From NCBI GenBank assembly GCA_026389845.1, contig JAPLHB010000188.1:1-64000 (forward strand): 64,000 nt of DNA. Direction: 5' to 3'. Position 1 is the first letter of the stretch, and each line of letters begins with the position of its first letter. The DNA is from Chloroflexota bacterium (GTDB lineage Bacteria > Chloroflexota > Anaerolineae > CG2-30-64-16). Under the pieces are notes generated by a model. That model was not told the origin of the DNA, searched no databases, and was given only the letters and a program-made list of their open reading frames with translations. Position numbers and translations under genes: made by a program. This document shows, piece after piece, positions 1-64,000 of this stretch.

Positions 1-2841
1 CTGGCGATGATCGCCGGTGCGCAACAATACGCGACCCGGCTGGCGCGCGAGCGGGGCATCCGCGGCTTCAACGTGCGCGTCGGCATCAACACCGGCCTGG
101 TCGTCGTCGGTGAGCTGGGTTCCGACCTGCGAATGGAATACACCGCGGTGGGCGATGCCATCAACCTGGCCGCACGTATGGAGCAAAACGCGCCGGCCGG
201 CGGCATCCTCATCTCGCACGACACCTATCGCCACGTGCGCGGCATCTTCGACGTGGCGACCCAGGCGCCGCTGGCCGTCAAGGGGCGGGTGGCCCCGGTG
301 CAGACCTACCTCTTGCAGCGCGCCAAGCCCCGCGCTTTCCGCCGGGGCACGCGCGGGGTCGAAGGCGTGGAGACGCGCATGGTCGGCCGCGACGCCGAGC
401 TGCTGATCCTGCAAAACGCCTTCCGCGACGCGGTCGAAGAGGCCGAAACACGCATCGTCACCGTCGTCGGGGAGGCCGGCGTGGGCAAGAGCCGGTTGAT
501 CTACGAATTCGACAACTGGATCGAGCTGCGATCGGAAAAGGTTTACCGCTTCAAGGGGCGGGCCGCCGCCGCCGCCCAGACCGTGCCTTACAGCGCTATC
601 CGCGACATCTTTGCCAACCGTTTCGACATCCTGGAAAGCGACAGCGCGGCCGCGGCGCTGGCGAAGTTCCGTGCGGGCATGGCCGGCATCCTGGAGCCGG
701 ACAAGGCCGACCTGGTGGGCCAGATGGTTGGCTTCGACTTCGCGACGGCCGGCAGCGCGGCTGTACAGGCGTTATTGGGCAGCCCGTCGTTCGGCCCACT
801 CGCCACGGCCTACATGGCGCAGTTCAGCCGGGCGATCGTGGCGCGGCAGCCGGTGCTCCTGCTGCTCGAAGACCTGCATTGGGCCGACGATAGCTCCCTT
901 GACCTGGTCTGGCGGCTCGTGGAAGCAATCCCCGCGGCCCCCCTGCTGATCGTCGCGGTCACGCGGCCGGCGCTTGTAGAGCGCCGGCCTAACTGGGGCG
1001 AAGGGCAGGAGGCGCACGTCCGGTTGGAACTCAAGCCCCTTTCCCGCCGCGTCAGCCGGGCGTTGGTTGAGGAAATCCTGCAGAAAGTTCCCCACGTGCC
1101 GGAAGCGTTGCGGGAGTTGGTCGTCGAGGGTGCGGAGGGAAATCCATTCTACGTCGAAGAGCTGATCAAGATGCTCATCGAGGATGGCGTCATCGTGGCC
1201 GGCGCGGACGCGTGGTCGGTGGCGCTGGATCGTCTGGCGCAGGTGCGCGTGCCGCCCACGCTCACCGGCATCCTACAGGCGCGCCTGGACGCGTTGCCGC
1301 TGGCCGAAAAGGTGTTGTTGCAGCGCGCTGCGGTGGTGGGACGTCTCTTCTGGGATGACGCCGTGCGAGCGTTGAGCGGGGGGAGTGAAGTGTGGAGCGA
1401 GGATCAGACGAGCACTTTCCGCTCCACGCTTCACGCTCTACGGGGTCGCGAGCTGGTGTTCTGCCGCGAACGCTCGGCCTTTGCAGGCACCGAGGAATAC
1501 ATCTTCAAGCACAGCCTCCTGCGGGACGTGACGTATGAAACGGTATTGCTGAAGCTGCGCCGCAAATACCATGCGCAAGTGGCCGTCTGGCTGGAAGCGC
1601 ACGCCGGCGAACGCCTGGGCGAGTTCCTGGGGAAGATCGGCGGCCACTATGAGCTGGCCGGCGAAGGGCTGAAAGCAGCCGAATACCTGCGTCGCGCGGG
1701 GGAGGAAGCCGTCAAGGTCAGCGCCTACCAAGATGCGCGCGCCGCCTTCGAACGCGCATTGCGGTTATTGCCTCCGCCCCCTCTCGTAAGTTCGGGGGAG
1801 GAGAGCCTGGCAACTCCCGCCCCTTCGCCTCTCCCGACTTCGGGCGAGGCGAGGGGGCCGGGGGATGCGGTGAGGCCGGCCTTGCTGGTGGATTTGGGCC
1901 AGACGTTGATCCGCCTGAGCGATTATCCGGCCGCCAGCGCGCGTCTGGAGGAAGGGCTGGCGCTGGCGCAGACCGCCGGCGCGCGCCAGATCGAGGCCGC
2001 GGCATTGACCGGACTGGGCGAGGTGAGTTGGCGTCAGGGCCACTACGAGGCCGCTGAGCGGCGCCTGGAGGCGGGTCTGGCCGCGGCGCAGGCGTGCGGA
2101 CATCGGGCGGGCATGGCGCTGGCCGCGCATCAACTCGGCTGGGTCGCCTACCGCCGTGGGCAACACGAGCAGGCCACCCGTTGGGGCGAGGACAGCCGGG
2201 CCTGGTACGATCAGATCGGCGACCGGCAGGGAGTGGCCGCTGCCCTCAACGAGCTTGGGATCGTCGCCTACAGCCGGGGCGAACACGAAACGGCCAAACA
2301 CTGCTTCATGGAGAGCCTGGCGCTGTGCCAGGAGATCGGCGACCGTCGCGGGACGGCTAACGCCTTGAATAACCTGGGCATGGCAGCCTCGCGACAGGGC
2401 GCGTGGGAGGAGGAGCGCGCCTACTACGAACAGTGTCGCGCCATCTACGAGGAGATCGGCGAGCGAGCCGGCGTCGTCATCGCACTGCTCAACCTGGGTG
2501 AGCTGTGCGTTGACCAGGGCCTCGACGTCGAGGCGTGGAGCTATCTCCGCGCGGCGCTGCGAGAGGCAATCGCCATCCAGACCACGCCGAACATCCTATA
2601 CGTGCTGATCCAGGCGGCGCGGCTGCACAGCCGGGCCGGCGAACATGCGCGGGCAGCCGAGCTGCTGGGGTTGGTGTTGCACCATCCAGCCAGCGACAGC
2701 GGCATCGCTCACGAAGGAGACGTGGAGCCGGCGCTGGCTGGTCTGCGCCAGGCGCTTCCGGTCGAGCAATTGGAGGCCGCCCTGGCCCGCGGCGCCGCGC
2801 TGGACTTGGGCCGGGTGGTCGCCGACATCATGGCCGGATAA
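1..2841 (+). CDS. Nucleotide cyclase (class III, C-terminal part) - AAA ATPase - TPR regulator, 5' truncated by window edge
   Basis: RVGINTGLVVVGELGSDLRMEYTAVGDAINLAARME is a class III cyclase signature; VVGEAGVGKSRL Walker A; C-terminal TPR-like repeats. Frame is open to the window edge. Confidence 0.85.
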   Translation: MAMIAGAQQYATRLARERGIRGFNVRVGINTGLVVVGELGSDLRMEYTAVGDAINLAARMEQNAPAGGILISHDTYRHVRGIFDVATQAPLAVKGRVAPVQTYLLQRAKPRAFRRGTRGVEGVETRMVGRDAELLILQNAFRDAVEEAETRIVTVVGEAGVGKSRLIYEFDNWIELRSEKVYRFKGRAAAAAQTVPYSAIRDIFANRFDILESDSAAAALAKFRAGMAGILEPDKADLVGQMVGFDFATAGSAAVQALLGSPSFGPLATAYMAQFSRAIVARQPVLLLLEDLHWADDSSLDLVWRLVEAIPAAPLLIVAVTRPALVERRPNWGEGQEAHVRLELKPLSRRVSRALVEEILQKVPHVPEALRELVVEGAEGNPFYVEELIKMLIEDGVIVAGADAWSVALDRLAQVRVPPTLTGILQARLDALPLAEKVLLQRAAVVGRLFWDDAVRALSGGSEVWSEDQTSTFRSTLHALRGRELVFCRERSAFAGTEEYIFKHSLLRDVTYETVLLKLRRKYHAQVAVWLEAHAGERLGEFLGKIGGHYELAGEGLKAAEYLRRAGEEAVKVSAYQDARAAFERALRLLPPPPLVSSGEESLATPAPSPLPTSGEARGPGDAVRPALLVDLGQTLIRLSDYPAASARLEEGLALAQTAGARQIEAAALTGLGEVSWRQGHYEAAERRLEAGLAAAQACGHRAGMALAAHQLGWVAYRRGQHEQATRWGEDSRAWYDQIGDRQGVAAALNELGIVAYSRGEHETAKHCFMESLALCQEIGDRRGTANALNNLGMAASRQGAWEEERAYYEQCRAIYEEIGERAGVVIALLNLGELCVDQGLDVEAWSYLRAALREAIAIQTTPNILYVLIQAARLHSRAGEHARAAELLGLVLHHPASDSGIAHEGDVEPALAGLRQALPVEQLEAALARGAALDLGRVVADIMAG

Positions 2842-2842
2842 A

Positions 2843-2960
2843 GGTAACTGTTCACCGTTACCCCGCGAACGCCGTAGCATAGGGCCTTGTGCCCGTTCTG
2901 CGGAGCGCCCACAAGGGGCTATGCTACAAGTCCGTTACCCCAACGGTGAACTGTTACGGA
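2843..2960. repeat. Imperfect inverted repeat (about 118 bp)
   Basis: GTAACTGTTCACCGTTACCCC...GTAGCATAGGGCCTTGTG paired with CACAAGGGGCTATGCTAC...AACGGTGAACTGTTAC. Confidence 0.8.
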
Positions 2961-3033
2961 TAAAAGCATTCTTGTGAAAACGGCTGGCCTGTGCTAAACT
3001 GAATCCTGACTCGTTATCCACGGAGTGTTCCCC

Positions 3034-3510
3034 ATGACCCAGAAGATCAAAGTCGGCGGCATCATTCAGAACGATCAACTGGCCGCGCTCAACGTGCTGG
3101 CGGTGAAAGATCGGCCCGGCATCGCCGCGGCGATCCTGGACGCCCTGGGCCAGCGCGGGTTGAACGTGCAGTTCGTGGTCCAGGTCATTGACCACCAGGA
3201 ACAGGCCCAGATGGTGTTGTGCGTGGATCGTACCGACCTGGCCGCCAGCATGGAGGCGATCGAGGCGATTCGGCCGGAGATCCAACCGCAGGCCGTGACG
3301 ACCCGGCCCGAAGTCGCCTCCGTCGCCATCTTCGGCCCCGATTTCCGCGAGCGCCCCGGCATCGCCGGCCAACTGTTCCGGGCGCTGGCCGAACGGGGCG
3401 TCAACATCCTCGCCATCAGTACCTCCATCTCCACCGTCAATTGCATCATCGAACTGGCCCGGCTGAAGGAAGCGTTGGTTGCCATCCATGAGCGGTTCGA
3501 TTTGCCATAG
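3034..3510 (+). CDS. Stand-alone tandem ACT-domain protein (aspartate kinase regulatory-like)
   Basis: Two ACT-like units (VKDRPGIAAAILDALGQRGLNVQFVVQ and FRERPGIAGQLFRALAERGVNILAISTS). Confidence 0.75.
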   Translation: MTQKIKVGGIIQNDQLAALNVLAVKDRPGIAAAILDALGQRGLNVQFVVQVIDHQEQAQMVLCVDRTDLAASMEAIEAIRPEIQPQAVTTRPEVASVAIFGPDFRERPGIAGQLFRALAERGVNILAISTSISTVNCIIELARLKEALVAIHERFDLP

Positions 3511-3538
3511 CTGGGTATTGGGGATTCTGGGAGGCGGG

Positions 3539-3940
3539 ATGGCGACACGCATCGAGTTAGCCCACGAGCTTCTCGGCGACGCGGAGCAGTTATTGAACCA
3601 GGGCCGGCTGCGCTCGGCCACGTCGCGGGCGTACTACGCGGCTTATCATGCCGCGGTTGCCCTATTCGAGCATCATGGCTTCAAGCCGACTAGCTTCATC
3701 GGCAAGAGCGGACTGCCGGCGAAGGTCTGGGAACACTCGATTGTGACGAGACGATTTTTCCACGAGTTCGTAGACCAACGCGGGGTGGTAAGCTGGCGCG
3801 CGGGCCAGGAGCTTCGCAGGTTATACGCCGACCGGTTACTCGCCGACTACGAATACACAGCGGATATCAAGTTGGTGTACGCAGCAGATGGCGTCCGCGC
3901 AGCGCGCAGCATCGTGGAGCAGATCGAGGGGTGTATGTGA
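3539..3940 (+). CDS. HEPN domain protein
   Basis: AHELLGDAEQLLNQGRLRSATSRAYYAAYHAAVALFEHHG is HEPN-like. Confidence 0.75.
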   Translation: MATRIELAHELLGDAEQLLNQGRLRSATSRAYYAAYHAAVALFEHHGFKPTSFIGKSGLPAKVWEHSIVTRRFFHEFVDQRGVVSWRAGQELRRLYADRLLADYEYTADIKLVYAADGVRAARSIVEQIEGCM

Positions 3941-3942
3941 GT

Positions 3943-4242
3943 ATGGCTATCCAGTATCAGTACCAGACTATGACAAGAGGCTTGACACTGGGCGCGGCTA
4001 CCGAGCAGATGATCGAAGACCTGCGCCAGCTCTTCCCTGATGCCGAATTTCTGATCCAGGGTGAGACTTATGGGACAGCCGAAGACATCATCGTCAAGGT
4101 CTTTGTGCGCGATGATAACCGCCTGACTGAAATCAGCAGAAAAGCCCACGAGTTGAGCCTCCAATATGAATTGGCGACCGGCTACTTCATCATGCCCATG
4201 ACGCTGCCCATCGCGTGCTCACCGATCAAGTACGAGGTGTAG
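3943..4242 (+). CDS. Small hypothetical protein directly downstream of HEPN gene
   Basis: ORF with ATG 2 nt after the HEPN stop; no family recognised. Confidence 0.55.
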   Translation: MAIQYQYQTMTRGLTLGAATEQMIEDLRQLFPDAEFLIQGETYGTAEDIIVKVFVRDDNRLTEISRKAHELSLQYELATGYFIMPMTLPIACSPIKYEV

Positions 4243-4286
4243 CTGTCCATTTGGCGAATACCGCCATCCCGACTATAATCGCCCCC

Positions 4287-5246
4287 ATGTCCCTTCGCCC
4301 CCTCACCATTGCCCTGATGGCCGTTCTGTGTCTCATCGCCTCCGGCGGTCTCATCTCTGCGCGTGCGGCGGATGAGACGCCCATCGGGTTCGCCCGCGGC
4401 CAGGAGACAGCGGCAAGGGACGCCGAGCCGCCGGCCTGCCCCGACCCGGCGAGCATCCCCCGGCGGATCGCCAAGGCCGAGCAGGTGACGCTGCCGATCC
4501 TGATGTACCATCACGTCCGCGAGCTGCCGGAAGCGGCAGGCGCGACCTTGCGCACGCTAACCGTCTCGGCCAGCGCCTTCGGAGCGCAGATGGCCTACCT
4601 GGCGCAGAACGGCTATCACACGGTCTATTTTTCGGACCTGGTGGCCTACTTCGATCGCGGCGCGGCGCTGCCCGATGACGCCATCATCATCACTTTCGAT
4701 GATGGCTGGCTCGAACAATATGAGGTTGCTTACCCGATCCTGCGCAAGAACTGCCTGATCGCCACTTTCTTTCCGCCGACCAACTGGGTAGACCATTCCA
4801 AGCTGACGCTGACCTGGGCGCAGGTCGAGGAGATGAGCAAGGCTGGCATGGAGTTCGGCAGCCACACGGCTAACCACTACCTGCTGACCGGTCAAACCGC
4901 CGAGCAGATCACCCGGCAACTGGAGGATTCACGGAAGACGCTGGAGGGCCACGTGCGGACGCCGATTGTCGCGCTGGCCTATCCGGGCGGCGTGTACAAC
5001 GCGGCCGTGGCGAGCCTGGTGGAAAAGGCGGGGTACGGCGTAGCCGTGGGAGTCAGCGCGGGGGTGACACACAAGGCAGAAGAGCGGTTCAGGCTGCATC
5101 GCGTCGCCGTCAACTATGCCGATACGGTGACGACCTTCGCCGCCCGGCTCGTTCCAAGCAACAACCTGCAAAACCTTCCGCCGCCGGCAATCTCCAAAAG
5201 CGCCGCGCGGCGTTTGGAGCGGATGTTGGACTCCCTCGAAAGATGA
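4287..5246 (+). CDS. Polysaccharide deacetylase (NodB-like), secreted
   Basis: LPILMYHHV, IITFDDGW, SHTANHYLL motifs; N-terminal signal-like segment. Confidence 0.9.
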   Translation: MSLRPLTIALMAVLCLIASGGLISARAADETPIGFARGQETAARDAEPPACPDPASIPRRIAKAEQVTLPILMYHHVRELPEAAGATLRTLTVSASAFGAQMAYLAQNGYHTVYFSDLVAYFDRGAALPDDAIIITFDDGWLEQYEVAYPILRKNCLIATFFPPTNWVDHSKLTLTWAQVEEMSKAGMEFGSHTANHYLLTGQTAEQITRQLEDSRKTLEGHVRTPIVALAYPGGVYNAAVASLVEKAGYGVAVGVSAGVTHKAEERFRLHRVAVNYADTVTTFAARLVPSNNLQNLPPPAISKSAARRLERMLDSLER

Positions 5247-5262
5247 GCTTGCACTATTTCCG

Positions 5263-8200
5263 TCATCCCTCTACCTGCCACGACCCCGCGCCTAACCGCT
5301 GCGTTAACTCCCCTTGCAGCTCTCGGCAGATGCGCGTCCGGTTGTTCGGGAAGTCGAGTTGGTAGCGCGGGCCGCCATTGGCCCCGATGATGATTTCGAA
5401 GCGGTCATCGCCGGGATACTGGCCCAACACATCTAGCAAATCGTTCAGGCGCTTGCGGTCATTTTCCAGGCTGGCAGTGCGCTTGAACGTCAACTTAAGG
5501 GCTTGGGGGGCCGGAGCAGCGGATGGCAGCGGATAAGCAGATGCTGGCGCCGCGGGCGCAAAGACGCTCTGCGTGCTGGCGGGCGCGGGCGGCTGGGCAG
5601 GAGCGACGGTGGGTTTGAGTGTGGCGGCCGGTTGGCTTTGGGCAACGGCCGTTTGCGGTGCGGGTGTAAGCTGGGGCTGAGCCGGTTTCGGCGGTGCGGC
5701 CTGATACGCTGGTGCGGGCGTCTCTCGCAGCGTGTGTCCCGCCGTTGCGGGAGACGTTGCAGCGCCAGCGACAGGCTTCGGGGGCGCGGCGACAGGCGCG
5801 GGCGCAGCCGGTTTGGTCGCGGTGCTGGCGGCAGGTTTGGTGGCAGGCGCGGGCGACGGCGTCACGCCCGCCTTTGGCGCGGCAGGCCGCGGAGCCGGCG
5901 CTGGCGCAACTCCCCCCTGAGTTCCCCTGAGTTCCTTCGGTTCCGCCGTTCCCTTGTCTCCTTGTCTCCCCGTCTCCCTCTCCTCCATCCATTCCGGTTC
6001 TTCCGCGGTAAACGGGTTGCCATCGCCGAAATAACTGTCTTCATCATCGTCCGCGGCATCGGAAAAGCCGGGAGGGGGCGGCGTGTAACGTGTTGCAGGG
6101 ACCGGGGCGTATTTTGCGGCGGGCTGTTCACGCACCTGGGGGCGTGAGGGCTGGACGCCGTTGCGATAGCGGTAGGCCACCGAGGAGGTGTCCTCGACGA
6201 CTTTCATCCCCTCGACGTAGTCCTGCACTGTGTCGGCGACCACGCTGATGCGGCCGTTGCGCGCCTCGGCCTTGCCGCGCACGATCACGATCTTGTCTTT
6301 CGCCCAGAGGGCGCGACGGTCGGCCAACAGCTTGGGGAAGACCGTCACGTCCACGTTGCCCTGCAGGTCTTCCAGGCGGACGAACGCCATCGTGTCGCCC
6401 TTCTTGGTGGTGATCGTCCGCACGTCACCGATCATGCCGGCAACGACGATGCTCTTGCCCGCGACCTCCTCGGTGACGTCCACGGTGGCGTGGGTAATCA
6501 CGTTGGCGAGGTCCACGGTCATTTGCTGCAACGGGTGGCTGGAAACGTACACGCCCACCAGCTCCTTCTCCCACTCCAGGGCTTCCTTTGTGGTGATCTG
6601 CGCTGCGTCGGGCAGCGACGCCAGCAGGTCGTCGGCCGCGACGTCTTCGCCGCCGAACAGGGTCAACTGGCCGATCTCGGCCGCCTCGTGGCTGGTCTGG
6701 CTGGCGGCCAGGATGCGATCCAGCGCGGCCATGAGCTGACCGCGGCCGCCGAAGTCGTCCAGCGCGCCGACCTTGATGAGAAACTCCAGCCCGCGGCGGT
6801 TGACCTGGCGCAGGTCGGTCCGGTCGGCGAACTCGGCCAGCGACGCGAAGGGACGCTGGCCGCGGGCCTTCAGCACCGCCTCGACCGGCCCCTCGCCCAC
6901 GTTCTTGATCGCGTCCAGGCCCATGCGGATGGCCGTGCCCTGCTCGACGGGGAAGGGAAACACGGTGAGCTGGCGGGGCGGGGTTAAGTGCGCCGGCAAC
7001 TGTTCGACGGTGAAGTTGTTGCTGCTGACGTTGACGTTCGGCGGCAACACCTCGATGCCCATGCGGCGGCATTCCGCGATCAATACGCCGACCTTCTCGG
7101 TGTTGTGCCGCTCGACGGTCAGCAGAGCGGCCATGTACTCGACCGGGTAATACGCCTTCAGGAACGCGGTCTGGGCCACGATGACCGCGTAGTCGGCGGC
7201 ATGGGCGCGGTTGAAGCCGTAACGGGCGAACCCCATCAGCGCGTCCCAGATCGCGTCGGCCTCCGCTTGGGTCAAGCCCGATTTCTCGTGCGAGCCCCTG
7301 GCGAAGATCTCGCGGTGCTCGTCCAGCGTTTTCTTCGACTTCTTGCTGATGCCGCGGCGTACCAGGTCGGCCTCGCCGGGGGTGTAACCGGCGATGTCGG
7401 CCAGGATTTGGATCACCTGTTCCTGATAAACACATACTCCCATCGTCTCGGCCAGGATCGGCGCCAGGAGGGGGTGGACGTACTGCGGCTTCTTTTCGTC
7501 GTGGAGGCAGGCGATGAAGTCGGGGATGAACTCCATCGGGCCGGGGCGATAGAGCGAGATCGTGGCAGTGATGTGGTCGAATTCGGTCGGCCGCAGATCC
7601 ATCAGGCAGCGCCGCATCCCCGCGCCTTCGACCTGGAATACGCCTAGCACGTCACCCGAAGTGAGCAACTCGTAGATTTTCGGGTCGTCAATGGGCAGGT
7701 TTTCCAGGGTGTACTCGATCCCGTGCCGCTCTTTGATGAGCCGAGCGGTCTCGCGCATGAGGGTCAACGTCGCCAGGCCCAGGAAGTCCACCTTCAATAG
7801 GCCGATGGACTCCAGGATCGGGTATTCGTACTGGGTCACGGTGGCAGTGATGGCCGACTTGGGCGGTCGCATCAGCGGCGTGTAATGGGTCAGCTCGCGG
7901 TCGGCGATGATGACGGCCGCGGCGTGGATGGACGAGTGCCGCGCCACCCCTTCAAGCGAGCTGGCGGTGTCGAGCAGGCTCTTCACCTTCTCGTCGCCGT
8001 CGTAGAGGTTCTTCAGCTCGGTCGAATAAAATTCTTGCCCCTCAGTGAGCACTTCTTTGATCGTGACCGGCTTGCCGGGGATGCCGGGGATCAGCTTGGC
8101 GATCTTGTCCACTTCATCCAACGGCACGGCCAGGGCGCGGCCGACGTCGCGCACGGCTGCACGCGCTTTCATCCGGCCAAAGGTGACGATCTGCGCCACG

Positions 8201-9489
8201 CGCTTGTTGCCGAACTTCTCCACGGTGTAGCGGATCAGCTCTTCTCGCTGGTCGTCGGGAAAGTCCAGGTCGAAGTCGGGCATAGTGACGCGGCCCGGAT
8301 TGAGAAACCGCTCAAAGATCAGCTTGTTGCGCAGCGGGTCGAGGTTGGTCACGCCGATGGCGTAGGCCACGATGGAGCCAGCGCCCGACCCGCGCACGTT
8401 CCACCAGATACCGCGGCGCTTGGCGTACATGCACAGATCCCAGACGATGAGGTAGTAAACGTCGAACCCCATGTCGTGGATGATTTTCAGCTCGTGCTCC
8501 ATGCGGCCGCGCACTGCGGGATCGTCGGCGCGGTCGTTGTAGCGCCAGCGCAGCCCTTCTTCGGTCAGATGGCGCAGGTAGGTTTGGTAAGTGAAGCCGT
8601 CGGGGATGGCAATGTCCGGCAGGTGGTAGGTGGAATCTTCCGGGTCCACGTCGCACATCTCGGCGATCTTGACCGTGTTGGAGAACGCGCTTTCGGGCAG
8701 GTCTATCAGCGGCAGGAAGGTTTGGCGCATCTGCGCCAGGCTCTTGAGAAAATAGGAAGAGCCGTCGTAGCGCAGCCGGCTCGGATCGCTCGCCAGGGAT
8801 GAGGTTTGCACACAGAGCAGCATGTCGTGGGGGCCGGCATCCTCTTCCTTGACGTAGTGTGCGTCGTTGGTGACGATCATCGGGAGGTCGTACTGGCGCA
8901 CAAACTCGAAAAGCTGCTTGTTGACCTGGGTCAACTCGGGGATGTCGTGCTCCTGAAACTCGACGTACCATCGGTCGGGGCCGAAGAGGTCGCGATACCA
9001 GTGCAGTCGCTCCACCGCTTTGTCCACGCGGCCGTTTTTGAGGAGCGTCGGCAGCTCGGCCGCCAGGCAGCCGGAGGTGCAGATCAGCCCTTCTTTGTGC
9101 TGCGCCAGGTAGTCGGCGTCAATGCGCGGGCGGTAGTAGTAGCCGCCGAACTGCGCCGCCGAACAGATCTGCAGCAGGTTGCGGTAGCCGGCCAAATTCT
9201 CGGCCAGCAGCAGCAGGTGGTGGCGCTCCTTGTCCAGTTCGTTGTCGCGGCCCGTCATCGGCCGGCCGTGCTGGGTGATGTACGCTTCGACCCCCAGGAT
9301 CGGCTTGACCCCCTCCTTTTTGCAGGCGCGGGCGAACTCGATGGCGCCGTGCATCGCGCCATGGTCGGTGAGCGCGAGTGCAGGCTGCCCCAACTCGGCC
9401 GTGCGCTTCGCCATCGGCGCGATGCGGCCCAGGCCGTCGAGCAGCGAGTATTCGGAATGGACGTGGAGATGGACGAAGGGTTCGGGCAT
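5263..9489 (-). CDS. dnaE: DNA polymerase III alpha subunit with long Pro/Ala-rich C-terminal linker
   Basis: [18 protein letters not shown] start, [53 protein letters not shown]-fold region, then P/A-rich tail. Confidence 0.95.
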
Positions 9490-9547
9490 GGCGGCAGATG
9501 GCAAAATGCAAAACGCAAATCGCAAATCACAAAGCAACGCTCAACTC

Positions 9548-9610
9548 TATCCCGGAGCATCCTGAGCGAAGCGGAGTGTCGTTTACGGAGCGAAGTCGAA
9601 GGATGCGGCG
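9548..9610. repeat. REP-like imperfect palindrome (CATCCTGAGCG...GTCGAAGGATG family)
   Basis: GAGCATCCTGAGCGAAGCGGAGTG...GCGAAGTCGAAGGATGC, similar to elements at 18690 and 44970. Confidence 0.7.
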
Positions 9611-9614
9611 CGCA

Positions 9615-9911
9615 TCACGCAGGGACCGGAATGGATTCATGGCGGGCCGTCCTCTCGACTATGGACGCGAAGGTCGTCGTCTTAGCGCGCAACGCACGGA
9701 CAGCAGCTTTGTACTGTTCGCGGCGGCGCAACCAGACCTTGTACGCGCTGGCCCAGGCTGTCCAGTCACGCACCCAGGCATCCTCGGGGGGTTCGTCGCC
9801 CGCCATGTAGGACTCGTAAAGGGTCTCCGAAAGCAGGCCATACTTACGCTCGAAATTGCGCATCTCGTCTTCGAGCGCATAGATGTCCTGCAAGATGTCG
9901 CTTAGTGTCAT
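9615..9911 (-). CDS. Small hypothetical protein
   Basis: 98-aa ORF with coiled-coil-like composition; no family recognised. Confidence 0.5.
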   Translation of the reverse strand: MTLSDILQDIYALEDEMRNFERKYGLLSETLYESYMAGDEPPEDAWVRDWTAWASAYKVWLRRREQYKAAVRALRAKTTTFASIVERTARHESIPVPA

Positions 9912-10074
9912 GGCTTGGCTCCTGCTGTTTGACTTGCAATGCTCATTCGACGGGTCTATTATACCAGATCGAGGCAGGAACGGTAATTGGGCCGGAAGCT
10001 CGTTCGTGCGTCAGGGCGTGGGCCAGTGGGTCTGACCGCGGCGAGTTTCATTTTCGGGGCGCGTCCTATGATCT

Positions 10075-10195
10075 GTCATGCTGAGGCCCGTCGTTTGGGC
10101 CGAAGCATCTCGCGTGGCACGACCAGACCCTTCGCTGGTGTCTCGCCGCGACGTACTTTGGCTGGTAGACCCGCTCAGGGTGATAATCGCGCCCC
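10075..10195. repeat. REP/MITE-like palindromic element
   Basis: GTCATGCTGAGG...CTTCGCTGGTGTCTCGCCGCGACG...GACCCGCTCAGGGTGATAA, resembles elements at 27128, 42308, 53261 and 61779. Confidence 0.6.
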
Positions 10196-10294
10196 AAGCG
10201 TGAAATACACCTCTGACCGCGCGTGGCGTTGACTTTCCGGCCCTGCCGGGGTAAAATGGGGCCACATTCGAAGCCTACCATTGGAGTGTATCCG

Positions 10295-10510
10295 ATGCCC
10301 GACAAATCGCCATTCACCTGGAAGCCGACCGACGTGATCGAGATCACCAATGCCAGCGATGAGAACGTCCTGCTGGAGCTGGATAGCGGTCGGCTGCGCC
10401 TGGATGCCGGCCGCACCCTGCGGCTGACCGCCAGCGCGCTGGAAGTGCCGCAATTGACCGCGCTCATCAATGCCGGTAAGGTCAAGGCCCAAGCGTACAA
10501 ACGGAAGTAA
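10295..10510 (+). CDS. Small hypothetical protein upstream of polA
   Basis: 71-aa ORF ending 2 nt before the polA start. Confidence 0.6.
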   Translation: MPDKSPFTWKPTDVIEITNASDENVLLELDSGRLRLDAGRTLRLTASALEVPQLTALINAGKVKAQAYKRK

Positions 10511-10512
10511 CC

Positions 10513-13373
10513 ATGTTTATTCCCAAGCTCATCCTGATTGACGGCCACAGCCTGGCCTTCCGCGCCTTCCACGCGCTGCCGCTGGACCTGGCGACGCCCG
10601 CCGGCGAGCTGACCAACGCGGTCTTCGGCTTCACCTCCATGCTGCTGAACGTCCTGCGCGATCAGCAGCCGGAATATGTAGCGGTGGCGTTCGACATCGG
10701 CAGGACCTTCCGCCATGACATGTACACCGAGTACAAGGGGCACCGCGAGCGCATGCCCGACGAGCTGCGCTCCCAGGTCGAACGGATCAAAGAGGTGGTG
10801 GCGACGCTGAACATCCCCATCTTCACCGCCGAAGGCTTTGAGGCCGATGACGTGCTCGCCACGCTGGCCTGCCAGGCCGAGGCGCGAGGGGTGGACAGCC
10901 TCATCGTCACCGGCGACCGCGACATCCTGCAGATGGTGGATGACCACATCAGCGTGCTCACGTCGGGCCGGAAGTTCTCCGACACTATCGTCTACGACCC
11001 GGCCGCGGTGCAGGAGAAGTACGGTCTGCGGCCCGACCAGTTGGTGGATCTGAAGGCGCTGCTCGGCGACAAATCGGACAACATCCCCGGCGTCAAGGGC
11101 ATCGGCGAGAAGGGCGCGACCGATCTGCTGCAAAAATACGGCACGCTGGACGCCGTGCTGGCGCACCTGAGCGAGATCAAGCCAGAACGAGCCAAGAAGG
11201 CGCTCGAAGTGGGCCTGGCCGACGCCGAGTTGAGCCGCAAGCTGGGCCGCATCATCACCGACGTGCCAGTGCAGCTCGACCTGGCCGCCTGCCGCACGCA
11301 TGACTACGACCGGGCGAAGGCTGTGGCGCTGTTCCAGGAGTTGGCGTTTCGGCTGCTGGTTGATCGGTTGCCTGTGCCACGGGTAGACAAGGAGCAACGG
11401 ATCTCAGCGGATAAACGGATGGGGGAGGTAGAGGGCGAGGAAGCGCCGGAGGGGCAGTTGGCGCTGTTTGCGGCAGAGACGGTCTCCCCTGCTCCCCTGC
11501 TCCCCAGCACCCCAGCCGCCACCACCGCCCAGATGGTGACCGATGCCGCGGCGCTGGCCGAAATCGCCCGCCAACTGGCCGCGTCGCCGACCATGGCCTT
11601 CGATACCGAGACCACCGGAACCGATCCGCAGGCGGCGGAGTTGGTCGGCCTGGCGCTGGCGTGGGAGCAGGAATCAGGGGGCAGGGAGCAGGAGTCAGGG
11701 GTCGCGTCGGCCTATATTCCTATACGTCACTCCGACGTGACGCAACTGCCCTGGGAAACCGTCTGCGCCGTGTTACAGCCGGTCTTCGCCGACTCGCAGA
11801 TCACCAAGATCGCGCACAACGCCAGCTATGACGTGGGCATGTTGGCGCGTTATGGGCTGACCGTCACCGGCGATCTGGTGGACACGATGGTGGCCGAATG
11901 GTTGATTGATCCGGCCAGCCATGGGCTGGGGCTGAAAGACATGGCGTGGAGGCGGCTGCACGTCGAGATGACGCCCATCAGCGCGCTGATCGGCAGCGGC
12001 AAGAACCAGATCACGATGGACAAGGCGCCGGCGGCCCAGGCCGCGGCCTACGCGGGCGCCGATGCGGCCATGACGCTGCGGCTGGCGGCCCAGTTGTTGC
12101 CGGAGTTGGAGCAGAAGGGGCTGACCTCGCTCTTCCGCGACGTGGAGATGCCGCTCGTGCCGGTGCTGGTGGCGATGGAAGCGGCCGGTGTCAGGCTGGA
12201 CGTGCCGTTCTTGCGCCAGATGTCGGTGGAACTGACGAAACGGCTGCGCGAGCTGGAGCGACAGATTCAGGAGCTGGCGGGGCTGGCATTCAACGTCAAC
12301 TCCACCCAGCAGCTCTCTGACGTGTTGTTCGGCAAGCTGGGGCTGCCGACGGAGGGACTGAAGAAGACGCAGGCCGGCGGCTATTCCACCGCCGCCGACG
12401 TGTTGGAGGGGTTGCGCGGCAAGCACCAGATCGTGGACTTGATCCTGGAGCAACGCCAGCTCAGCAAGCTGCTCAATACCTACGTAGACGCGCTGCCGGG
12501 GATGGTCAACCCGCGCACGGGCCGGCTGCACACCTCGTTCAACCAGACCGGCGCGGAGACCGGGCGTGTCAGCTCGTCCAACCCGAATCTGCAAAACATC
12601 CCGATCCGCACCGACATCGGCCGCGAAATTCGCCGGGCCTTCGTGGCCGATGCGGGCTGCCAGTTGCTTTCGGCCGACTACTCGCAGGTGGAGCTGCGCA
12701 TCCTGGCCCACATCTCCGGCGACGAATATCTGCTGGCCGCGTTCGAGCGCGGGGAAGACATCCACGCCAGCGCGGCGGCCAAGGTCTACGGCGTGCCGCT
12801 CAGCCAGGTCACTAAGGAGCAGCGCAGCGTCGCTAAGATGATGAACTTCGCCACCTCCTATGGCGTCACCGCCTACGGGCTGGCGCAGCGCACGGGCCTC
12901 AGCCGCACCGACGCGGATCAGTTCATGCAGCGTTATTTTGCCACTTACCCAGGCGTCAGGCGCTACATCGAAGAAACCAAGAAGCTGGCGCACGAGCAGG
13001 GCTACGTCGAGACGCTGTTGGGGCGGCGGCGCTTCTTTCCGGTGCTCAAGACCCAGGCCACCGGCGCCCAGGCCAACGCCATCCGCCAGGGCGCGGAACG
13101 CGCGGCCATCAACCATCCCATCCAGGGCACCGCGGCCGACATCATCAAGATCGCCATGGCGCGGCTGTTCCGGGCGCTCGACGAAGGCGGCTACCGCTCG
13201 CGCATCACCCTGCAGGTTCACGACGAGTTGGTGCTGGAAGTTCCGCCTGGCGAGCTGGCCGCGGTCAGCCGACTGGTCAAGGGGACGATGGAAGGCGCTT
13301 ACGAGCTTCGGGCGAAGCTGAAGGTGGACATGGAAGCCGGGCCGAATTGGTTTGAAATGGAGACAATAGAAAA

Positions 13374-13377
<4 letters not shown>
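10513..13377 (+). CDS. polA: DNA polymerase I (5' nuclease, 3'-5' exonuclease, polymerase)
   Basis: FEADDVLATLA, GDKSDNIPGVKGIGEKGA, FDTETTG, DYSQVELRILAH, QVHDELVLEVP. Confidence 0.97.
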
Positions 13378-15074
<1,697 letters not shown>

Positions 15075-15163
15075 GACTGGGTACTGGAAACTGGCTACTG
15101 GAAACTGGATACTGGACAGGCGAGGTCTCCAGCTTCCAGCTTCCAGCTTCTAGCTTCTAGCCT
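15075..15163. repeat. Heptamer tandem arrays: ACTGGNN x6 then TCCAGCT/TCTAGCT x5 (opposed)
   Basis: actgggt actggaa actggct actggaa actggat actggac ... tccagct tccagct tccagct tctagct tctagcc. Confidence 0.85.
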
Positions 15164-15176
15164 TGGGGAGGCAACC

Positions 15177-15935
15177 ATGCAAGAGAAACCGATACGCTGG
15201 CCCATTCTGTTGCCATTTGCCATTTTGCTGTTTGCTTCGCTGGCTTGCGGCGGGTTCCAGGTGCGGGTGACGCCGACGCCGATCCCGACGTCGGCGGCGG
15301 CGGCGACCGAGACACCGACGTTGCGGTCGGTTGCGCCGACGAACACGCCCACGCGGTCGCCCACGCGGGTCCCGACGGCCACGCCCAGCCCCGCGCCGAC
15401 GCAGACGGCCGGTTTGGTGGTGGGCGCGAGCGCCCGCATCTCGGCCAGCGGCGGGATCAATATCCGCGAGGTGGCGAGCACGACGGGCAAGGCGGTCGGC
15501 CGGCTGGGGGCCGATACCATCGTGACGATCAAGGGTGGGCCAACAGAGGCCGACAATTATACCTGGTGGCAGGTGGATGACGGCAAGGGGACGACCGGCT
15601 GGGTGGCGGCCGGCACAAAGGACGATCCCTGGATCGTGCCAGAGCGGGGCAGCGGACCGGCCGCGCAGGGCGGTAAGCTGGTCAACCGGCCGATCCGCGT
15701 GGGCGACCGGGTGCAGGTGACGACGGAAGAGGGCAAGATGCTGACCGTGCGCGATGCGGCCGGACAAGATGCTCCACCGGTCGCCAGGGCGCTGCCGGGC
15801 ACCCAGTACACGGTCCGCGGCGGCCCGGTGCGCGATGGCGATTATCTCTGGTGGCAGATCGAGGGCGATCAAGTCAAGGGGTGGGCCGCCGAGGGTGAAA
15901 CAAGCGACCGGTGGCTGACGCCGGTTGAACCGTAG
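15177..15935 (+). CDS. Secreted lipoprotein with SH3-like domains
   Basis: Lipobox-like LFASLACGG, PT-rich linker, two SH3b-like units (INIREVASTTGKAVGRL, LTVRDAAG). Confidence 0.75.
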   Translation: MQEKPIRWPILLPFAILLFASLACGGFQVRVTPTPIPTSAAAATETPTLRSVAPTNTPTRSPTRVPTATPSPAPTQTAGLVVGASARISASGGINIREVASTTGKAVGRLGADTIVTIKGGPTEADNYTWWQVDDGKGTTGWVAAGTKDDPWIVPERGSGPAAQGGKLVNRPIRVGDRVQVTTEEGKMLTVRDAAGQDAPPVARALPGTQYTVRGGPVRDGDYLWWQIEGDQVKGWAAEGETSDRWLTPVEP

Positions 15936-15981
15936 GCAACACGCAACACGCAACACGCAACACGCAACACGCAACACGCAA
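15936..15981. repeat. Heptamer array (GCAACAC)x6 plus partial
   Basis: Six perfect gcaacac units 15936-15977 followed by gcaa. Confidence 0.95.
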
Positions 15982-15997
15982 ATCCGTGGCGAGCACC

Positions 15998-16095
15998 CTG
16001 CCCTGAAAACGGGACGCGGACGACGCGGATAAAACCTGAACGTGTCTGCGTCGTCCGCAGTCTCCACGTCCATCTGCGTCCCGTTTTCGTGCACC
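15998..16095. repeat. Inverted repeat
   Basis: GAAAACGGGACGCGGACGACGC...GCGTCGTCC...ATCTGCGTCCCGTTTTC. Confidence 0.75.
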
Positions 16096-16160
16096 GTCCC
16101 ACAGGGAGGCTGCGCACTGGCGGCGCGCCGGGCATGGGAAACTGAGCGGAACGAATTTTC

Positions 16161-17186
16161 TCAGGGCAACAGCGTCAAGGGGTCAACCAACTGGCCGAAG
16201 TCGCGGATTTCGAAATGCAAATGCGGCCCGGTGACGTTGCCATTGGCGCCGCTGACGCCGATCACCTGGCCCTTGCCCACCACCTGGCCCGGCGCCACGT
16301 AGATGTCGCTGAGGTGCGCGTAGAGGGTGACGTAGTCTATGCCGTGGTCAATGACGACCCGGAAGCCGTAGCCGACGGAGCTCCAGCCGGCCATGACCAC
16401 CGTGCCGCGATCGGCGGCTTTGATCGGCGTGCCGAGCGGCACGGCGATGTCCAGCGCCACGTGCCCGGTGTGCGCATCTTGCGAGATCGGCCCGGACACG
16501 GGCCAGATGAAGCGTCCGTCGCCGAAGGGCCAATCGGGTACCGAGGCGGCCCAGGCATCGGTGGCATAACTCATGGCGCGGCGGTCGGGGCGGGGGCGAG
16601 AGTCGAGCCGGACGCCGGGCAACAGTACCCGCTGCCTGGGCTGCACGAGGTAGGGTGGGACGGCGAATCCGTTCCAGGGGACGGCGCCGATCGTGTCCAC
16701 GGTCAGGCCGAACTGCGCGGCGACGACCGCCAGTGTATCGCCGGGGGTGACGGTGTAGCACAAGTCGCGCAACGCCGGCACGGTGATCGTCTGGCCGGGG
16801 GTCAACGTCTCGGCGTCTGCACCGGTGGGCGTGGTAGCGCAGGCCATCGTATCCAGGTCACGGCCGAAGTCGAGCGCCAGCGTCCAGAGGGTGTCGCCGG
16901 GCCGGACGACGTAGGTGAAGCTTTCGGGATTCACGTCGAGCGGAGCGCTGCCCGCGTTGCGACCGGCGAGCGGCAGGTAGGTAAAGCCGCCGCGGCGCTG
17001 CGCTGCCGGCGTCAGGGCCAACAGCTCGCGCGCGGTGGGCGCCTTTGGCGTGGCGGTGGGATAGGGCGTGGGCGTGGTGATAACCGGCTTGGGTGGATCG
17101 GCCGAGGCCGCGACCGACCAGGCCAGGGCCGAAGCGAAGGCCAGGACAAAAGCCAGGAGCCAGAACCAGGGGCGGTGTGCGGTCAT
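16161..17186 (-). CDS. LysM-containing M23 family peptidase
   Basis: Two LysM-like segments (YVVRPGDTLWTLALDFG, YTVTPGDTLAVVAAQFG) and GHVALDIAVPLGTPIKAADRGTV ... VTGPHLHFEIRDFG. Confidence 0.9.
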   Translation of the reverse strand: MTAHRPWFWLLAFVLAFASALAWSVAASADPPKPVITTPTPYPTATPKAPTARELLALTPAAQRRGGFTYLPLAGRNAGSAPLDVNPESFTYVVRPGDTLWTLALDFGRDLDTMACATTPTGADAETLTPGQTITVPALRDLCYTVTPGDTLAVVAAQFGLTVDTIGAVPWNGFAVPPYLVQPRQRVLLPGVRLDSRPRPDRRAMSYATDAWAASVPDWPFGDGRFIWPVSGPISQDAHTGHVALDIAVPLGTPIKAADRGTVVMAGWSSVGYGFRVVIDHGIDYVTLYAHLSDIYVAPGQVVGKGQVIGVSGANGNVTGPHLHFEIRDFGQLVDPLTLLP

Positions 17187-17355
17187 CGGGGTCATCATAC
17201 ACGCAAGTCGCGATAAAAGCAATAACCCAAAAGTAGGGTTTTATCGTCAGGCAGCACGTAACCTAAGATCGTGCAATCGTGCAAATTGGGTCTTGACAAA
17301 CATCGCGCGATGTGATATGGCTTCACCAAACAAGACCAGACCAAGAGGGGGGACC

Positions 17356-18642
17356 ATGAACGACGCTAATTGGGGCGGCAAGATCGGCGTGCTGGTGGGC
17401 GGCGGGCCGGCGCCGGGGATCAATGGTGTCATCCACTCTGTCACGATCGAGGCCATCACCAACGGCCTGGAGGTGATCGGCATCTACGATGGCTTCAAGC
17501 ACCTGATGGACGGCAAGCTGGTCAGCACGCCCCTGACCATCCGGGACGTCAGCCGCATCCACCTGGACGGCGGTTCGATCCTGCGCACCTCGCGCGCCAA
17601 CCCCGCCAAGACTCCGGACGCGCTCCGCAACTGCGTCACCGCGCTGATGAATGCCGGTATCTCCAACCTGGTAGGAATCGGCGGAGACGACACCGCGTAT
17701 TCCTTGTACAAGGTGACAGAATACGCCCGGAAGGAGATGGGCATCCCGATTCGATCTGTCCACGTGCCGAAAACCATTGACAACGATCTGCCCCTGCCCG
17801 AGGGCATCCCGACGTTCGGCTACGAGACGGCGCGCGAGCTGGGCACGCGCATCGTGATGACCTTCATGGAAGACGCCAAGACCTCCGGGCAGCACTGGTT
17901 CCTGGTGGTGACGATGGGCCGCAAGGCGGGACATCTGGCGCTCGGCATCGGCAAAAGCTCGGGCGCGACGCTGACGCTGATCCCAGAGGAGTGGCGAGGC
18001 GAGCCGATCCGCCTGCAGGAGGTGGTGGACACCCTGGCAACGGCCATTCTCCTACGACTGGCCGAGGGCAAGAATTACGGCGTGGCCCTGATCGCCGAGG
18101 GGATCATGGAGCATCTGTTGGACGAGGATCTGGAGGCGGTCGGACTTGGGCAAAGAGATGAGTACGGACATATCTGGCTGGCCGATGTCAACTTCGCCGA
18201 CACGATCAAGCGGATGTTGGCCGGGGATTTGAAGGCTCTGGGCGTACAGGTGAAGCTCGTGGACAAGGAACTGGGGTACGAGTTGCGCTGTGCGGCGCCC
18301 ATTGCCTACGACATTGACTACACCCGCAGCCTGGGCGAGGCCGCGGTGAGCTTCCTGCTCGCCGGCGGCAGTAACGCGACGATCTCGCTCCAGCAAAACC
18401 AGGTTGTGCCCATGCCCTTCGAGGAGATGATTGACTCTACTACAAAACGCATCGAAGTCCGCATGGTGAATATTGACTCCTTCACCTATCGCTCCGCGTA
18501 CAAATTCATGATTCGTCTCAAGCCGCAGCACGCCCGGGATGACCTGTTCCTGGCGCGCATGGCGATGCAGACCAACCTGACGCTGGACGCGTTCAAGGCG
18601 CGCTATGGCTATCTGATCAAGATCGCGCCGCGGCCGTTTTGA
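17356..18642 (+). CDS. 6-phosphofructokinase family, PPi-dependent type by motif
   Basis: GVLVGGGPAPGINGVIHS, GGDDTAY, PKTIDNDLPLPEG; GGDD plus PKTIDND is the PPi-type signature. Confidence 0.88.
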   Translation: MNDANWGGKIGVLVGGGPAPGINGVIHSVTIEAITNGLEVIGIYDGFKHLMDGKLVSTPLTIRDVSRIHLDGGSILRTSRANPAKTPDALRNCVTALMNAGISNLVGIGGDDTAYSLYKVTEYARKEMGIPIRSVHVPKTIDNDLPLPEGIPTFGYETARELGTRIVMTFMEDAKTSGQHWFLVVTMGRKAGHLALGIGKSSGATLTLIPEEWRGEPIRLQEVVDTLATAILLRLAEGKNYGVALIAEGIMEHLLDEDLEAVGLGQRDEYGHIWLADVNFADTIKRMLAGDLKALGVQVKLVDKELGYELRCAAPIAYDIDYTRSLGEAAVSFLLAGGSNATISLQQNQVVPMPFEEMIDSTTKRIEVRMVNIDSFTYRSAYKFMIRLKPQHARDDLFLARMAMQTNLTLDAFKARYGYLIKIAPRPF

Positions 18643-18689
18643 CCGCGGCGCCAGCTAAGCGATGAAAACGCCAGCGATTCCAAATGTGG

Positions 18690-18820
18690 CGGAGCATCCT
18701 GAGCGGAGACCTGCGGGGTGTGCAGGTCGTAGTCGAAGGATGCGGCTTGTGCCCACCCGCTTCGGCGTCCTTCGACTGCGTTCCGGCCTAAAAACAGCCG
18801 GAACTCCGCTCAGGATGCCT
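18690..18820. repeat. REP-like palindromic element
   Basis: GAGCATCCTGAGCGGAGACC...GTCGAAGGATGCGG...CGTCCTTCGACTGCGTTCC...GGAACTCCGCTCAGGATGC. Confidence 0.8.
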
Positions 18821-18861
18821 ACGCTGCAGGCTAAGTTTGGAATTGCTGTAAAAACGGCGTT

Positions 18862-20079
18862 CTAGTTGACAGTCACCGTGTCCGTCGCCGCGACCAGCTC
18901 GAACCAACTGGTGCCCGGTTTCAGCGGGATCGGCTTGCCCGCGGCGTTGAAGAATTCCGGCATACTCGTATCGCCGGCCTTCCACGTGCCTTTGATCGCC
19001 ACGCCATCGCGCAGGATCGTCACCGGTCCTTCGCCCACGGTGATGATGCGGATGCTGGTGGTGCCGGTATCATCTTCCACATAGTCGGTTTTCTCGTGCG
19101 ACACGGTCTGGATGATCACGTTCGCCGCGCTCAGTTGTTTGCCCGAAGCGGCATCTATGTGGGCGGTGCCTGCCAAGCTGCGTACATAGCGTCCGCTTGA
19201 CGCATCGTAGGACCAGACCACGGCCGCGGGGAACGAGATGGAGGCCGTCTTGCCCGGTGAGCCAGTTGGGATAGTTTCAGCAAAGGCAAATCCGCGCAAC
19301 TTAGGATCTTGCTCTCGTTTTAGGCTAGCCAACCAGCGCCGTATTCCAGCCGTGCTAGTTTGTAGGCGCGTTCTGTATTGGGCCAAGCCACCCAGACTCC
19401 AGAAGTACAAATTGTCACTCTGATCATCCAGGCCTTCATCGAGATAAGGGAGACCCATCTCCCCCATCATCTTATCCCTCAGCCACCAGCGCACGTCCTT
19501 ACCTGCGCCTGAGGCCACCAAGGTACCATCATACTGTGGTGTCAAGTAGAAGTTGACCAGTCGCGCACTGCGGACAGGGCCAATGCGTTCACTCTCGTTG
19601 CCCAGGAACACGGCTGTGTAGCGAGTGACGGCTCGGCCTTCCATTATGTACTCGTAGACTAAGTCGGCTTGGCCGAAGCCATAATGTACAGGTCGGGCTT
19701 CAGGATCGTTGTTGATGACTACCATCAGCGGCCGGCGGGCCAGCAGCTTCGGGTCGGCCACGGGCAGACCGGTGAGCGGGTTGACGTTGGCCGGGCGGGT
19801 GTAGGAGGCGCCGGTCGGCGCGGCCGTGGGGGCGGCCGTCGCGGTCGGCGGTATGGGCGTCGCGGTCGGCGCGACGGTAGGCGGCCGGGTGGGCGACGGC
19901 ATGGCCGTCGCGGACGGCTGCGTGGGCGGCGCGACGGTCACGGCCGGGCGCGGCGTGCGCGTGGGCGTGGGGGTCGCCTGCGCCGGGCTGCTGCACGCGG
20001 CTGCCAGGGTTGCAAGGGTCACGAGAACGGCCAGACCCGCGGCGATCAGCGCGTAGCGGGTGGAAGATGATCGGTACAC
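18862..20079 (-). CDS. DUF3048 domain lipoprotein with PT-rich linker
   Basis: LTGLPVADPKLLARRPLMVVINNDPEARPVHYGFGQADLVYEYIMEG is YerB/DUF3048-like; lipobox LAAACSS. Confidence 0.8.
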   Translation of the reverse strand: MYRSSSTRYALIAAGLAVLVTLATLAAACSSPAQATPTPTRTPRPAVTVAPPTQPSATAMPSPTRPPTVAPTATPIPPTATAAPTAAPTGASYTRPANVNPLTGLPVADPKLLARRPLMVVINNDPEARPVHYGFGQADLVYEYIMEGRAVTRYTAVFLGNESERIGPVRSARLVNFYLTPQYDGTLVASGAGKDVRWWLRDKMMGEMGLPYLDEGLDDQSDNLYFWSLGGLAQYRTRLQTSTAGIRRWLASLKREQDPKLRGFAFAETIPTGSPGKTASISFPAAVVWSYDASSGRYVRSLAGTAHIDAASGKQLSAANVIIQTVSHEKTDYVEDDTGTTSIRIITVGEGPVTILRDGVAIKGTWKAGDTSMPEFFNAAGKPIPLKPGTSWFELVAATDTVTVN

Positions 20080-20551
20080 TGATGAAACCTCCGAGGTTAG
20101 TTGCTACCCAATAGAGAGTATCGCGGGAATAGCCTGTTCCCGATAGAGTCTATTATACATGACGCGGCGCGATTCTGAGAATTTTCGCTTTGTGCTTTGC
20201 GTTTTGCGATCCGCGCGGCCTTTCTTCGGCTGCTAAAACCGACTTGACATCTCAGGGGTCTGGTGTTATTCTTATGTCCTACACTATGGGAGTGCAGTAC
20301 GATCCTGCTCCCGGCACAAACTCGGTTTTGGATTCCAGAACTAGCTGGACAGATGAGTGCGCTCCGTTGCGCCTCAGGACCACGACAGAGAAGGCTGAAA
20401 GGGGGTGATTCCCGGCTAAGCTTCCCAGGTCATGTCGTCGTCAAGGTGTATGCCCAGTTGGCGATAGCCTGCGCCGCGTAGCACGGCGACCCTCTGGCTA
20501 CGTCGGGCATCCGGTATCTCATCCGAACCACATCACATTTAGGAGGAGAAC

Positions 20552-22519
20552 ATGTCTGTCAAGAAGCTGTCCATATTGCTCGGCATCCTGTTGATCGCCA
20601 GCATGATCCTGACTGCCTGCCCGGCCCCTACGCCGCAGGTTGTCGAGAAGATCGTGGTCCAGACCCAGGTGGTCAAGGAAGAGGTCAAGGTCGTCGAGAC
20701 CAGGGTCGTCGAGAAGTCGGTTGAGAAGATCGTCGAGAAGCCAGTCGAGAAAATCGTCGAGAAGATCGTGGCAGCCGAAGACTACACCACCCCGCACCCG
20801 ATCCTAAGCGACATCAGGGTCCGCCAGGCCATTGCGTACTGCATCAACCGCGATGAGCTAATTGCCTCCGTGTACCCGTACGTCGTGGACAAGAAGGCCC
20901 TCCGTATGGACACCTTCCTGCCTAAGACCCACTGGGCCTACAAGGGGCCATACACGGATTACGAATTCAGCATCGAGAAGGGCAGCAAGCTGCTGGACGA
21001 GGCTGGCTGGACGTTGGCCAAGGGCGCGACCGTCCGCGCCAACAAGAAGGGCGACGCCTTGGCGCTCAAGTTCACCACCACCACCGCGCAGTTCCGCCAG
21101 ACCTGGGCCGCCGTGGCCGAGCAGAACCTGGCCAAGTGTGGCATTCAGTTGATCCGCCAACACGTCCCTGCTTCCTGGTGGTTCGGTGACACCACCGGCC
21201 TGGCCCGCCGCGATTATGAGTTGGGTGCTTTCGCCTGGGTTGGCCAGGCAGATCCTTCCGGCCGCACCCTCTACGCCTGTAACCAGATCCAGTTGCCCAG
21301 CAATAACTGGGAAGGCCAAAACGGCATGGGCTGGTGCAACAAGACCGCCAGCGATGCCATCATCAAGGCCAATAACACCCTGATCAAGGATGAGCGCATC
21401 AAGGCCTACGACATTGTCCAGAAGGAATTCTCCAAGGACATGGTCTCGCTGCCGTTGTTCCAGCGCGCCGAGGCCGAGGCCTGGAGCATCAACCTGGAAG
21501 GCATCAAGGTTGATCCCACCGAGTACGCGACCGCCAGCGGTCCCACCTGGAAACTCAAGAACGGCGGCGATACGGTCGTCTTCGGCTTGTCCCAGGAGCC
21601 GGCCTCGCTGTATCAGTTGGTCGAGGACGCGGCGGTGGCTCGTCAGGTCGGCCAGCTCGCGATCGGCGTCATTTATACCCAGTACAACTACGACTACCAG
21701 CCGGCCCTCCAGAGCCCGTTGAGCACCATCGAGTCCGGGCTGGCCAAGAACGTCACCATCGAGGCCAAGGCGGGCGACACTGTCTACAGCACCGATGGCA
21801 AGCCGGTCAAGCTGGAGAAGGGTGCGAAGCTCTTCGACGCGGACGGCAAGGAAGTCGAGTACGCTGGCAGCGGCACGGTGAAGATGCCACAACTCACCGT
21901 CACCTACAAATTCAAGGACTTCACCTGGAGCGACGGCACCAAGGGCTCGGTCGAAGACCTCAAGCTGGGCTACAAGAACGACTGCGATAAGGACTCCGGC
22001 GCGACCTCCTTCATCACCTGCGAGAGCATCGCCAAGATTGATTGGGGCACCGGCCTGGAGTTCACCGTGACCTATGTGCCCGGCGTGCAGACCCCAACCT
22101 ACTACCTGGCCCCCTTCTATATCTACCCGGCGAATATGAAGGTAAAGGACGGTCGCCTGCTGAAGGATGTCCCCGCGAAGGAATGGACCACCCTGCCTGA
22201 GATCGCCGAGAAGCCGTTGAGCTACGGCCCGTTCGTCGTCAGCGAGTGGAAGAAGGGCGAGTACATCAAGCTGACGGCCAACAAGTTCTTCCAGCCGGCC
22301 CCGGCCGCCAAGAACGTCACCGTGCTGATCGTCACCGACACCAACCAGGCTGTGGCGCAGCTTCTGAGCGGCGACGTGGACTATCTGGAGAAGGCCACGC
22401 TGGGCGGCGGCGCCGAAGTTCAGAAGGTGCTGGATGCCAAGAAGGCCGGCAAGGTGAACGCCGAGATCATCGCCAGCCCCACCTGGGAGCACATTGACAT
22501 GAACCTGTTCACTAAGTAG
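20552..22519 (+). CDS. Oligopeptide-type ABC transporter substrate-binding lipoprotein, apparent circularly permuted order
   Basis: Lipobox ILTACPAP; SDIRVRQAIAYCINRDELI (normally C-terminal half) precedes GDTVVFGLSQEPASLYQLVEDA and LSYGPFVVSEWKKGEYI (normally N-terminal half). Confidence 0.85.
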   Translation: MSVKKLSILLGILLIASMILTACPAPTPQVVEKIVVQTQVVKEEVKVVETRVVEKSVEKIVEKPVEKIVEKIVAAEDYTTPHPILSDIRVRQAIAYCINRDELIASVYPYVVDKKALRMDTFLPKTHWAYKGPYTDYEFSIEKGSKLLDEAGWTLAKGATVRANKKGDALALKFTTTTAQFRQTWAAVAEQNLAKCGIQLIRQHVPASWWFGDTTGLARRDYELGAFAWVGQADPSGRTLYACNQIQLPSNNWEGQNGMGWCNKTASDAIIKANNTLIKDERIKAYDIVQKEFSKDMVSLPLFQRAEAEAWSINLEGIKVDPTEYATASGPTWKLKNGGDTVVFGLSQEPASLYQLVEDAAVARQVGQLAIGVIYTQYNYDYQPALQSPLSTIESGLAKNVTIEAKAGDTVYSTDGKPVKLEKGAKLFDADGKEVEYAGSGTVKMPQLTVTYKFKDFTWSDGTKGSVEDLKLGYKNDCDKDSGATSFITCESIAKIDWGTGLEFTVTYVPGVQTPTYYLAPFYIYPANMKVKDGRLLKDVPAKEWTTLPEIAEKPLSYGPFVVSEWKKGEYIKLTANKFFQPAPAAKNVTVLIVTDTNQAVAQLLSGDVDYLEKATLGGGAEVQKVLDAKKAGKVNAEIIASPTWEHIDMNLFTK

Positions 22520-22530
22520 AGGTGTAGGCC

Positions 22531-22588
22531 TGTAGTGACGACTTGAGTCGCTCTCTTTGGTCTGATGGCTGAAGTCGTCACTATGGCC
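22531..22588. repeat. Inverted repeat (GTAGTGACGACTT...AAGTCGTCACTA)
   Basis: tgtagtgacgacttgagtcg ... ggctgaagtcgtcactatgg. Confidence 0.75.
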
Positions 22589-22688
22589 CGTCAAGGAACG
22601 GGTGGGCGCGCCTTTGTGGTCGGCCCGCCCGTTTTTGTAAGTGGGCCGTGTGTTGTACAATGACTCGCAGTTCTCGTAGAGGCCTGTT

Positions 22689-23906
22689 ATGACCAACTAC
22701 CTGATCCGCCGTTCTTTTCAGATGGTCTTGGTGGTTTTGCTGTCCGCGGTCTTCACTTATTTTCTGTTCAACATTTCGCCCGGTGGGCCGTTGACCGGTC
22801 TGCAGCAGACCCAGCGGAGGTTGACTCGCGAGGATATTGCGCGCATTCGCGCCCAGTACGAGTTAGACCTTTACTGGCCCGTTCGTTTCTCCCGTTGGCT
22901 GATCGGCCACCCGAGTGGCCCGATCGTCATCAACGGGCAAGAGTGGTTTGCCAATGTGGTCGTGGGCTGCTATCTGCCGCGCGACGAGCAGGTGACGGAT
23001 CGTCGGGGCAATACGGTCACCCGGCCGACGGGTTGCGATGACTACGTTTATCTCGCTGAGTTGCCCAAGCTGCATCCGCCGATTAAGTCCAGCAACGGCA
23101 TTTTCCGCGGCGATTTTGGGCTTTCCAGCGTGATTCTCAAGGACCGACCGGTTTCGGAGTTGCTGGTCAGTCGCATCGGGCCGACTGTCGAGTTGATGAC
23201 CCTGGCGACTTTGCTTTCGCTCCTCATTGGCGTTCCCATCGGCATTTATAGTGCTGTCAAGCAGTATTCCCGCTTCGACTATGTGTTTACGACCGTTGCC
23301 TTCATCGGCTCCTCGATGCCCACGTTTTTCTTCGGTCTGTTGATGATTCTGCTATTCTCGGTGTTCCCGGTTTTCTGGAAAGATGCCATCCCGTGGATTC
23401 CGCGTCTGCCGTCAGGCCTGCGGATCGCCGTGCGACCTTATGAGATCGCCTCGTGGCTTCCCCAAATTCAACCAGAATCCTTCATTGACCAACTGTTGCA
23501 CCTGCTCATGCCGGTCAGCGTACTCACGTTCTTCTACGCCGCCGGGTGGAGCCGCTTCGTGCGTTCCTCAATGCTAGAGGTGATGCGCCAGGATTACGTG
23601 CGGACGGCGCGCGCGAAAGGGCTGTTCGAGCGGGTTGTCATCGTCAAGCACGCCCTGCGCAATGCCCTGATCCCATTTGTGACCATTGTCGTCCTGACGA
23701 TTCCGGGCATCTTCAGCGGCGCTATCATCACCGAGACCGTCTTTGCCTGGCCCGGCATGGGGCGACTCTATTTTGACGCGTTGACCCGCAGCGACTGGCC
23801 GGTGGCGCTGTCGTTCATCTTCATCACGGCAGTCTTAACCGTTATCGCAACCATGATCGGTGACATCCTCTATACGGTAGTAGATCCGCGAATCAAGTAT
23901 TCGTGA
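22689..23906 (+). CDS. ABC transporter permease (OppB/DppB-like)
   Basis: LIRRSFQMVLVVLLSAVFTYFLFN, RQDYVRTARAKGLFERVVIVKHALRNALIP. Confidence 0.92.
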   Translation: MTNYLIRRSFQMVLVVLLSAVFTYFLFNISPGGPLTGLQQTQRRLTREDIARIRAQYELDLYWPVRFSRWLIGHPSGPIVINGQEWFANVVVGCYLPRDEQVTDRRGNTVTRPTGCDDYVYLAELPKLHPPIKSSNGIFRGDFGLSSVILKDRPVSELLVSRIGPTVELMTLATLLSLLIGVPIGIYSAVKQYSRFDYVFTTVAFIGSSMPTFFFGLLMILLFSVFPVFWKDAIPWIPRLPSGLRIAVRPYEIASWLPQIQPESFIDQLLHLLMPVSVLTFFYAAGWSRFVRSSMLEVMRQDYVRTARAKGLFERVVIVKHALRNALIPFVTIVVLTIPGIFSGAIITETVFAWPGMGRLYFDALTRSDWPVALSFIFITAVLTVIATMIGDILYTVVDPRIKYS

Positions 23907-23937
23907 CCAGCAAATCACAGATTCATCGGAGTGACTC

Positions 23938-24942
23938 ATGACCGTCGCTACCCGATCCATTGCCGCACCACGTAGTCGTGCCGAGGACGCCTCGCAGGAG
24001 AATCAACTCCAGGTCGTCTTCCGGCGGTTCTTGCGCCACAAACTGGCGGCTGTGTCCTCGGTGCTGATCCTGTTTGTCTTCGTGGCATCCTTGCTGGCCC
24101 CGTTGATCGCGATGTGGCCTCGCGATGATGTAGACATCTTCGTGCCATCCCGACCTGCCCCCCCGGGGACGATAGACAGAGACGGTCGCGTCCATCTCCT
24201 GGGCATTGACCATCTCGGCCGCGATCTGTTTACGCGCGTCCTCTACGCGGCGCGCGTCTCGCTTTCCATCGCTTTTTTGGTCACCCTCTTGGGCGAGGGG
24301 ATTGGGGCCTTGATCGGCGCGGTCGCCGGCTATTACGGAAAGGCTATCGACGCGATCATTTCGCGCATCATTGAGTTTATGCTGACGATTCCCACCTTGC
24401 CGATCCTCTTGATCATCTCCGCGATCCTGATCAAGAGCGATGCCAAGTTGCCACTACCGCCTTTCGTGGTGCATGCGTTGACGGCGGTCTTGCTGGCCTC
24501 GGAGCGCGAGGCGCAGAAGGTCGTCGTCTTGATTCTGATCCTGGTTGTCTTTGGCTGGCTCGGCGCGGCCCGTCTGATGCGCGGCATGGCGCTATCGTTG
24601 AGCAAGCAGGATTTCGTGGAGGCGTTGCGGGCGGTCGGCGCTTCGGATGCCCGGATCATCTTTCGGCACATCATCCCCAACGGCATTGCGCCGATCTTGG
24701 TCAGCGCCAGTTTGAGCCTGGGCGGCGTCATCGTCACTGAGTCGGCCCTGAGCTTCCTCGGCCTGGGTGTGCAGGATCCTACGCCGACCTGGGGCAACAT
24801 GCTGGCGCTTTCACAGAGCTATATGTTCCAGCATCCCTGGCTGCCGTTGGTGCCTGGCATTCCGCTGGTCATCGTTTCCATCGGCTTCAACTTCATTGGT
24901 GATGGCCTGCGCGACGCGCTCGACCCGCGGCTAAAGCGGTGA
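23938..24942 (+). CDS. ABC transporter permease (OppC/DppC-like)
   Basis: LLGIDHLGRDLFTRVLYAARVSL, DFVEALRAVGASDARIIFRHIIPNGIAPILV. Confidence 0.92.
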   Translation: MTVATRSIAAPRSRAEDASQENQLQVVFRRFLRHKLAAVSSVLILFVFVASLLAPLIAMWPRDDVDIFVPSRPAPPGTIDRDGRVHLLGIDHLGRDLFTRVLYAARVSLSIAFLVTLLGEGIGALIGAVAGYYGKAIDAIISRIIEFMLTIPTLPILLIISAILIKSDAKLPLPPFVVHALTAVLLASEREAQKVVVLILILVVFGWLGAARLMRGMALSLSKQDFVEALRAVGASDARIIFRHIIPNGIAPILVSASLSLGGVIVTESALSFLGLGVQDPTPTWGNMLALSQSYMFQHPWLPLVPGIPLVIVSIGFNFIGDGLRDALDPRLKR

Positions 24943-25018
24943 TGGCTCGTGCTCAATGGCTGATAGCGATTTCCGGTTCCTCACCTCAATAGGCATTTCT
25001 AACGTTACAGAGAGCGCA

Positions 25019-26101
25019 ATGACTCCTCCTACGAACGGCTCTAGTGAGCAACCGCCCCTGATCGAAGTCAAGGGTCTGAAAACCTTTTTCTTCACCGAAG
25101 ATGGCGTGGTCCAGGCTGTCAACGGCGTGGATTTCGTCATTCGCGAAGGAGAGGTCATGGGACTCGTGGGCGAGTCCGGCAGCGGCAAGAGCGTCACCGC
25201 TCTCTCCATCATGCGACTGTTAGGAGGAACCTCCGGCAAGATCGTGGAGGGCCAGGCGCTTTTCAAGGGCCGCGATTTGGTCCAGTTGTCCGAAGTAGAG
25301 ATGGTCAAGATGCGGGGCAACCAAATGTCCATGATCTTCCAGCAACCTACGAGTTGCCTGAACCCCGTTTTCCGCATCGGCGACCAAGTGGCCGAAGTGC
25401 TGATGATTCATCAAGGCCTGGACAGAAACGCGGCCTGGGCGCAAGCGATCGAGTCGTTTCGCAAGGTGGGCATCCCGGATGCCGAGAAGCGGGCGCAGGC
25501 TTTCCCCCACGAGATCTCCGGCGGCCAGGCGCAGCGCGTAATGATCGCCATGGCGCTGGCTTGCCTGCCCGACCTGTTGATCGCCGACGAGCCGACTACC
25601 GCCCTGGACGTCACGATTCAGGCGCAGATCCTCGATCTGATGCGCCGCCTGCGCACCGAGACCGGCACGGCAATTCTGCTCATCACTCACGACATGGGCG
25701 TCATCGCCGAGATGTGCAACCGGGTCGCGGTGATGTATGCCGGGCAGATCGTAGAGTATGCCGACGTTAACACCTTGTTTGAGAATCCGTTGCATCCCTA
25801 TACTGAAGGCTTGCTGGCTGCTATTCCGGTGCTCGGCGAGGTGCGCGATACCCTGGCGGTGATTCCTGGCTCGGTGCCCAACCTGATCAACCTGCCTCCC
25901 GGCTGCAAATTTGCACCGCGCTGTCCCTATGTGCGCGAGCGGTGTGTCCAAGACCTGCCGCGGCTGGCCGAGGTTGAGCCGGGCCACAAGGTGCGCTGCT
26001 ACATGCGCGACCTGGATACCAGGGAGGAATGGGGCGAGGTGACGCGGGCAGACTGGCATTTCATGGGTGATGAAGTACTCATAGAGACGGCAGGACGCTA
26101 G
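25019..26101 (+). CDS. Peptide ABC transporter ATPase (OppD/DppD-like)
   Basis: [50 protein letters not shown]-terminal oligo_HPY region. Confidence 0.95.
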
Positions 26102-26109
26102 GAGATCGT

Positions 26110-27117
26110 ATGCCCACGATGATCGTTGTGCCCCAAAGAGACCTGTTGGTGGTCGAAAATCTAAAGAAGTATTTCCCTGTCCGGTCCGGGCTGTTCCAGC
26201 GCATCGCAGCCTGGGTTCAGGCTGTGGACGACGTGAGTTTTGCTATTCGCGAAGGCGAGACCTTTGGATTGGTAGGCGAGTCTGGCTGTGGCAAGACCAC
26301 CATCGGCCGCACCATCTTACGATTAACGCCAGCCACCGGCGGCTCGGTTTTTTTCGACGGCGAAGATGTATTCAGCAAACGGGGCAGCGAGCTTAAAGCC
26401 TTGCGCCGTAACATGCAAATCGTCTTTCAGGATCCTTACTCGTCGCTGGACCCCCGGATGCCTGTGGGCGAGATCATCGGCGAGAGCTTGCAGATTCACG
26501 GTATCGGCAACAACCGAGAACGCGCTGAGATCGTCCAGGGGATGCTGGCAAAGGTGGGGCTGAACCCATATCACGCCCGCCGTTACCCTCACGAGTTCTC
26601 TGGCGGTCAGCGGCAGCGCATCGGCATCGCCCGCGCGTTGACCCTACGCCCCAAGTTCATCGTCTGCGATGAGCCGGTCAGCGCGCTGGATGTCTCCATC
26701 CAGTCGCAAGTGCTCAATCTATTGAAAAACCTCCAGAAGGAATTCGGCCTGACCTACCTCTTCATCGCTCACAACCTGAGCGTTGTCGAGCACATCAGCG
26801 ACCGGGTCGGCGTCATGTATCTGGGCAAAATGGCCGAGGTGACCACGCGCGAGGAGTTGTATCGTGATCCGCTTCACCCATATACCCAGGCGCTGCTCTC
26901 GGCTATTCCCCTGCCCAATCCCAAGCTGAAGCGCCGGCGGGTCGTACTGAGCGGTGACGTGCCCAGCCCGCTCAATCCGCCGCCGGGCTGCCGTTTTCAT
27001 CCGCGTTGCCCTCTCGCTGTAGACGTCTGCAGGCAAATCGAGCCGGTCTTCGAGCAAAAGGTGGCCGATCACTGGGTCGCATGTCACCTGGTTTCCGCGA
27101 GCGCAGTCAAGATGTGA
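26110..27117 (+). CDS. Peptide ABC transporter ATPase (OppF/DppF-like)
   Basis: [50 protein letters not shown]. Confidence 0.95.
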
Positions 27118-27127
27118 CCCGGAATAC

Positions 27128-27308
27128 TGTCACTCTGAGCGGGTTGACCCCGTGTGGGGCGTTTCGGCGAGAATCCAGCGAAGAGTCTCTTGCTACGCGA
27201 GAACTTGTTCCTTCACTGCGTTCAGGACAAGCTCTGAGTGAAACGAACGGATGCTTCGCTGGGATCTCACCGTGGCGAACGTTGATCCGTTAACCCGCTC
27301 AGCATGAC
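27128..27308. repeat. REP/MITE-like palindromic element with nested unit
   Basis: GTCACTCTGAGCGGGTTGACCC ... GAGAATCCAGCGAAGAGTCTC ... TTCACTGCGTTCAGGACAAGCTCTGAGTGAA ... CCCGCTCAGCATGAC. Confidence 0.8.
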
Positions 27309-27313
27309 AGCAT

Positions 27314-27411
27314 CATCCGCCATCCGCCATCCGCCATCCGCAATCAGCCTTACGCCATCTGCCATCCGCCATCTGCCATCTGCCATCCGCCATCTGCCAT
27401 CTGCCATTCGC
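27314..27411. repeat. Heptamer array CATCCGC/CATCTGC, 14 units in phase
   Basis: 4x catccgc, a phase-keeping 14-nt interruption, then 8 catctgc/catccgc/cattcgc units. Confidence 0.92.
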
Positions 27412-27529
27412 TCCCTCGTTTCACCCTCTTTTTCGGGATGATTTGACACATCCCCCTCGCTGTGCTATGATCTACACGTTGTTCTCTGACAACTCAACGG
27501 TCTCATATTCTTCCTCCCGGAGGCAAGGG

Positions 27530-28549
27530 ATGGGCAGACTGCTGGACGTGAAGGGGCTGGAAACCCGCTTCTTCACACAAGATGGCGTCGTCCGCGCGGT
27601 GAACGGCATTTCGTATCACCTGGACGAGGGCGAGACCCTGGCGATTGTGGGGGAGAGCGGTTGCGGCAAGAGCGTCGGCGTCATGTCGCTGATACGCTTG
27701 ATCCCGCAGCCACCCGGCAAGATCACCGGCGGTGAGGTCTGGTTCGGCGCCAGTGATGACCGCAAGAACCTGCTCAAGCTGTCGGACGAAGAGATCCGGC
27801 AGGTACGCGGCAATCGGATCGCCATGATTTTTCAGGATCCGATGACTTCGTTGAATCCAGTGCTCACCATCGGGTTCCAGATTTCCGAAGCCTTGATGCT
27901 GCACATGGGCATGGACAAGGCCGCCGCCCGCAAGCGCAGCGCCGAGCTGCTCGAGACGGTCGGCATCCCCCGCGCCGCTGATCGCCTGGACGATTACCCC
28001 CACCAGTTCTCCGGCGGGATGCGCCAGCGTGTGATGATCGCGATGGGGTTGAGCTGCAACCCGCAGCTCCTCATCGCCGACGAACCGACCACCGCCCTCG
28101 ACGTGACGATCCAGGCCCAGATCACCGACCTCGTGAAGCGCCTCCGAGACGAGATCGGCATGGCTATCATTTGGATCACCCACGACCTGGGCGTGGTGGC
28201 CGGGCTGGCCGACCGGATGATCGTGATGTATGCGGGCTTCATCGTCGAGGAGGCTCACGTCAAAGAGCTGTACGGCAACCCGCGTCATCCTTACACCCTC
28301 GGTTTGCTCGGCTCTCTGCCTCGCCTGGACGAGACGCGTGCCCGCCGGCTGACCTCCATCGAGGGCTTGCCCCCCGACCTGATTGACCTGCCCAAGGGCT
28401 GCCCCTTCTATGCCCGGTGCGCCTATCGGATTGACCGCTGCGCCGGCGAAAATCCGCAGCTTGAACCAGTCGCGCCAGGGCACAAGATCGCTTGCTGGGT
28501 GGACGTCAGCAAGACGCAGCCGGCCGCCATGGGCGATGGGAAGAGGTGA
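27530..28549 (+). CDS. Peptide ABC transporter ATPase (OppD/DppD-like), second locus
   Basis: [51 protein letters not shown]. Confidence 0.95.
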
Positions 28550-28554
28550 GCACC

Positions 28555-29571
28555 ATGAGCACGAATCCGACAACGACCCCTATTGGGGGCAACGGCAAAC
28601 CGACACTCCTGGAGGTCCGGGGCCTGAAAATGTGGTTCCCGATCTTTCGCGGTATCCTCCAGCGCCACGTGGCCGACGTGAAAGCCGTGGACGGGCTGAA
28701 TTTCGACGTCTACAAAGGCGAGACGTTGGGGCTGGTGGGCGAATCGGGTTGCGGCAAGTCTACCACCGGTCGGGCCATCTTGCAGCTTTATCGTCCCACG
28801 GCCGGCACCGTGCAATTCGACGGCAAAGATCTGGTGAAGATGAAGGGCGAAGAACTGCGCCACATGCGCCGCCAGATGCAGATGATCTTCCAGGACCCCT
28901 ACGCCTCACTGAACCCCCGTATGACCGTCGGCAGCATCGTCTCGGAACCGCTGGAGGTGCACAATATCGGCACCAAGGCCGAGCGGCTGGAGCGAGTGCG
29001 CGAGCTGCTGAAGATCGTCGGGTTGAACCCCTATTTTATCAATCGCTACCCGCACGAGTTCTCCGGAGGCCAGCGCCAGCGCATCGGCGTGGCGCGCGCG
29101 CTGGCGGTCAACCCGTCCTTTATCGTATGCGACGAGCCGATCTCGGCCCTGGACGTTTCGATCCAGGCGCAGGTCATCAATCTGTTGGAAGACCTGCAGG
29201 AGCAGTTCGGCCTGACCTACCTGTTCATCGCCCATGATCTCTCGGTGGTGCGCCACATCTCCGACCGCATCGCGGTGATGTACCTGGGCAAGGTGGTGGA
29301 GCTGACCGGCCGGGATGAGCTGTACCGCAATCCGATGCACCCGTACACCCAGGCGCTCCTTTCGGCCGTGCCGATCCCCGATCCGGTCGTGGAAGAAAAG
29401 CGCCGCCGTATCATTCTGGAAGGCGACGTGCCTTCACCGGTGAACCCGCCGGTGGGCTGCCACTTCTGCACCCGCTGCCCGAAGGTGATGGACGTGTGCA
29501 AGGACAATGAGCCGGAATTCCGCGATTACGGGACCGGGCATTTCGTGGCGTGTTGGTTGCACCAGAAGTAG
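28555..29571 (+). CDS. Peptide ABC transporter ATPase (OppF/DppF-like), second locus
   Basis: [55 protein letters not shown]. Confidence 0.95.
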
Positions 29572-29601
29572 GCGGGGAAACAAGGAGACAAGGAGTGAGG
29601 T

Positions 29602-29972
29602 GTGGCCGAGCGCAGCAACCCGCACGATGAGTTCTTCAAGTATGCGTTTGGCCGGCCCGAGACGGCGCGCGATTTCCTGAGCAATTACCTGCCGGCGGAG
29701 GTAGCGGCGCAGCTCGACCTGCCGACGTTGGAGTTGACGCCCGGCTCCTTCGTGGAGGCGATGAGTTGATGGCTACGGTTGCAGAGAAATGGAGACAGGA
29801 AGGGATCGTCGAAGGCATCGAGTTGGTTCTGGATGTCAAGTTCGGGACAGATGGCCTGCGTTTGCTGTCGGAAATTCGCGACATCAAGGATATCAAGAAA
29901 CTCCGGGCCGTGCAGCGCGCGCTCAAGGTCGCATGCACGCCCGATGAAGTGCGGCGTGTCTACTTTAGGTAG
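29602..29972 (+). pseudogene. Internally deleted Rpn/PD-(D/E)XK transposase-like gene remnant
   Basis: GTG ORF SNPHDEFFKYAFGRPETARDFLSNYLPAEVAAQLDLPTLELTPGSFVEAMS* is the family N-terminus, followed at once by a typical C-terminal tail ORF (KWRQEGIVEGIELVLDVKFG...); central domain missing. Confidence 0.65.
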
Positions 29973-30006
29973 TTCCTGATCGTTGCTGATGAACTTAGGG
30001 TGATCT

Positions 30007-30297
30007 ATGGTTGAGTATATCGACCCGCCGCCGGTGACAATGTGGTTCGATCCAACAAGGGTGAAACCGGTGACAGGGTCGCTCGCTGACAAGTGGATGA
30101 AACAAGGTTGGCGAGAAGGAATTCTCGAAGTGATTGAACAGGCCCTGGATGTCAAGTTCGGGGCGGACGGGCTGCGCCTGTTGCCGGAAATCCAACAGAT
30201 CAAGGCTGCTAAACAGCTCAAAGCTGTGCGGCGCGCCATCCAGGTCGCGCACACACCGGAAGATATCAGGCGCGTCTATCAAAGATGCGCAGCCTAG
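30007..30297 (+). pseudogene. Second Rpn-like C-terminal fragment
   Basis: KWMKQGWREGILEVIEQALDVKFGADGLRLLPEIQQIKAAKQLKAVRRAIQVAHTPEDIRRVYQR parallels the 29769-29972 tail. Confidence 0.6.
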
Positions 30298-30405
30298 TCG
30301 CTCATCGCGAATCGCCCGACGAAAGGGGGTGATGTGGCTTTCAGGCGTATACTCGAAGCTCAGTCAACCCGTTTTAAGTTTCACCATTCCATCAGGAGGA
30401 GAACC

Positions 30406-32277
30406 ATGTCTATCAAGAAGCTGTCCGTGTTGCTCGGCGTGTTGATCATCGCCAGCATGATTCTCACGGCCTGCCCGGCCCCCACGCCGCAGGTTGTTGA
30501 GAAGCAGGTCGTCGTGACCCAGGTCGTCGAGAAGGAAAAGACGGTCATCCAGACCCAGGTCGTCGAGAAACAGGTCGAGAAGATCGTCGTCGCGACGGCC
30601 GCGCCGACCGCCAAGCCGGTGCGCGCGAATGTCGTTCACATCAACAATGGCATTGGCGATACGCCCTCGCTCGATCCTAACGTCGCCGAAGATACCAGCT
30701 CGATCACCGTGATCGAGAACTCATTCGTCGGCCTGACCCGCTTGAACGAAGTGACCAGCGAGCTCCAGCCGGGCATGGCGACCAAGTGGGACATCTCGAA
30801 GGATGGCTTGACCTACACCTTCACGCTGCGCAATGACGTGCCCTGGGTCCGGTGGGATGGCGTGAAGAAGGCGGTCGCCAAAGTCCAGACCTGCCCCGAC
30901 AAAGACGGCAAGACCAAGAACCGTCTCGTAACGGCCAAGGACTTCGAGTACGGCATTCTGCGCGCGCTCAACCCGAAGACTGCTTCGCCTTACGCCTACG
31001 TGTTGGCGTTTGTTATGGCCGGAGCAAGCGACTACAACTCCGGTACGATCACTGACACGGCGAAAGTGGGCGTAAAAGCCATCAACGACACGACGCTCGA
31101 GATGAAGTTCCTCACCCCCGCCGTGTACAACCTCAACATCGCGGGCCTGTGGACGGCGTACGCGACCCCCTCGTGGCTGATTGATGGGGATGACTGCACA
31201 GCCGCGCGCGCCGAGCGCTGGATCGAACCCGGCTTCTTCCAGTCCTACGGCCCCTACACGCTGAAGGAATGGGTGCACGACTCGACCATGACCATCGTCA
31301 AGAACCCCTTCTGGCCTGGCTCGAAAGAGATACCGCAGGCAAAGGTGAACGAGGTCGTCTTTAGTATGCTCGACGATGCGGCGGCCATGGCGGAGTTCGA
31401 AACCGGCAACCTGGATGTGGCTGCTGTGCCGACCGGCGATATGGACCGGGTCAAAGCGGATGCCAAGTTGTCCAAGCTGCTGGTGAGCGCGCCGAACACC
31501 TGCACGTACTACCTCGGCTTCAACACCACCGCCAAGTACGTTGACAACGCGAACCTGCGCCGCGCGCTTTCCTTTGCCGTAGATCGCCAGAAGCTGATTG
31601 ACACCGTGCTGAAGGGTGGTCAGGAACCGGCACAATGGTTCGGTCGCCCTGGCATCGCCGCTGCGCCGACGATGAAGGACAGCCCCACCCTGGGCGTCAA
31701 GTTCGACGTCGCGAAAGCCAAGGAGTATCTGGCTGCCGCGCTCAAGGAATTGAACATCACGGCGGATAAACTGGACGTTTCCTACATGTTCAATACGTCT
31801 TCTGGCCACCAGAAGATCGCCGAGTTTGTCCAGCAACAGTGGAAGGACAATCTCGGACTGAACATCAAGCTGACCAACCAGGAATGGAAGGTCTACCTTG
31901 TGACGACCAAGAGCAAGGACACGCCGCAGGTCTTCCGCATGGGTTGGTGCATGGACTATCCCGACGAAAACAACTTCATCAACGAAGTGGTCGCCTCGGG
32001 TGGCTCGCAGAATCCGGCGAAGGACGGCAAGCCGACCGGCGGCTTCATGTGGAAGAACGACAAGTTCGAGAAGCTGGTCAAGGATGCCGCCGTTGAGGCG
32101 GATTCGAAGAAGCGTCTTGACTTGTACAAGCAGGCAGAGCAGATCATTACTGTTGACGATCCTGTGATGATTCCGCTCTACTGGTACACCCGCAACACTC
32201 TGACGGAACCGTACATCAAACGCACGTTCTCCGTGGGCGGTCACGAAATCTTCTACAACTGGGAAGTGACGCAGTAA
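30406..32277 (+). CDS. Peptide ABC transporter substrate-binding lipoprotein, canonical order
   Basis: MSIKKLSVLLGVLIIASMILTACPAP lipobox; N-to-C order typical of SBP_bac_5 (DTPSLDPNVAED ... NLRRALSFAVDRQKLIDTVLKGG). Confidence 0.93.
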   Translation: MSIKKLSVLLGVLIIASMILTACPAPTPQVVEKQVVVTQVVEKEKTVIQTQVVEKQVEKIVVATAAPTAKPVRANVVHINNGIGDTPSLDPNVAEDTSSITVIENSFVGLTRLNEVTSELQPGMATKWDISKDGLTYTFTLRNDVPWVRWDGVKKAVAKVQTCPDKDGKTKNRLVTAKDFEYGILRALNPKTASPYAYVLAFVMAGASDYNSGTITDTAKVGVKAINDTTLEMKFLTPAVYNLNIAGLWTAYATPSWLIDGDDCTAARAERWIEPGFFQSYGPYTLKEWVHDSTMTIVKNPFWPGSKEIPQAKVNEVVFSMLDDAAAMAEFETGNLDVAAVPTGDMDRVKADAKLSKLLVSAPNTCTYYLGFNTTAKYVDNANLRRALSFAVDRQKLIDTVLKGGQEPAQWFGRPGIAAAPTMKDSPTLGVKFDVAKAKEYLAAALKELNITADKLDVSYMFNTSSGHQKIAEFVQQQWKDNLGLNIKLTNQEWKVYLVTTKSKDTPQVFRMGWCMDYPDENNFINEVVASGGSQNPAKDGKPTGGFMWKNDKFEKLVKDAAVEADSKKRLDLYKQAEQIITVDDPVMIPLYWYTRNTLTEPYIKRTFSVGGHEIFYNWEVTQ

Positions 32278-32317
32278 GTTTTCGCTGTTGCTTGGGACGG
32301 CACGTATCTTCTCAATC

Positions 32318-32412
32318 ATCCGGGGTAGGGGCACGGCCTTGCGCCTGCCTGCCAGGGCGACCGCAAGGCTTGCGTCTGCCCGTCAGGGCGACCGCAAGGG
32401 TGCGCCCCTACA
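32318..32412. repeat. Palindromic/duplicated intergenic repeat (GGGGTAGGGGCACGGCCTTGCG...)
   Basis: GTAGGGGCACGGCCTTGCG ... internal duplicate CTGCCNGYCAGGGCGACCGCAAGG ... GGTGCGCCCCTAC. Confidence 0.75.
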
Positions 32413-32540
32413 AAAGAATTGAGAAGATATACGATGGCACGAACGCAGGCACCGTCCCAAGCAACGGCGATTGGCTCTTGTGTTGAGCGCAGCGAATGAT
32501 CTAGTGATGCAAGGGTAGCATAGAAAGTTAAGAGGTAGGT

Positions 32541-33596
32541 ATGGGCCGCTTTATCGTTCGGCGTATTATGTGGATGTTCGTCGTCCTGTTCGCCGTTTCC
32601 TTTATCACATTTTTCTTAATGCACCAAGTGCCAGGTGGACCCTTTGATTCGGAAAAGGCGCTACCCGCTGATATCATGGCTAACCTAAGGGCGCGTTATC
32701 ACCTGGACCAGCCGTTATGGCAACAATATACGCAGTACATTTATGATGTCTTGGTGCCGCGTGTTACCACCGCCCCCCCGAGCGCATCGGTATTGAATCA
32801 ATTCCTTATTGACGTAAAAATAGGCGATGTTTACTTCCGCTGGATGAATTTCGGGCCATCGTTTACGAGCAAGAGCCGGAGTGTGAACGATATTTTCCGC
32901 GATCAATTACCGGTCTCGGTTCAACTGGGTGTTATGGCCGTGGTGTTCGCGATGCTGCTGGGTATTCCGCTAGGCATCCTTGCCGCGCTCAAACAGAACA
33001 CGTGGCTGGACTATTTGGGGATGGGCGTTGCCATTTTTGGCGTGTCTGTGCCCGCCATCGTGATGGGGCCTATTCTCGTGTGGATTTTTGCGGTGACGCT
33101 CAAGTGGTTTCCCGCTACCGGCTGGGGCGCTAAACCACCCTACCTTTTGGGAATCTTGCCCAGCGAGTTTTCGCTGAACTTTGTCAAATACGCGATCTTA
33201 CCGACGATTACCTTGGGCATGGGTGGCTCGGCGATTTTAGCGCGCTTGACCCGCGCCAGTCTGCTCCAGGTGATCCGCGAGGACTATATCCGAACCGCAC
33301 GCGCCAAGGGGCTGACGGAACGCGTTATCATCATTCGACATGCCCTGCGCAATTCGCTCATTCCCGTCGCCACTGTGTTGGGGCCTTATTTTGCAGCAGT
33401 GATCACGGGGACCTTCGTGGTCGAACTGGTTTTTGGCATCCCCGGTTTGGGCAAGTACTTTGTTAACAGCATCAGCAACCGGGATTATCCCGTCATCATG
33501 GGAACCATTTTGTTGTACGCGATGGTCCTTGTCATCGCCAATGTCGTCGTGGATATCGTCTATGCATTTCTTGACCCGCGTATTCGTGTCGAGTAG
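32541..33596 (+). CDS. ABC transporter permease (OppB/DppB-like), second locus
   Basis: FIVRRIMWMFVVLFAVSFITFFLMHQVPGGPF, REDYIRTARAKGLTERVIIIRHALRNSLIP. Confidence 0.93.
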   Translation: MGRFIVRRIMWMFVVLFAVSFITFFLMHQVPGGPFDSEKALPADIMANLRARYHLDQPLWQQYTQYIYDVLVPRVTTAPPSASVLNQFLIDVKIGDVYFRWMNFGPSFTSKSRSVNDIFRDQLPVSVQLGVMAVVFAMLLGIPLGILAALKQNTWLDYLGMGVAIFGVSVPAIVMGPILVWIFAVTLKWFPATGWGAKPPYLLGILPSEFSLNFVKYAILPTITLGMGGSAILARLTRASLLQVIREDYIRTARAKGLTERVIIIRHALRNSLIPVATVLGPYFAAVITGTFVVELVFGIPGLGKYFVNSISNRDYPVIMGTILLYAMVLVIANVVVDIVYAFLDPRIRVE

Positions 33597-33613
33597 AGAA
33601 GGATTGAGGGAAA

Positions 33614-34636
33614 ATGGCAACTGCAGAAACAACGCCTAAGCAACTTGGCACGCCTATCATATTGCGTAAAGAAACCAACCTGTGGAAAGATGCGTATTCT
33701 CGCCTGATTCGAAACAGAGCCGCGGTCACCGGCGGGATCCTTCTTCTCGTGCTTTTCGTCGTCTACGTCTTCGCGCCCGTGATCGCGATCCGGTCGTACG
33801 AAGTCCAGGTTTCAGAAGACAATAACGCGATGCCCCAATGGCTCGTTGCCCTTTTCCCGACGACGCGGGGGTACGCGCGGATCAACAACGCCTACCCGAT
33901 GGGCGCAGATGATCTGGGACGCGATGTGTTTAGCCGAGTCGTCTATGGCACGCGCATCTCTTTGACCGTGGCGATGGTGGGGCCACTGATTGCGATGTTG
34001 ATCGGGACGATCTACGGCAGTCTCGCTGGTTTCTTTGGCGGCAAGTTGGATAATCTCATGATGCGCTTTGTGGATGTGATGTACGCCTTCCCGACTCTGC
34101 TGCTGATCATCCTGATGATGGCGTTCTTCCGTTCCTCCTTTGCTGGTATCGCCGAGCCCGGCTCCTTCAAATACGCGATGAACCAACTGGATACTCGTGT
34201 TGGAGGATTGCTGTTTATCTTTATCGGCATTGGCATTACCTCCTGGATGGGCATGGCGCGCCTCACGCGCGGACAGGTGCTTTCGCTGCGAGAAAAGGAA
34301 TTCGTCGAAGCCGCGCGTTCGGTTGGCGCGAGCAATCTACGCATCATGTTCCGCCACATCCTGCCGAACGCGATCGGTCCGCTCATTGTGTCCGAGACGC
34401 TCGCAATCCCAGGCTATATTTCCTACGAGGCGTTCTTGAGCTTCATCGGCTTGGGGGTGAATCCGCCGACGCCCTCCTGGGGCATGATGATCGCCGATGG
34501 TGCGCGTGTGATTCGCACGTATCCGCATTTGGCATTGATCCCCGGCGTGGCGTTGGCGCTTACGATGTTCGCGTTTAACTTTGTGGGCGATGGCTTGCGC
34601 GACGCGCTCGACCCGCGCATGAAAGGCACGCAGTGA
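33614..34636 (+). CDS. ABC transporter permease (OppC/DppC-like), second locus
   Basis: MGADDLGRDVFSRVVYGTRISL, EFVEAARSVGASNLRIMFRHILPNAIGPLIV. Confidence 0.93.
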   Translation: MATAETTPKQLGTPIILRKETNLWKDAYSRLIRNRAAVTGGILLLVLFVVYVFAPVIAIRSYEVQVSEDNNAMPQWLVALFPTTRGYARINNAYPMGADDLGRDVFSRVVYGTRISLTVAMVGPLIAMLIGTIYGSLAGFFGGKLDNLMMRFVDVMYAFPTLLLIILMMAFFRSSFAGIAEPGSFKYAMNQLDTRVGGLLFIFIGIGITSWMGMARLTRGQVLSLREKEFVEAARSVGASNLRIMFRHILPNAIGPLIVSETLAIPGYISYEAFLSFIGLGVNPPTPSWGMMIADGARVIRTYPHLALIPGVALALTMFAFNFVGDGLRDALDPRMKGTQ

Positions 34637-34774
34637 GGAAGTAAACCAGCAGGTAAGACATAGGTAGACAAGGGGAGGGGGCGCGTGCTCTCTCCCCTTT
34701 TGTGTGCGTTGACGGCGTGGGGCACTTATGCTACACTGTCAAATAGTGATAGGTTATGTTCCCGAGGTGCTACG

Positions 34775-35209
34775 ATGACCTTGCAAACCATGACTCTCAA
34801 CTTGCCCGGGCCGCTCTACAACCGTCTCAAGCAGCGAGCGGAACGGGCGCAGCGCACGGTTGAGGCCGAACTGTTGGAAGTGGCGGCGGTCGGTATGCGG
34901 GCAGAGGAAGACCTGCCGGCCGATTTGGCTCAGGCTGTATCCTCCCTCCGTTTTCTGAACGATGCCGAGCTTTGGCGCGCCGCGAGGAGTCATCTGCCGG
35001 GTGAAGCGGCGGCCGAACTGGAGGTGCTGCATCTAAAACGCCAAGACGCGAGCTTGACACAAACCGAAATACAACGATCGGCGGAACTGATACGACAGTA
35101 TGAACGGGCAATGCTCGTGCGGGCGCGAGCTGCTGCATTGCTCAAACGGCGTGGCTATGATGTCTCGGTCTTGAAGGCTGAATATGAGCAGTCCAGCGCA
35201 CGTGCCTAA
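34775..35209 (+). CDS. Small protein, N-terminus ribbon-helix-helix/antitoxin-like
   Basis: MTLNLPGPLYNRLKQRAERAQRTVEAELLEV; overlaps the downstream HNH ORF. Confidence 0.5.
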   Translation: MTLQTMTLNLPGPLYNRLKQRAERAQRTVEAELLEVAAVGMRAEEDLPADLAQAVSSLRFLNDAELWRAARSHLPGEAAAELEVLHLKRQDASLTQTEIQRSAELIRQYERAMLVRARAAALLKRRGYDVSVLKAEYEQSSARA

Positions 35210-35615
35210 AGCCCTCAAGGAACGAGTGACTGCCCAGGCGCGCCACCGCTGTGGCTATTGTTTGACGGCCGAGTGGATCGTTGGCACGCCAATGGAAATA
35301 GACCACGTTGTCCCGCGAGCATTGGGCGGGCCCACTGAAGAAGATAATCTCTGGCTGGCCTGTGCGCTCTGCAATGACTACAAAAGTGATCGTGTTATGG
35401 CGCGCGATCCTTTGACGGGTAGAATGGTCCGCCTGTTTGATCCATGCCATCAAGTGTGGTGCGAGCACTTTGTCTGGACGCCGGAGGGTGACCGAATCGT
35501 GGGCCAGACCCCTTGTGGTCGCGCAACCGTGGTGACTCTCAATCTCAACCGGCAGACACTTGTTGGTGCCAGGCGAGAATGGATATCGGTAGGCTGGCAT
35601 CCTCCGAAGGACTGA
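35184..35615 (+). CDS. HNH endonuclease domain protein
   Basis: RHRCGYCLTAEWIVGTPMEIDHVVPRALGGPTEEDNLWLACALCNDYKSD. Confidence 0.85.
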   Translation: MSSPAHVPKALKERVTAQARHRCGYCLTAEWIVGTPMEIDHVVPRALGGPTEEDNLWLACALCNDYKSDRVMARDPLTGRMVRLFDPCHQVWCEHFVWTPEGDRIVGQTPCGRATVVTLNLNRQTLVGARREWISVGWHPPKD

Positions 35616-35623
35616 TTGAATCT

Positions 35624-37444
35624 ATGACGTTATTTGCAGGCAAGTGGTCATTCCTGGTATTTTCGGCGTTATCGGGTGTTGTTTTTTTCGTTGCCGGCTG
35701 CGCCGGCCGACCGCCGGAGACCGTTGAAACGGTCGTCACCGTCGAAGTGACCGTGCCGGTCGCGGTCGTCGAGACGCGCGTGGTCGAAGTGACGCGCGAA
35801 GTGGCAAAGACGGTCGTCGTGACCGCGACTCCTGTCCCGACCCCGGCCTACGTCTCGAAGCTCAACGCGGCGGCCAACACACTGGTCTACCCCCTGGCGG
35901 CCGATCCGGTCACGCTCGACCCGCAGGTCGCCACGGACGAGGTCTCGAGCCTGGTGTTGCAACAGCTCTACGAGGGGCTGTACAACCTGCGCGGCGATGG
36001 CTCGACCGTTCCTGCCGCGGCGACCGGTTATCAGGTGTCCGACGACGGCAAGGTCTACACGGTCACGCTGCGCGGCGGCATGACCTGGTCGGACGGAAAG
36101 CCGGTGACGGCGCAGCATTTTGTGGACGGCGTCTGCCGCACCCTGGAGCCGGCGACCGGCAACGGCTACTACCATTTGCTGACCGATCTGGCCCCGGTCA
36201 AGGGCGCGAAGGCGTTCGCCAGCGGCGACGTGGCTGACTGCAAAAAAGTCGGCGTCAAGGCGGTGGACGATACGACACTGCAAATCCTCCTCGACCGCCC
36301 GGCGGCATTCTTCCCGAAACTGTTGGCGATGCGGGTGTTCTGGCCCACACGCCTCGATGCAATCGCAGCCTCATCCGCAATCCGCAATCCGCAATCTGCA
36401 ATCATCTCCAACGGCCCCTACCTCCTGACCGAGCGTAACCCTGGCGTGCGCCTCGTCCTGACCAAGAACCCCACCTATTGGAACGCGGCGCAGGTCGCCA
36501 TCGAGCGGATCGAGCTGCCCGTCATCCCCGATTCGGCGCGGCAGTTGGCGTTGTACGAGAAGGGCGACGTAGCCGTGGCCGACTTCCCGCCGAAGGAGAC
36601 GGCGCGCCTCCAGGCCGACGCCGGCTTGAGCAAGGAGCTTCAGGTGTTGGTGCGGCCGGGAACCAGCTACGTCGGCCTCAACACGCAGGCCGGTCCCACC
36701 AAGAATCTAGCCTTCCGTAAAGCGGTTGCCAGCGCGATTGACCGCGACAAGCTCATCAAAGAGGTGCTCAAGCAGCCGTGGCACGTGCCGGCGCGCGCGG
36801 TCATCCCCCCGAACGTGCCCGGCTACCAGGGCGAGGATGCGACCGTCGGCTACAAGTACGATCTGACCGCGGCCAAGAAGTTCCTGGCGGAAGCCGGCTA
36901 CGGCCCCGATAAGCCGGTGCCGCCGGTCGAGTTGTGGACGAATCGCGATGGCAGCAACGAGCTGCTGCTCAAAGCGATCGCCGAGATGCTCGAAGCGGCC
37001 GGCATTCCTGTGCGCCTGACCACCGCCGGGTGGGACGTTTACCTGGCCGGACTGGACGGCTGCAACAAGCCGAATCGGGCCGACGCGGCGAAAACGCCGG
37101 CCGAGTGCGCGTATAGCCTCTACCGCATGGGCTGGGTGATGGACTATGCCGATCCGGCCGCGATGCTCGACGTGGTTTTCAACCCGAAATCGGCGTTCCA
37201 GTACACCGGTTGGCAGTCGAAGGAGTACGGCGACCTGCTGGCGAAGGCGCTGGCCGAGCCGGACGAGGCGAAGCGGCTCGCTCTGTACAAGCAGACGGAG
37301 AAGATCCTGCTGAACGACGCGGTGGCCGTGGTCCCGTTGATGTACTACGATCGTACGCTGCTGGTCAAGCAGGCGGTGAAGTTCGACTATCCGCCCTTCG
37401 GCGCGCCGAATTTGCAGTATTGGAAGCTAGAAGCTGGAAGCTAG
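35624..37444 (+). CDS. Peptide ABC transporter substrate-binding lipoprotein (orphan)
   Basis: Lipobox VVFFVAGCAG; LAADPVTLDPQVATDEVSSLVLQQLYEGL, FRKAVASAIDRDKLIKEVLK. Confidence 0.9.
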   Translation: MTLFAGKWSFLVFSALSGVVFFVAGCAGRPPETVETVVTVEVTVPVAVVETRVVEVTREVAKTVVVTATPVPTPAYVSKLNAAANTLVYPLAADPVTLDPQVATDEVSSLVLQQLYEGLYNLRGDGSTVPAAATGYQVSDDGKVYTVTLRGGMTWSDGKPVTAQHFVDGVCRTLEPATGNGYYHLLTDLAPVKGAKAFASGDVADCKKVGVKAVDDTTLQILLDRPAAFFPKLLAMRVFWPTRLDAIAASSAIRNPQSAIISNGPYLLTERNPGVRLVLTKNPTYWNAAQVAIERIELPVIPDSARQLALYEKGDVAVADFPPKETARLQADAGLSKELQVLVRPGTSYVGLNTQAGPTKNLAFRKAVASAIDRDKLIKEVLKQPWHVPARAVIPPNVPGYQGEDATVGYKYDLTAAKKFLAEAGYGPDKPVPPVELWTNRDGSNELLLKAIAEMLEAAGIPVRLTTAGWDVYLAGLDGCNKPNRADAAKTPAECAYSLYRMGWVMDYADPAAMLDVVFNPKSAFQYTGWQSKEYGDLLAKALAEPDEAKRLALYKQTEKILLNDAVAVVPLMYYDRTLLVKQAVKFDYPPFGAPNLQYWKLEAGS

Positions 37445-37471
37445 AAGCTAGAAGCTGGAAGCTGGAAGCTG
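37423..37471. repeat. Heptamer array GAAGCTA/GAAGCTG x7
   Basis: Seven contiguous 7-mers spanning the SBP stop codon (37442-37444). Confidence 0.95.
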
Positions 37472-37552
37472 GGGTATTGAGCAAGCGCGCTTTGAGCTTT
37501 GGCGCAGTTGCATTATACTATGCTGGAATTTCGCGGAGTGGAGGGCGAACGA

Positions 37553-37759
37553 ATGAAATTCACTATCGAATGTGAGCAGGAGGAGGATGGACGCTGGATC
37601 GCCGAGGTGCTTGAACTCCCAGGGGTGCTCGTGTACGGACGGACACCCGAGGATGCCAAGGCTAAAGCGCGATCGCTGGGCCTGCGTGTGCTCGCCGATC
37701 GCATCGAGCAGGGCGAAGATACACCCGCTTTGACGAGTATCTCCTTTGCATTCGCATGA
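37553..37759 (+). CDS. HicB family antitoxin-like protein
   Basis: MKFTIECEQEEDGRWIAEVLELPGVLVYGRTPEDAKAKARSLGLRVL. Confidence 0.85.
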   Translation: MKFTIECEQEEDGRWIAEVLELPGVLVYGRTPEDAKAKARSLGLRVLADRIEQGEDTPALTSISFAFA

Positions 37760-37968
37760 GCCAGTGGCCTTCCACAAAAGCGCGCCGTGTGCTCATGGCG
37801 CTCTTGCGCATCGGTTGGACGGTCAAACGCGATGAAAGCTCGCACCGTACCCTGGCGAGACCCGGCTGGCCGGATGTTGTATTCGCTTTCCACGACAACG
37901 AGGAAATTGGTCCTCGCATGTTGGCGCGCATCGCCAAAGTGACCGGACTCCGCCCCACAGATTTGTGA
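37756..37968 (+). CDS. HicA family toxin-like protein
   Basis: STKARRVLMALLRIGWTVKRDESSHRTLARPGWPDVVFAFHDNEEIGPRMLARIAKVTGL; 4-nt overlap with hicB. Confidence 0.85.
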   Translation: MSQWPSTKARRVLMALLRIGWTVKRDESSHRTLARPGWPDVVFAFHDNEEIGPRMLARIAKVTGLRPTDL

Positions 37969-38032
37969 TCTGCCAGCGACAATCGGAGACGGTCGTTATT
38001 GACACGTCTCACCCAAGCCATAGGAGGCAACC

Positions 38033-38638
38033 ATGACCATCATACTACCCCCGCTCCCCTACGCCGAGGATGCGTTGGAGCCGTACTACTCGGCCAAGAC
38101 AATCAGCTTCCACTACGGCAAGAATCACAAGGCCTACGTGGACAACATCAATAAGCTGATCGCCGGCACCGACTTCGAGCACAAGATTCTCGAAGAAATC
38201 GTCATGGCAGTGGCGGGCGATCCCGCGAAGACCGGCTGGTTCAACAATGCGGCCCAGGTGTGGAACCACACCTTCTTCTGGAACTGCATGACGCCGGGCG
38301 GCGGCGGCAAGCCGACCGGCAAGCTGGCGCAGGCGATTGACGCCGCATTCGGCAGCTACGAGAAGTTCGTCGAGCAGTTCAAGGCCAACGCTGTCGGTCG
38401 CTTCGGCAGCGGCTGGGGCTGGCTCGTGTCCGAGGGCGGCGCGCTCAAGCTCGTCAGCACGCCCAACGCCGAGATGCCGAATCCGACCAAGGGCCAGGTG
38501 GCGCTCCTCACCGTGGACGTCTGGGAGCACGCCTACTACCTGGACTACCAAAATCGCCGGCCCGACTTCGTCCAGGCGTTCCTGGACAAGCTGGTGAACT
38601 GGAAGTTCGTGGCGGAGAATTTCGCGAAGGCGAAGTAA
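38033..38638 (+). CDS. Superoxide dismutase (Fe/Mn family)
   Basis: LPPLPYAEDALEPYYSAKTISFHYGKNHKAYVDNIN ... FNNAAQVWNHTFFWNCM ... DVWEHAYYLDYQNRRPDFVQAFL. Confidence 0.96.
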   Translation: MTIILPPLPYAEDALEPYYSAKTISFHYGKNHKAYVDNINKLIAGTDFEHKILEEIVMAVAGDPAKTGWFNNAAQVWNHTFFWNCMTPGGGGKPTGKLAQAIDAAFGSYEKFVEQFKANAVGRFGSGWGWLVSEGGALKLVSTPNAEMPNPTKGQVALLTVDVWEHAYYLDYQNRRPDFVQAFLDKLVNWKFVAENFAKAK

Positions 38639-38649
38639 CGCCTCTGGCC

Positions 38650-38690
38650 GGTCAAGACCTGACAGGTCTCCGAAGCCTGTCAGGTCTTGA
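38650..38690. repeat. Palindrome CAAGACCTGACAGG...CCTGTCAGGTCTTG between convergent genes
   Basis: caagacctgacaggtctccgaagcctgtcaggtcttg; could act as a terminator. Confidence 0.75.
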
Positions 38691-38697
38691 GCATTTC

Positions 38698-41600
38698 CTA
38701 CGGCCGGCTGTTCAATAACACCGCCCCTCTTCCTGCCCCCACCGTCACGCTTGTCACCGCTGTGTAATCCACGCGCCAGCCGCTCGTGTCCCCATCTTCC
38801 GGCACGAAGCCGCCGCCGACCGGATTCGCCTGGTAATAGGTTCCGCCCAGGGCCACCGTGCGCGAGGTCGCGCCGGGGTTGACCAGCACCAGGCCATTCG
38901 TGTAGCTCCGCCGGTAGACCCCCGCCGCGGCGTCGTAGAGCGCGGCCACGTCGGCCGGCACGCCGCCCAGGTAGCTGCCGATGGGGAGCTCGTACTCCGG
39001 CCACCACTCCGGGTCCAGGTCGAGATCCAGGTTGATGTAGCTGCGCGTCCCCTTGACCAGCAGGTAGCTGCTCAGCAGGAACATCCGGTCGGCGACTGTG
39101 CCGTCGGTGTAGGGCTGGGCGATGATGATCTTGCCGAGGCGGGCCAGGGCCAGGATGCGATCCATCTGGAGCTGCCAGTCGGCCAGGTCATAGGGATCGC
39201 CCGGCCCCCATTCGCCGAAGCCCTCCACCATCACGCCGTCCGCGGCGCTGTAATCGGTCGCGTCCCGGCCGTTGACCCAGCCGCCCACGTTGGGGATCAG
39301 CACGTACTGGCTGCCGAGCCGTCCTTTGACGTAGACGATCCAATCGCGGATGCGCGCGGCCCACGCGGCCTCGAACGCTGCGTCCACGTCGGGCAGTGGC
39401 GGTGCGTAGTGATCCGCGCCCATAGTGTTGGGCACCGAAAGGGAATCGGCGAAGAGGCCGTCGTCGGCATTGGCCGCAAGCTGTCGCAGCACCTCCCCTG
39501 TCCACCAGGTCCGGTAGCCCGCGTCATTCAGCTCCGCCAGATACCAGCCCCAATCGCAGTTGTAGACGCGGGGCTGTCCCGCCCAGGGGAAGAACCAGGC
39601 CGCCTGGACCCCCGCCTCCCCCGGCCACTCCTGCACCCAATCGTTTCCCTCGATGATCTGGAGATAATCGCCGGTCGGCTGGCAATTGTCCTGCGCCGCG
39701 CGATAGCCCAGGCCCGGCCCCAGCCGGTAATGCAGGATCAGGAAGTTCGGATTGAGGCTGCGCAGCCGGTCGGCGTCGTCGCGGGTCATCTTCTGCGTGC
39801 CGGCGTAGTGCCCCGCGGCGAAGGCCACCTGTGCATCGCTCAGCATGGCCAGGCCGGTGATCTGGTCGTTGAAGACGTGGATGCCCGCGGTCGTGTCGGG
39901 CCAGGCGCGGACGCTGCCCGATCCCTGCGTGGGCGTGACGGTCGGCGTGCGGGTGGCGGTGGGCGTGGGTAGGGGCGGGGTCACCCCGCCCGTACCCGTC
40001 GGCGTCCGGCTGGCCGTCGCGGTGGGCGTCGGCGTCGCCGTCGCCGTGGCGGGCGGACTGCCGAGCGGATAGATGCTGAGGCGGACGCCGACGCCGTCTA
40101 CTGAGACGAGCGGGGCTGTCAGCAGGCCGGCCGGATCGGCAATGAGGGTGTTCTCCTGGAGCAGGACATTGTCGGCCAGGCGCCGGTTCTCCCATCGGTA
40201 GGATGCGCCGGGGACGATGACGAACTGCTGCCGGCGTCGCGGGGTCACATCCACGACCTGGCTGGAGCCGTCGCTGGTGCGCAGGACGAGCGACCAGAGG
40301 CCGGACGTGTCGGTCGGCGGCCCGGCGAAATCGTGCCACGAGGCCGACCATTCCAGGTTCAGGTTGTAGCTGGCCGGGCCGGTGGGGGGCACGGGGCTGC
40401 TGCCGTAGGCGTAGGTCAGACCGGGCACGGTCTCGTCGCGCCGCGTCTGCCAGCCGTGGAACGGCGCCCACGTTTCGTAGCTGACCATCGGCCCCATCCC
40501 TGCAAAGCCGAGCCAGGCATGGCCCTCGGCGACCGTCGCGCCGGAGAACGCGCGGCGGCTGGCGTAAAACTGGCCGTAGACCGGCTGCCCCTGGCTGGCC
40601 CAGGCGAGCACGTCATCTTCGGTGCCGTGATCCAGCGAGATGAGCGCGGTGTCGTCCCCGCGGCGGGCCACCAACTGCGCTTGGTGGTTCTGCCAGTCCC
40701 AGACGCCGACGCCGTTGTACGCAGCCAGGGGGCCGGCATAGCGGCCGGTGTTGCTGATCGGCAGGTTGGCGGCGATCGTGCCCCACTTCCACGTCACGTC
40801 CTCGACCCAGTTGACCGTCCCGTCCGCGCCGTCGGCCGCCCGATAGTTGGTCATCGGCTCGCCCGCATGGACCGCAGCGAAGACGTTCGGGTAGCGCAGG
40901 CCGAGCGCCAGGCTGCCGCTGCCGCCCATGCTCTGCCCGTAAACGTAGACGCGGTTCGGATCGGCCGTGTGACCGGCGAGGCCGTAGCCCCGCAGCGTGT
41001 CGTAGATCGCACGCAGCAGCCGCTCCTCGGTGTAGTTGACGAGAGGCCCGGTGTCGGCCGTGCCGCCCTGCCGGTAGTCGTAGGTCACCGAGTGGCCGTA
41101 GTACCAGGTTTGGTGCGGGTCGTCGCCGTAGACCTGGATAGCGCACCAGTCGTAGGGCGTCTCGGGATCATCGCCATACCGGCCGCCCCACCCCTGGAGG
41201 TAGAGGTAGATCGGGTAGGTCGCGGGCGGCGTCCCCTCGCACGCGTTCGCGGACGGCAACGCTACGCCGTAATTGTAGGCATACTGCTGCGCCGCGCTCT
41301 CTTGGGGCACGTCGAAGGTCGGGTTGTAGCCTTCGTAGTCCAGGTACTGCGTGAAGACAACTCCCCGCCCCCCGGCCGCCTGCCAGACCAGCACCGGCCG
41401 CGGATCGGCCGGCGCTTCGTTGAGGGGCGCCGCGAGGCTGTTGCCCGGCCCGAAGTTCGTCCGATCTTCGGCACCCTCGTAGACCGTGGTAACAGCGTAG
41501 TAGAACTGGCCCGTCTCGTGGGTCGTCCAGACGAACAGCCCGGTGGTATCGGCCAGGAGTGCCCCCAGATCGGCGATGACGTAGTTCGCGGTGACCGGCG

Positions 41601-42126
41601 GCTCGCGCTCGCGTTCGGTCCAGAAGATGCTGCTCCCTTCGCCCAACGGCCCCCATCGCGCGGTCAGTCGCCGTGCCGCGGCGATGTTAGCCGCGGTGAT
41701 AGGTGCGATGTGCCGGTAGACGTGATACCGCTCGCCGGTCAAGCTGCCCGTCTCATTCCAGGTGAGAAAGGTCTGGCCCGCGCGGTGGAAGGCGGTCAGC
41801 CCGGTGGGCTGGTTGGAGGGGTGGGTGGTTGGGGATGGCGTTGGTGTGTGGCTGAGAGTTGGCGTCGCGGTTGCGGTGACGGTGGGCCACGGCTGGCGCC
41901 ATTGGCTGACGATGACCGGCAGGTAGTTGAGGCAGCGCGCGTCGGCGCCGGGGGCGACGATGTCTGGCACATCTACGACGCCGTTGGCGTTGACGTCACG
42001 CTGGCAATGGGCGGATGGGTCATCCGCCGGGTGAGAGAGATCGCTGGGGAGGGCGGTCGAGCGGATGGCGCCAACGGCCAACACCAGGGCAAGGATTGCC
42101 AGAATAGGGAGCAGCCTGCGGGACAT
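38698..42126 (-). CDS. Large secreted multidomain protein: dockerin-like motif, Fn3-like, esterase/hydrolase, PT linker, putative glycoside hydrolase-like TIM barrel
   Basis: DVNANGVVDVPDIV; VYVYGQSMGGSGSLALGLRYPNVFAAVHAGEP; TPTPTATASRTPTGTGG linker; RSLNPNFLILHYR ... DGLFADSLSVPN ... GVMVEGFGEWG. Confidence 0.7.
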   Translation of the reverse strand: MSRRLLPILAILALVLAVGAIRSTALPSDLSHPADDPSAHCQRDVNANGVVDVPDIVAPGADARCLNYLPVIVSQWRQPWPTVTATATPTLSHTPTPSPTTHPSNQPTGLTAFHRAGQTFLTWNETGSLTGERYHVYRHIAPITAANIAAARRLTARWGPLGEGSSIFWTEREREPPVTANYVIADLGALLADTTGLFVWTTHETGQFYYAVTTVYEGAEDRTNFGPGNSLAAPLNEAPADPRPVLVWQAAGGRGVVFTQYLDYEGYNPTFDVPQESAAQQYAYNYGVALPSANACEGTPPATYPIYLYLQGWGGRYGDDPETPYDWCAIQVYGDDPHQTWYYGHSVTYDYRQGGTADTGPLVNYTEERLLRAIYDTLRGYGLAGHTADPNRVYVYGQSMGGSGSLALGLRYPNVFAAVHAGEPMTNYRAADGADGTVNWVEDVTWKWGTIAANLPISNTGRYAGPLAAYNGVGVWDWQNHQAQLVARRGDDTALISLDHGTEDDVLAWASQGQPVYGQFYASRRAFSGATVAEGHAWLGFAGMGPMVSYETWAPFHGWQTRRDETVPGLTYAYGSSPVPPTGPASYNLNLEWSASWHDFAGPPTDTSGLWSLVLRTSDGSSQVVDVTPRRRQQFVIVPGASYRWENRRLADNVLLQENTLIADPAGLLTAPLVSVDGVGVRLSIYPLGSPPATATATPTPTATASRTPTGTGGVTPPLPTPTATRTPTVTPTQGSGSVRAWPDTTAGIHVFNDQITGLAMLSDAQVAFAAGHYAGTQKMTRDDADRLRSLNPNFLILHYRLGPGLGYRAAQDNCQPTGDYLQIIEGNDWVQEWPGEAGVQAAWFFPWAGQPRVYNCDWGWYLAELNDAGYRTWWTGEVLRQLAANADDGLFADSLSVPNTMGADHYAPPLPDVDAAFEAAWAARIRDWIVYVKGRLGSQYVLIPNVGGWVNGRDATDYSAADGVMVEGFGEWGPGDPYDLADWQLQMDRILALARLGKIIIAQPYTDGTVADRMFLLSSYLLVKGTRSYINLDLDLDPEWWPEYELPIGSYLGGVPADVAALYDAAAGVYRRSYTNGLVLVNPGATSRTVALGGTYYQANPVGGGFVPEDGDTSGWRVDYTAVTSVTVGAGRGAVLLNSRP

Positions 42127-42307
42127 GGGCGCCTCCGTCCAACAAAACAGCTAAATCTGCGTGCGCAGCTTGCGTTTACGGGAAAGTACACCGCATGTGT
42201 CTGCGTCCAAACCATCTTGCTGAACGCTTATCATTGTACGAGATCGGCGCCGGTTTGTCCAGGGGGTAATGGGGCTATCAGCAATTCCCCAAGTGATTGC
42301 CCGGCGG

Positions 42308-42442
42308 GTGTCACCCTGAGCGGGTTCGCCCTGTGAAGTTCGTTGCAGCGAGAATCCAGCGAAGGGTCTCGCCGCGAGGAGAGATTCTTCGCTAGATGCT
42401 CACCGTCGCGAGAGGTTAGGGGTCAACTCGCTCAGAATGGCA
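42308..42442. repeat. REP/MITE-like palindromic element, simple (un-nested) form
   Basis: GTCACCCTGAGCGGGTTCGCCC...GAGAATCCAGCGAAGGGTCTCGCCGCGAGG...CAACTCGCTCAGAATGGCAG. Confidence 0.8.
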
Positions 42443-42448
42443 GATGCC

Positions 42449-43511
42449 TCAAAGCGGATTTTGCGCGGCCAGATAACTCTCCACCTGCGCCAACGCTGCG
42501 GGGAAGTTGACCCGCCCCAGGCCGATGCGGAAGTGGCTGGCAGAAGTCCGCGACCGGCCGGTCGGGGCGAAGCTGCGGGAAGGCCACCGAGCCGGCGGCC
42601 GGGAGCAGGGGAGTAAAGAGGTCGCGATGGGCGGCGAAGAAGCGCCCGGCCGCAGCCAGGTTTTCGGCGATGATCCCCAGGTTGCGCGCCAGGATGCGCT
42701 CCGCGGCCCGCAACGCCATGATGCCCAGGATCTCCGCGGGCGCGCTGTTGCAGATGGTGGTGTAGTCGTGGAACGCGATGCAGCGGCGCAGCAACGCACG
42801 GTCGCGCACGACCAGCCAGCCGATGCGCAGACCGGGCAGCGCAAACGACTTGGACAGCCCGGAGAGGGCCAAGCTCTGCCCGTACAGGCTGGCGACCGAC
42901 GGCAGCCGGTCGGCTGCGTCGTATTCCAGCAGCCGGTACATCTCATCGGAGAAGACGTATAGCGAATGGCGTATGGCGAATCGGAGAATTGCCTGCAACT
43001 CGGCTATCGTCGGCTGGTAGCCCGTCGGGTTGTGCGGGAAGTTGATGATTAGTAACCGGGTACGGGGCGCGATGGCGCGTTCGAGGCAGTCGAGGTCGAG
43101 CCGCCAGCGACCCGCCACATGCTCCAGCGGCCACGGCGTCACCGAGCAGCCCAGCGCCCGCGCCACCTCGTGGAGCGATTGGTAGGCCGGCGCGATGGCT
43201 ATGATCTCGTCGCCGGGGGCCAGGAGCGCGTTCATGGCGATGAAGATCAGCTCTTCCGGCGCGGCGATCAGCACGTCGTCTGGCGAGACGTTGTCATAAA
43301 GTGCAGCGATCTCGGCGCGAAGCAGAGGATGACCCTGCGACTCGGTGTAGCTCAGCTTGAGGCCGCGCCACAGATCAAGCGTCTCGCCGTCGGCCAGGCC
43401 GAGCAGCTCCTCCAGGCTCAGCGCCTCGCAGTCCGACGCGCTGAGCAGATAGCACGCGGTGAACTCGTGGACGGCAAAGTAACGTTCGAGCTGGAAATCG
43501 CTGATCTGCAT
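42449..43511 (-). pseudogene. Pyridoxal-phosphate aminotransferase (class I/II) with C-terminal frameshift/deletion
   Basis: EELIFIAMNALLAPGDEIIAIAPAYQSLHEVARALG, NFPHNPTGYQP, GLSKSFALPGLRIGWLV; conserved SHFRIGLGRVNFPAALAQVESYL continues in another frame after about 42545. Confidence 0.75.
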
Positions 43512-43545
43512 CGGCCGCTGTGTTCCTTTATTCGTCTTGCGACAA

Positions 43546-44925
43546 CTACTTCGTCGGCGTCGCGACCGGTGGGTTCAGCAGGTCCTGGATCGCCTTCTCG
43601 AACTGATCCAACGGCAGTGCACCGGGGATGCGGGTTCCCGTCTGCTTTTGCGCATCGAGGAGCAGGAAGTAGGGGGTGCCGCGCACGCCCACCTGCTGGG
43701 CCAACTTATTGTCGGCGTCAATCACGCTCTGGCCGGGTGCGTCCTTGAGGCACTGCTTGAACCTGGCCTCGTCCAGCCCCAGGCTCGCGGCATAGGCGAG
43801 CATCGCCGCGTCGTCGCCCTCCTTCCACTCCGCCTGCTTGCCGAAGAGCAGGTCGTGGAACCCCCAGAACTTGCCCTGGTCGCCCGCACACAGTGCAGCC
43901 ACGGCCGCTTTGGGCGCATAGATGGGGAAGATCTTGAAGACGTAGCGCATCTGGCCGGTGTCAAAGTACTTCGCCTTCAGCGTCGGCTCGACGGTCTTGA
44001 AGTGCTGCGCGCAGTAGCCGCATTTGAAGTCCTCGAACGCGATCAGCACCAGCCGCGCGTTGGCCGCACCCGTGGCTGGGCTGCCATCGTAGGTGAAGCC
44101 GGGCCGCGCCGGGTTAACATCATAAAACGCGACGTTGGCCGGCAGCGGCGTCGGCGTGACCGGCGGGTGAGCGCCGCTGAGCGCCTTTTCGATCATCTGC
44201 TGAATCTCTTGTGGGCCTACTCCGAATTTGTACCAGTCGTTGACGAAGACAGAAGGCGTGCCTTGAACACCCATTTTCGTCCCTTCTTCCACATCGCGTT
44301 GGATCCTCGTCAGAGTAGCAGGCGCGCTCAAACAAGCGTCGTATTTGGCACCATCCACGCCCGAGGCCACCGCCTGGTTGCGGAACTGGTCGCTAGCGTC
44401 CTTGGCGCTGGACCAAGAGCCTTGATTGGCGAAGAGCCAGTCGTGCAAAGCCCAAAACAATTCGGGGTCCTGCTGCCCTGCACAATAGACAGCCTTAGCG
44501 GCCGGAAGCGCATTGGCATGGCCGAGCTGCGTCAACGGGAAGTTGCGGAAAACGAACAGAACCTTACCGGTGGCAACGTACGCTTCATCCAGAAGCGGAG
44601 CTACTTGCTGTGCAAAGTAGCCGCAGCCCGGTCACTGGAAGTCTGAGAACTCGATGAGCTTCACCGGCGCCTTCGGATCGCCGCGGTAGAAGTTGCCGTC
44701 GGCGTCCATGCCCACAGGCAGGTCGAGTTTCTTACCCGGCTCCGAGACTGGGGTCGTTGTGACGGCGGCTGGTGCGGCCGTCGCAACGACCCCAGTCGGG
44801 ACCTGGATGATTGCCGGCGCCGGTGGAGTCGCTGGAGCGCAGGCCGCGGCGATCAGCGCAGTGGCGATCAGCGCCAACGCGTACATCGGTTTGAACAGGG
44901 AACGGTGACTCCGTTTTCCCATCAA
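43546..44925 (-). CDS. Putative selenocysteine-containing lipoprotein with two DsbA/thioredoxin-like domains (UGA at 44632-44634, UPGC motif)
   Basis: ORFs 44632-44925 and 43546-44535 share one frame (1380 nt); PVKLIEFSDFQ-TGA-PGCGYFAQQVAPLLDEAYVATGKVLFVFRNFPL matches a DsbA active site with TGA at the first Cys; second domain has CGYC. Confidence 0.85.
44595..44624 (-). promoter_or_regulatory. Putative bacterial SECIS hairpin downstream of UGA
   Basis: GCGG-CTACTT-TGCACAGC-AAGTAG-ct-CCGC; apical loop starts 17 nt after UGA with G at loop position 2. Confidence 0.6.
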
Positions 44926-44967
44926 GCACTCCTTGGAATTCGGCGGATGTCACTATTCAGCCGTAGC

Positions 44968-45050
44968 AGAGCATCCCTTCGACAAGCTCAGGGCAAGCTC
45001 TGAGCGGAGTGGCGCGAACTGCTGCGGGGCTCCGCTCAGAGTGCTCGTTC
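44968..45050. repeat. REP-like palindromic element between the two selenoprotein-like genes
   Basis: CCCTTCGACAAGCTCAGGGCAAGCTCTGAGCGGAGT...CTCCGCTCAGAGTGCTC. Confidence 0.75.
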
Positions 45051-45080
45051 TGGGCTATAGGCTGAACTGTCAGCGGCGGG

Positions 45081-46496
45081 TTACTTTACCGCAGTCGGCG
45101 CGGGCGTCGGCGTGATTGGATTCAACGCCGCCTGGATCTTGCTCTCGAAGTCTGCCAATGGCTGCGCGCCGACGATGTTGGCGACGGCCTGGCCCTGCTT
45201 GAGGTCTATAAACAGGACGGCCGGCACGGCGGGCACGCCGATCTCTTGCCCAAACTGCAGGGCGACGTCCACCGCGATCTGCGTGGCCGAATCGTTCAGG
45301 CACTGCGTGAACTTGGTCTCGTCTAGACCGAGCGACTTGGCATAGCCGGCCATGGCAGCATCGTCCCCCTCTTTCCATTCGGCCTGCTTGCTGAACAGGA
45401 GGTCGTGGAACTCCCAGAACTTGCCCCGATTGGCCGCGCACGCGGCGGCTGCGGCGGCCCTCGGCGCATCGGTCGGATAGATTTTGAAGACGACCCGCAT
45501 CTGGCCCATATTAACGTATTTGTCCCGCAAGATTGGCCAGACTGCCGTTGCGTATTGTGCGCTGGGCGCGGACTTGAAATCCATGAACGTCAACATCATC
45601 AGCGACGCTTTGGCATCACCGAGCGTCGGGCTGCCATCGTAAGTCAGGCCAGGGCGGTTGGGGTCGGGATCGTAGAAATTCACCCCGGCGGGCAAAGGCG
45701 TCGGCGTGGGGAAAGGCGTCGCCGTGGGCGGCGGATGAAGGCCCTGTTGCGCCTTCGCGATGTACGCATCCAGTTGACTGGGGTCAGGAACGTGCCAGTC
45801 GTTGACGAAAAACGACGGCGTACCTTGTACACCGAGCTGCCCGGCTGCGGCGGTTTCAGATTGTACGAGCTGGGTGTACTTGCCTCCATCCAGGCACGTA
45901 TTGAACGCCGCGGCGTTCAGCCCCAACGCGACCGCAAAGGCTTTCAACTTGTCCTTGCTGAAGGCGCCCTGGTTCTCACCCGCCTGGCTGGCGAACAACT
46001 TGTCGTGATAGGGCCAAAAGGCATTCTGGTCGGCCGCGCATTCGCTGGCTTCGGCGGCCCACTGCGATTCCGGGCCCAGGAAAGCCATGTGCATGTAACC
46101 GAAACGAACGAGTCCGGTGGTGACGTACTTTTCAGTAATCTGGCGACCCGCGCCAGTGGCGAAAACGCCACAGTACGGTCACTGGAAGTCGCTGATTTCG
46201 ATCAGCACGACCGTGGCGTTCGGGTCCCCCTGGTAGTGATGCGTCTTGGCAGCCGCAGGACTCTTGGCGAGCGACGGGCCTGCTTCTTGACTTCCCTGTT
46301 GGACAGGCGCAAGGGACGCGGTCGGTCCGGCCGTGGCGGCCGGTGGCTTGGCGACGGCCGGGGCCGGCGCACTCGTCGCGGCCGGGGCCGGCAGGGTCGC
46401 CGGGATACAGGCCGCGCCGATCAGCGCGATGACGAAGAGCGCCAGGGTCAGGCCGATCAGCCTGAGCCAGACGCGGGGACGGGGTAAGTGTGTCAA
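45081..46496 (-). CDS. Putative selenocysteine-containing lipoprotein with two DsbA/thioredoxin-like domains (UGA at 46179-46181, UPYC motif)
   Basis: ORFs 46179-46496 and 45081-46094 share one frame (1416 nt); VVLIEISDFQ-TGA-PYCGVFATGAGRQITEKYVTTGLVRFGYMHMAFLGPESQWAAEASECAADQ; second domain has SAPS in place of CxxC. Confidence 0.85.
46140..46156 (-). promoter_or_regulatory. Putative bacterial SECIS hairpin downstream of UGA
   Basis: CTGGCG-CGGGT-CGCCAG perfect 6-bp stem, 5-nt loop with G at loop position 2, loop starts 28 nt after UGA; a second hairpin GTGGCG-TTTT-CGCCAC lies between. Confidence 0.6.
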
Positions 46497-46540
46497 AAGA
46501 ACCTCCTAAGGTGAAACGTGTTGCGTGTTGCGTGATTGCC

Positions 46541-46888
46541 CTACAGCGGCAGAAACTGCACGGCGTTTTTCAGGTCTTCTGGCTCTCCGATCTTGGAGAT
46601 CATTTCCAGGTCTCGAACGCAGACACCGATCGAGACAAGCAACTGATGAGCGTAGATGACGCCACCGAAGGGAATGCCCGCCTCTTGCCGCCTGGCAGCC
46701 TCGACGAGCAGGTCGTCATCTTGGGAAAAGAGTACGCGACCCAACTCGGCGGCTCGATCCAGTACAGCGGGATCAGCCAGCGTGTACGTGCCATCCTCAT
46801 AGGCGGTGACCAGGTCTACTTCGCGCAGACGCAGTCCGACAGCGATGGCACGCGGCACGTTGTGATCCATGTAGAGCTTGACCGGCAT
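46541..46888 (-). CDS. DUF5615 PIN-like toxin-type protein
   Basis: VKLYMDHNVPRAIAVGLRLREVDLVTAYEDG ... AAELGRVLFSQDDDLLVEA. Confidence 0.8.
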   Translation of the reverse strand: MPVKLYMDHNVPRAIAVGLRLREVDLVTAYEDGTYTLADPAVLDRAAELGRVLFSQDDDLLVEAARRQEAGIPFGGVIYAHQLLVSIGVCVRDLEMISKIGEPEDLKNAVQFLPL

Positions 46889-47220
46889 CCGATCACCCCT
46901 CTGGCCTCCAGTCGGGCCGTCAACCTGGAAGGAGGTGATGAGCGCCGCAGGCGCGTTACAAGCTCAAGCCGCCGTTCGATATCCTGATCGAGTTCCTCCT
47001 TATGATCCCAGTAGTAGGCCAGCGCAGAGTAAACTTGACCGAGCGTCAGGTAAGGGTGCTGGAAATGCAGCTCCTCTGGACTCCAGCCATGTGCAAGGTA
47101 TTCCTGGACAAGCTCGATCACCTTCATGGTGGTTCCGGTAATCACCGGCACCGCGGCATCGCTCAATGTGATATGTTCGTAACGTGTTTCAACAAGGCTC
47201 ATACATCCCTCCAATGCCAT
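46816..47220 (-). CDS. DUF433 antitoxin-type protein
   Basis: HITLSDAAVPVITGTTMKVIELVQEYLAHGWSPEELHFQHPYLTLGQVYSALAYYWDHKEELD. Confidence 0.8.
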   Translation of the reverse strand: MALEGCMSLVETRYEHITLSDAAVPVITGTTMKVIELVQEYLAHGWSPEELHFQHPYLTLGQVYSALAYYWDHKEELDQDIERRLELVTRLRRSSPPSRLTARLEARGVIGCRSSSTWITTCRVPSLSDCVCAK

Positions 47221-47225
47221 GCTAA

Positions 47226-48360
47226 TCAGTAAATGAACTCGCGAATATCGTACTTAGAGCACTGCGGCGGATGGGCCGGATCGCGAAATCGCAGACCCGC
47301 ACGGATGGCCGCTTCTTGGCTGGCGATCTCGGCATCGTTCAGCGGATTGATGCCGGCTTCGGCCGCCAGCCGCCCATACGCGGAGCCGGGCTGATCCACG
47401 AACGGCGAGAAATAGACGATGTCGCCTGCGGCCAGCGGCATGGCGTTCAGGGCGTTGATTGTACCACGGACGTGCGCCTCGGCATAATGTTCGCCGCCGA
47501 TGCCGGTCATCACGATCACGCTGACTGCCACGCCGGCCGATTTGAGCGTTATAACCGCTTCGATCACATCGGCCATGGCGCCGGGCTTGACCAGCCAACG
47601 CAGCAGGACGTCGTCGCCGGTCTCCATGCCGATGTAGACGCGACGCAGGCCCCGCGTCGCCAGTTCGGTCCACTCGGCCAGGGACTTGCGCTGCACGTCG
47701 AACGCGTCCATGAACGAATAAATTCCGGCGCCGGGCGGCAATATCCGCTTTTCCGCGATCACGTCCAGCCAGCCGACCAACCGGGCCATAGGCGCCACCA
47801 GCGCATTTGCATCGGCCAGGAAGAGCGATTTGCGCAGAGGCAACGCAGGGCCAAAGAACTGGCGCACGGCCCCGATGTGATCGCGCAATTCGTCCGGCGA
47901 CTTGATTCTGAACGGCCGGCCCTGATAGAAATCGCAGAAGGTGCAACGGTTGTGCGAGCATCCTTCGGTGGCCTGGAGCACCAACGCCAGGTATTGGTCG
48001 GGCGGGAGGATGCTCACCGGCCGGTAGACCGCGGCGAACCGTGCCGCCTCGGTCTGAAGCCTGGCCCAATCCCACCCTCGCAGCACGTCCAGCCGGGGAT
48101 CGCCGATCGCCACGGCTGCCGTATCCGCCAGCCGATAGGCGGCTTCGAGGAACGCTCGCGCTTCATCCGGCGCCAGCCAGCGCCGCTGACGCACGCCGGC
48201 CTCGGCCCACTTCTGCAACACGCGGTTGTCCAGCCCCCGCCGGTAGTTTCGCCCGCCCTCGAACGCGCCGATCAGCCTGCCGGCCAAATCGAAGGAGTAG
48301 CTCGGCGCCGCGTCGCCCACCAGCAGGTGGATGACTTGGGGGCGGATGGTGACGGATATT
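47226..48360 (-). CDS. Radical SAM protein (start uncertain)
   Basis: ATEGCSHNRCTFCDFYQGRPFRIKSPDEL and GLRRVYIGMETGDDVLLRWLVKPG; upstream ORF is open only through heptamer repeat DNA. Confidence 0.88.
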
Positions 48361-48423
48361 GCGTATTGCGTGTTGCGTGTTGCGTGTTGCGTGTTGCGTG
48401 TTGCGTGTTGCGTGTTGCGTGCT
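48361..48423. repeat. Heptamer array (GCGTGTT)x7 plus flanking variants
   Basis: Seven perfect gcgtgtt units 48368-48416; flanks gcgtatt and gcgtgct; reads as HATRNTQ on the minus strand. Confidence 0.95.
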
Positions 48424-48445
48424 CCGTCAGGGCCTTCGCCGTTCG

Positions 48446-48841
48446 TCATCCGTCGTTCGTCCTTCGTCGTCCGTTCGTCCGTTCCACCTGCTGCAAAAAC
48501 GTCTCTGCCAGCCCCAGCACCGCGGCCAGGGTGAGCACTACCACCCAATCGAATGCGCGCGCCAGCCGCAGGCTCACGACCATGGCGGCCCAGAGGCCGA
48601 TCCACGCGGCAATGCGCAAGGCGACGGCCGGGCTTGTGCCCGCGCCGGGTAGACGCAGCCGGTGCGCGATCACCCAAACGAGCGGCGCGGCGGTCATCGT
48701 CACCGCCAGGGTCAGCAACACGGCAGCGATGGCCCATGCAACAGCAGACGAAGGCGGCACGGCGCCCGTCGTCAACAGCAAGACCATCCAGCCGATGATA
48801 GCAGCGGGAAGGCTGATCGCCCAGAGCATTTTCGATGACAT
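48446..48841 (-). CDS. Small integral membrane protein
   Basis: 131 aa with several hydrophobic segments; no family recognised. Confidence 0.55.
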   Translation of the reverse strand: MSSKMLWAISLPAAIIGWMVLLLTTGAVPPSSAVAWAIAAVLLTLAVTMTAAPLVWVIAHRLRLPGAGTSPAVALRIAAWIGLWAAMVVSLRLARAFDWVVVLTLAAVLGLAETFLQQVERTNGRRRTNDG

Positions 48842-48854
48842 GGTGACTCGTGTT

Positions 48855-48959
48855 GCGTGTTGCGTGTTGCGTGTTGCGTGTTGCGTGTTGCGTGTTGCGT
48901 GCTGCGTGCTGCGTGCTGCGTGCTGCGTGCTGCGTGCTGCGTGTTGCGTGTTGCGTGTT
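48855..48959. repeat. Heptamer array, 15 units: 6x GCGTGTT, 6x GCGTGCT, 3x GCGTGTT
   Basis: Direct count of contiguous 7-mers. Confidence 0.95.
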
Positions 48960-49106
48960 GCGTCGTCGGATTATACCTGAACAACCCCGTCTTGGCTAGT
49001 ACGCCATCTTCCATCTTCTAACCCCCAACCTCCAACCCCTCAGTTTCCAGTTTCCAGCTTCCGTTATGGTATAATACCACCTTGAACTTGATGCAGGCTT
49101 GTACCG

Positions 49107-51020
49107 ATGTCTCTACTGATTGCAACACAACTTAGCAAAGCCTTCGGCGCGCTGGATGTTTTCCAGGGCGTTGATTTGCGCATCGAGGCGGGCGACCGGA
49201 TCGGCATGGTCGGCCCCAATGGCGCGGGTAAGACGACTCTGCTCCGCATCCTGGTCGGCGGCGAGGCGCCATCGGCCGGCGACGTGGCGCGCAAGCGTGG
49301 GCTGACCGTGGGCTATCTGCCGCAAGACCCACCGCCCGCCGGCGATGACACGCTGGCCGGTGCGATGTTGCGCGTCTTCGAGCCGCTGCGCGCCCAGGGC
49401 GCCGCGCTGGCCGAGCTGGAGCATCGCCTGGCCGCTGCGGCCCATCGGAACAACGGCGATTACGATGCCTTGCTGGCAGAATACGGCCACGCGCAGACCG
49501 CGTTTGAGGTCGCGGGCGGCTATACCTACGAAGTTCGCATCCGCCAGGTGCTCGGCGGCCTGGGCTTCAACGAGAATGAGCACAACAAGCTGTTGGCCCA
49601 TCTCAGCGGCGGCGAGCGGACGCGCGCCCTCCTGGCGCAACTGCTGCTCGAAGAGCCGGATCTGCTCCTGCTGGACGAGCCGACCAATCATCTCGATCTG
49701 GAAGCTGTCGAGTGGCTGGAGGAGACGCTGTTGCACTGGCGGGGCGCGCTCGTCATCGTGGCGCACGACCGCTATTTCCTGGACAAGATCGCCAGCCGCA
49801 TCTGGGATATGGATTTCGGCGGATTGGAGGCGTACCGCGGCAATTACAGCGCCTATCACCTGCAACGAGAGATGCGTCGTGAGCGCCAGCGGCGGGAGTG
49901 GGAAGAGCAGCGGGAGTTCGTCGCCGAGACCGAAGATTTCATCCGCCGCAACCTCGCGGGGCAGCGGACGCGCGAGGCGCAGGGCCGGCGCACCCGGTTG
50001 GAACGCTTCCTGCGCGACGAGGCCATCGAGCGACCGCAGGAAGACCGGCGCATCCGCCTGGGCCTGACCACGGTTATCCGCTCCGGCGACCTGGTGCTGG
50101 CGACGAAGGACCTGGTGGTGGGCTACGACCGGCCGTTATTCCGCAGCCCCGATCTGGAAATCTACCGCGGCGATCGGGTGGCGCTCATCGGCCCCAACGG
50201 CGCGGGCAAGACGACCCTGTTGAAGGCGATCCTGGGCCAGCTCGCACCGCTGGCGGGCAAGATTCGCTTCGGGGCCAGCGTGCAGGTGGGTTATCTGGCG
50301 CAGGCGCAGGCCGGCCTCAACCCTGAACAGTCGGTGCTGGACTCCATCCTGGAGATTCGCAACCTGCCGCTGACCCAGGCGCGCAGTTTCTTGGGCCAGT
50401 TTCTTTTCTCGGGCGACGACGTGTTCCGGCCCATCAGCACCCTCAGCGGCGGGCAGCGCAGTCGGGTGGCGTTGGCGCGGCTGACCTTGCAGGGCGCGAA
50501 CTTCCTGTTGCTGGACGAGCCGACCAATCACCTCGACCTGGCGTCGCAGGAGATTCTGGAGGACGTGCTGCGGAACTTCCCCGGCACGGTGCTGCTGGTC
50601 AGCCACGACCGCTATCTGGTGCAGGCGTTGGCGACGCACATCTGGCGCGTAGCCGGCGACGAGTTACATGCCTATGAAGGCAACTACGAGGACTACCAGC
50701 GCCTCCGCGCGGTCGAAGAAGGCCGTCAGCCCGATGCCGCGGACGAGGCGACCGAGCGCGCCATCGCGGCCGAGCGCGATCGCGAGCGGATGCGCGAGGA
50801 GCGCCGCCAGCGCAAAGCCGCGGAAAAGCAGGCCGAGCAGACAGCCGCGTTGGAGACACAGATAGCCGCGTTGGAGGCGAAGCTGGCCTCCTTGAGCACG
50901 CAACTCGAAGCCACCAGCCTGGCCGGGGATGTCGGTAAAATTCACAGCCTGGGCGTGACCTACGAAGCGACCGAGGCGGAGCTGCATCGAGTGATGGGAG
51001 AATGGGCGGAAGTGGCGTGA
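49107..51020 (+). CDS. ABC-F family ATPase (Uup/EttA-like)
   Basis: Two ABC domains (GMVGPNGAGKTTLLRIL; ALIGPNGAGKTTLLKAIL), LSGGERTRALLAQLLLEEPDLLLLDEPTNHLD, C-terminal coiled coil. Confidence 0.95.
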   Translation: MSLLIATQLSKAFGALDVFQGVDLRIEAGDRIGMVGPNGAGKTTLLRILVGGEAPSAGDVARKRGLTVGYLPQDPPPAGDDTLAGAMLRVFEPLRAQGAALAELEHRLAAAAHRNNGDYDALLAEYGHAQTAFEVAGGYTYEVRIRQVLGGLGFNENEHNKLLAHLSGGERTRALLAQLLLEEPDLLLLDEPTNHLDLEAVEWLEETLLHWRGALVIVAHDRYFLDKIASRIWDMDFGGLEAYRGNYSAYHLQREMRRERQRREWEEQREFVAETEDFIRRNLAGQRTREAQGRRTRLERFLRDEAIERPQEDRRIRLGLTTVIRSGDLVLATKDLVVGYDRPLFRSPDLEIYRGDRVALIGPNGAGKTTLLKAILGQLAPLAGKIRFGASVQVGYLAQAQAGLNPEQSVLDSILEIRNLPLTQARSFLGQFLFSGDDVFRPISTLSGGQRSRVALARLTLQGANFLLLDEPTNHLDLASQEILEDVLRNFPGTVLLVSHDRYLVQALATHIWRVAGDELHAYEGNYEDYQRLRAVEEGRQPDAADEATERAIAAERDRERMREERRQRKAAEKQAEQTAALETQIAALEAKLASLSTQLEATSLAGDVGKIHSLGVTYEATEAELHRVMGEWAEVA

Positions 51021-51079
51021 GGTGTGAAACGTGGTGCGTGGTGCGTGGTGCGTGACGGACGCCGCAGGAGACAGATAAG

Positions 51080-51433
51080 GTGATGCTGCAAATTGACGCT
51101 GAACAGATTCCCTTGGCGGTGGACGCCGATGAGGTGGTTCGCGTCGGCGGCACGCAGGTGACACTGGACACGGTCGTAGCCGCCTTTAGCGATGGTGCAA
51201 CCGCTGAGGGGATCGTCCAGCAGTATCCACCCCTGTGCTTGGCCGATGTGTATGCTGTTCTGGGGTATTACCTCCGCCAGCGGCGAGAGGTTGAAGCCTA
51301 TCTGAGTTGGCGCCAGCAGCAGGCAAACGATATACGCAGACAAAACGAGGCGTGGTTTGACCCTCAAGGTGTGCGCGACCGGCTGCTGGCAAGACAAAGA
51401 ACTGGTTTCGCAGCAGGCACGCCTTATTCGTAG
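51080..51433 (+). CDS. DUF433-like protein
   Basis: VVRVGGTQVTLDTVVAAFSDGATAEGIVQQYPPLCLADVYAVLGYYLRQRREVEAYL. Confidence 0.8.
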   Translation: MMLQIDAEQIPLAVDADEVVRVGGTQVTLDTVVAAFSDGATAEGIVQQYPPLCLADVYAVLGYYLRQRREVEAYLSWRQQQANDIRRQNEAWFDPQGVRDRLLARQRTGFAAGTPYS

Positions 51434-51453
51434 AGAAATGAGGAGGTGGGGTG

Positions 51454-51657
51454 ATGAAAGTTGCGGTACTCGTTCATCAGGCTGAAGAGGGAGGGTATTG
51501 GGCAGAAGTCCCTGCAATTCCAGGATGCGCTACACAGGGCGAAACTTTCGAGGAACTTCTTCATAATCTGTATGAAGCGGTAGAGGGATGTCTGGCCGTG
51601 CCGTTGAATGGGCACGAATTGTCGCCGCAAGACCGCTTCATTGAAATCGCCGTATGA
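51454..51657 (+). CDS. HicB family antitoxin-like protein
   Basis: MKVAVLVHQAEEGGYWAEVPAIPGCATQGETFEELLHNLYEAVEGCL. Confidence 0.88.
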   Translation: MKVAVLVHQAEEGGYWAEVPAIPGCATQGETFEELLHNLYEAVEGCLAVPLNGHELSPQDRFIEIAV

Positions 51658-51866
51658 AATCCGTTTCGGGCAGGAAGCTCGCCAGGGTTCTTGAGCGATA
51701 CGGCTGGCTCCTGCTGCGTATTCAAGGCAGTCATCACATCTATGGGAAGCCGGGCAGCATCGTTCGGCTTTCTGTGCCGATACATGGCGACCAGCCCTTG
51801 AAAGTTGGCCTGCTGCATCACCTGCTCAAGATGGCCGACTTAACCGAAGCCGATCTGGACGTTTGA
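51654..51866 (+). CDS. HicA family toxin-like protein
   Basis: MKSVSGRKLARVLERYGWLLLRIQGSHHIYGKPGSIVRLSVPIHGDQPLKVGLLHHLLK; 4-nt overlap with hicB. Confidence 0.9.
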   Translation: MKSVSGRKLARVLERYGWLLLRIQGSHHIYGKPGSIVRLSVPIHGDQPLKVGLLHHLLKMADLTEADLDV

Positions 51867-51869
51867 GAT

Positions 51870-52976
51870 ATGGTAGGCCAGCGTTCCAAGCCTCTCGTCA
51901 TCGGTCTGACCGGCAGCATCGGCAGCGGCAAGAGCAACGTGCTGCACGAGCTAGTCGCGCTCGGCGCGGAGGGGATTGACGCCGACCGGGTGGCGCACCA
52001 GGTTATCGCGCCCGGCGGGCCTGCCTACGCGGCTGTGGTGGCCGAGTTCGGACCGGAAATCGTGGGGCCGGATGGCCGCATTGACCGCGGCGCGCTGGGC
52101 CGCCGCGTGTTTGCTGATCCGGCTGCACTGGCCCGGTTGGAAGCCATCGTTCATCCGGCCGTCGGGCAGGTCATCGCGGCGCGGGTGGCCGCGTCGAGCG
52201 CGCCGGTGGTGGTCATCGAGGCGATCAAGCTGCTGGAGGCCGGGCTGAGCCGGCAACTGTGCGACCAGGTGTGGGTGACGGTCTGCTCGGAAACGGAGCA
52301 GATCGCCCGGCTGGCGACCGGCCGCGGCATGACCGAGGTTGAAGCGCGGCGCCGCCTGGCAAACCAGATGCCGGCGGAGCAGATGATCGCCCGGGCCGAC
52401 CGCGTCATTGACACGAGCGGCACCCTGGCCGAAACCGCGACCCAAATCATCGCCGCCTGGGCTGAGATGGGCCTCTCCTTCCCGGCCCCGACGATCCGCC
52501 CGGCCAGACCGGACGACGCCGAGGCGGTCGCTGCGGTGTGGCGCGCCATTGTGGCTGAGGGTGGGCAGACTGTCGTGGATCGGCCGTTCACGCCTGCGCA
52601 GGAACGGGCGTACCTGGAGCAATTGCCCCCGCGAGCACGGGTCACGGTAGCCGTGGTCGGAGGCATTGTGGCCGGCTTTCAGTCGCTCGATCTCTATGCG
52701 ACGTACACCTGCGCCATGGATCACGTCGGCGTGCTGGGCACCTTCGTGCTGGTGCCCTTGCGCTGTCGGGGCATCGGACGCGACCTCAGCCGGGCCACGT
52801 TCGATCACGCCCGGCAGGCCGGCTTCGCCAAGCTCGTCATCAACGTGCGGGCCGACAATCCGGGGAGCCAGACGTTTTACGTCAGCCTGGGCTTCCAACC
52901 CTGTGGCCGGCTGGCTCGCCAGGCGTTCATTGAGGGGCGATACGTGGACGAGCTGCTTTTCGAGATGTTTTTGTAG
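51870..52976 (+). CDS. coaE: Dephospho-CoA kinase fused to GNAT acetyltransferase
   Basis: VIGLTGSIGSGKSNVLHELVALGAEGIDADRVAHQ...RRLANQMPAEQMIARADRVIDTSGTL then GNAT-like GVLGTFVLVPLRCRGIGRDLSRATFDHARQAGFAKLVINVRADNPGSQTFYVSLGFQPCG. Confidence 0.9.
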   Translation: MVGQRSKPLVIGLTGSIGSGKSNVLHELVALGAEGIDADRVAHQVIAPGGPAYAAVVAEFGPEIVGPDGRIDRGALGRRVFADPAALARLEAIVHPAVGQVIAARVAASSAPVVVIEAIKLLEAGLSRQLCDQVWVTVCSETEQIARLATGRGMTEVEARRRLANQMPAEQMIARADRVIDTSGTLAETATQIIAAWAEMGLSFPAPTIRPARPDDAEAVAAVWRAIVAEGGQTVVDRPFTPAQERAYLEQLPPRARVTVAVVGGIVAGFQSLDLYATYTCAMDHVGVLGTFVLVPLRCRGIGRDLSRATFDHARQAGFAKLVINVRADNPGSQTFYVSLGFQPCGRLARQAFIEGRYVDELLFEMFL

Positions 52977-52990
52977 CGACTGGGGGGCAT

Positions 52991-53206
52991 ATGCAACGAG
53001 TACGTAGGCTATGGAGCGCGCACCCGAACCTGGTGTCGTGGGCGCTGCTGGCGGTCGGCATGGTGCTGATCGTCGTCATCGCGGCCCGCAACGTCGGCTT
53101 TCAGGCCGGCCAATGGGCCGCGTTGATCGCTGCGACGATCGGTCTAGCTGGCCTGTGCGTGTGGATCATCAGTTGGGAAGACGGCGAAGCAGAGAATAGC
53201 GAATGA
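52991..53206 (+). CDS. Small membrane protein, hypothetical
   Basis: 71-aa ORF with two hydrophobic segments. Confidence 0.5.
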   Translation: MQRVRRLWSAHPNLVSWALLAVGMVLIVVIAARNVGFQAGQWAALIAATIGLAGLCVWIISWEDGEAENSE

Positions 53207-53260
53207 GCGAAGCAGCGAATGGTAAATTGGCAATAGCGCAAAACTCGCTACCAGTTGCCT

Positions 53261-53490
53261 GTCATTCTGAGCGGGTTCGTCCCTGGACTTTTGCTACGGC
53301 GTGACACCAGCGAAGAATCCGTTCGCTACGCTCAGGACAAGTTCTCCTTGCCGAGACGAGACCCCTTCGACTGCGCTCAGGGCAGGCTCTTCGCTGGATT
53401 CTCGCCGCGACGCGCTTCACGGGGCCGACCCGCTCAGAGCTTGCTCCTTCACTGCGTTCAGGACAGGCTCTGAGTGCAACGAAGGGGTGA
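53261..53490. repeat. REP/MITE-like palindromic element with several nested units
   Basis: GTCATTCTGAGCGGGTTCG ... CCCCTTCGACTGCGCTCAGGGCAGGCTC ... CCGACCCGCTCAGAG...TTCACTGCGTTCAGGACAGGCTCTGAGTGCAACGAA. Confidence 0.8.
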
Positions 53491-53565
53491 CAAAAGCGAG
53501 TTTTGCGGTACTGCGCAAATTGGCACAATACCGAATACCTACTACCCAATCCCGAGTAACAACGC

Positions 53566-54708
53566 ATGAGCAAACGCGACTACTATGAAGTTCTGGGCGT
53601 CCCGCGCGACGCCCCCGAAAACACGATCAAGAGCGCCTACCGCAAGCTGGCGCGGCAATACCACCCGGACGTCAGCACAGCCGACGATGGCGAGGAGCGC
53701 TTCAAGGAGGTCACCGAAGCCTATGAGGTGCTCAGCGACGGGGAAAAGCGGCAGATGTACGACCGCTTCGGCCACGCGGCCACGCAAGGCGGCTTCGGGG
53801 GCGCTGGCGCAGGGTCGCCGTTCGGGGGCTTCGGCGGGTTCGGCGACATCTTCGAGGAGTTCTTCGGCGGCTTCACCGGGCAGCAACGAGGCGCAGCCCG
53901 CGGCCCGGCCCGCGGCGTCGATCTGCGCTACGACATGGAGATCACCTTCCAGGAGGCCGTCTTCGGCGCGGAGAAGGAGATCGAAGTCCCGCGCGATGAG
54001 ACCTGCACCGCCTGCAACGGCTCCGGCGCGGAGCCGGGCACCAAGCCGATCCGCTGCCCGCAGTGCAACGGCACGGGCGAGGTGCGCCGGGCGCAGCAGA
54101 CGATCCTGGGCCAGTTCGTCAGCGTGACCGCGTGTCCGCGCTGCAACGGCGAACGCGAGATCGTCACCACGCCGTGCACCACCTGTCGCGGCCAGAAGCG
54201 CGTGCGCATCACCCGCAAGCTGTCCGTGAGCATTCCGGCCGGCGTGGATGACGGCATGAGGATCCGCCTGACAGGCGAGGGCGAGCCGGGCGATCGCGGC
54301 GGGCCGCCGGGCAGTCTCTACGTGGTGCTCGCGGTCAAGCCACACCCGTTGTTTCAGCGCCAGGAGAACGACATCCTGCTGGAGCTGCCGGTCAACATCG
54401 TCCAGGCCGCAGTGGGCGCCGAAGTGGAAGTGCCCACGCTGGAAGGCAAGACCAGGCTCACCATTCCGGCGGGCACTCAGCACGGCGCGACCTTTCGTCT
54501 GCGCGGCAAGGGCGTGCCGGTGCTCCGCAGCAACCGCCGCGGCGACCAACTCGTCACCGTGCGTGTGGTCGTGCCGGACAAGTTGAACGAGAAACAGCGC
54601 AAGCTGCTCAAAGACCTGGGCGAGACATTGGGACTGGAATCGCTGGGTAAGGACAACCGGGGCTTGTTCGAGAAGCTGTTGGACGCGGTGGGCGATGCGT
54701 TTAGTTGA
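53566..54708 (+). CDS. dnaJ: Chaperone DnaJ
   Basis: J domain (DYYEVLGVPRDAPENTIKSAYRKLARQYHPDV), G/F-rich region, four CxxCxGxG-type zinc motifs. Confidence 0.96.
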   Translation: MSKRDYYEVLGVPRDAPENTIKSAYRKLARQYHPDVSTADDGEERFKEVTEAYEVLSDGEKRQMYDRFGHAATQGGFGGAGAGSPFGGFGGFGDIFEEFFGGFTGQQRGAARGPARGVDLRYDMEITFQEAVFGAEKEIEVPRDETCTACNGSGAEPGTKPIRCPQCNGTGEVRRAQQTILGQFVSVTACPRCNGEREIVTTPCTTCRGQKRVRITRKLSVSIPAGVDDGMRIRLTGEGEPGDRGGPPGSLYVVLAVKPHPLFQRQENDILLELPVNIVQAAVGAEVEVPTLEGKTRLTIPAGTQHGATFRLRGKGVPVLRSNRRGDQLVTVRVVVPDKLNEKQRKLLKDLGETLGLESLGKDNRGLFEKLLDAVGDAFS

Positions 54709-54771
54709 TTGCAGATTTGCGATTTCGGATTTCAGATTGACTCCGCTAGTTCGCAATCTGCAATCCAAAAT
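54707..54771. repeat. Inverted heptamer arrays (GATTGCA/GATTTCG type vs CGCAATC/TGCAATC)
   Basis: gattgca gatttgc gatttcg gatttca gattgac - tccgctagtt - cgcaatc tgcaatc. Confidence 0.85.
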
Positions 54772-54779
54772 GAGGCGCC

Positions 54780-55733
54780 ATGGATTGGATCGAGATCAGC
54801 ATCCGCGCGGACGGCGAGGCGGCCGAGGCGGTGAGCGAGCTTTTCAACCGGCTGAACAGCCGGGGCGATGGCGAGGGCGGCGCGGTGGTCGAGGTGGGCG
54901 GCTTTGACCCCATCGGTGACGACCACCACCCCTTCGTCACCGTGCGCACTTACCTGCCCGCCGATCTGTCCGACATAGCCGGCCGCCAGCAGCAGATCGA
55001 GGAAGGGCTGTGGTTCCTGGGCCGCATCTATCCGCTCGGCGAGCCGCAAATCCGCCGCCTGGCCGAGGAGGATTGGGCCAACACCTGGAAGGCTAACTAC
55101 AAGCCGCTGCACATCGGCCGGCGGTTCCTGGTGGTACCCGCGTGGTTGACCCCCTCTGCCATCCCCCCCGCCGCAGCGGGGGGGACCGAGGGGGGGTTGC
55201 TCCCCATCATCCTCGACCCCGGCATGGCGTTCGGCACGGGTCTGCACCCCAGCACGCAGCTCGTTTTGCGTGCGATGGAGGACGTAGTGGGATCGGGCCA
55301 GCGCGCGCTCGACGCGGGGTGCGGCTCCGGCATCTTGAGCATCGCCGCGGTTCGACTGGGCGCCGCATCGGTGGACGCGTTCGACATTGACCCCATCGCG
55401 GTGCGCGCCACCGAAGAAAACGCGGCCTTGAACGATCTGCCGCTGCCGATCAACGTCAGCGCCGGCGCCGGGCCGGATGACGGCCCTTTCTGGCATCTGC
55501 CGGGCGGTGCGCGACGGACCTGGGACGTGATCCTGGTCAACATCCTGCCGCACATCATCATCGGCCTGCTCCAAAGCGGTCTGCACACCTACCTGGCCCC
55601 CGGCGGATGCATGATCCTGGCCGGCATCATCGAGGAGCGCGAGCCGGAGGTGGTCGCCGCGCTGGCCGAGCGGGGGTTAGCCGTCGCGAAGCGTCTCGTG
55701 GAAGGGGATTGGGTGGCTTTGGTCGCTGCCTGA
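54780..55733 (+). CDS. prmA: Ribosomal protein L11 methyltransferase
   Basis: IILDPGMAFGTGLHPSTQLVLRAME, ALDAGCGSGILSIAAVRLGAASVDAFDIDPIAVRATEEN, VILVNILPHIII. Confidence 0.93.
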   Translation: MDWIEISIRADGEAAEAVSELFNRLNSRGDGEGGAVVEVGGFDPIGDDHHPFVTVRTYLPADLSDIAGRQQQIEEGLWFLGRIYPLGEPQIRRLAEEDWANTWKANYKPLHIGRRFLVVPAWLTPSAIPPAAAGGTEGGLLPIILDPGMAFGTGLHPSTQLVLRAMEDVVGSGQRALDAGCGSGILSIAAVRLGAASVDAFDIDPIAVRATEENAALNDLPLPINVSAGAGPDDGPFWHLPGGARRTWDVILVNILPHIIIGLLQSGLHTYLAPGGCMILAGIIEEREPEVVAALAERGLAVAKRLVEGDWVALVAA

Positions 55734-55735
55734 AA

Positions 55736-56500
55736 ATGAATCAACTCTATCCCATCCTCGAGTTCGATCCCACCCCCGAAGCGGTCATCGAGCCGTCGCG
55801 TATCATCAAGCCGATTGATGCGCCGGAACATTGTGTCGTCTGCTTCTTCCAGGAAGTCATCAACAAACTGGTTGCCGACGGCCGGGCGCGGCAGATCGCG
55901 GTCGAACGAAGCGAGATGGGCGAGCACCCGCTCTACGAGCTGGACGTGGACGGCCGGCGGCTGGCGCTCTTCCATCCGGGCGTCGGCGCGCCGCTGGCCG
56001 CGGGCTTGCTGGAAGAGGTGATCGCGCGGGGTTGCCGCAAGTTCGTCGCCTGCGGCGGCGCCGGCGTGCTGAATCGCGAGATCGCGGTCGGGCACGTCGT
56101 CGTCCCATCGAGCGCGGTGCGCGACGAGGGCGCCTCCTACCACTACCTGCCGCCGAGCCGCGAGGTGTCGCCCAGCCCCGAAGCGATGACCGCCATCGAG
56201 CAGGTTCTCAAGGCGCACGACGTCCCCTACGTGGTCGGCAAGACCTGGACGACCGACGCCTTTTTCCGTGAGACGTCGGCCAAGGTGCAGATGCGCCGCG
56301 AGGAAGGCTGCCTGACTGTCGAAATGGAGGCCGCGGCCTTCTTCGCGGTGGCGCAGTTCCGCGGCGTCCCCTTCGGGCAGATCCTTTACGGCGGCGACGA
56401 CGTGAGCGGCGATGATTGGGATCACCGCGGTTGGACCAGCCGCATGACCGTGCGCGAGCGGCTCTTCTGGCTGGCCGCCGAGGCGTGTTTGACCTTGTAG
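55736..56500 (+). CDS. Nucleoside phosphorylase (PNP/UDP family)
   Basis: KFVACGGAGVLNREIAVGHVVVPSSAVRDEGASYHYLPPSREV ... LTVEMEAAAFFAVAQFRGVPFGQILYGGDDV. Confidence 0.88.
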   Translation: MNQLYPILEFDPTPEAVIEPSRIIKPIDAPEHCVVCFFQEVINKLVADGRARQIAVERSEMGEHPLYELDVDGRRLALFHPGVGAPLAAGLLEEVIARGCRKFVACGGAGVLNREIAVGHVVVPSSAVRDEGASYHYLPPSREVSPSPEAMTAIEQVLKAHDVPYVVGKTWTTDAFFRETSAKVQMRREEGCLTVEMEAAAFFAVAQFRGVPFGQILYGGDDVSGDDWDHRGWTSRMTVRERLFWLAAEACLTL

Positions 56501-56616
56501 AGCGCGCGAAGGCAGGCCGGTTCGAACGACTGGCTACGTACTTTGACCTAAACTACCTCTTGACCTCCGCGTCTGTCTCTGGTATAGTAAGAGCGGGAAA
56601 TGGAAGGAGCGACTCG

Positions 56617-57219
56617 ATGCCCGAAACCGATTCCCCCTTGAAAGACTTGGTGCGCGATTTCGCGCCGGACTTCGCGGCCTGGTTGCTCGACGTGGATCCC
56701 GCGGACATTGTCGCGGTTCACGTCGAGAACATCGAGTTGCCGGCGGGCAAGGTGCAATCGGACACAGTGCTCCACGTGACCTTAACCAGCGGTCTGACGC
56801 CAGTGCTGCACATCGAGTTTCAGGGCATCCGCACCGAACGACCGATGCCCTGGCGGATGCTGGATTACATGAGCCGGCTCGTCCAGCAAGGTTGGAGTTC
56901 GCTGTGCAGCGCGGTGATCTACGTGGGCGACGGCGCGGGGGTTCGTGATACCGGTCAGCACCGGATTGGCTGTCCCGACGGCGGGGTGGCGTTGGCGTGG
57001 AATTACCGCGTCATCCGCCTGTGGCAGATGCGTGCCGAGGAGTTGCTGGCATTGAAGCGCCCGGCGTTGCTGGCGCTGATCGGGCAGACGCGGATTGAGA
57101 GGCCGGAACAGGTGGTGCCGGAGGCGGTGGCGACCATCGGACGAGTGGCGGATTACGGTCAGCGGGTGCGGCTGTTCGATGCGTTTGCCAGCTTGATGCG
57201 CGATGAGAGCCTGTCCTGA
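56617..57219 (+). CDS. Rpn/PD-(D/E)XK nuclease-like protein, N-terminal part (probably interrupted)
   Basis: LVRDFAPDFAAWLLD ... SDTVLHVTLTSGLTPVLHIEFQGIRTERPMPWRMLDYMSRL; ORF ends inside a REP-like unit. Confidence 0.7.
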   Translation: MPETDSPLKDLVRDFAPDFAAWLLDVDPADIVAVHVENIELPAGKVQSDTVLHVTLTSGLTPVLHIEFQGIRTERPMPWRMLDYMSRLVQQGWSSLCSAVIYVGDGAGVRDTGQHRIGCPDGGVALAWNYRVIRLWQMRAEELLALKRPALLALIGQTRIERPEQVVPEAVATIGRVADYGQRVRLFDAFASLMRDESLS

Positions 57220-57244
57220 GCGCAGCCGAAGGAAGGTATTGATT

Positions 57245-57580
57245 ATGGCTGAACGACTGATCGAAGCAATGGACGAAGGTTTGCTGATGGACACGCCCTT
57301 CTTGCGCCATGCCCGCGAGAAGGGTCGCGCCGAAGGTCGCACCGAGGGTCGCGCTGAAGGCCGCACCGAAGGTCGCACCGAGGGTCGCACCGAGGAGCTC
57401 CAGAAGATCATCCTGGACGTGCTATCCACGCGCCTGAAGCTGACGGTCCCGCAATATCGCCGCATCGAGGGCCGCGTCGAGGCTCTGGGCGATGAAACTC
57501 GCCTGCGGGATCTGCTGCGCACCGTCATCCTGGCCGGCGATGTGGCCGAGTTCGAGGCCAGCCTGGCCGCAGGCGGTTGA
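57245..57580 (+). CDS. Rpn-like protein, C-terminal part with (EGR-T/A) repeat coil
   Basis: MAERLIEAMDEGLLMDTPFLRHAREKGRAEGRTEGRAEGRTEGRTEGRTEELQKIILDVLSTRL. Confidence 0.65.
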   Translation: MAERLIEAMDEGLLMDTPFLRHAREKGRAEGRTEGRAEGRTEGRTEGRTEELQKIILDVLSTRLKLTVPQYRRIEGRVEALGDETRLRDLLRTVILAGDVAEFEASLAAGG

Positions 57581-57603
57581 CGCACCTGGTAACATGCGGC
57601 ATG

Positions 57604-57636
57604 ACGTGCCAGGCACTTGCGAAGTGCCTGGCACGT
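57604..57636. repeat. 33-bp palindrome ACGTGCCAGGCACTTGCGAAGTGCCTGGCACGT (copy 1)
   Basis: Near-perfect palindrome; identical copy at 59950, related array at 63819. Confidence 0.95.
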
Positions 57637-57656
57637 GGCAAACACCGAGGTTCCCC

Positions 57657-60600
57657 ATGGCGCAACCCCAACCGGAGCCTACCCCCACCTACGACGTTTT
57701 CATCTCCTACAGCCACGCCGACCAGGTTTGGGTTGGGGAGTGGCTGGTTCCCCGCCTGAAGGCCGCCGGCCTGGCGGTCTGCACCGACCAGGAATCGTTC
57801 GACATCGGCGTGCCCAGCCTCGTCAACATGGAAAATGCCGTGGCCGCCAGCCGTCACACGCTGCTGGTGCTGACCGAGGCGTGGGTGCGGAGCCAGTGGA
57901 CGCAGTACGAGGCGCTGCTGGTGCAAACCGACGATCCGAGCGGCCTGTTCCAACGCACCCTGCCTGTGCTGCGCCGGCCCTGCGCGCCGCCGCGGCGCAT
58001 CGGCATGTTGACCTACGCCGACCTCACCGGCCAGGGGGACACGGAAGCCGAGTTTGCAAAGCTGCTGGACGCCATCCGCGGGGTGCGCCGGCTGCCGGAC
58101 GCCGGCGCGACCGCGACCACCCTGGGGCTGAGCTACGACCTGCGCGGGGCAGCGCAGGCTGCGGAAGCCGCCGAGGTCGAGCGGGACTATCGCGATCAAC
58201 TCGTCAGCGACCTGACGTGGCACGATTTCCGCGGCATGTACCAGTTCGAGCAGCACATCCGCCTGCCGCTGGCCGAAATCTACCAGGAGTTGGGACTCCT
58301 GAAGATCGGCGGCGCGGAGGAGCACCGGAAGACGCGCGAGCGGATGCTGGTGCTGGACGAAGCCGAGCGCATGGCCGAGGTCGAGCGCCGCGTGCAGGAG
58401 CGCGTGTCGGGCGCGCTGGCGCGCTCGCAACGCCTGGTGATCCTGGGCGATCCGGGCGCGGGCAAGACGATCTCGCTCAAGTTCATCGCCCTGATGCTGG
58501 CGAGTCGCCGCGGCGCGGAGCGTCTGGCGCTGGCTGCGCCCTACCTGCCGGTGATGGTACGGCTGGCGCACTTCGCCCAGGCGTTGGCGCAGGAACCCGC
58601 GCTGTCGCTGGATAACTACCTGCTCCAGGTGATCCCGAAGAGTTACACCACGGGGCTGGCCGACTTCGTGCGGCTGGCGCTGGGCCGCGGGGCCTGCATT
58701 CTGCTGTTGGACGGCCTTGACGAGGTGGGCGACAACCGGACGACCGGCCAGTCGTTGCGCAAGGCGGTCGTCAAGCGGGTGCAGCAGTTCGCCGATCGCT
58801 GGTGTACGGACGACCGCCCTAATCGCCTGGTCGTCACCAGCCGCATAGAGGGCTATTGGAGCGACGCGCTGGCGAACTGCGACCACGTCGAGATCAGCCC
58901 GCTCAGCCCGCCGGACGAGGTGGAACAGTTCTTGCTGCGCTGGTACGACGCGCACGAGCGCCATCGCGTGCCCGCGCCGCTGCCCGAGGTCGCCCGGGCG
59001 CGAGCCGCGGCCCGCGTCGCCAACCTGCTGCCGCAACTGATGGACACGCCGAGCGTCAAACGGCTGGCGACCAACCCGCTGCTGCTGACCATCCTGGTCC
59101 TCATCTCCGACAAAGTGCCCAAGCTGCCCCAGAAACGGGCCAAGCTCTACGCGATTTGCACCAAGACCCTGATCGAGTCGTGGCGGCAGGAGCAGACCGA
59201 GCAGCAGAGCAAGCTGTTGAGCGATCTGGGCGAAGGGGGCGAGGAGATCGTCACGCGCGTGATCGCGGATCTGGCCTTTTGGCTGCACGAGCATTACCCC
59301 GGCGGCGCGGCGTCGCTGGGGGAGTGCCGCGACCGGCTGTTGGCCTATCTGACCGACGATGAGGGCTATGAACGCCCGCGGGCGCAGGTCATCGCCGATG
59401 GGTTGCTCTCCTTTGCGAGCTGCGAGGCGGGGCTGCTGTGCGAGCGCGGGTTGGGGCAATACGGCTTTTTCCATCTGACCTTCGAGGAGTACCTGGCCGG
59501 TTATCACCTGACGCGCACCGAACCCGCGCAGCGCCACGACATCCTGACCGCACACTGGCGGGACGGTCGCTGGCGGGAGGTGATCCTGCTGGCGGCCGGG
59601 CAGTTGGGCGTGGTGGACAACCGGCAGTATGACGCCGGGGGCTTCCTGAACGACCTGCGCAGCATGGAGCCAACCGGCCCGGACGACGCGGGCCGGCCCG
59701 CGGTGCTGGCGGGTCGCGCCCTGGCCGACATTGGCGCCAGCGGCGTGAACCCCACCACTCGCCGCGACGTGCTGCGCGAACTGCGCCAGACGATGCAAGA
59801 CCGCGATCTGGAGACCGACCGTCTGAACGAGCCGCCGCGCATCCCTGTGCTCACGCGCTACGCCGCCGGCGAAGCCTGGGACGAACTGGGCGGTCTGCCC
59901 GAAGATCTTGATGCCTGGGTTTATTGCGCGGCGGGTGGCGTGCGGGGTAACGTGCCAGGCACTTGCGAAGTGCCTGGCACGTGGCAAGCGCTTCTCGCCG
60001 CCAAATATCCAATCACCAACGCCCAGTTCGAGCGGTTCATCCAGGCCGATGGCTACGACAAACCGGGCTATTGGGGCGGCAAGGACAGCCCGGGCTGGCG
60101 TTGGCGGATGAAACCGCCCGATTATCGCGGCGCAGGCCCGGTGACGCAGCCGGAATATTGGCAGCGTCCCCGTTTCGGCAAGGACCGCCGCGGCTACCCG
60201 GTCGTCGGCATCTCCTGGCACGAGGCCGCCGCGTATGCCGCATGGCTGACGGAGCGATTGCGGATTGGCGATTTCGGATTGCGGATTGTCTCTCCCAATG
60301 GCGTCAATCCGCAATCCGTAATCCGAAATCCGAAATGCGTCGTCCGTCTGCCCACCGATGCCGAATGGCTGTGGCTGGCCGGCGGCGAGAAGGAGGGCGA
60401 GCGAGAACGCTATCCCTGGGACGTGCCGGGCAGCGGCCGCGTTACCGATTTCGAGAGCGAGGAGGGCAAGAAAACGATCCTGGCGCGGGCTAACACGGCC
60501 GAATCCGGTATCGGCGGTACGTCGCCGGTGGCGATGTATCCCTTGGGGGAGAGCAAACCGTTCGGTCTGTGGGACGTGGCCGGCAATGTGTGGGAATGGA

Positions 60601-60767
60601 ACGATTTATGGCATAATCAAGAGCAAAGTGACCGTGTGGTGCGGGGCGGGTCGTGGTACCACAGTCAGTGGCTCGCCCGCCCGTCTGTGCGCCTCTGGGA
60701 CTCTCCCGACTATTCGCTCGGTTATATCGGGTTCCGCCTGGTCTCCCCCATTAGTTCTGGTTTCTGA
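57657..60767 (+). CDS. TIR - NACHT NTPase - FGE-sulfatase (SUMF1) STAND protein
   Basis: YDVFISYSHADQVWVGEWLVPRL...VRSQWTQYEALL (TIR); LVILGDPGAGKTISLKFIALML and GACILLLDGLDEVGD (NACHT Walker A/B); FGLWDVAGNVWEWNDLWH...VVRGGSWYHSQWLARPSVR...YIGFRLV (FGE). Confidence 0.9.
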   Translation: MAQPQPEPTPTYDVFISYSHADQVWVGEWLVPRLKAAGLAVCTDQESFDIGVPSLVNMENAVAASRHTLLVLTEAWVRSQWTQYEALLVQTDDPSGLFQRTLPVLRRPCAPPRRIGMLTYADLTGQGDTEAEFAKLLDAIRGVRRLPDAGATATTLGLSYDLRGAAQAAEAAEVERDYRDQLVSDLTWHDFRGMYQFEQHIRLPLAEIYQELGLLKIGGAEEHRKTRERMLVLDEAERMAEVERRVQERVSGALARSQRLVILGDPGAGKTISLKFIALMLASRRGAERLALAAPYLPVMVRLAHFAQALAQEPALSLDNYLLQVIPKSYTTGLADFVRLALGRGACILLLDGLDEVGDNRTTGQSLRKAVVKRVQQFADRWCTDDRPNRLVVTSRIEGYWSDALANCDHVEISPLSPPDEVEQFLLRWYDAHERHRVPAPLPEVARARAAARVANLLPQLMDTPSVKRLATNPLLLTILVLISDKVPKLPQKRAKLYAICTKTLIESWRQEQTEQQSKLLSDLGEGGEEIVTRVIADLAFWLHEHYPGGAASLGECRDRLLAYLTDDEGYERPRAQVIADGLLSFASCEAGLLCERGLGQYGFFHLTFEEYLAGYHLTRTEPAQRHDILTAHWRDGRWREVILLAAGQLGVVDNRQYDAGGFLNDLRSMEPTGPDDAGRPAVLAGRALADIGASGVNPTTRRDVLRELRQTMQDRDLETDRLNEPPRIPVLTRYAAGEAWDELGGLPEDLDAWVYCAAGGVRGNVPGTCEVPGTWQALLAAKYPITNAQFERFIQADGYDKPGYWGGKDSPGWRWRMKPPDYRGAGPVTQPEYWQRPRFGKDRRGYPVVGISWHEAAAYAAWLTERLRIGDFGLRIVSPNGVNPQSVIRNPKCVVRLPTDAEWLWLAGGEKEGERERYPWDVPGSGRVTDFESEEGKKTILARANTAESGIGGTSPVAMYPLGESKPFGLWDVAGNVWEWNDLWHNQEQSDRVVRGGSWYHSQWLARPSVRLWDSPDYSLGYIGFRLVSPISSGF
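59950..59982. repeat. 33-bp palindrome, copy 2, in frame inside the TIR-NACHT-FGE ORF
   Basis: Same 33 nt as 57604-57636; encodes VPGTCEVPGTW. Confidence 0.95.
60256..60339. repeat. 84-bp inverted heptamer cassette (5 + 2 + 5 heptamers) in frame within the FGE domain
   Basis: gattgcg gattggc gatttcg gattgcg gattgtc - 14 nt - caatccg caatccg taatccg aaatccg aaatgcg. Confidence 0.92.
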
Positions 60768-60808
60768 TTTCTGAATTGCTGGATTCTGTCGCTCAGATAT
60801 GAGGCGCG

Positions 60809-61747
60809 ATGCATCGCTTTTTCGTTTCCCCCCCATCCCTCGACCACCAGCCTGTCACCCTCACCGGCGACCAGGCACACCAGGTGCGTCGCGTGCTCCG
60901 CATGCGGCTGGGCGACCGCGCGACCCTGCTCGACGGCCGTGGCGGGGCCTACGAGGGCATCTTGATCGCGGTGGGCGACGCGGACGTCAAGTTCCAGGTC
61001 GTGCGCCGGTGGGAGGCCGAGCGCGAGCCGCGGACGCACGTCACCCTCTACCAGGCCGTGCTCAAGGGCGAGCGGTTCGGCTGGGCGCTGCAAAAGGGCA
61101 CCGAGGTCGGCGTCAGCGCGTTCGTGCCGATGATCTGCGAGCGCAACGTGGTGGATGACCTGGACGCAGTCGAGAGCAAGCGCGAGTGGTGGGAGCGTAT
61201 CATCCAGGAAGCGGCCGAGCAGTGCGGACGCGGCCGGCTGCCGGAGCTGGGGGCTGCGCAGTTGTTTGGGCAGGCGGTGGCAAGCGCCCCCCCGGCCCCC
61301 CGAAATCGGGGGGAGACGGGTACCACCCCAGATTGGGGGGCTGGGGGGGAGACGGGTACCCCCCCAGATTGGGGGGCTGGGGGGGAGTCGGATTCCCCCC
61401 CAGATTGGGGGGCTGGGGGGGAGACGGGTACCCCCCCAGATTGGGGGGCTGGGGGGAAGTCGGATTCCCCCCAGGATTGGGGGGGCAGGGGGGCCGTTCG
61501 TCTCATCCCCTGGGAAGGTGAGCACGTGACCACCCTGCGCGACGCGCTGGTGGGGTGTAACTTCGCCGCGGGCGCGCGCATCCAAGTGTATGTCGGGCCG
61601 GAGGGGGGCTTCACCGAGGCCGAGATAGCCCAGGCCCGGCGCTACGGCGTGCAATCCGTCACCCTCGGCCCGCGCATCCTGCGGGCGGAGACCGCGGGGG
61701 TCATCGCTGCGGCGCTGATCTTGTACGAAGCGGGGGAGATGAACTAG
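60809..61747 (+). CDS. rsmE: 16S rRNA (uracil(1498)-N(3))-methyltransferase RsmE with inserted tandem repeat
   Basis: HRFFVSPPSLDHQPVTLTGDQAHQVRRVLRMRLGD, LYQAVLKGERFGWALQKGTEVGVSAFVPM, VYVGPEGGFTEAEIAQARRYGVQSVTLGPRILRAETA. Confidence 0.93.
   Translation: MHRFFVSPPSLDHQPVTLTGDQAHQVRRVLRMRLGDRATLLDGRGGAYEGILIAVGDADVKFQVVRRWEAEREPRTHVTLYQAVLKGERFGWALQKGTEVGVSAFVPMICERNVVDDLDAVESKREWWERIIQEAAEQCGRGRLPELGAAQLFGQAVASAPPAPRNRGETGTTPDWGAGGETGTPPDWGAGGESDSPPDWGAGGETGTPPDWGAGGKSDSPQDWGGRGAVRLIPWEGEHVTTLRDALVGCNFAAGARIQVYVGPEGGFTEAEIAQARRYGVQSVTLGPRILRAETAGVIAAALILYEAGEMN
61310..61489. repeat. Five 36-bp tandem units inside rsmE
   Basis: Encodes GETGTTPDWGAG / GETGTPPDWGAG / GESDSPPDWGAG / GETGTPPDWGAG / GKSDSPQDWGGR. 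Confidence 0.95.
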
Positions 61748-61778
61748 CGCAATACCGCGAAACTCACTTTGTCACCCT

Positions 61779-61940
61779 GAGCGGCGCGCAAGCGGTTCCG
61801 TGAAGTGCGTTGCGGCGAGAATCCAGTGAAGAGCCTGCCCTGAGCGCAGTCGAAGGAGTCTCGTTGCGACACCGGATTCTTCGCTGGGTTCTCGCCGTCG
61901 CGAGAGGTCAGGGGCAAACCCGCTCAGAATGACAGATGCT
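61779..61940. repeat. REP/MITE-like palindromic element with nested unit
   Basis: GTCACCCTGAGCGGCGCGC...GAGAATCCAGTGAAGAG[CCTGCCCTGAGCGCAGTCGAAGGAG]TCTCGTTGCG...CCCGCTCAGAATGACAG. Confidence 0.85.
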
Positions 61941-61987
61941 CTAAAGCAAATTTTGCCCCATTGCGAATTAGCACAGGAGTGATTGGA

Positions 61988-62992
61988 ATGTTGGACAGCC
62001 TTAACCTCAACCTTAGCCTTGGCGGCGGAGCAGAACCGGCACTGGAGCAGGCTGCGGCGGAACCCCGACCGGCGATCGAGAACGTTATCATCATCGGCAG
62101 CGGCCCGGCGGGGTGGTCGGCGGCGCTCTACACCGGCCGCGCCAACCTGCGACCGCTGCTCATCACCGGCAACGAGCTGGGCGGCCAGATCGCACTGACC
62201 ACCGAGGTCGAGAACTTCCCCGGCATCGGGACGATTCAAGGCCCGGAGCTGGTGGAGAACATGCAGAAGCAGGCCGAGCGGTTCGGCGCCGAGGTGTTGA
62301 TTGACTACGTGACCGAGCTGGACGTGAACGGGCCGCCCTTCACGGTGACGACGGCCGGCGGGCATCTCTTCCGCACGAACTCGGTGATCGTCGCTACCGG
62401 CGCATCGCCGCGGCGGCTGGCCGTGCCGGACGAGGAGCGGCTGACCGGGCGCGGGGTCAGCTATTGCGCCACCTGTGACGGCTTTTTCTTCCGCGGCAAG
62501 GAAGTCGTGGTGATCGGCGGCGGCGACAGCGCGCTGCAAGAAGCGCTCTTCCTGACTAAGTTCGCCAGCCGGGTGCGGATCATCCATCGCCGCGACTCGC
62601 TGCGGGCCGGCGCCACCCTGGCGCGTCGCGCCAAAGAGAACCCGAAGATCGAGTTCATCTGGAACAGCGTGGTGACGGCGATCAGCGGTGAGAACAAGGT
62701 CGAGAAGCTCGCGGTCAAAAACGTCGTCACCGGCGAGGAAACGACCCTGCCCGTGGATGGCGTTTTCGTCTACGTCGGCCACCTGCCCAACAACCAGCTC
62801 TTCATGGATAAACTGGCGATGGACGACCAGGGCTATCTGATCACCGACCGGCTGATGCGTACCAGTGTGCCGGGCATCTTTGCCGCGGGCGAGATCCAGG
62901 ATCATCGCTTCAAGCAGGCCGCCACCTCCGCAGGCCAGGGCGTGGCCGCGGCCATGGAGTGCGAGAAGTATCTGGCGGAAACCGAGGCATGA
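61988..62992 (+). CDS. trxB: Thioredoxin reductase
   Basis: [58 protein letters not shown]. Confidence 0.95.
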
Positions 62993-63807
62993 AGGACGAA
63001 GGCGGAAGGATGAATCTATCGGTTGCCGATCTGGAAGCCTACATGCGTAAGGCGGCGGCTTTGACCCACGACGTGGTCGAGCGGCCGCCTTTTGTGCTTT
63101 TCTTCAACCCGCACGATGCGCTGCGCTTTTACAATTACGCAAAGCTCCTCGAACCGGTCGGCGACGCCCCTTCGACACACTCAGGGGAAGTTCTGTCGGA
63201 CGCGTTGGCAGAGGTGCGCGCCGCGTTCGTGGCGCGTGATCGGCTGCCCCGCTTCGAGTTCATCGCCGAGTTTGCGCCCGACTTTGGCGCAGCGTTGGCC
63301 GCGGCCGGTTTTACGCTCGAAGACCGCACCGTGCTGCTGACCTGCACCCGCGAGACCTTCCGCCCGGCGCCCCTCATCCCCGGCCTGGAGATCATCACCC
63401 TGACCCCCGATTCGCCGGCCGAAGACCTGCTGGCGCATACGGAGGTACAGCAGCGGGGGTTTGGCGACACGAGCGGCGAGCAGCCCACGCTGGCCGACGC
63501 GGAGCATTTCCGCCCCAAGCTCGAACGGTACGCGGCGTTCCTGGCCCGGCTGGACGGCGTGCCGGTCGCTGCGGGGGACTTCACGGCGCCGCTGGATGGC
63601 TTCACGGAACTGGTGGGGATCGCGACGTTGGAGGCGTATCGCCGGCGGGGCATCGCCTCGGCCCTGACCGCCCAGGCCGCACAGACCGCGTTCGAGCGCG
63701 GCGTCGAGGTGGCCTTCTTGACCGCGGCCGACGAGCGCGCGGGCCGGGTCTATGAACGCGTGGGTTTCCGGCCCTATGCAACCGCGCTGGCGTACTGCGC
63801 GGAGTAA
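62989..63807 (+). CDS. GNAT family N-acetyltransferase (start uncertain)
   Basis: [57 protein letters not shown]. Confidence 0.8.
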
Positions 63808-63818
63808 GCGATGTCGCG

Positions 63819-63880
63819 TACGTGCCAGGCACGTTTCGGAAGTGCCTGGCACGTTTCGGAAGTGCCTGGCACGTTTCGCG
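63819..63880. repeat. Tandem/degenerate form of the GTGCCAGGCAC palindrome (three arms)
   Basis: acgtgccaggcacgtttcggaagtgcctggcacgtttcggaagtgcctggcacgtttcgcg. Confidence 0.9.
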
Positions 63881-64000
63881 TCACCAAAACATCGGTTTCA
63901 TCTCTTGTCGCGCGACGAGCGCCTGCATCTCCTCGTCAGAGGGTCGCTGCTCGAACCGGCTGGCCGCGTCCAACACCTGCGGCAGCACGTGGATGTCGCC
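63881..64000 (-). CDS. C-terminal end of an oxidoreductase-like protein (possibly aldo/keto reductase), truncated by window
   Basis: Minus-strand frame GDIHVLPQVLDAASRFEQRPSDEEMQALVARQEMKPMFW*. Confidence 0.4.
   Translation of the reverse strand, partial: GDIHVLPQVLDAASRFEQRPSDEEMQALVARQEMKPMFW

Follow-up and report, generated by a model that had tools for sequence, protein, structure and literature searches.

The gene at positions 20552-22519 of the window (the whole 64,000-nucleotide stretch of Chloroflexota DNA analysed here) encodes a family 5 solute-binding protein (SBP) whose two halves stand in swapped order. We consider it very probable that this lipoprotein serves a Dpp/Opp-type ABC importer as its substrate-binding component and that it arose from a canonical Anaerolineae family 5 SBP by one ancient circular permutation. 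The analysis demonstrated the swapped order, a seamless junction, a conserved ending, a single clade, concordant halves and a conserved operon. Importers that use family 5 SBPs as receptors include those for peptides and nickel, among many others.

Organization of the permuted gene and its operon

The following features were assigned, all on the forward strand.

20541..20546, +, ribosome-binding site AGGAGG, 5 nt 5' of the ATG, read from the sequence
20552-22519, +, open reading frame of the permuted SBP, 655 aa; lipoprotein, SBP_bac_5 family 5, cluster C
20552..20620, +, lipoprotein signal peptide with lipobox LTAC and lipidated Cys23, from the sequence
20621..20785, +, disordered Val/Glu/Lys-rich stalk, aa 24-78; pLDDT <50 for aa 22-74, weak conservation
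20792..21550, +, permuted-first block, aa 81-333, domain III and the C-terminal tail of domain I; from Pfam, PDB profiles and rotation scan
21551..21568, +, new junction, linker KLKNGG, aa 334-339, leading from the old C-terminus to the old N-terminus; conserved junction pattern
21569..22516, +, permuted-second block, aa 340-655, start of domain I, domain II and continuation of domain I; from Pfam, PDB profiles and model
22689..23906, +, DppB-type permease, 39-78% identity; follows the permuted SBP directly in almost all loci that include downstream DNA
23938..24942, +, DppC-type permease, conserved synteny
24956..26101, +, DppD-type ATPase, conserved synteny
26110..27117, +, DppF-type ATPase, conserved synteny

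The permuted-first block corresponds to the C-terminal half of canonical SBP_bac_5 and ends at the invariant Trp333; the permuted-second block corresponds to the N-terminal half and closes with the final hinge strand (residues 635-650, TWEHIDMNLFTK). The linker between the blocks is 4-6 residues long, and the junction consensus of the permuted proteins, PTEYxTANxxEWELxDGGDTxVxGFxQEP, fits 71 of 74 members. The C-terminus lies exactly four residues past WEHxDxx in 70/74. Cys23 is nearly invariant among the permuted homologues, with a lipobox upstream of it in 70 of the 74 proteins.

The leader with its ribosome-binding site, signal peptide, lipobox and stalk (20541-20740) shares 81% DNA identity over ~199 bp with the leader of another SBP gene of the window (30394-30589), although the bodies of the two genes can hardly be aligned. 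Similar leaders precede other binding-protein genes in the genome (L003, L004, L006, L008). Because such similar leaders stand before hardly related bodies and recur on other binding-protein genes, these leader-stalk segments appear to behave as an exchangeable export and stalk cassette.

Evidence for the swapped chain order

A preliminary description, made from the letters of the DNA, had proposed that the chain is circularly permuted, and Pfam, PDB profiles, rotation scans, phylogeny and predicted structure all agree with it. The Pfam model SBP_bac_5 (PF00496) matches the protein with an E-value of 8.5e-41 (140.7 bits, cut-off 32.4) in two stretches, with residues 82-238 aligned to positions 210-355 of the 368-position profile. 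Each of the two further SBPs in the window (at 30406 and 35624) gives a single Pfam stretch (profile positions 1-367 and 3-364), and both thus have the normal order that had been ascribed to them. A profile of 32 permuted proteins aligned with the Thermus structure 2d5w along chain residues 322-582 first and 79-311 afterwards, and with AppA (1xoc) along residues 271-518 and then 82-241. Against a canonical neighbour, the native sequence scored 244, whereas rotated versions starting near residue 329-379 scored 425-428, the background maximum being 61 among 100 shuffles; the corresponding scan of predicted secondary structure gave 382 rotated versus 209 native, with its peak at residue 329. Both scans peak at the predicted junction. 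In place of the standard SBP_bac_5 order I-II-I-III-I, the order found is III-I(tail)-I-II-I, and we therefore file the protein as a permuted SBP_bac_5 subfamily and not as a standard member.

The relationship to a canonical parent is recognizable at both ends of the rearranged chain. When the query was rotated to canonical order and searched in Anaerolineae, it produced one-piece alignments (positions 4-565 of 575, 33-36% identity, E-value 1e-63), and the rotated profile covers each of these canonical sisters with a single domain match, the native profile with two. The sisters read ...TWEHIDFNIDPVDERYVFFDDVKVRQA... straight through the site at which the permuted chain has its end and its start, and their own C-terminus is ...PTANSEMWNIENFDI (pattern PTxNSEMWNIExFD), a terminal part that in the permuted proteins is directly joined to the old first strand. 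Junction and end sequences compared with those of the sisters thus show the old termini joined and the new termini at a site that is contiguous in the parent, while the rotated query and the trees of the separate halves show each half to be homologous to the complementary half of one and the same parent clade.

A tree of the rotated sequences places all permuted proteins in a single clade (100%) whose neighbours are the canonical sisters (100), and the pair stands apart from other family 5 SBPs (97). Either half, analysed by itself, yields a tree in which these permuted and canonical clades are again distinct, each strongly supported, although in the tree of the C-terminal half the joining of the two clades is poorly supported (38-43%) and one long branch intrudes. 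Apparently, the permutation arose once.

Location of the cut and predicted structure

The domain I-to-III crossover is one of the two links joining the lobes of the protein. Positions 51-296 of the A1 profile match residues 266-490 of DppA (1dpp), so the first block comprises domain III and the tail of domain I, which places the new termini at this crossover. The preliminary description had correctly put a block of the C-terminal half first; its wording should be changed in that this block is the whole of domain III together with the C-terminal tail of domain I, and the cut therefore lies at the crossover between domains I and III. In OppA, domain III consists of residues 270-486 and domain I of residues 1-44, 189-269 and 487-517 (PMC6305025); AliD is organised like OppA, with domain III at residues 297-582 (PMC11192437). 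Crystals of AliC, a canonical family 5 SBP, contained a domain-swapped dimer whose turning point is the loop of residues 290-294, just before its domain III (PMC11192437). Because this dimer turns on the same loop, the comparison suggests that the crossover is dispensable, i.e. that the domain I-to-III link can go without the fold being lost.

An AlphaFold2 single-chain model built with 32 homologues has a mean pLDDT of 86.5 and a pTM of 0.80, with disorder confined to the signal peptide and the stalk. Neither a non-permuted fold nor two independent truncated domains, the outcomes against which the preliminary description had set its claim, was obtained: one confident chain is predicted. Foldseek searches with this model returned family 5 proteins, matched in most of the top hits over only about half of the query chain ( ~220-280 columns, E-value ~1e-12, TMt ~0.37), whereas the canonical neighbour from L042, in spite of its weak model (pLDDT 61), was matched over ~600 columns (E-value 1e-30, TMt up to 0.71). 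Foldseek aligns sequentially and cannot follow permutations; half-length matches for one protein and full-length matches for the other are therefore the pattern expected of a permutation. Bearing on the presumed three-domain, two-lobe fold are the confident single-chain model and the matches to family 5 structures, which under purely sequential alignment come by halves.

Distribution of the permuted proteins

Scanning GTDB with one genome per species identified 50 loci, nearly all of which encode the C-terminal half followed, uninterrupted, by the N-terminal half, with 42-67% identity to the window protein. Order, junction and ending are the same in ~45 loci beyond the window. The carriers are Anaerolineae, Caldilineae-type and Chloroflexia genomes and include isolates of Chloroflexus, Oscillochloris and Bellilinea; the permuted SBP is present in 44 of the 399 sampled Chloroflexota genomes, 43 of these being among the 282 good-quality genomes and some being single-contig. 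The permuted SBP is a conserved Chloroflexota subfamily and no oddity of its source genome, and the proviso of the preliminary description that the order might be widespread in the phylum has thus been borne out. No full-length match to the permuted protein was found in the plasmids searched.

A match in an Actinobacterial MAG (L060) was rejected as a permuted relative, its chain order being canonical. Contigs titled Singulisphaera (L041) and Candidatus Gracilibacteria (L053) carry sequences resembling those of Roseiflexaceae and Chloroflexaceae, and are probably mislabelled or mis-binned.

Several relatives are divergent or damaged. Two Chloroflexus paralogues of the permuted SBP (L032:5755-8220 and L043:5603-8185) lack a lipobox, are ~150 residues longer at the C-terminus and have no transporter gene in their vicinity. 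A shortened relative in L136 (minus strand, ~7911-8642; genome G166, single contig) lacks domains I and II: its domain III runs straight into the final WEHIDFNL strand, after which comes an additional C-terminal domain similar to the one in L032 and L043. Divergent permuted paralogues of ~35% identity, with no adjacent DppBCDF genes, are found in L133 (8414-10141, minus strand) and L134 (8535-10301, plus strand), the latter with a canonical-order homologue next in line. In L135 (genome G262, minus strand, 4060-5845), an apparent indel located exactly in the linker between the halves splits the permuted gene into two frames, which may reflect sequencing error, decay or a true split.

Two explanations for the swapped order other than permutation were weighed. 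The source genome of the window is a MAG with 8% contamination, and an artefact of metagenome assembly or binning, or a broken gene, might be suspected; however, identical order, junction and ending in dozens of independent genomes, single-contig ones included, rule out an assembly artefact, and the invariant residues and fixed operon speak against it as well, leaving this explanation a negligible probability. Domain shuffling, by which a C-terminal and an N-terminal half of two different family 5 SBPs were fused, would be in keeping with the different evolutionary rates of the halves (~55-78% vs 44-62% identity between homologues) and with the leader-stalk, which has clearly been swapped among paralogues. 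Yet the two half-trees agree on a monophyletic permuted clade and on the canonical Anaerolineae clade, and the rotated chain aligns end to end with the canonical sisters, with both junction ends recognisable. Within the canonical sampling used, the half-trees rule out a fusion of two parents, which we regard as very unlikely. Judged by their sequences, the permuted proteins are one permuted gene and no two-parent fusion, since the separately analysed halves agree.

Operon context and probable role in transport

In loci that reach far enough, the permuted SBP is nearly always the first gene of an SBP-DppB-C-D-F operon. Lipoboxes in 70/74 proteins, together with BPD permeases and Dpp/Opp ATPases (DppBCDF) directly downstream, give it the export signal and operon setting of SBP_bac_5. 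In several genomes where no permuted form was found, an operon of this type begins with a canonical sister. In the DppB tree, permuted and canonical-sister operons make up one clade apart from other Dpp permeases, within which the permuted operons are nested together; the labels "cansis" given there to L054 and L135 are spurious, owing to a fragment at a contig end and a permuted gene with a frameshift. Because canonical sisters share the operon type and the DppB genes form one clade, the permutation seems to have taken place inside an existing importer operon that stayed in use.

In some loci both topologies occur side by side. A canonical sister stands directly upstream of the permuted gene in L042:3467-5563, L044:3653-5650, L056:3736-5673 and L083:3742-4926, and in L132:11610-13397 a sister SBP of canonical order is the immediate neighbour of the operon with the permuted SBP; one transporter may be served by both topologies. 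By-eye comparison of motifs suggests that the Asp of AliD that binds the peptide amino-terminus (W498-V499-x-D501, PMC11192437) may be Gln/Glu in the permuted protein (FAWVGQ/E).

Two further alternatives concern what the protein does. It might have given up its role as a transporter receptor and become a tethered sensor or surface protein, as could be surmised from the Chloroflexus copies (L032, L043), with their missing lipobox, extra C-terminal residues and lack of adjoining transporter genes, and from the divergent copies without nearby DppBCDF (L133, L134). In the main lineage, to which the window belongs, DppBCDF nevertheless follows almost without exception and the permease tree is concordant with the SBP tree, which makes such a loss of role highly unlikely. 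Alternatively, the functional form might be an intertwined dimer, with domain III of one chain packing on domains I-II of another; the cut does sit at the crossover loop of the domain-swapped AliC dimer (PMC11192437). The remaining crossover and the confident model, which comes from a run on a single chain only, favour a monomer, and we consider the dimer unlikely. Taking models and context together, the permuted SBP is most likely an ordinary Venus-flytrap receptor with a cut hinge.

Discussion

The permutation can be pictured as follows. The two old ends of the mature domain, which both lie in domain I, were connected by a short linker; the chain was opened at the hinge crossover from domain I to III, and the cassette of signal peptide and stalk now precedes domain III. 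The resulting chain is expected to keep the Venus-flytrap fold of two lobes, to cross the hinge covalently once and no longer twice, and to have its free ends as well as its membrane tether located there. The captured solute, probably oligopeptide-like, would be delivered to DppBC. As to origin, we infer that the gene was duplicated in tandem and in frame and then lost its outer halves, the leader-stalk serving as a portable cassette. The exchangeable leaders and the canonical sisters directly upstream of the permuted gene in L042, L044, L056 and L083 would be in keeping with such a route and a re-used leader, though they are no proof of it.

More tentatively, and with more doubt than conviction, we raise the possibility of a phylum-wide "cluster Cc": a functional peptide-type receptor with a naturally cut hinge, in which a single crossing together with a hinge-located membrane tether takes the place of two crossings, and whose altered mechanics of opening and closing were selected in lipid-anchored Chloroflexota receptors.

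A permuted clade and its canonical sister clade in the same phylum, sometimes in the same operon, constitute a before-and-after pair, which could be used to test whether Venus-flytrap closure and docking to the transporter need two hinge crossings. The permuted proteins also offer an evolved split or permutation site for biosensor design, and they are a warning that sequential alignment and domain annotation under-describe permuted SBPs.

A literature search of open-access papers revealed no earlier permuted family 5 SBP, and TpMglB-2 (Tp0684) of Treponema pallidum was the only natural permuted ABC-transporter SBP that it found. TpMglB-2 is a permuted, lipid-tethered SBP conserved in a clade and proposed as "Cluster Bc", in which ligand binding and conformational change (closure) persist despite the permutation (PMC4990184). 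The two cases share natural, clade-wide circular permutation of a lipid-tethered ABC binding protein and differ in fold, TpMglB-2 having the cluster B sugar-binding fold whereas the Chloroflexota protein is of cluster C; all of its listed sequence and fold matches are to family 5/cluster C, which sets it outside Cluster Bc. TpMglB-2 is cut inside the sheet of its N-lobe, which gives it a fourth hinge crossing, whereas the cut described here falls exactly at the lobe crossover and removes one; similarly, the permuted part of TpMglB-2 has little sequence similarity to its parent, while both halves of the Chloroflexota SBP are clearly homologous to one canonical clade.

Among solved structures, the best relatives by profile and fold are 2d5w, an oligopeptide-binding protein of Thermus thermophilus, and AppA of B. 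subtilis (1xoc). The WEHID end and the NNxxGQN motif of the permuted SBP recur in 2d5w, but both structures have canonical order and only ~20-25% identity per half. The closest relatives overall are the canonical Anaerolineae SBP_bac_5 clade (L106-L119 and the neighbours in L042, L044 and L056), with ~33% identity over the whole rotated chain; they have the same WEHID hinge motif and, in several cases, the same SBP-B-C-D/F operon, and differ from the permuted proteins in their normal domain order and single-stretch match to the solved OppA/AppA structures.
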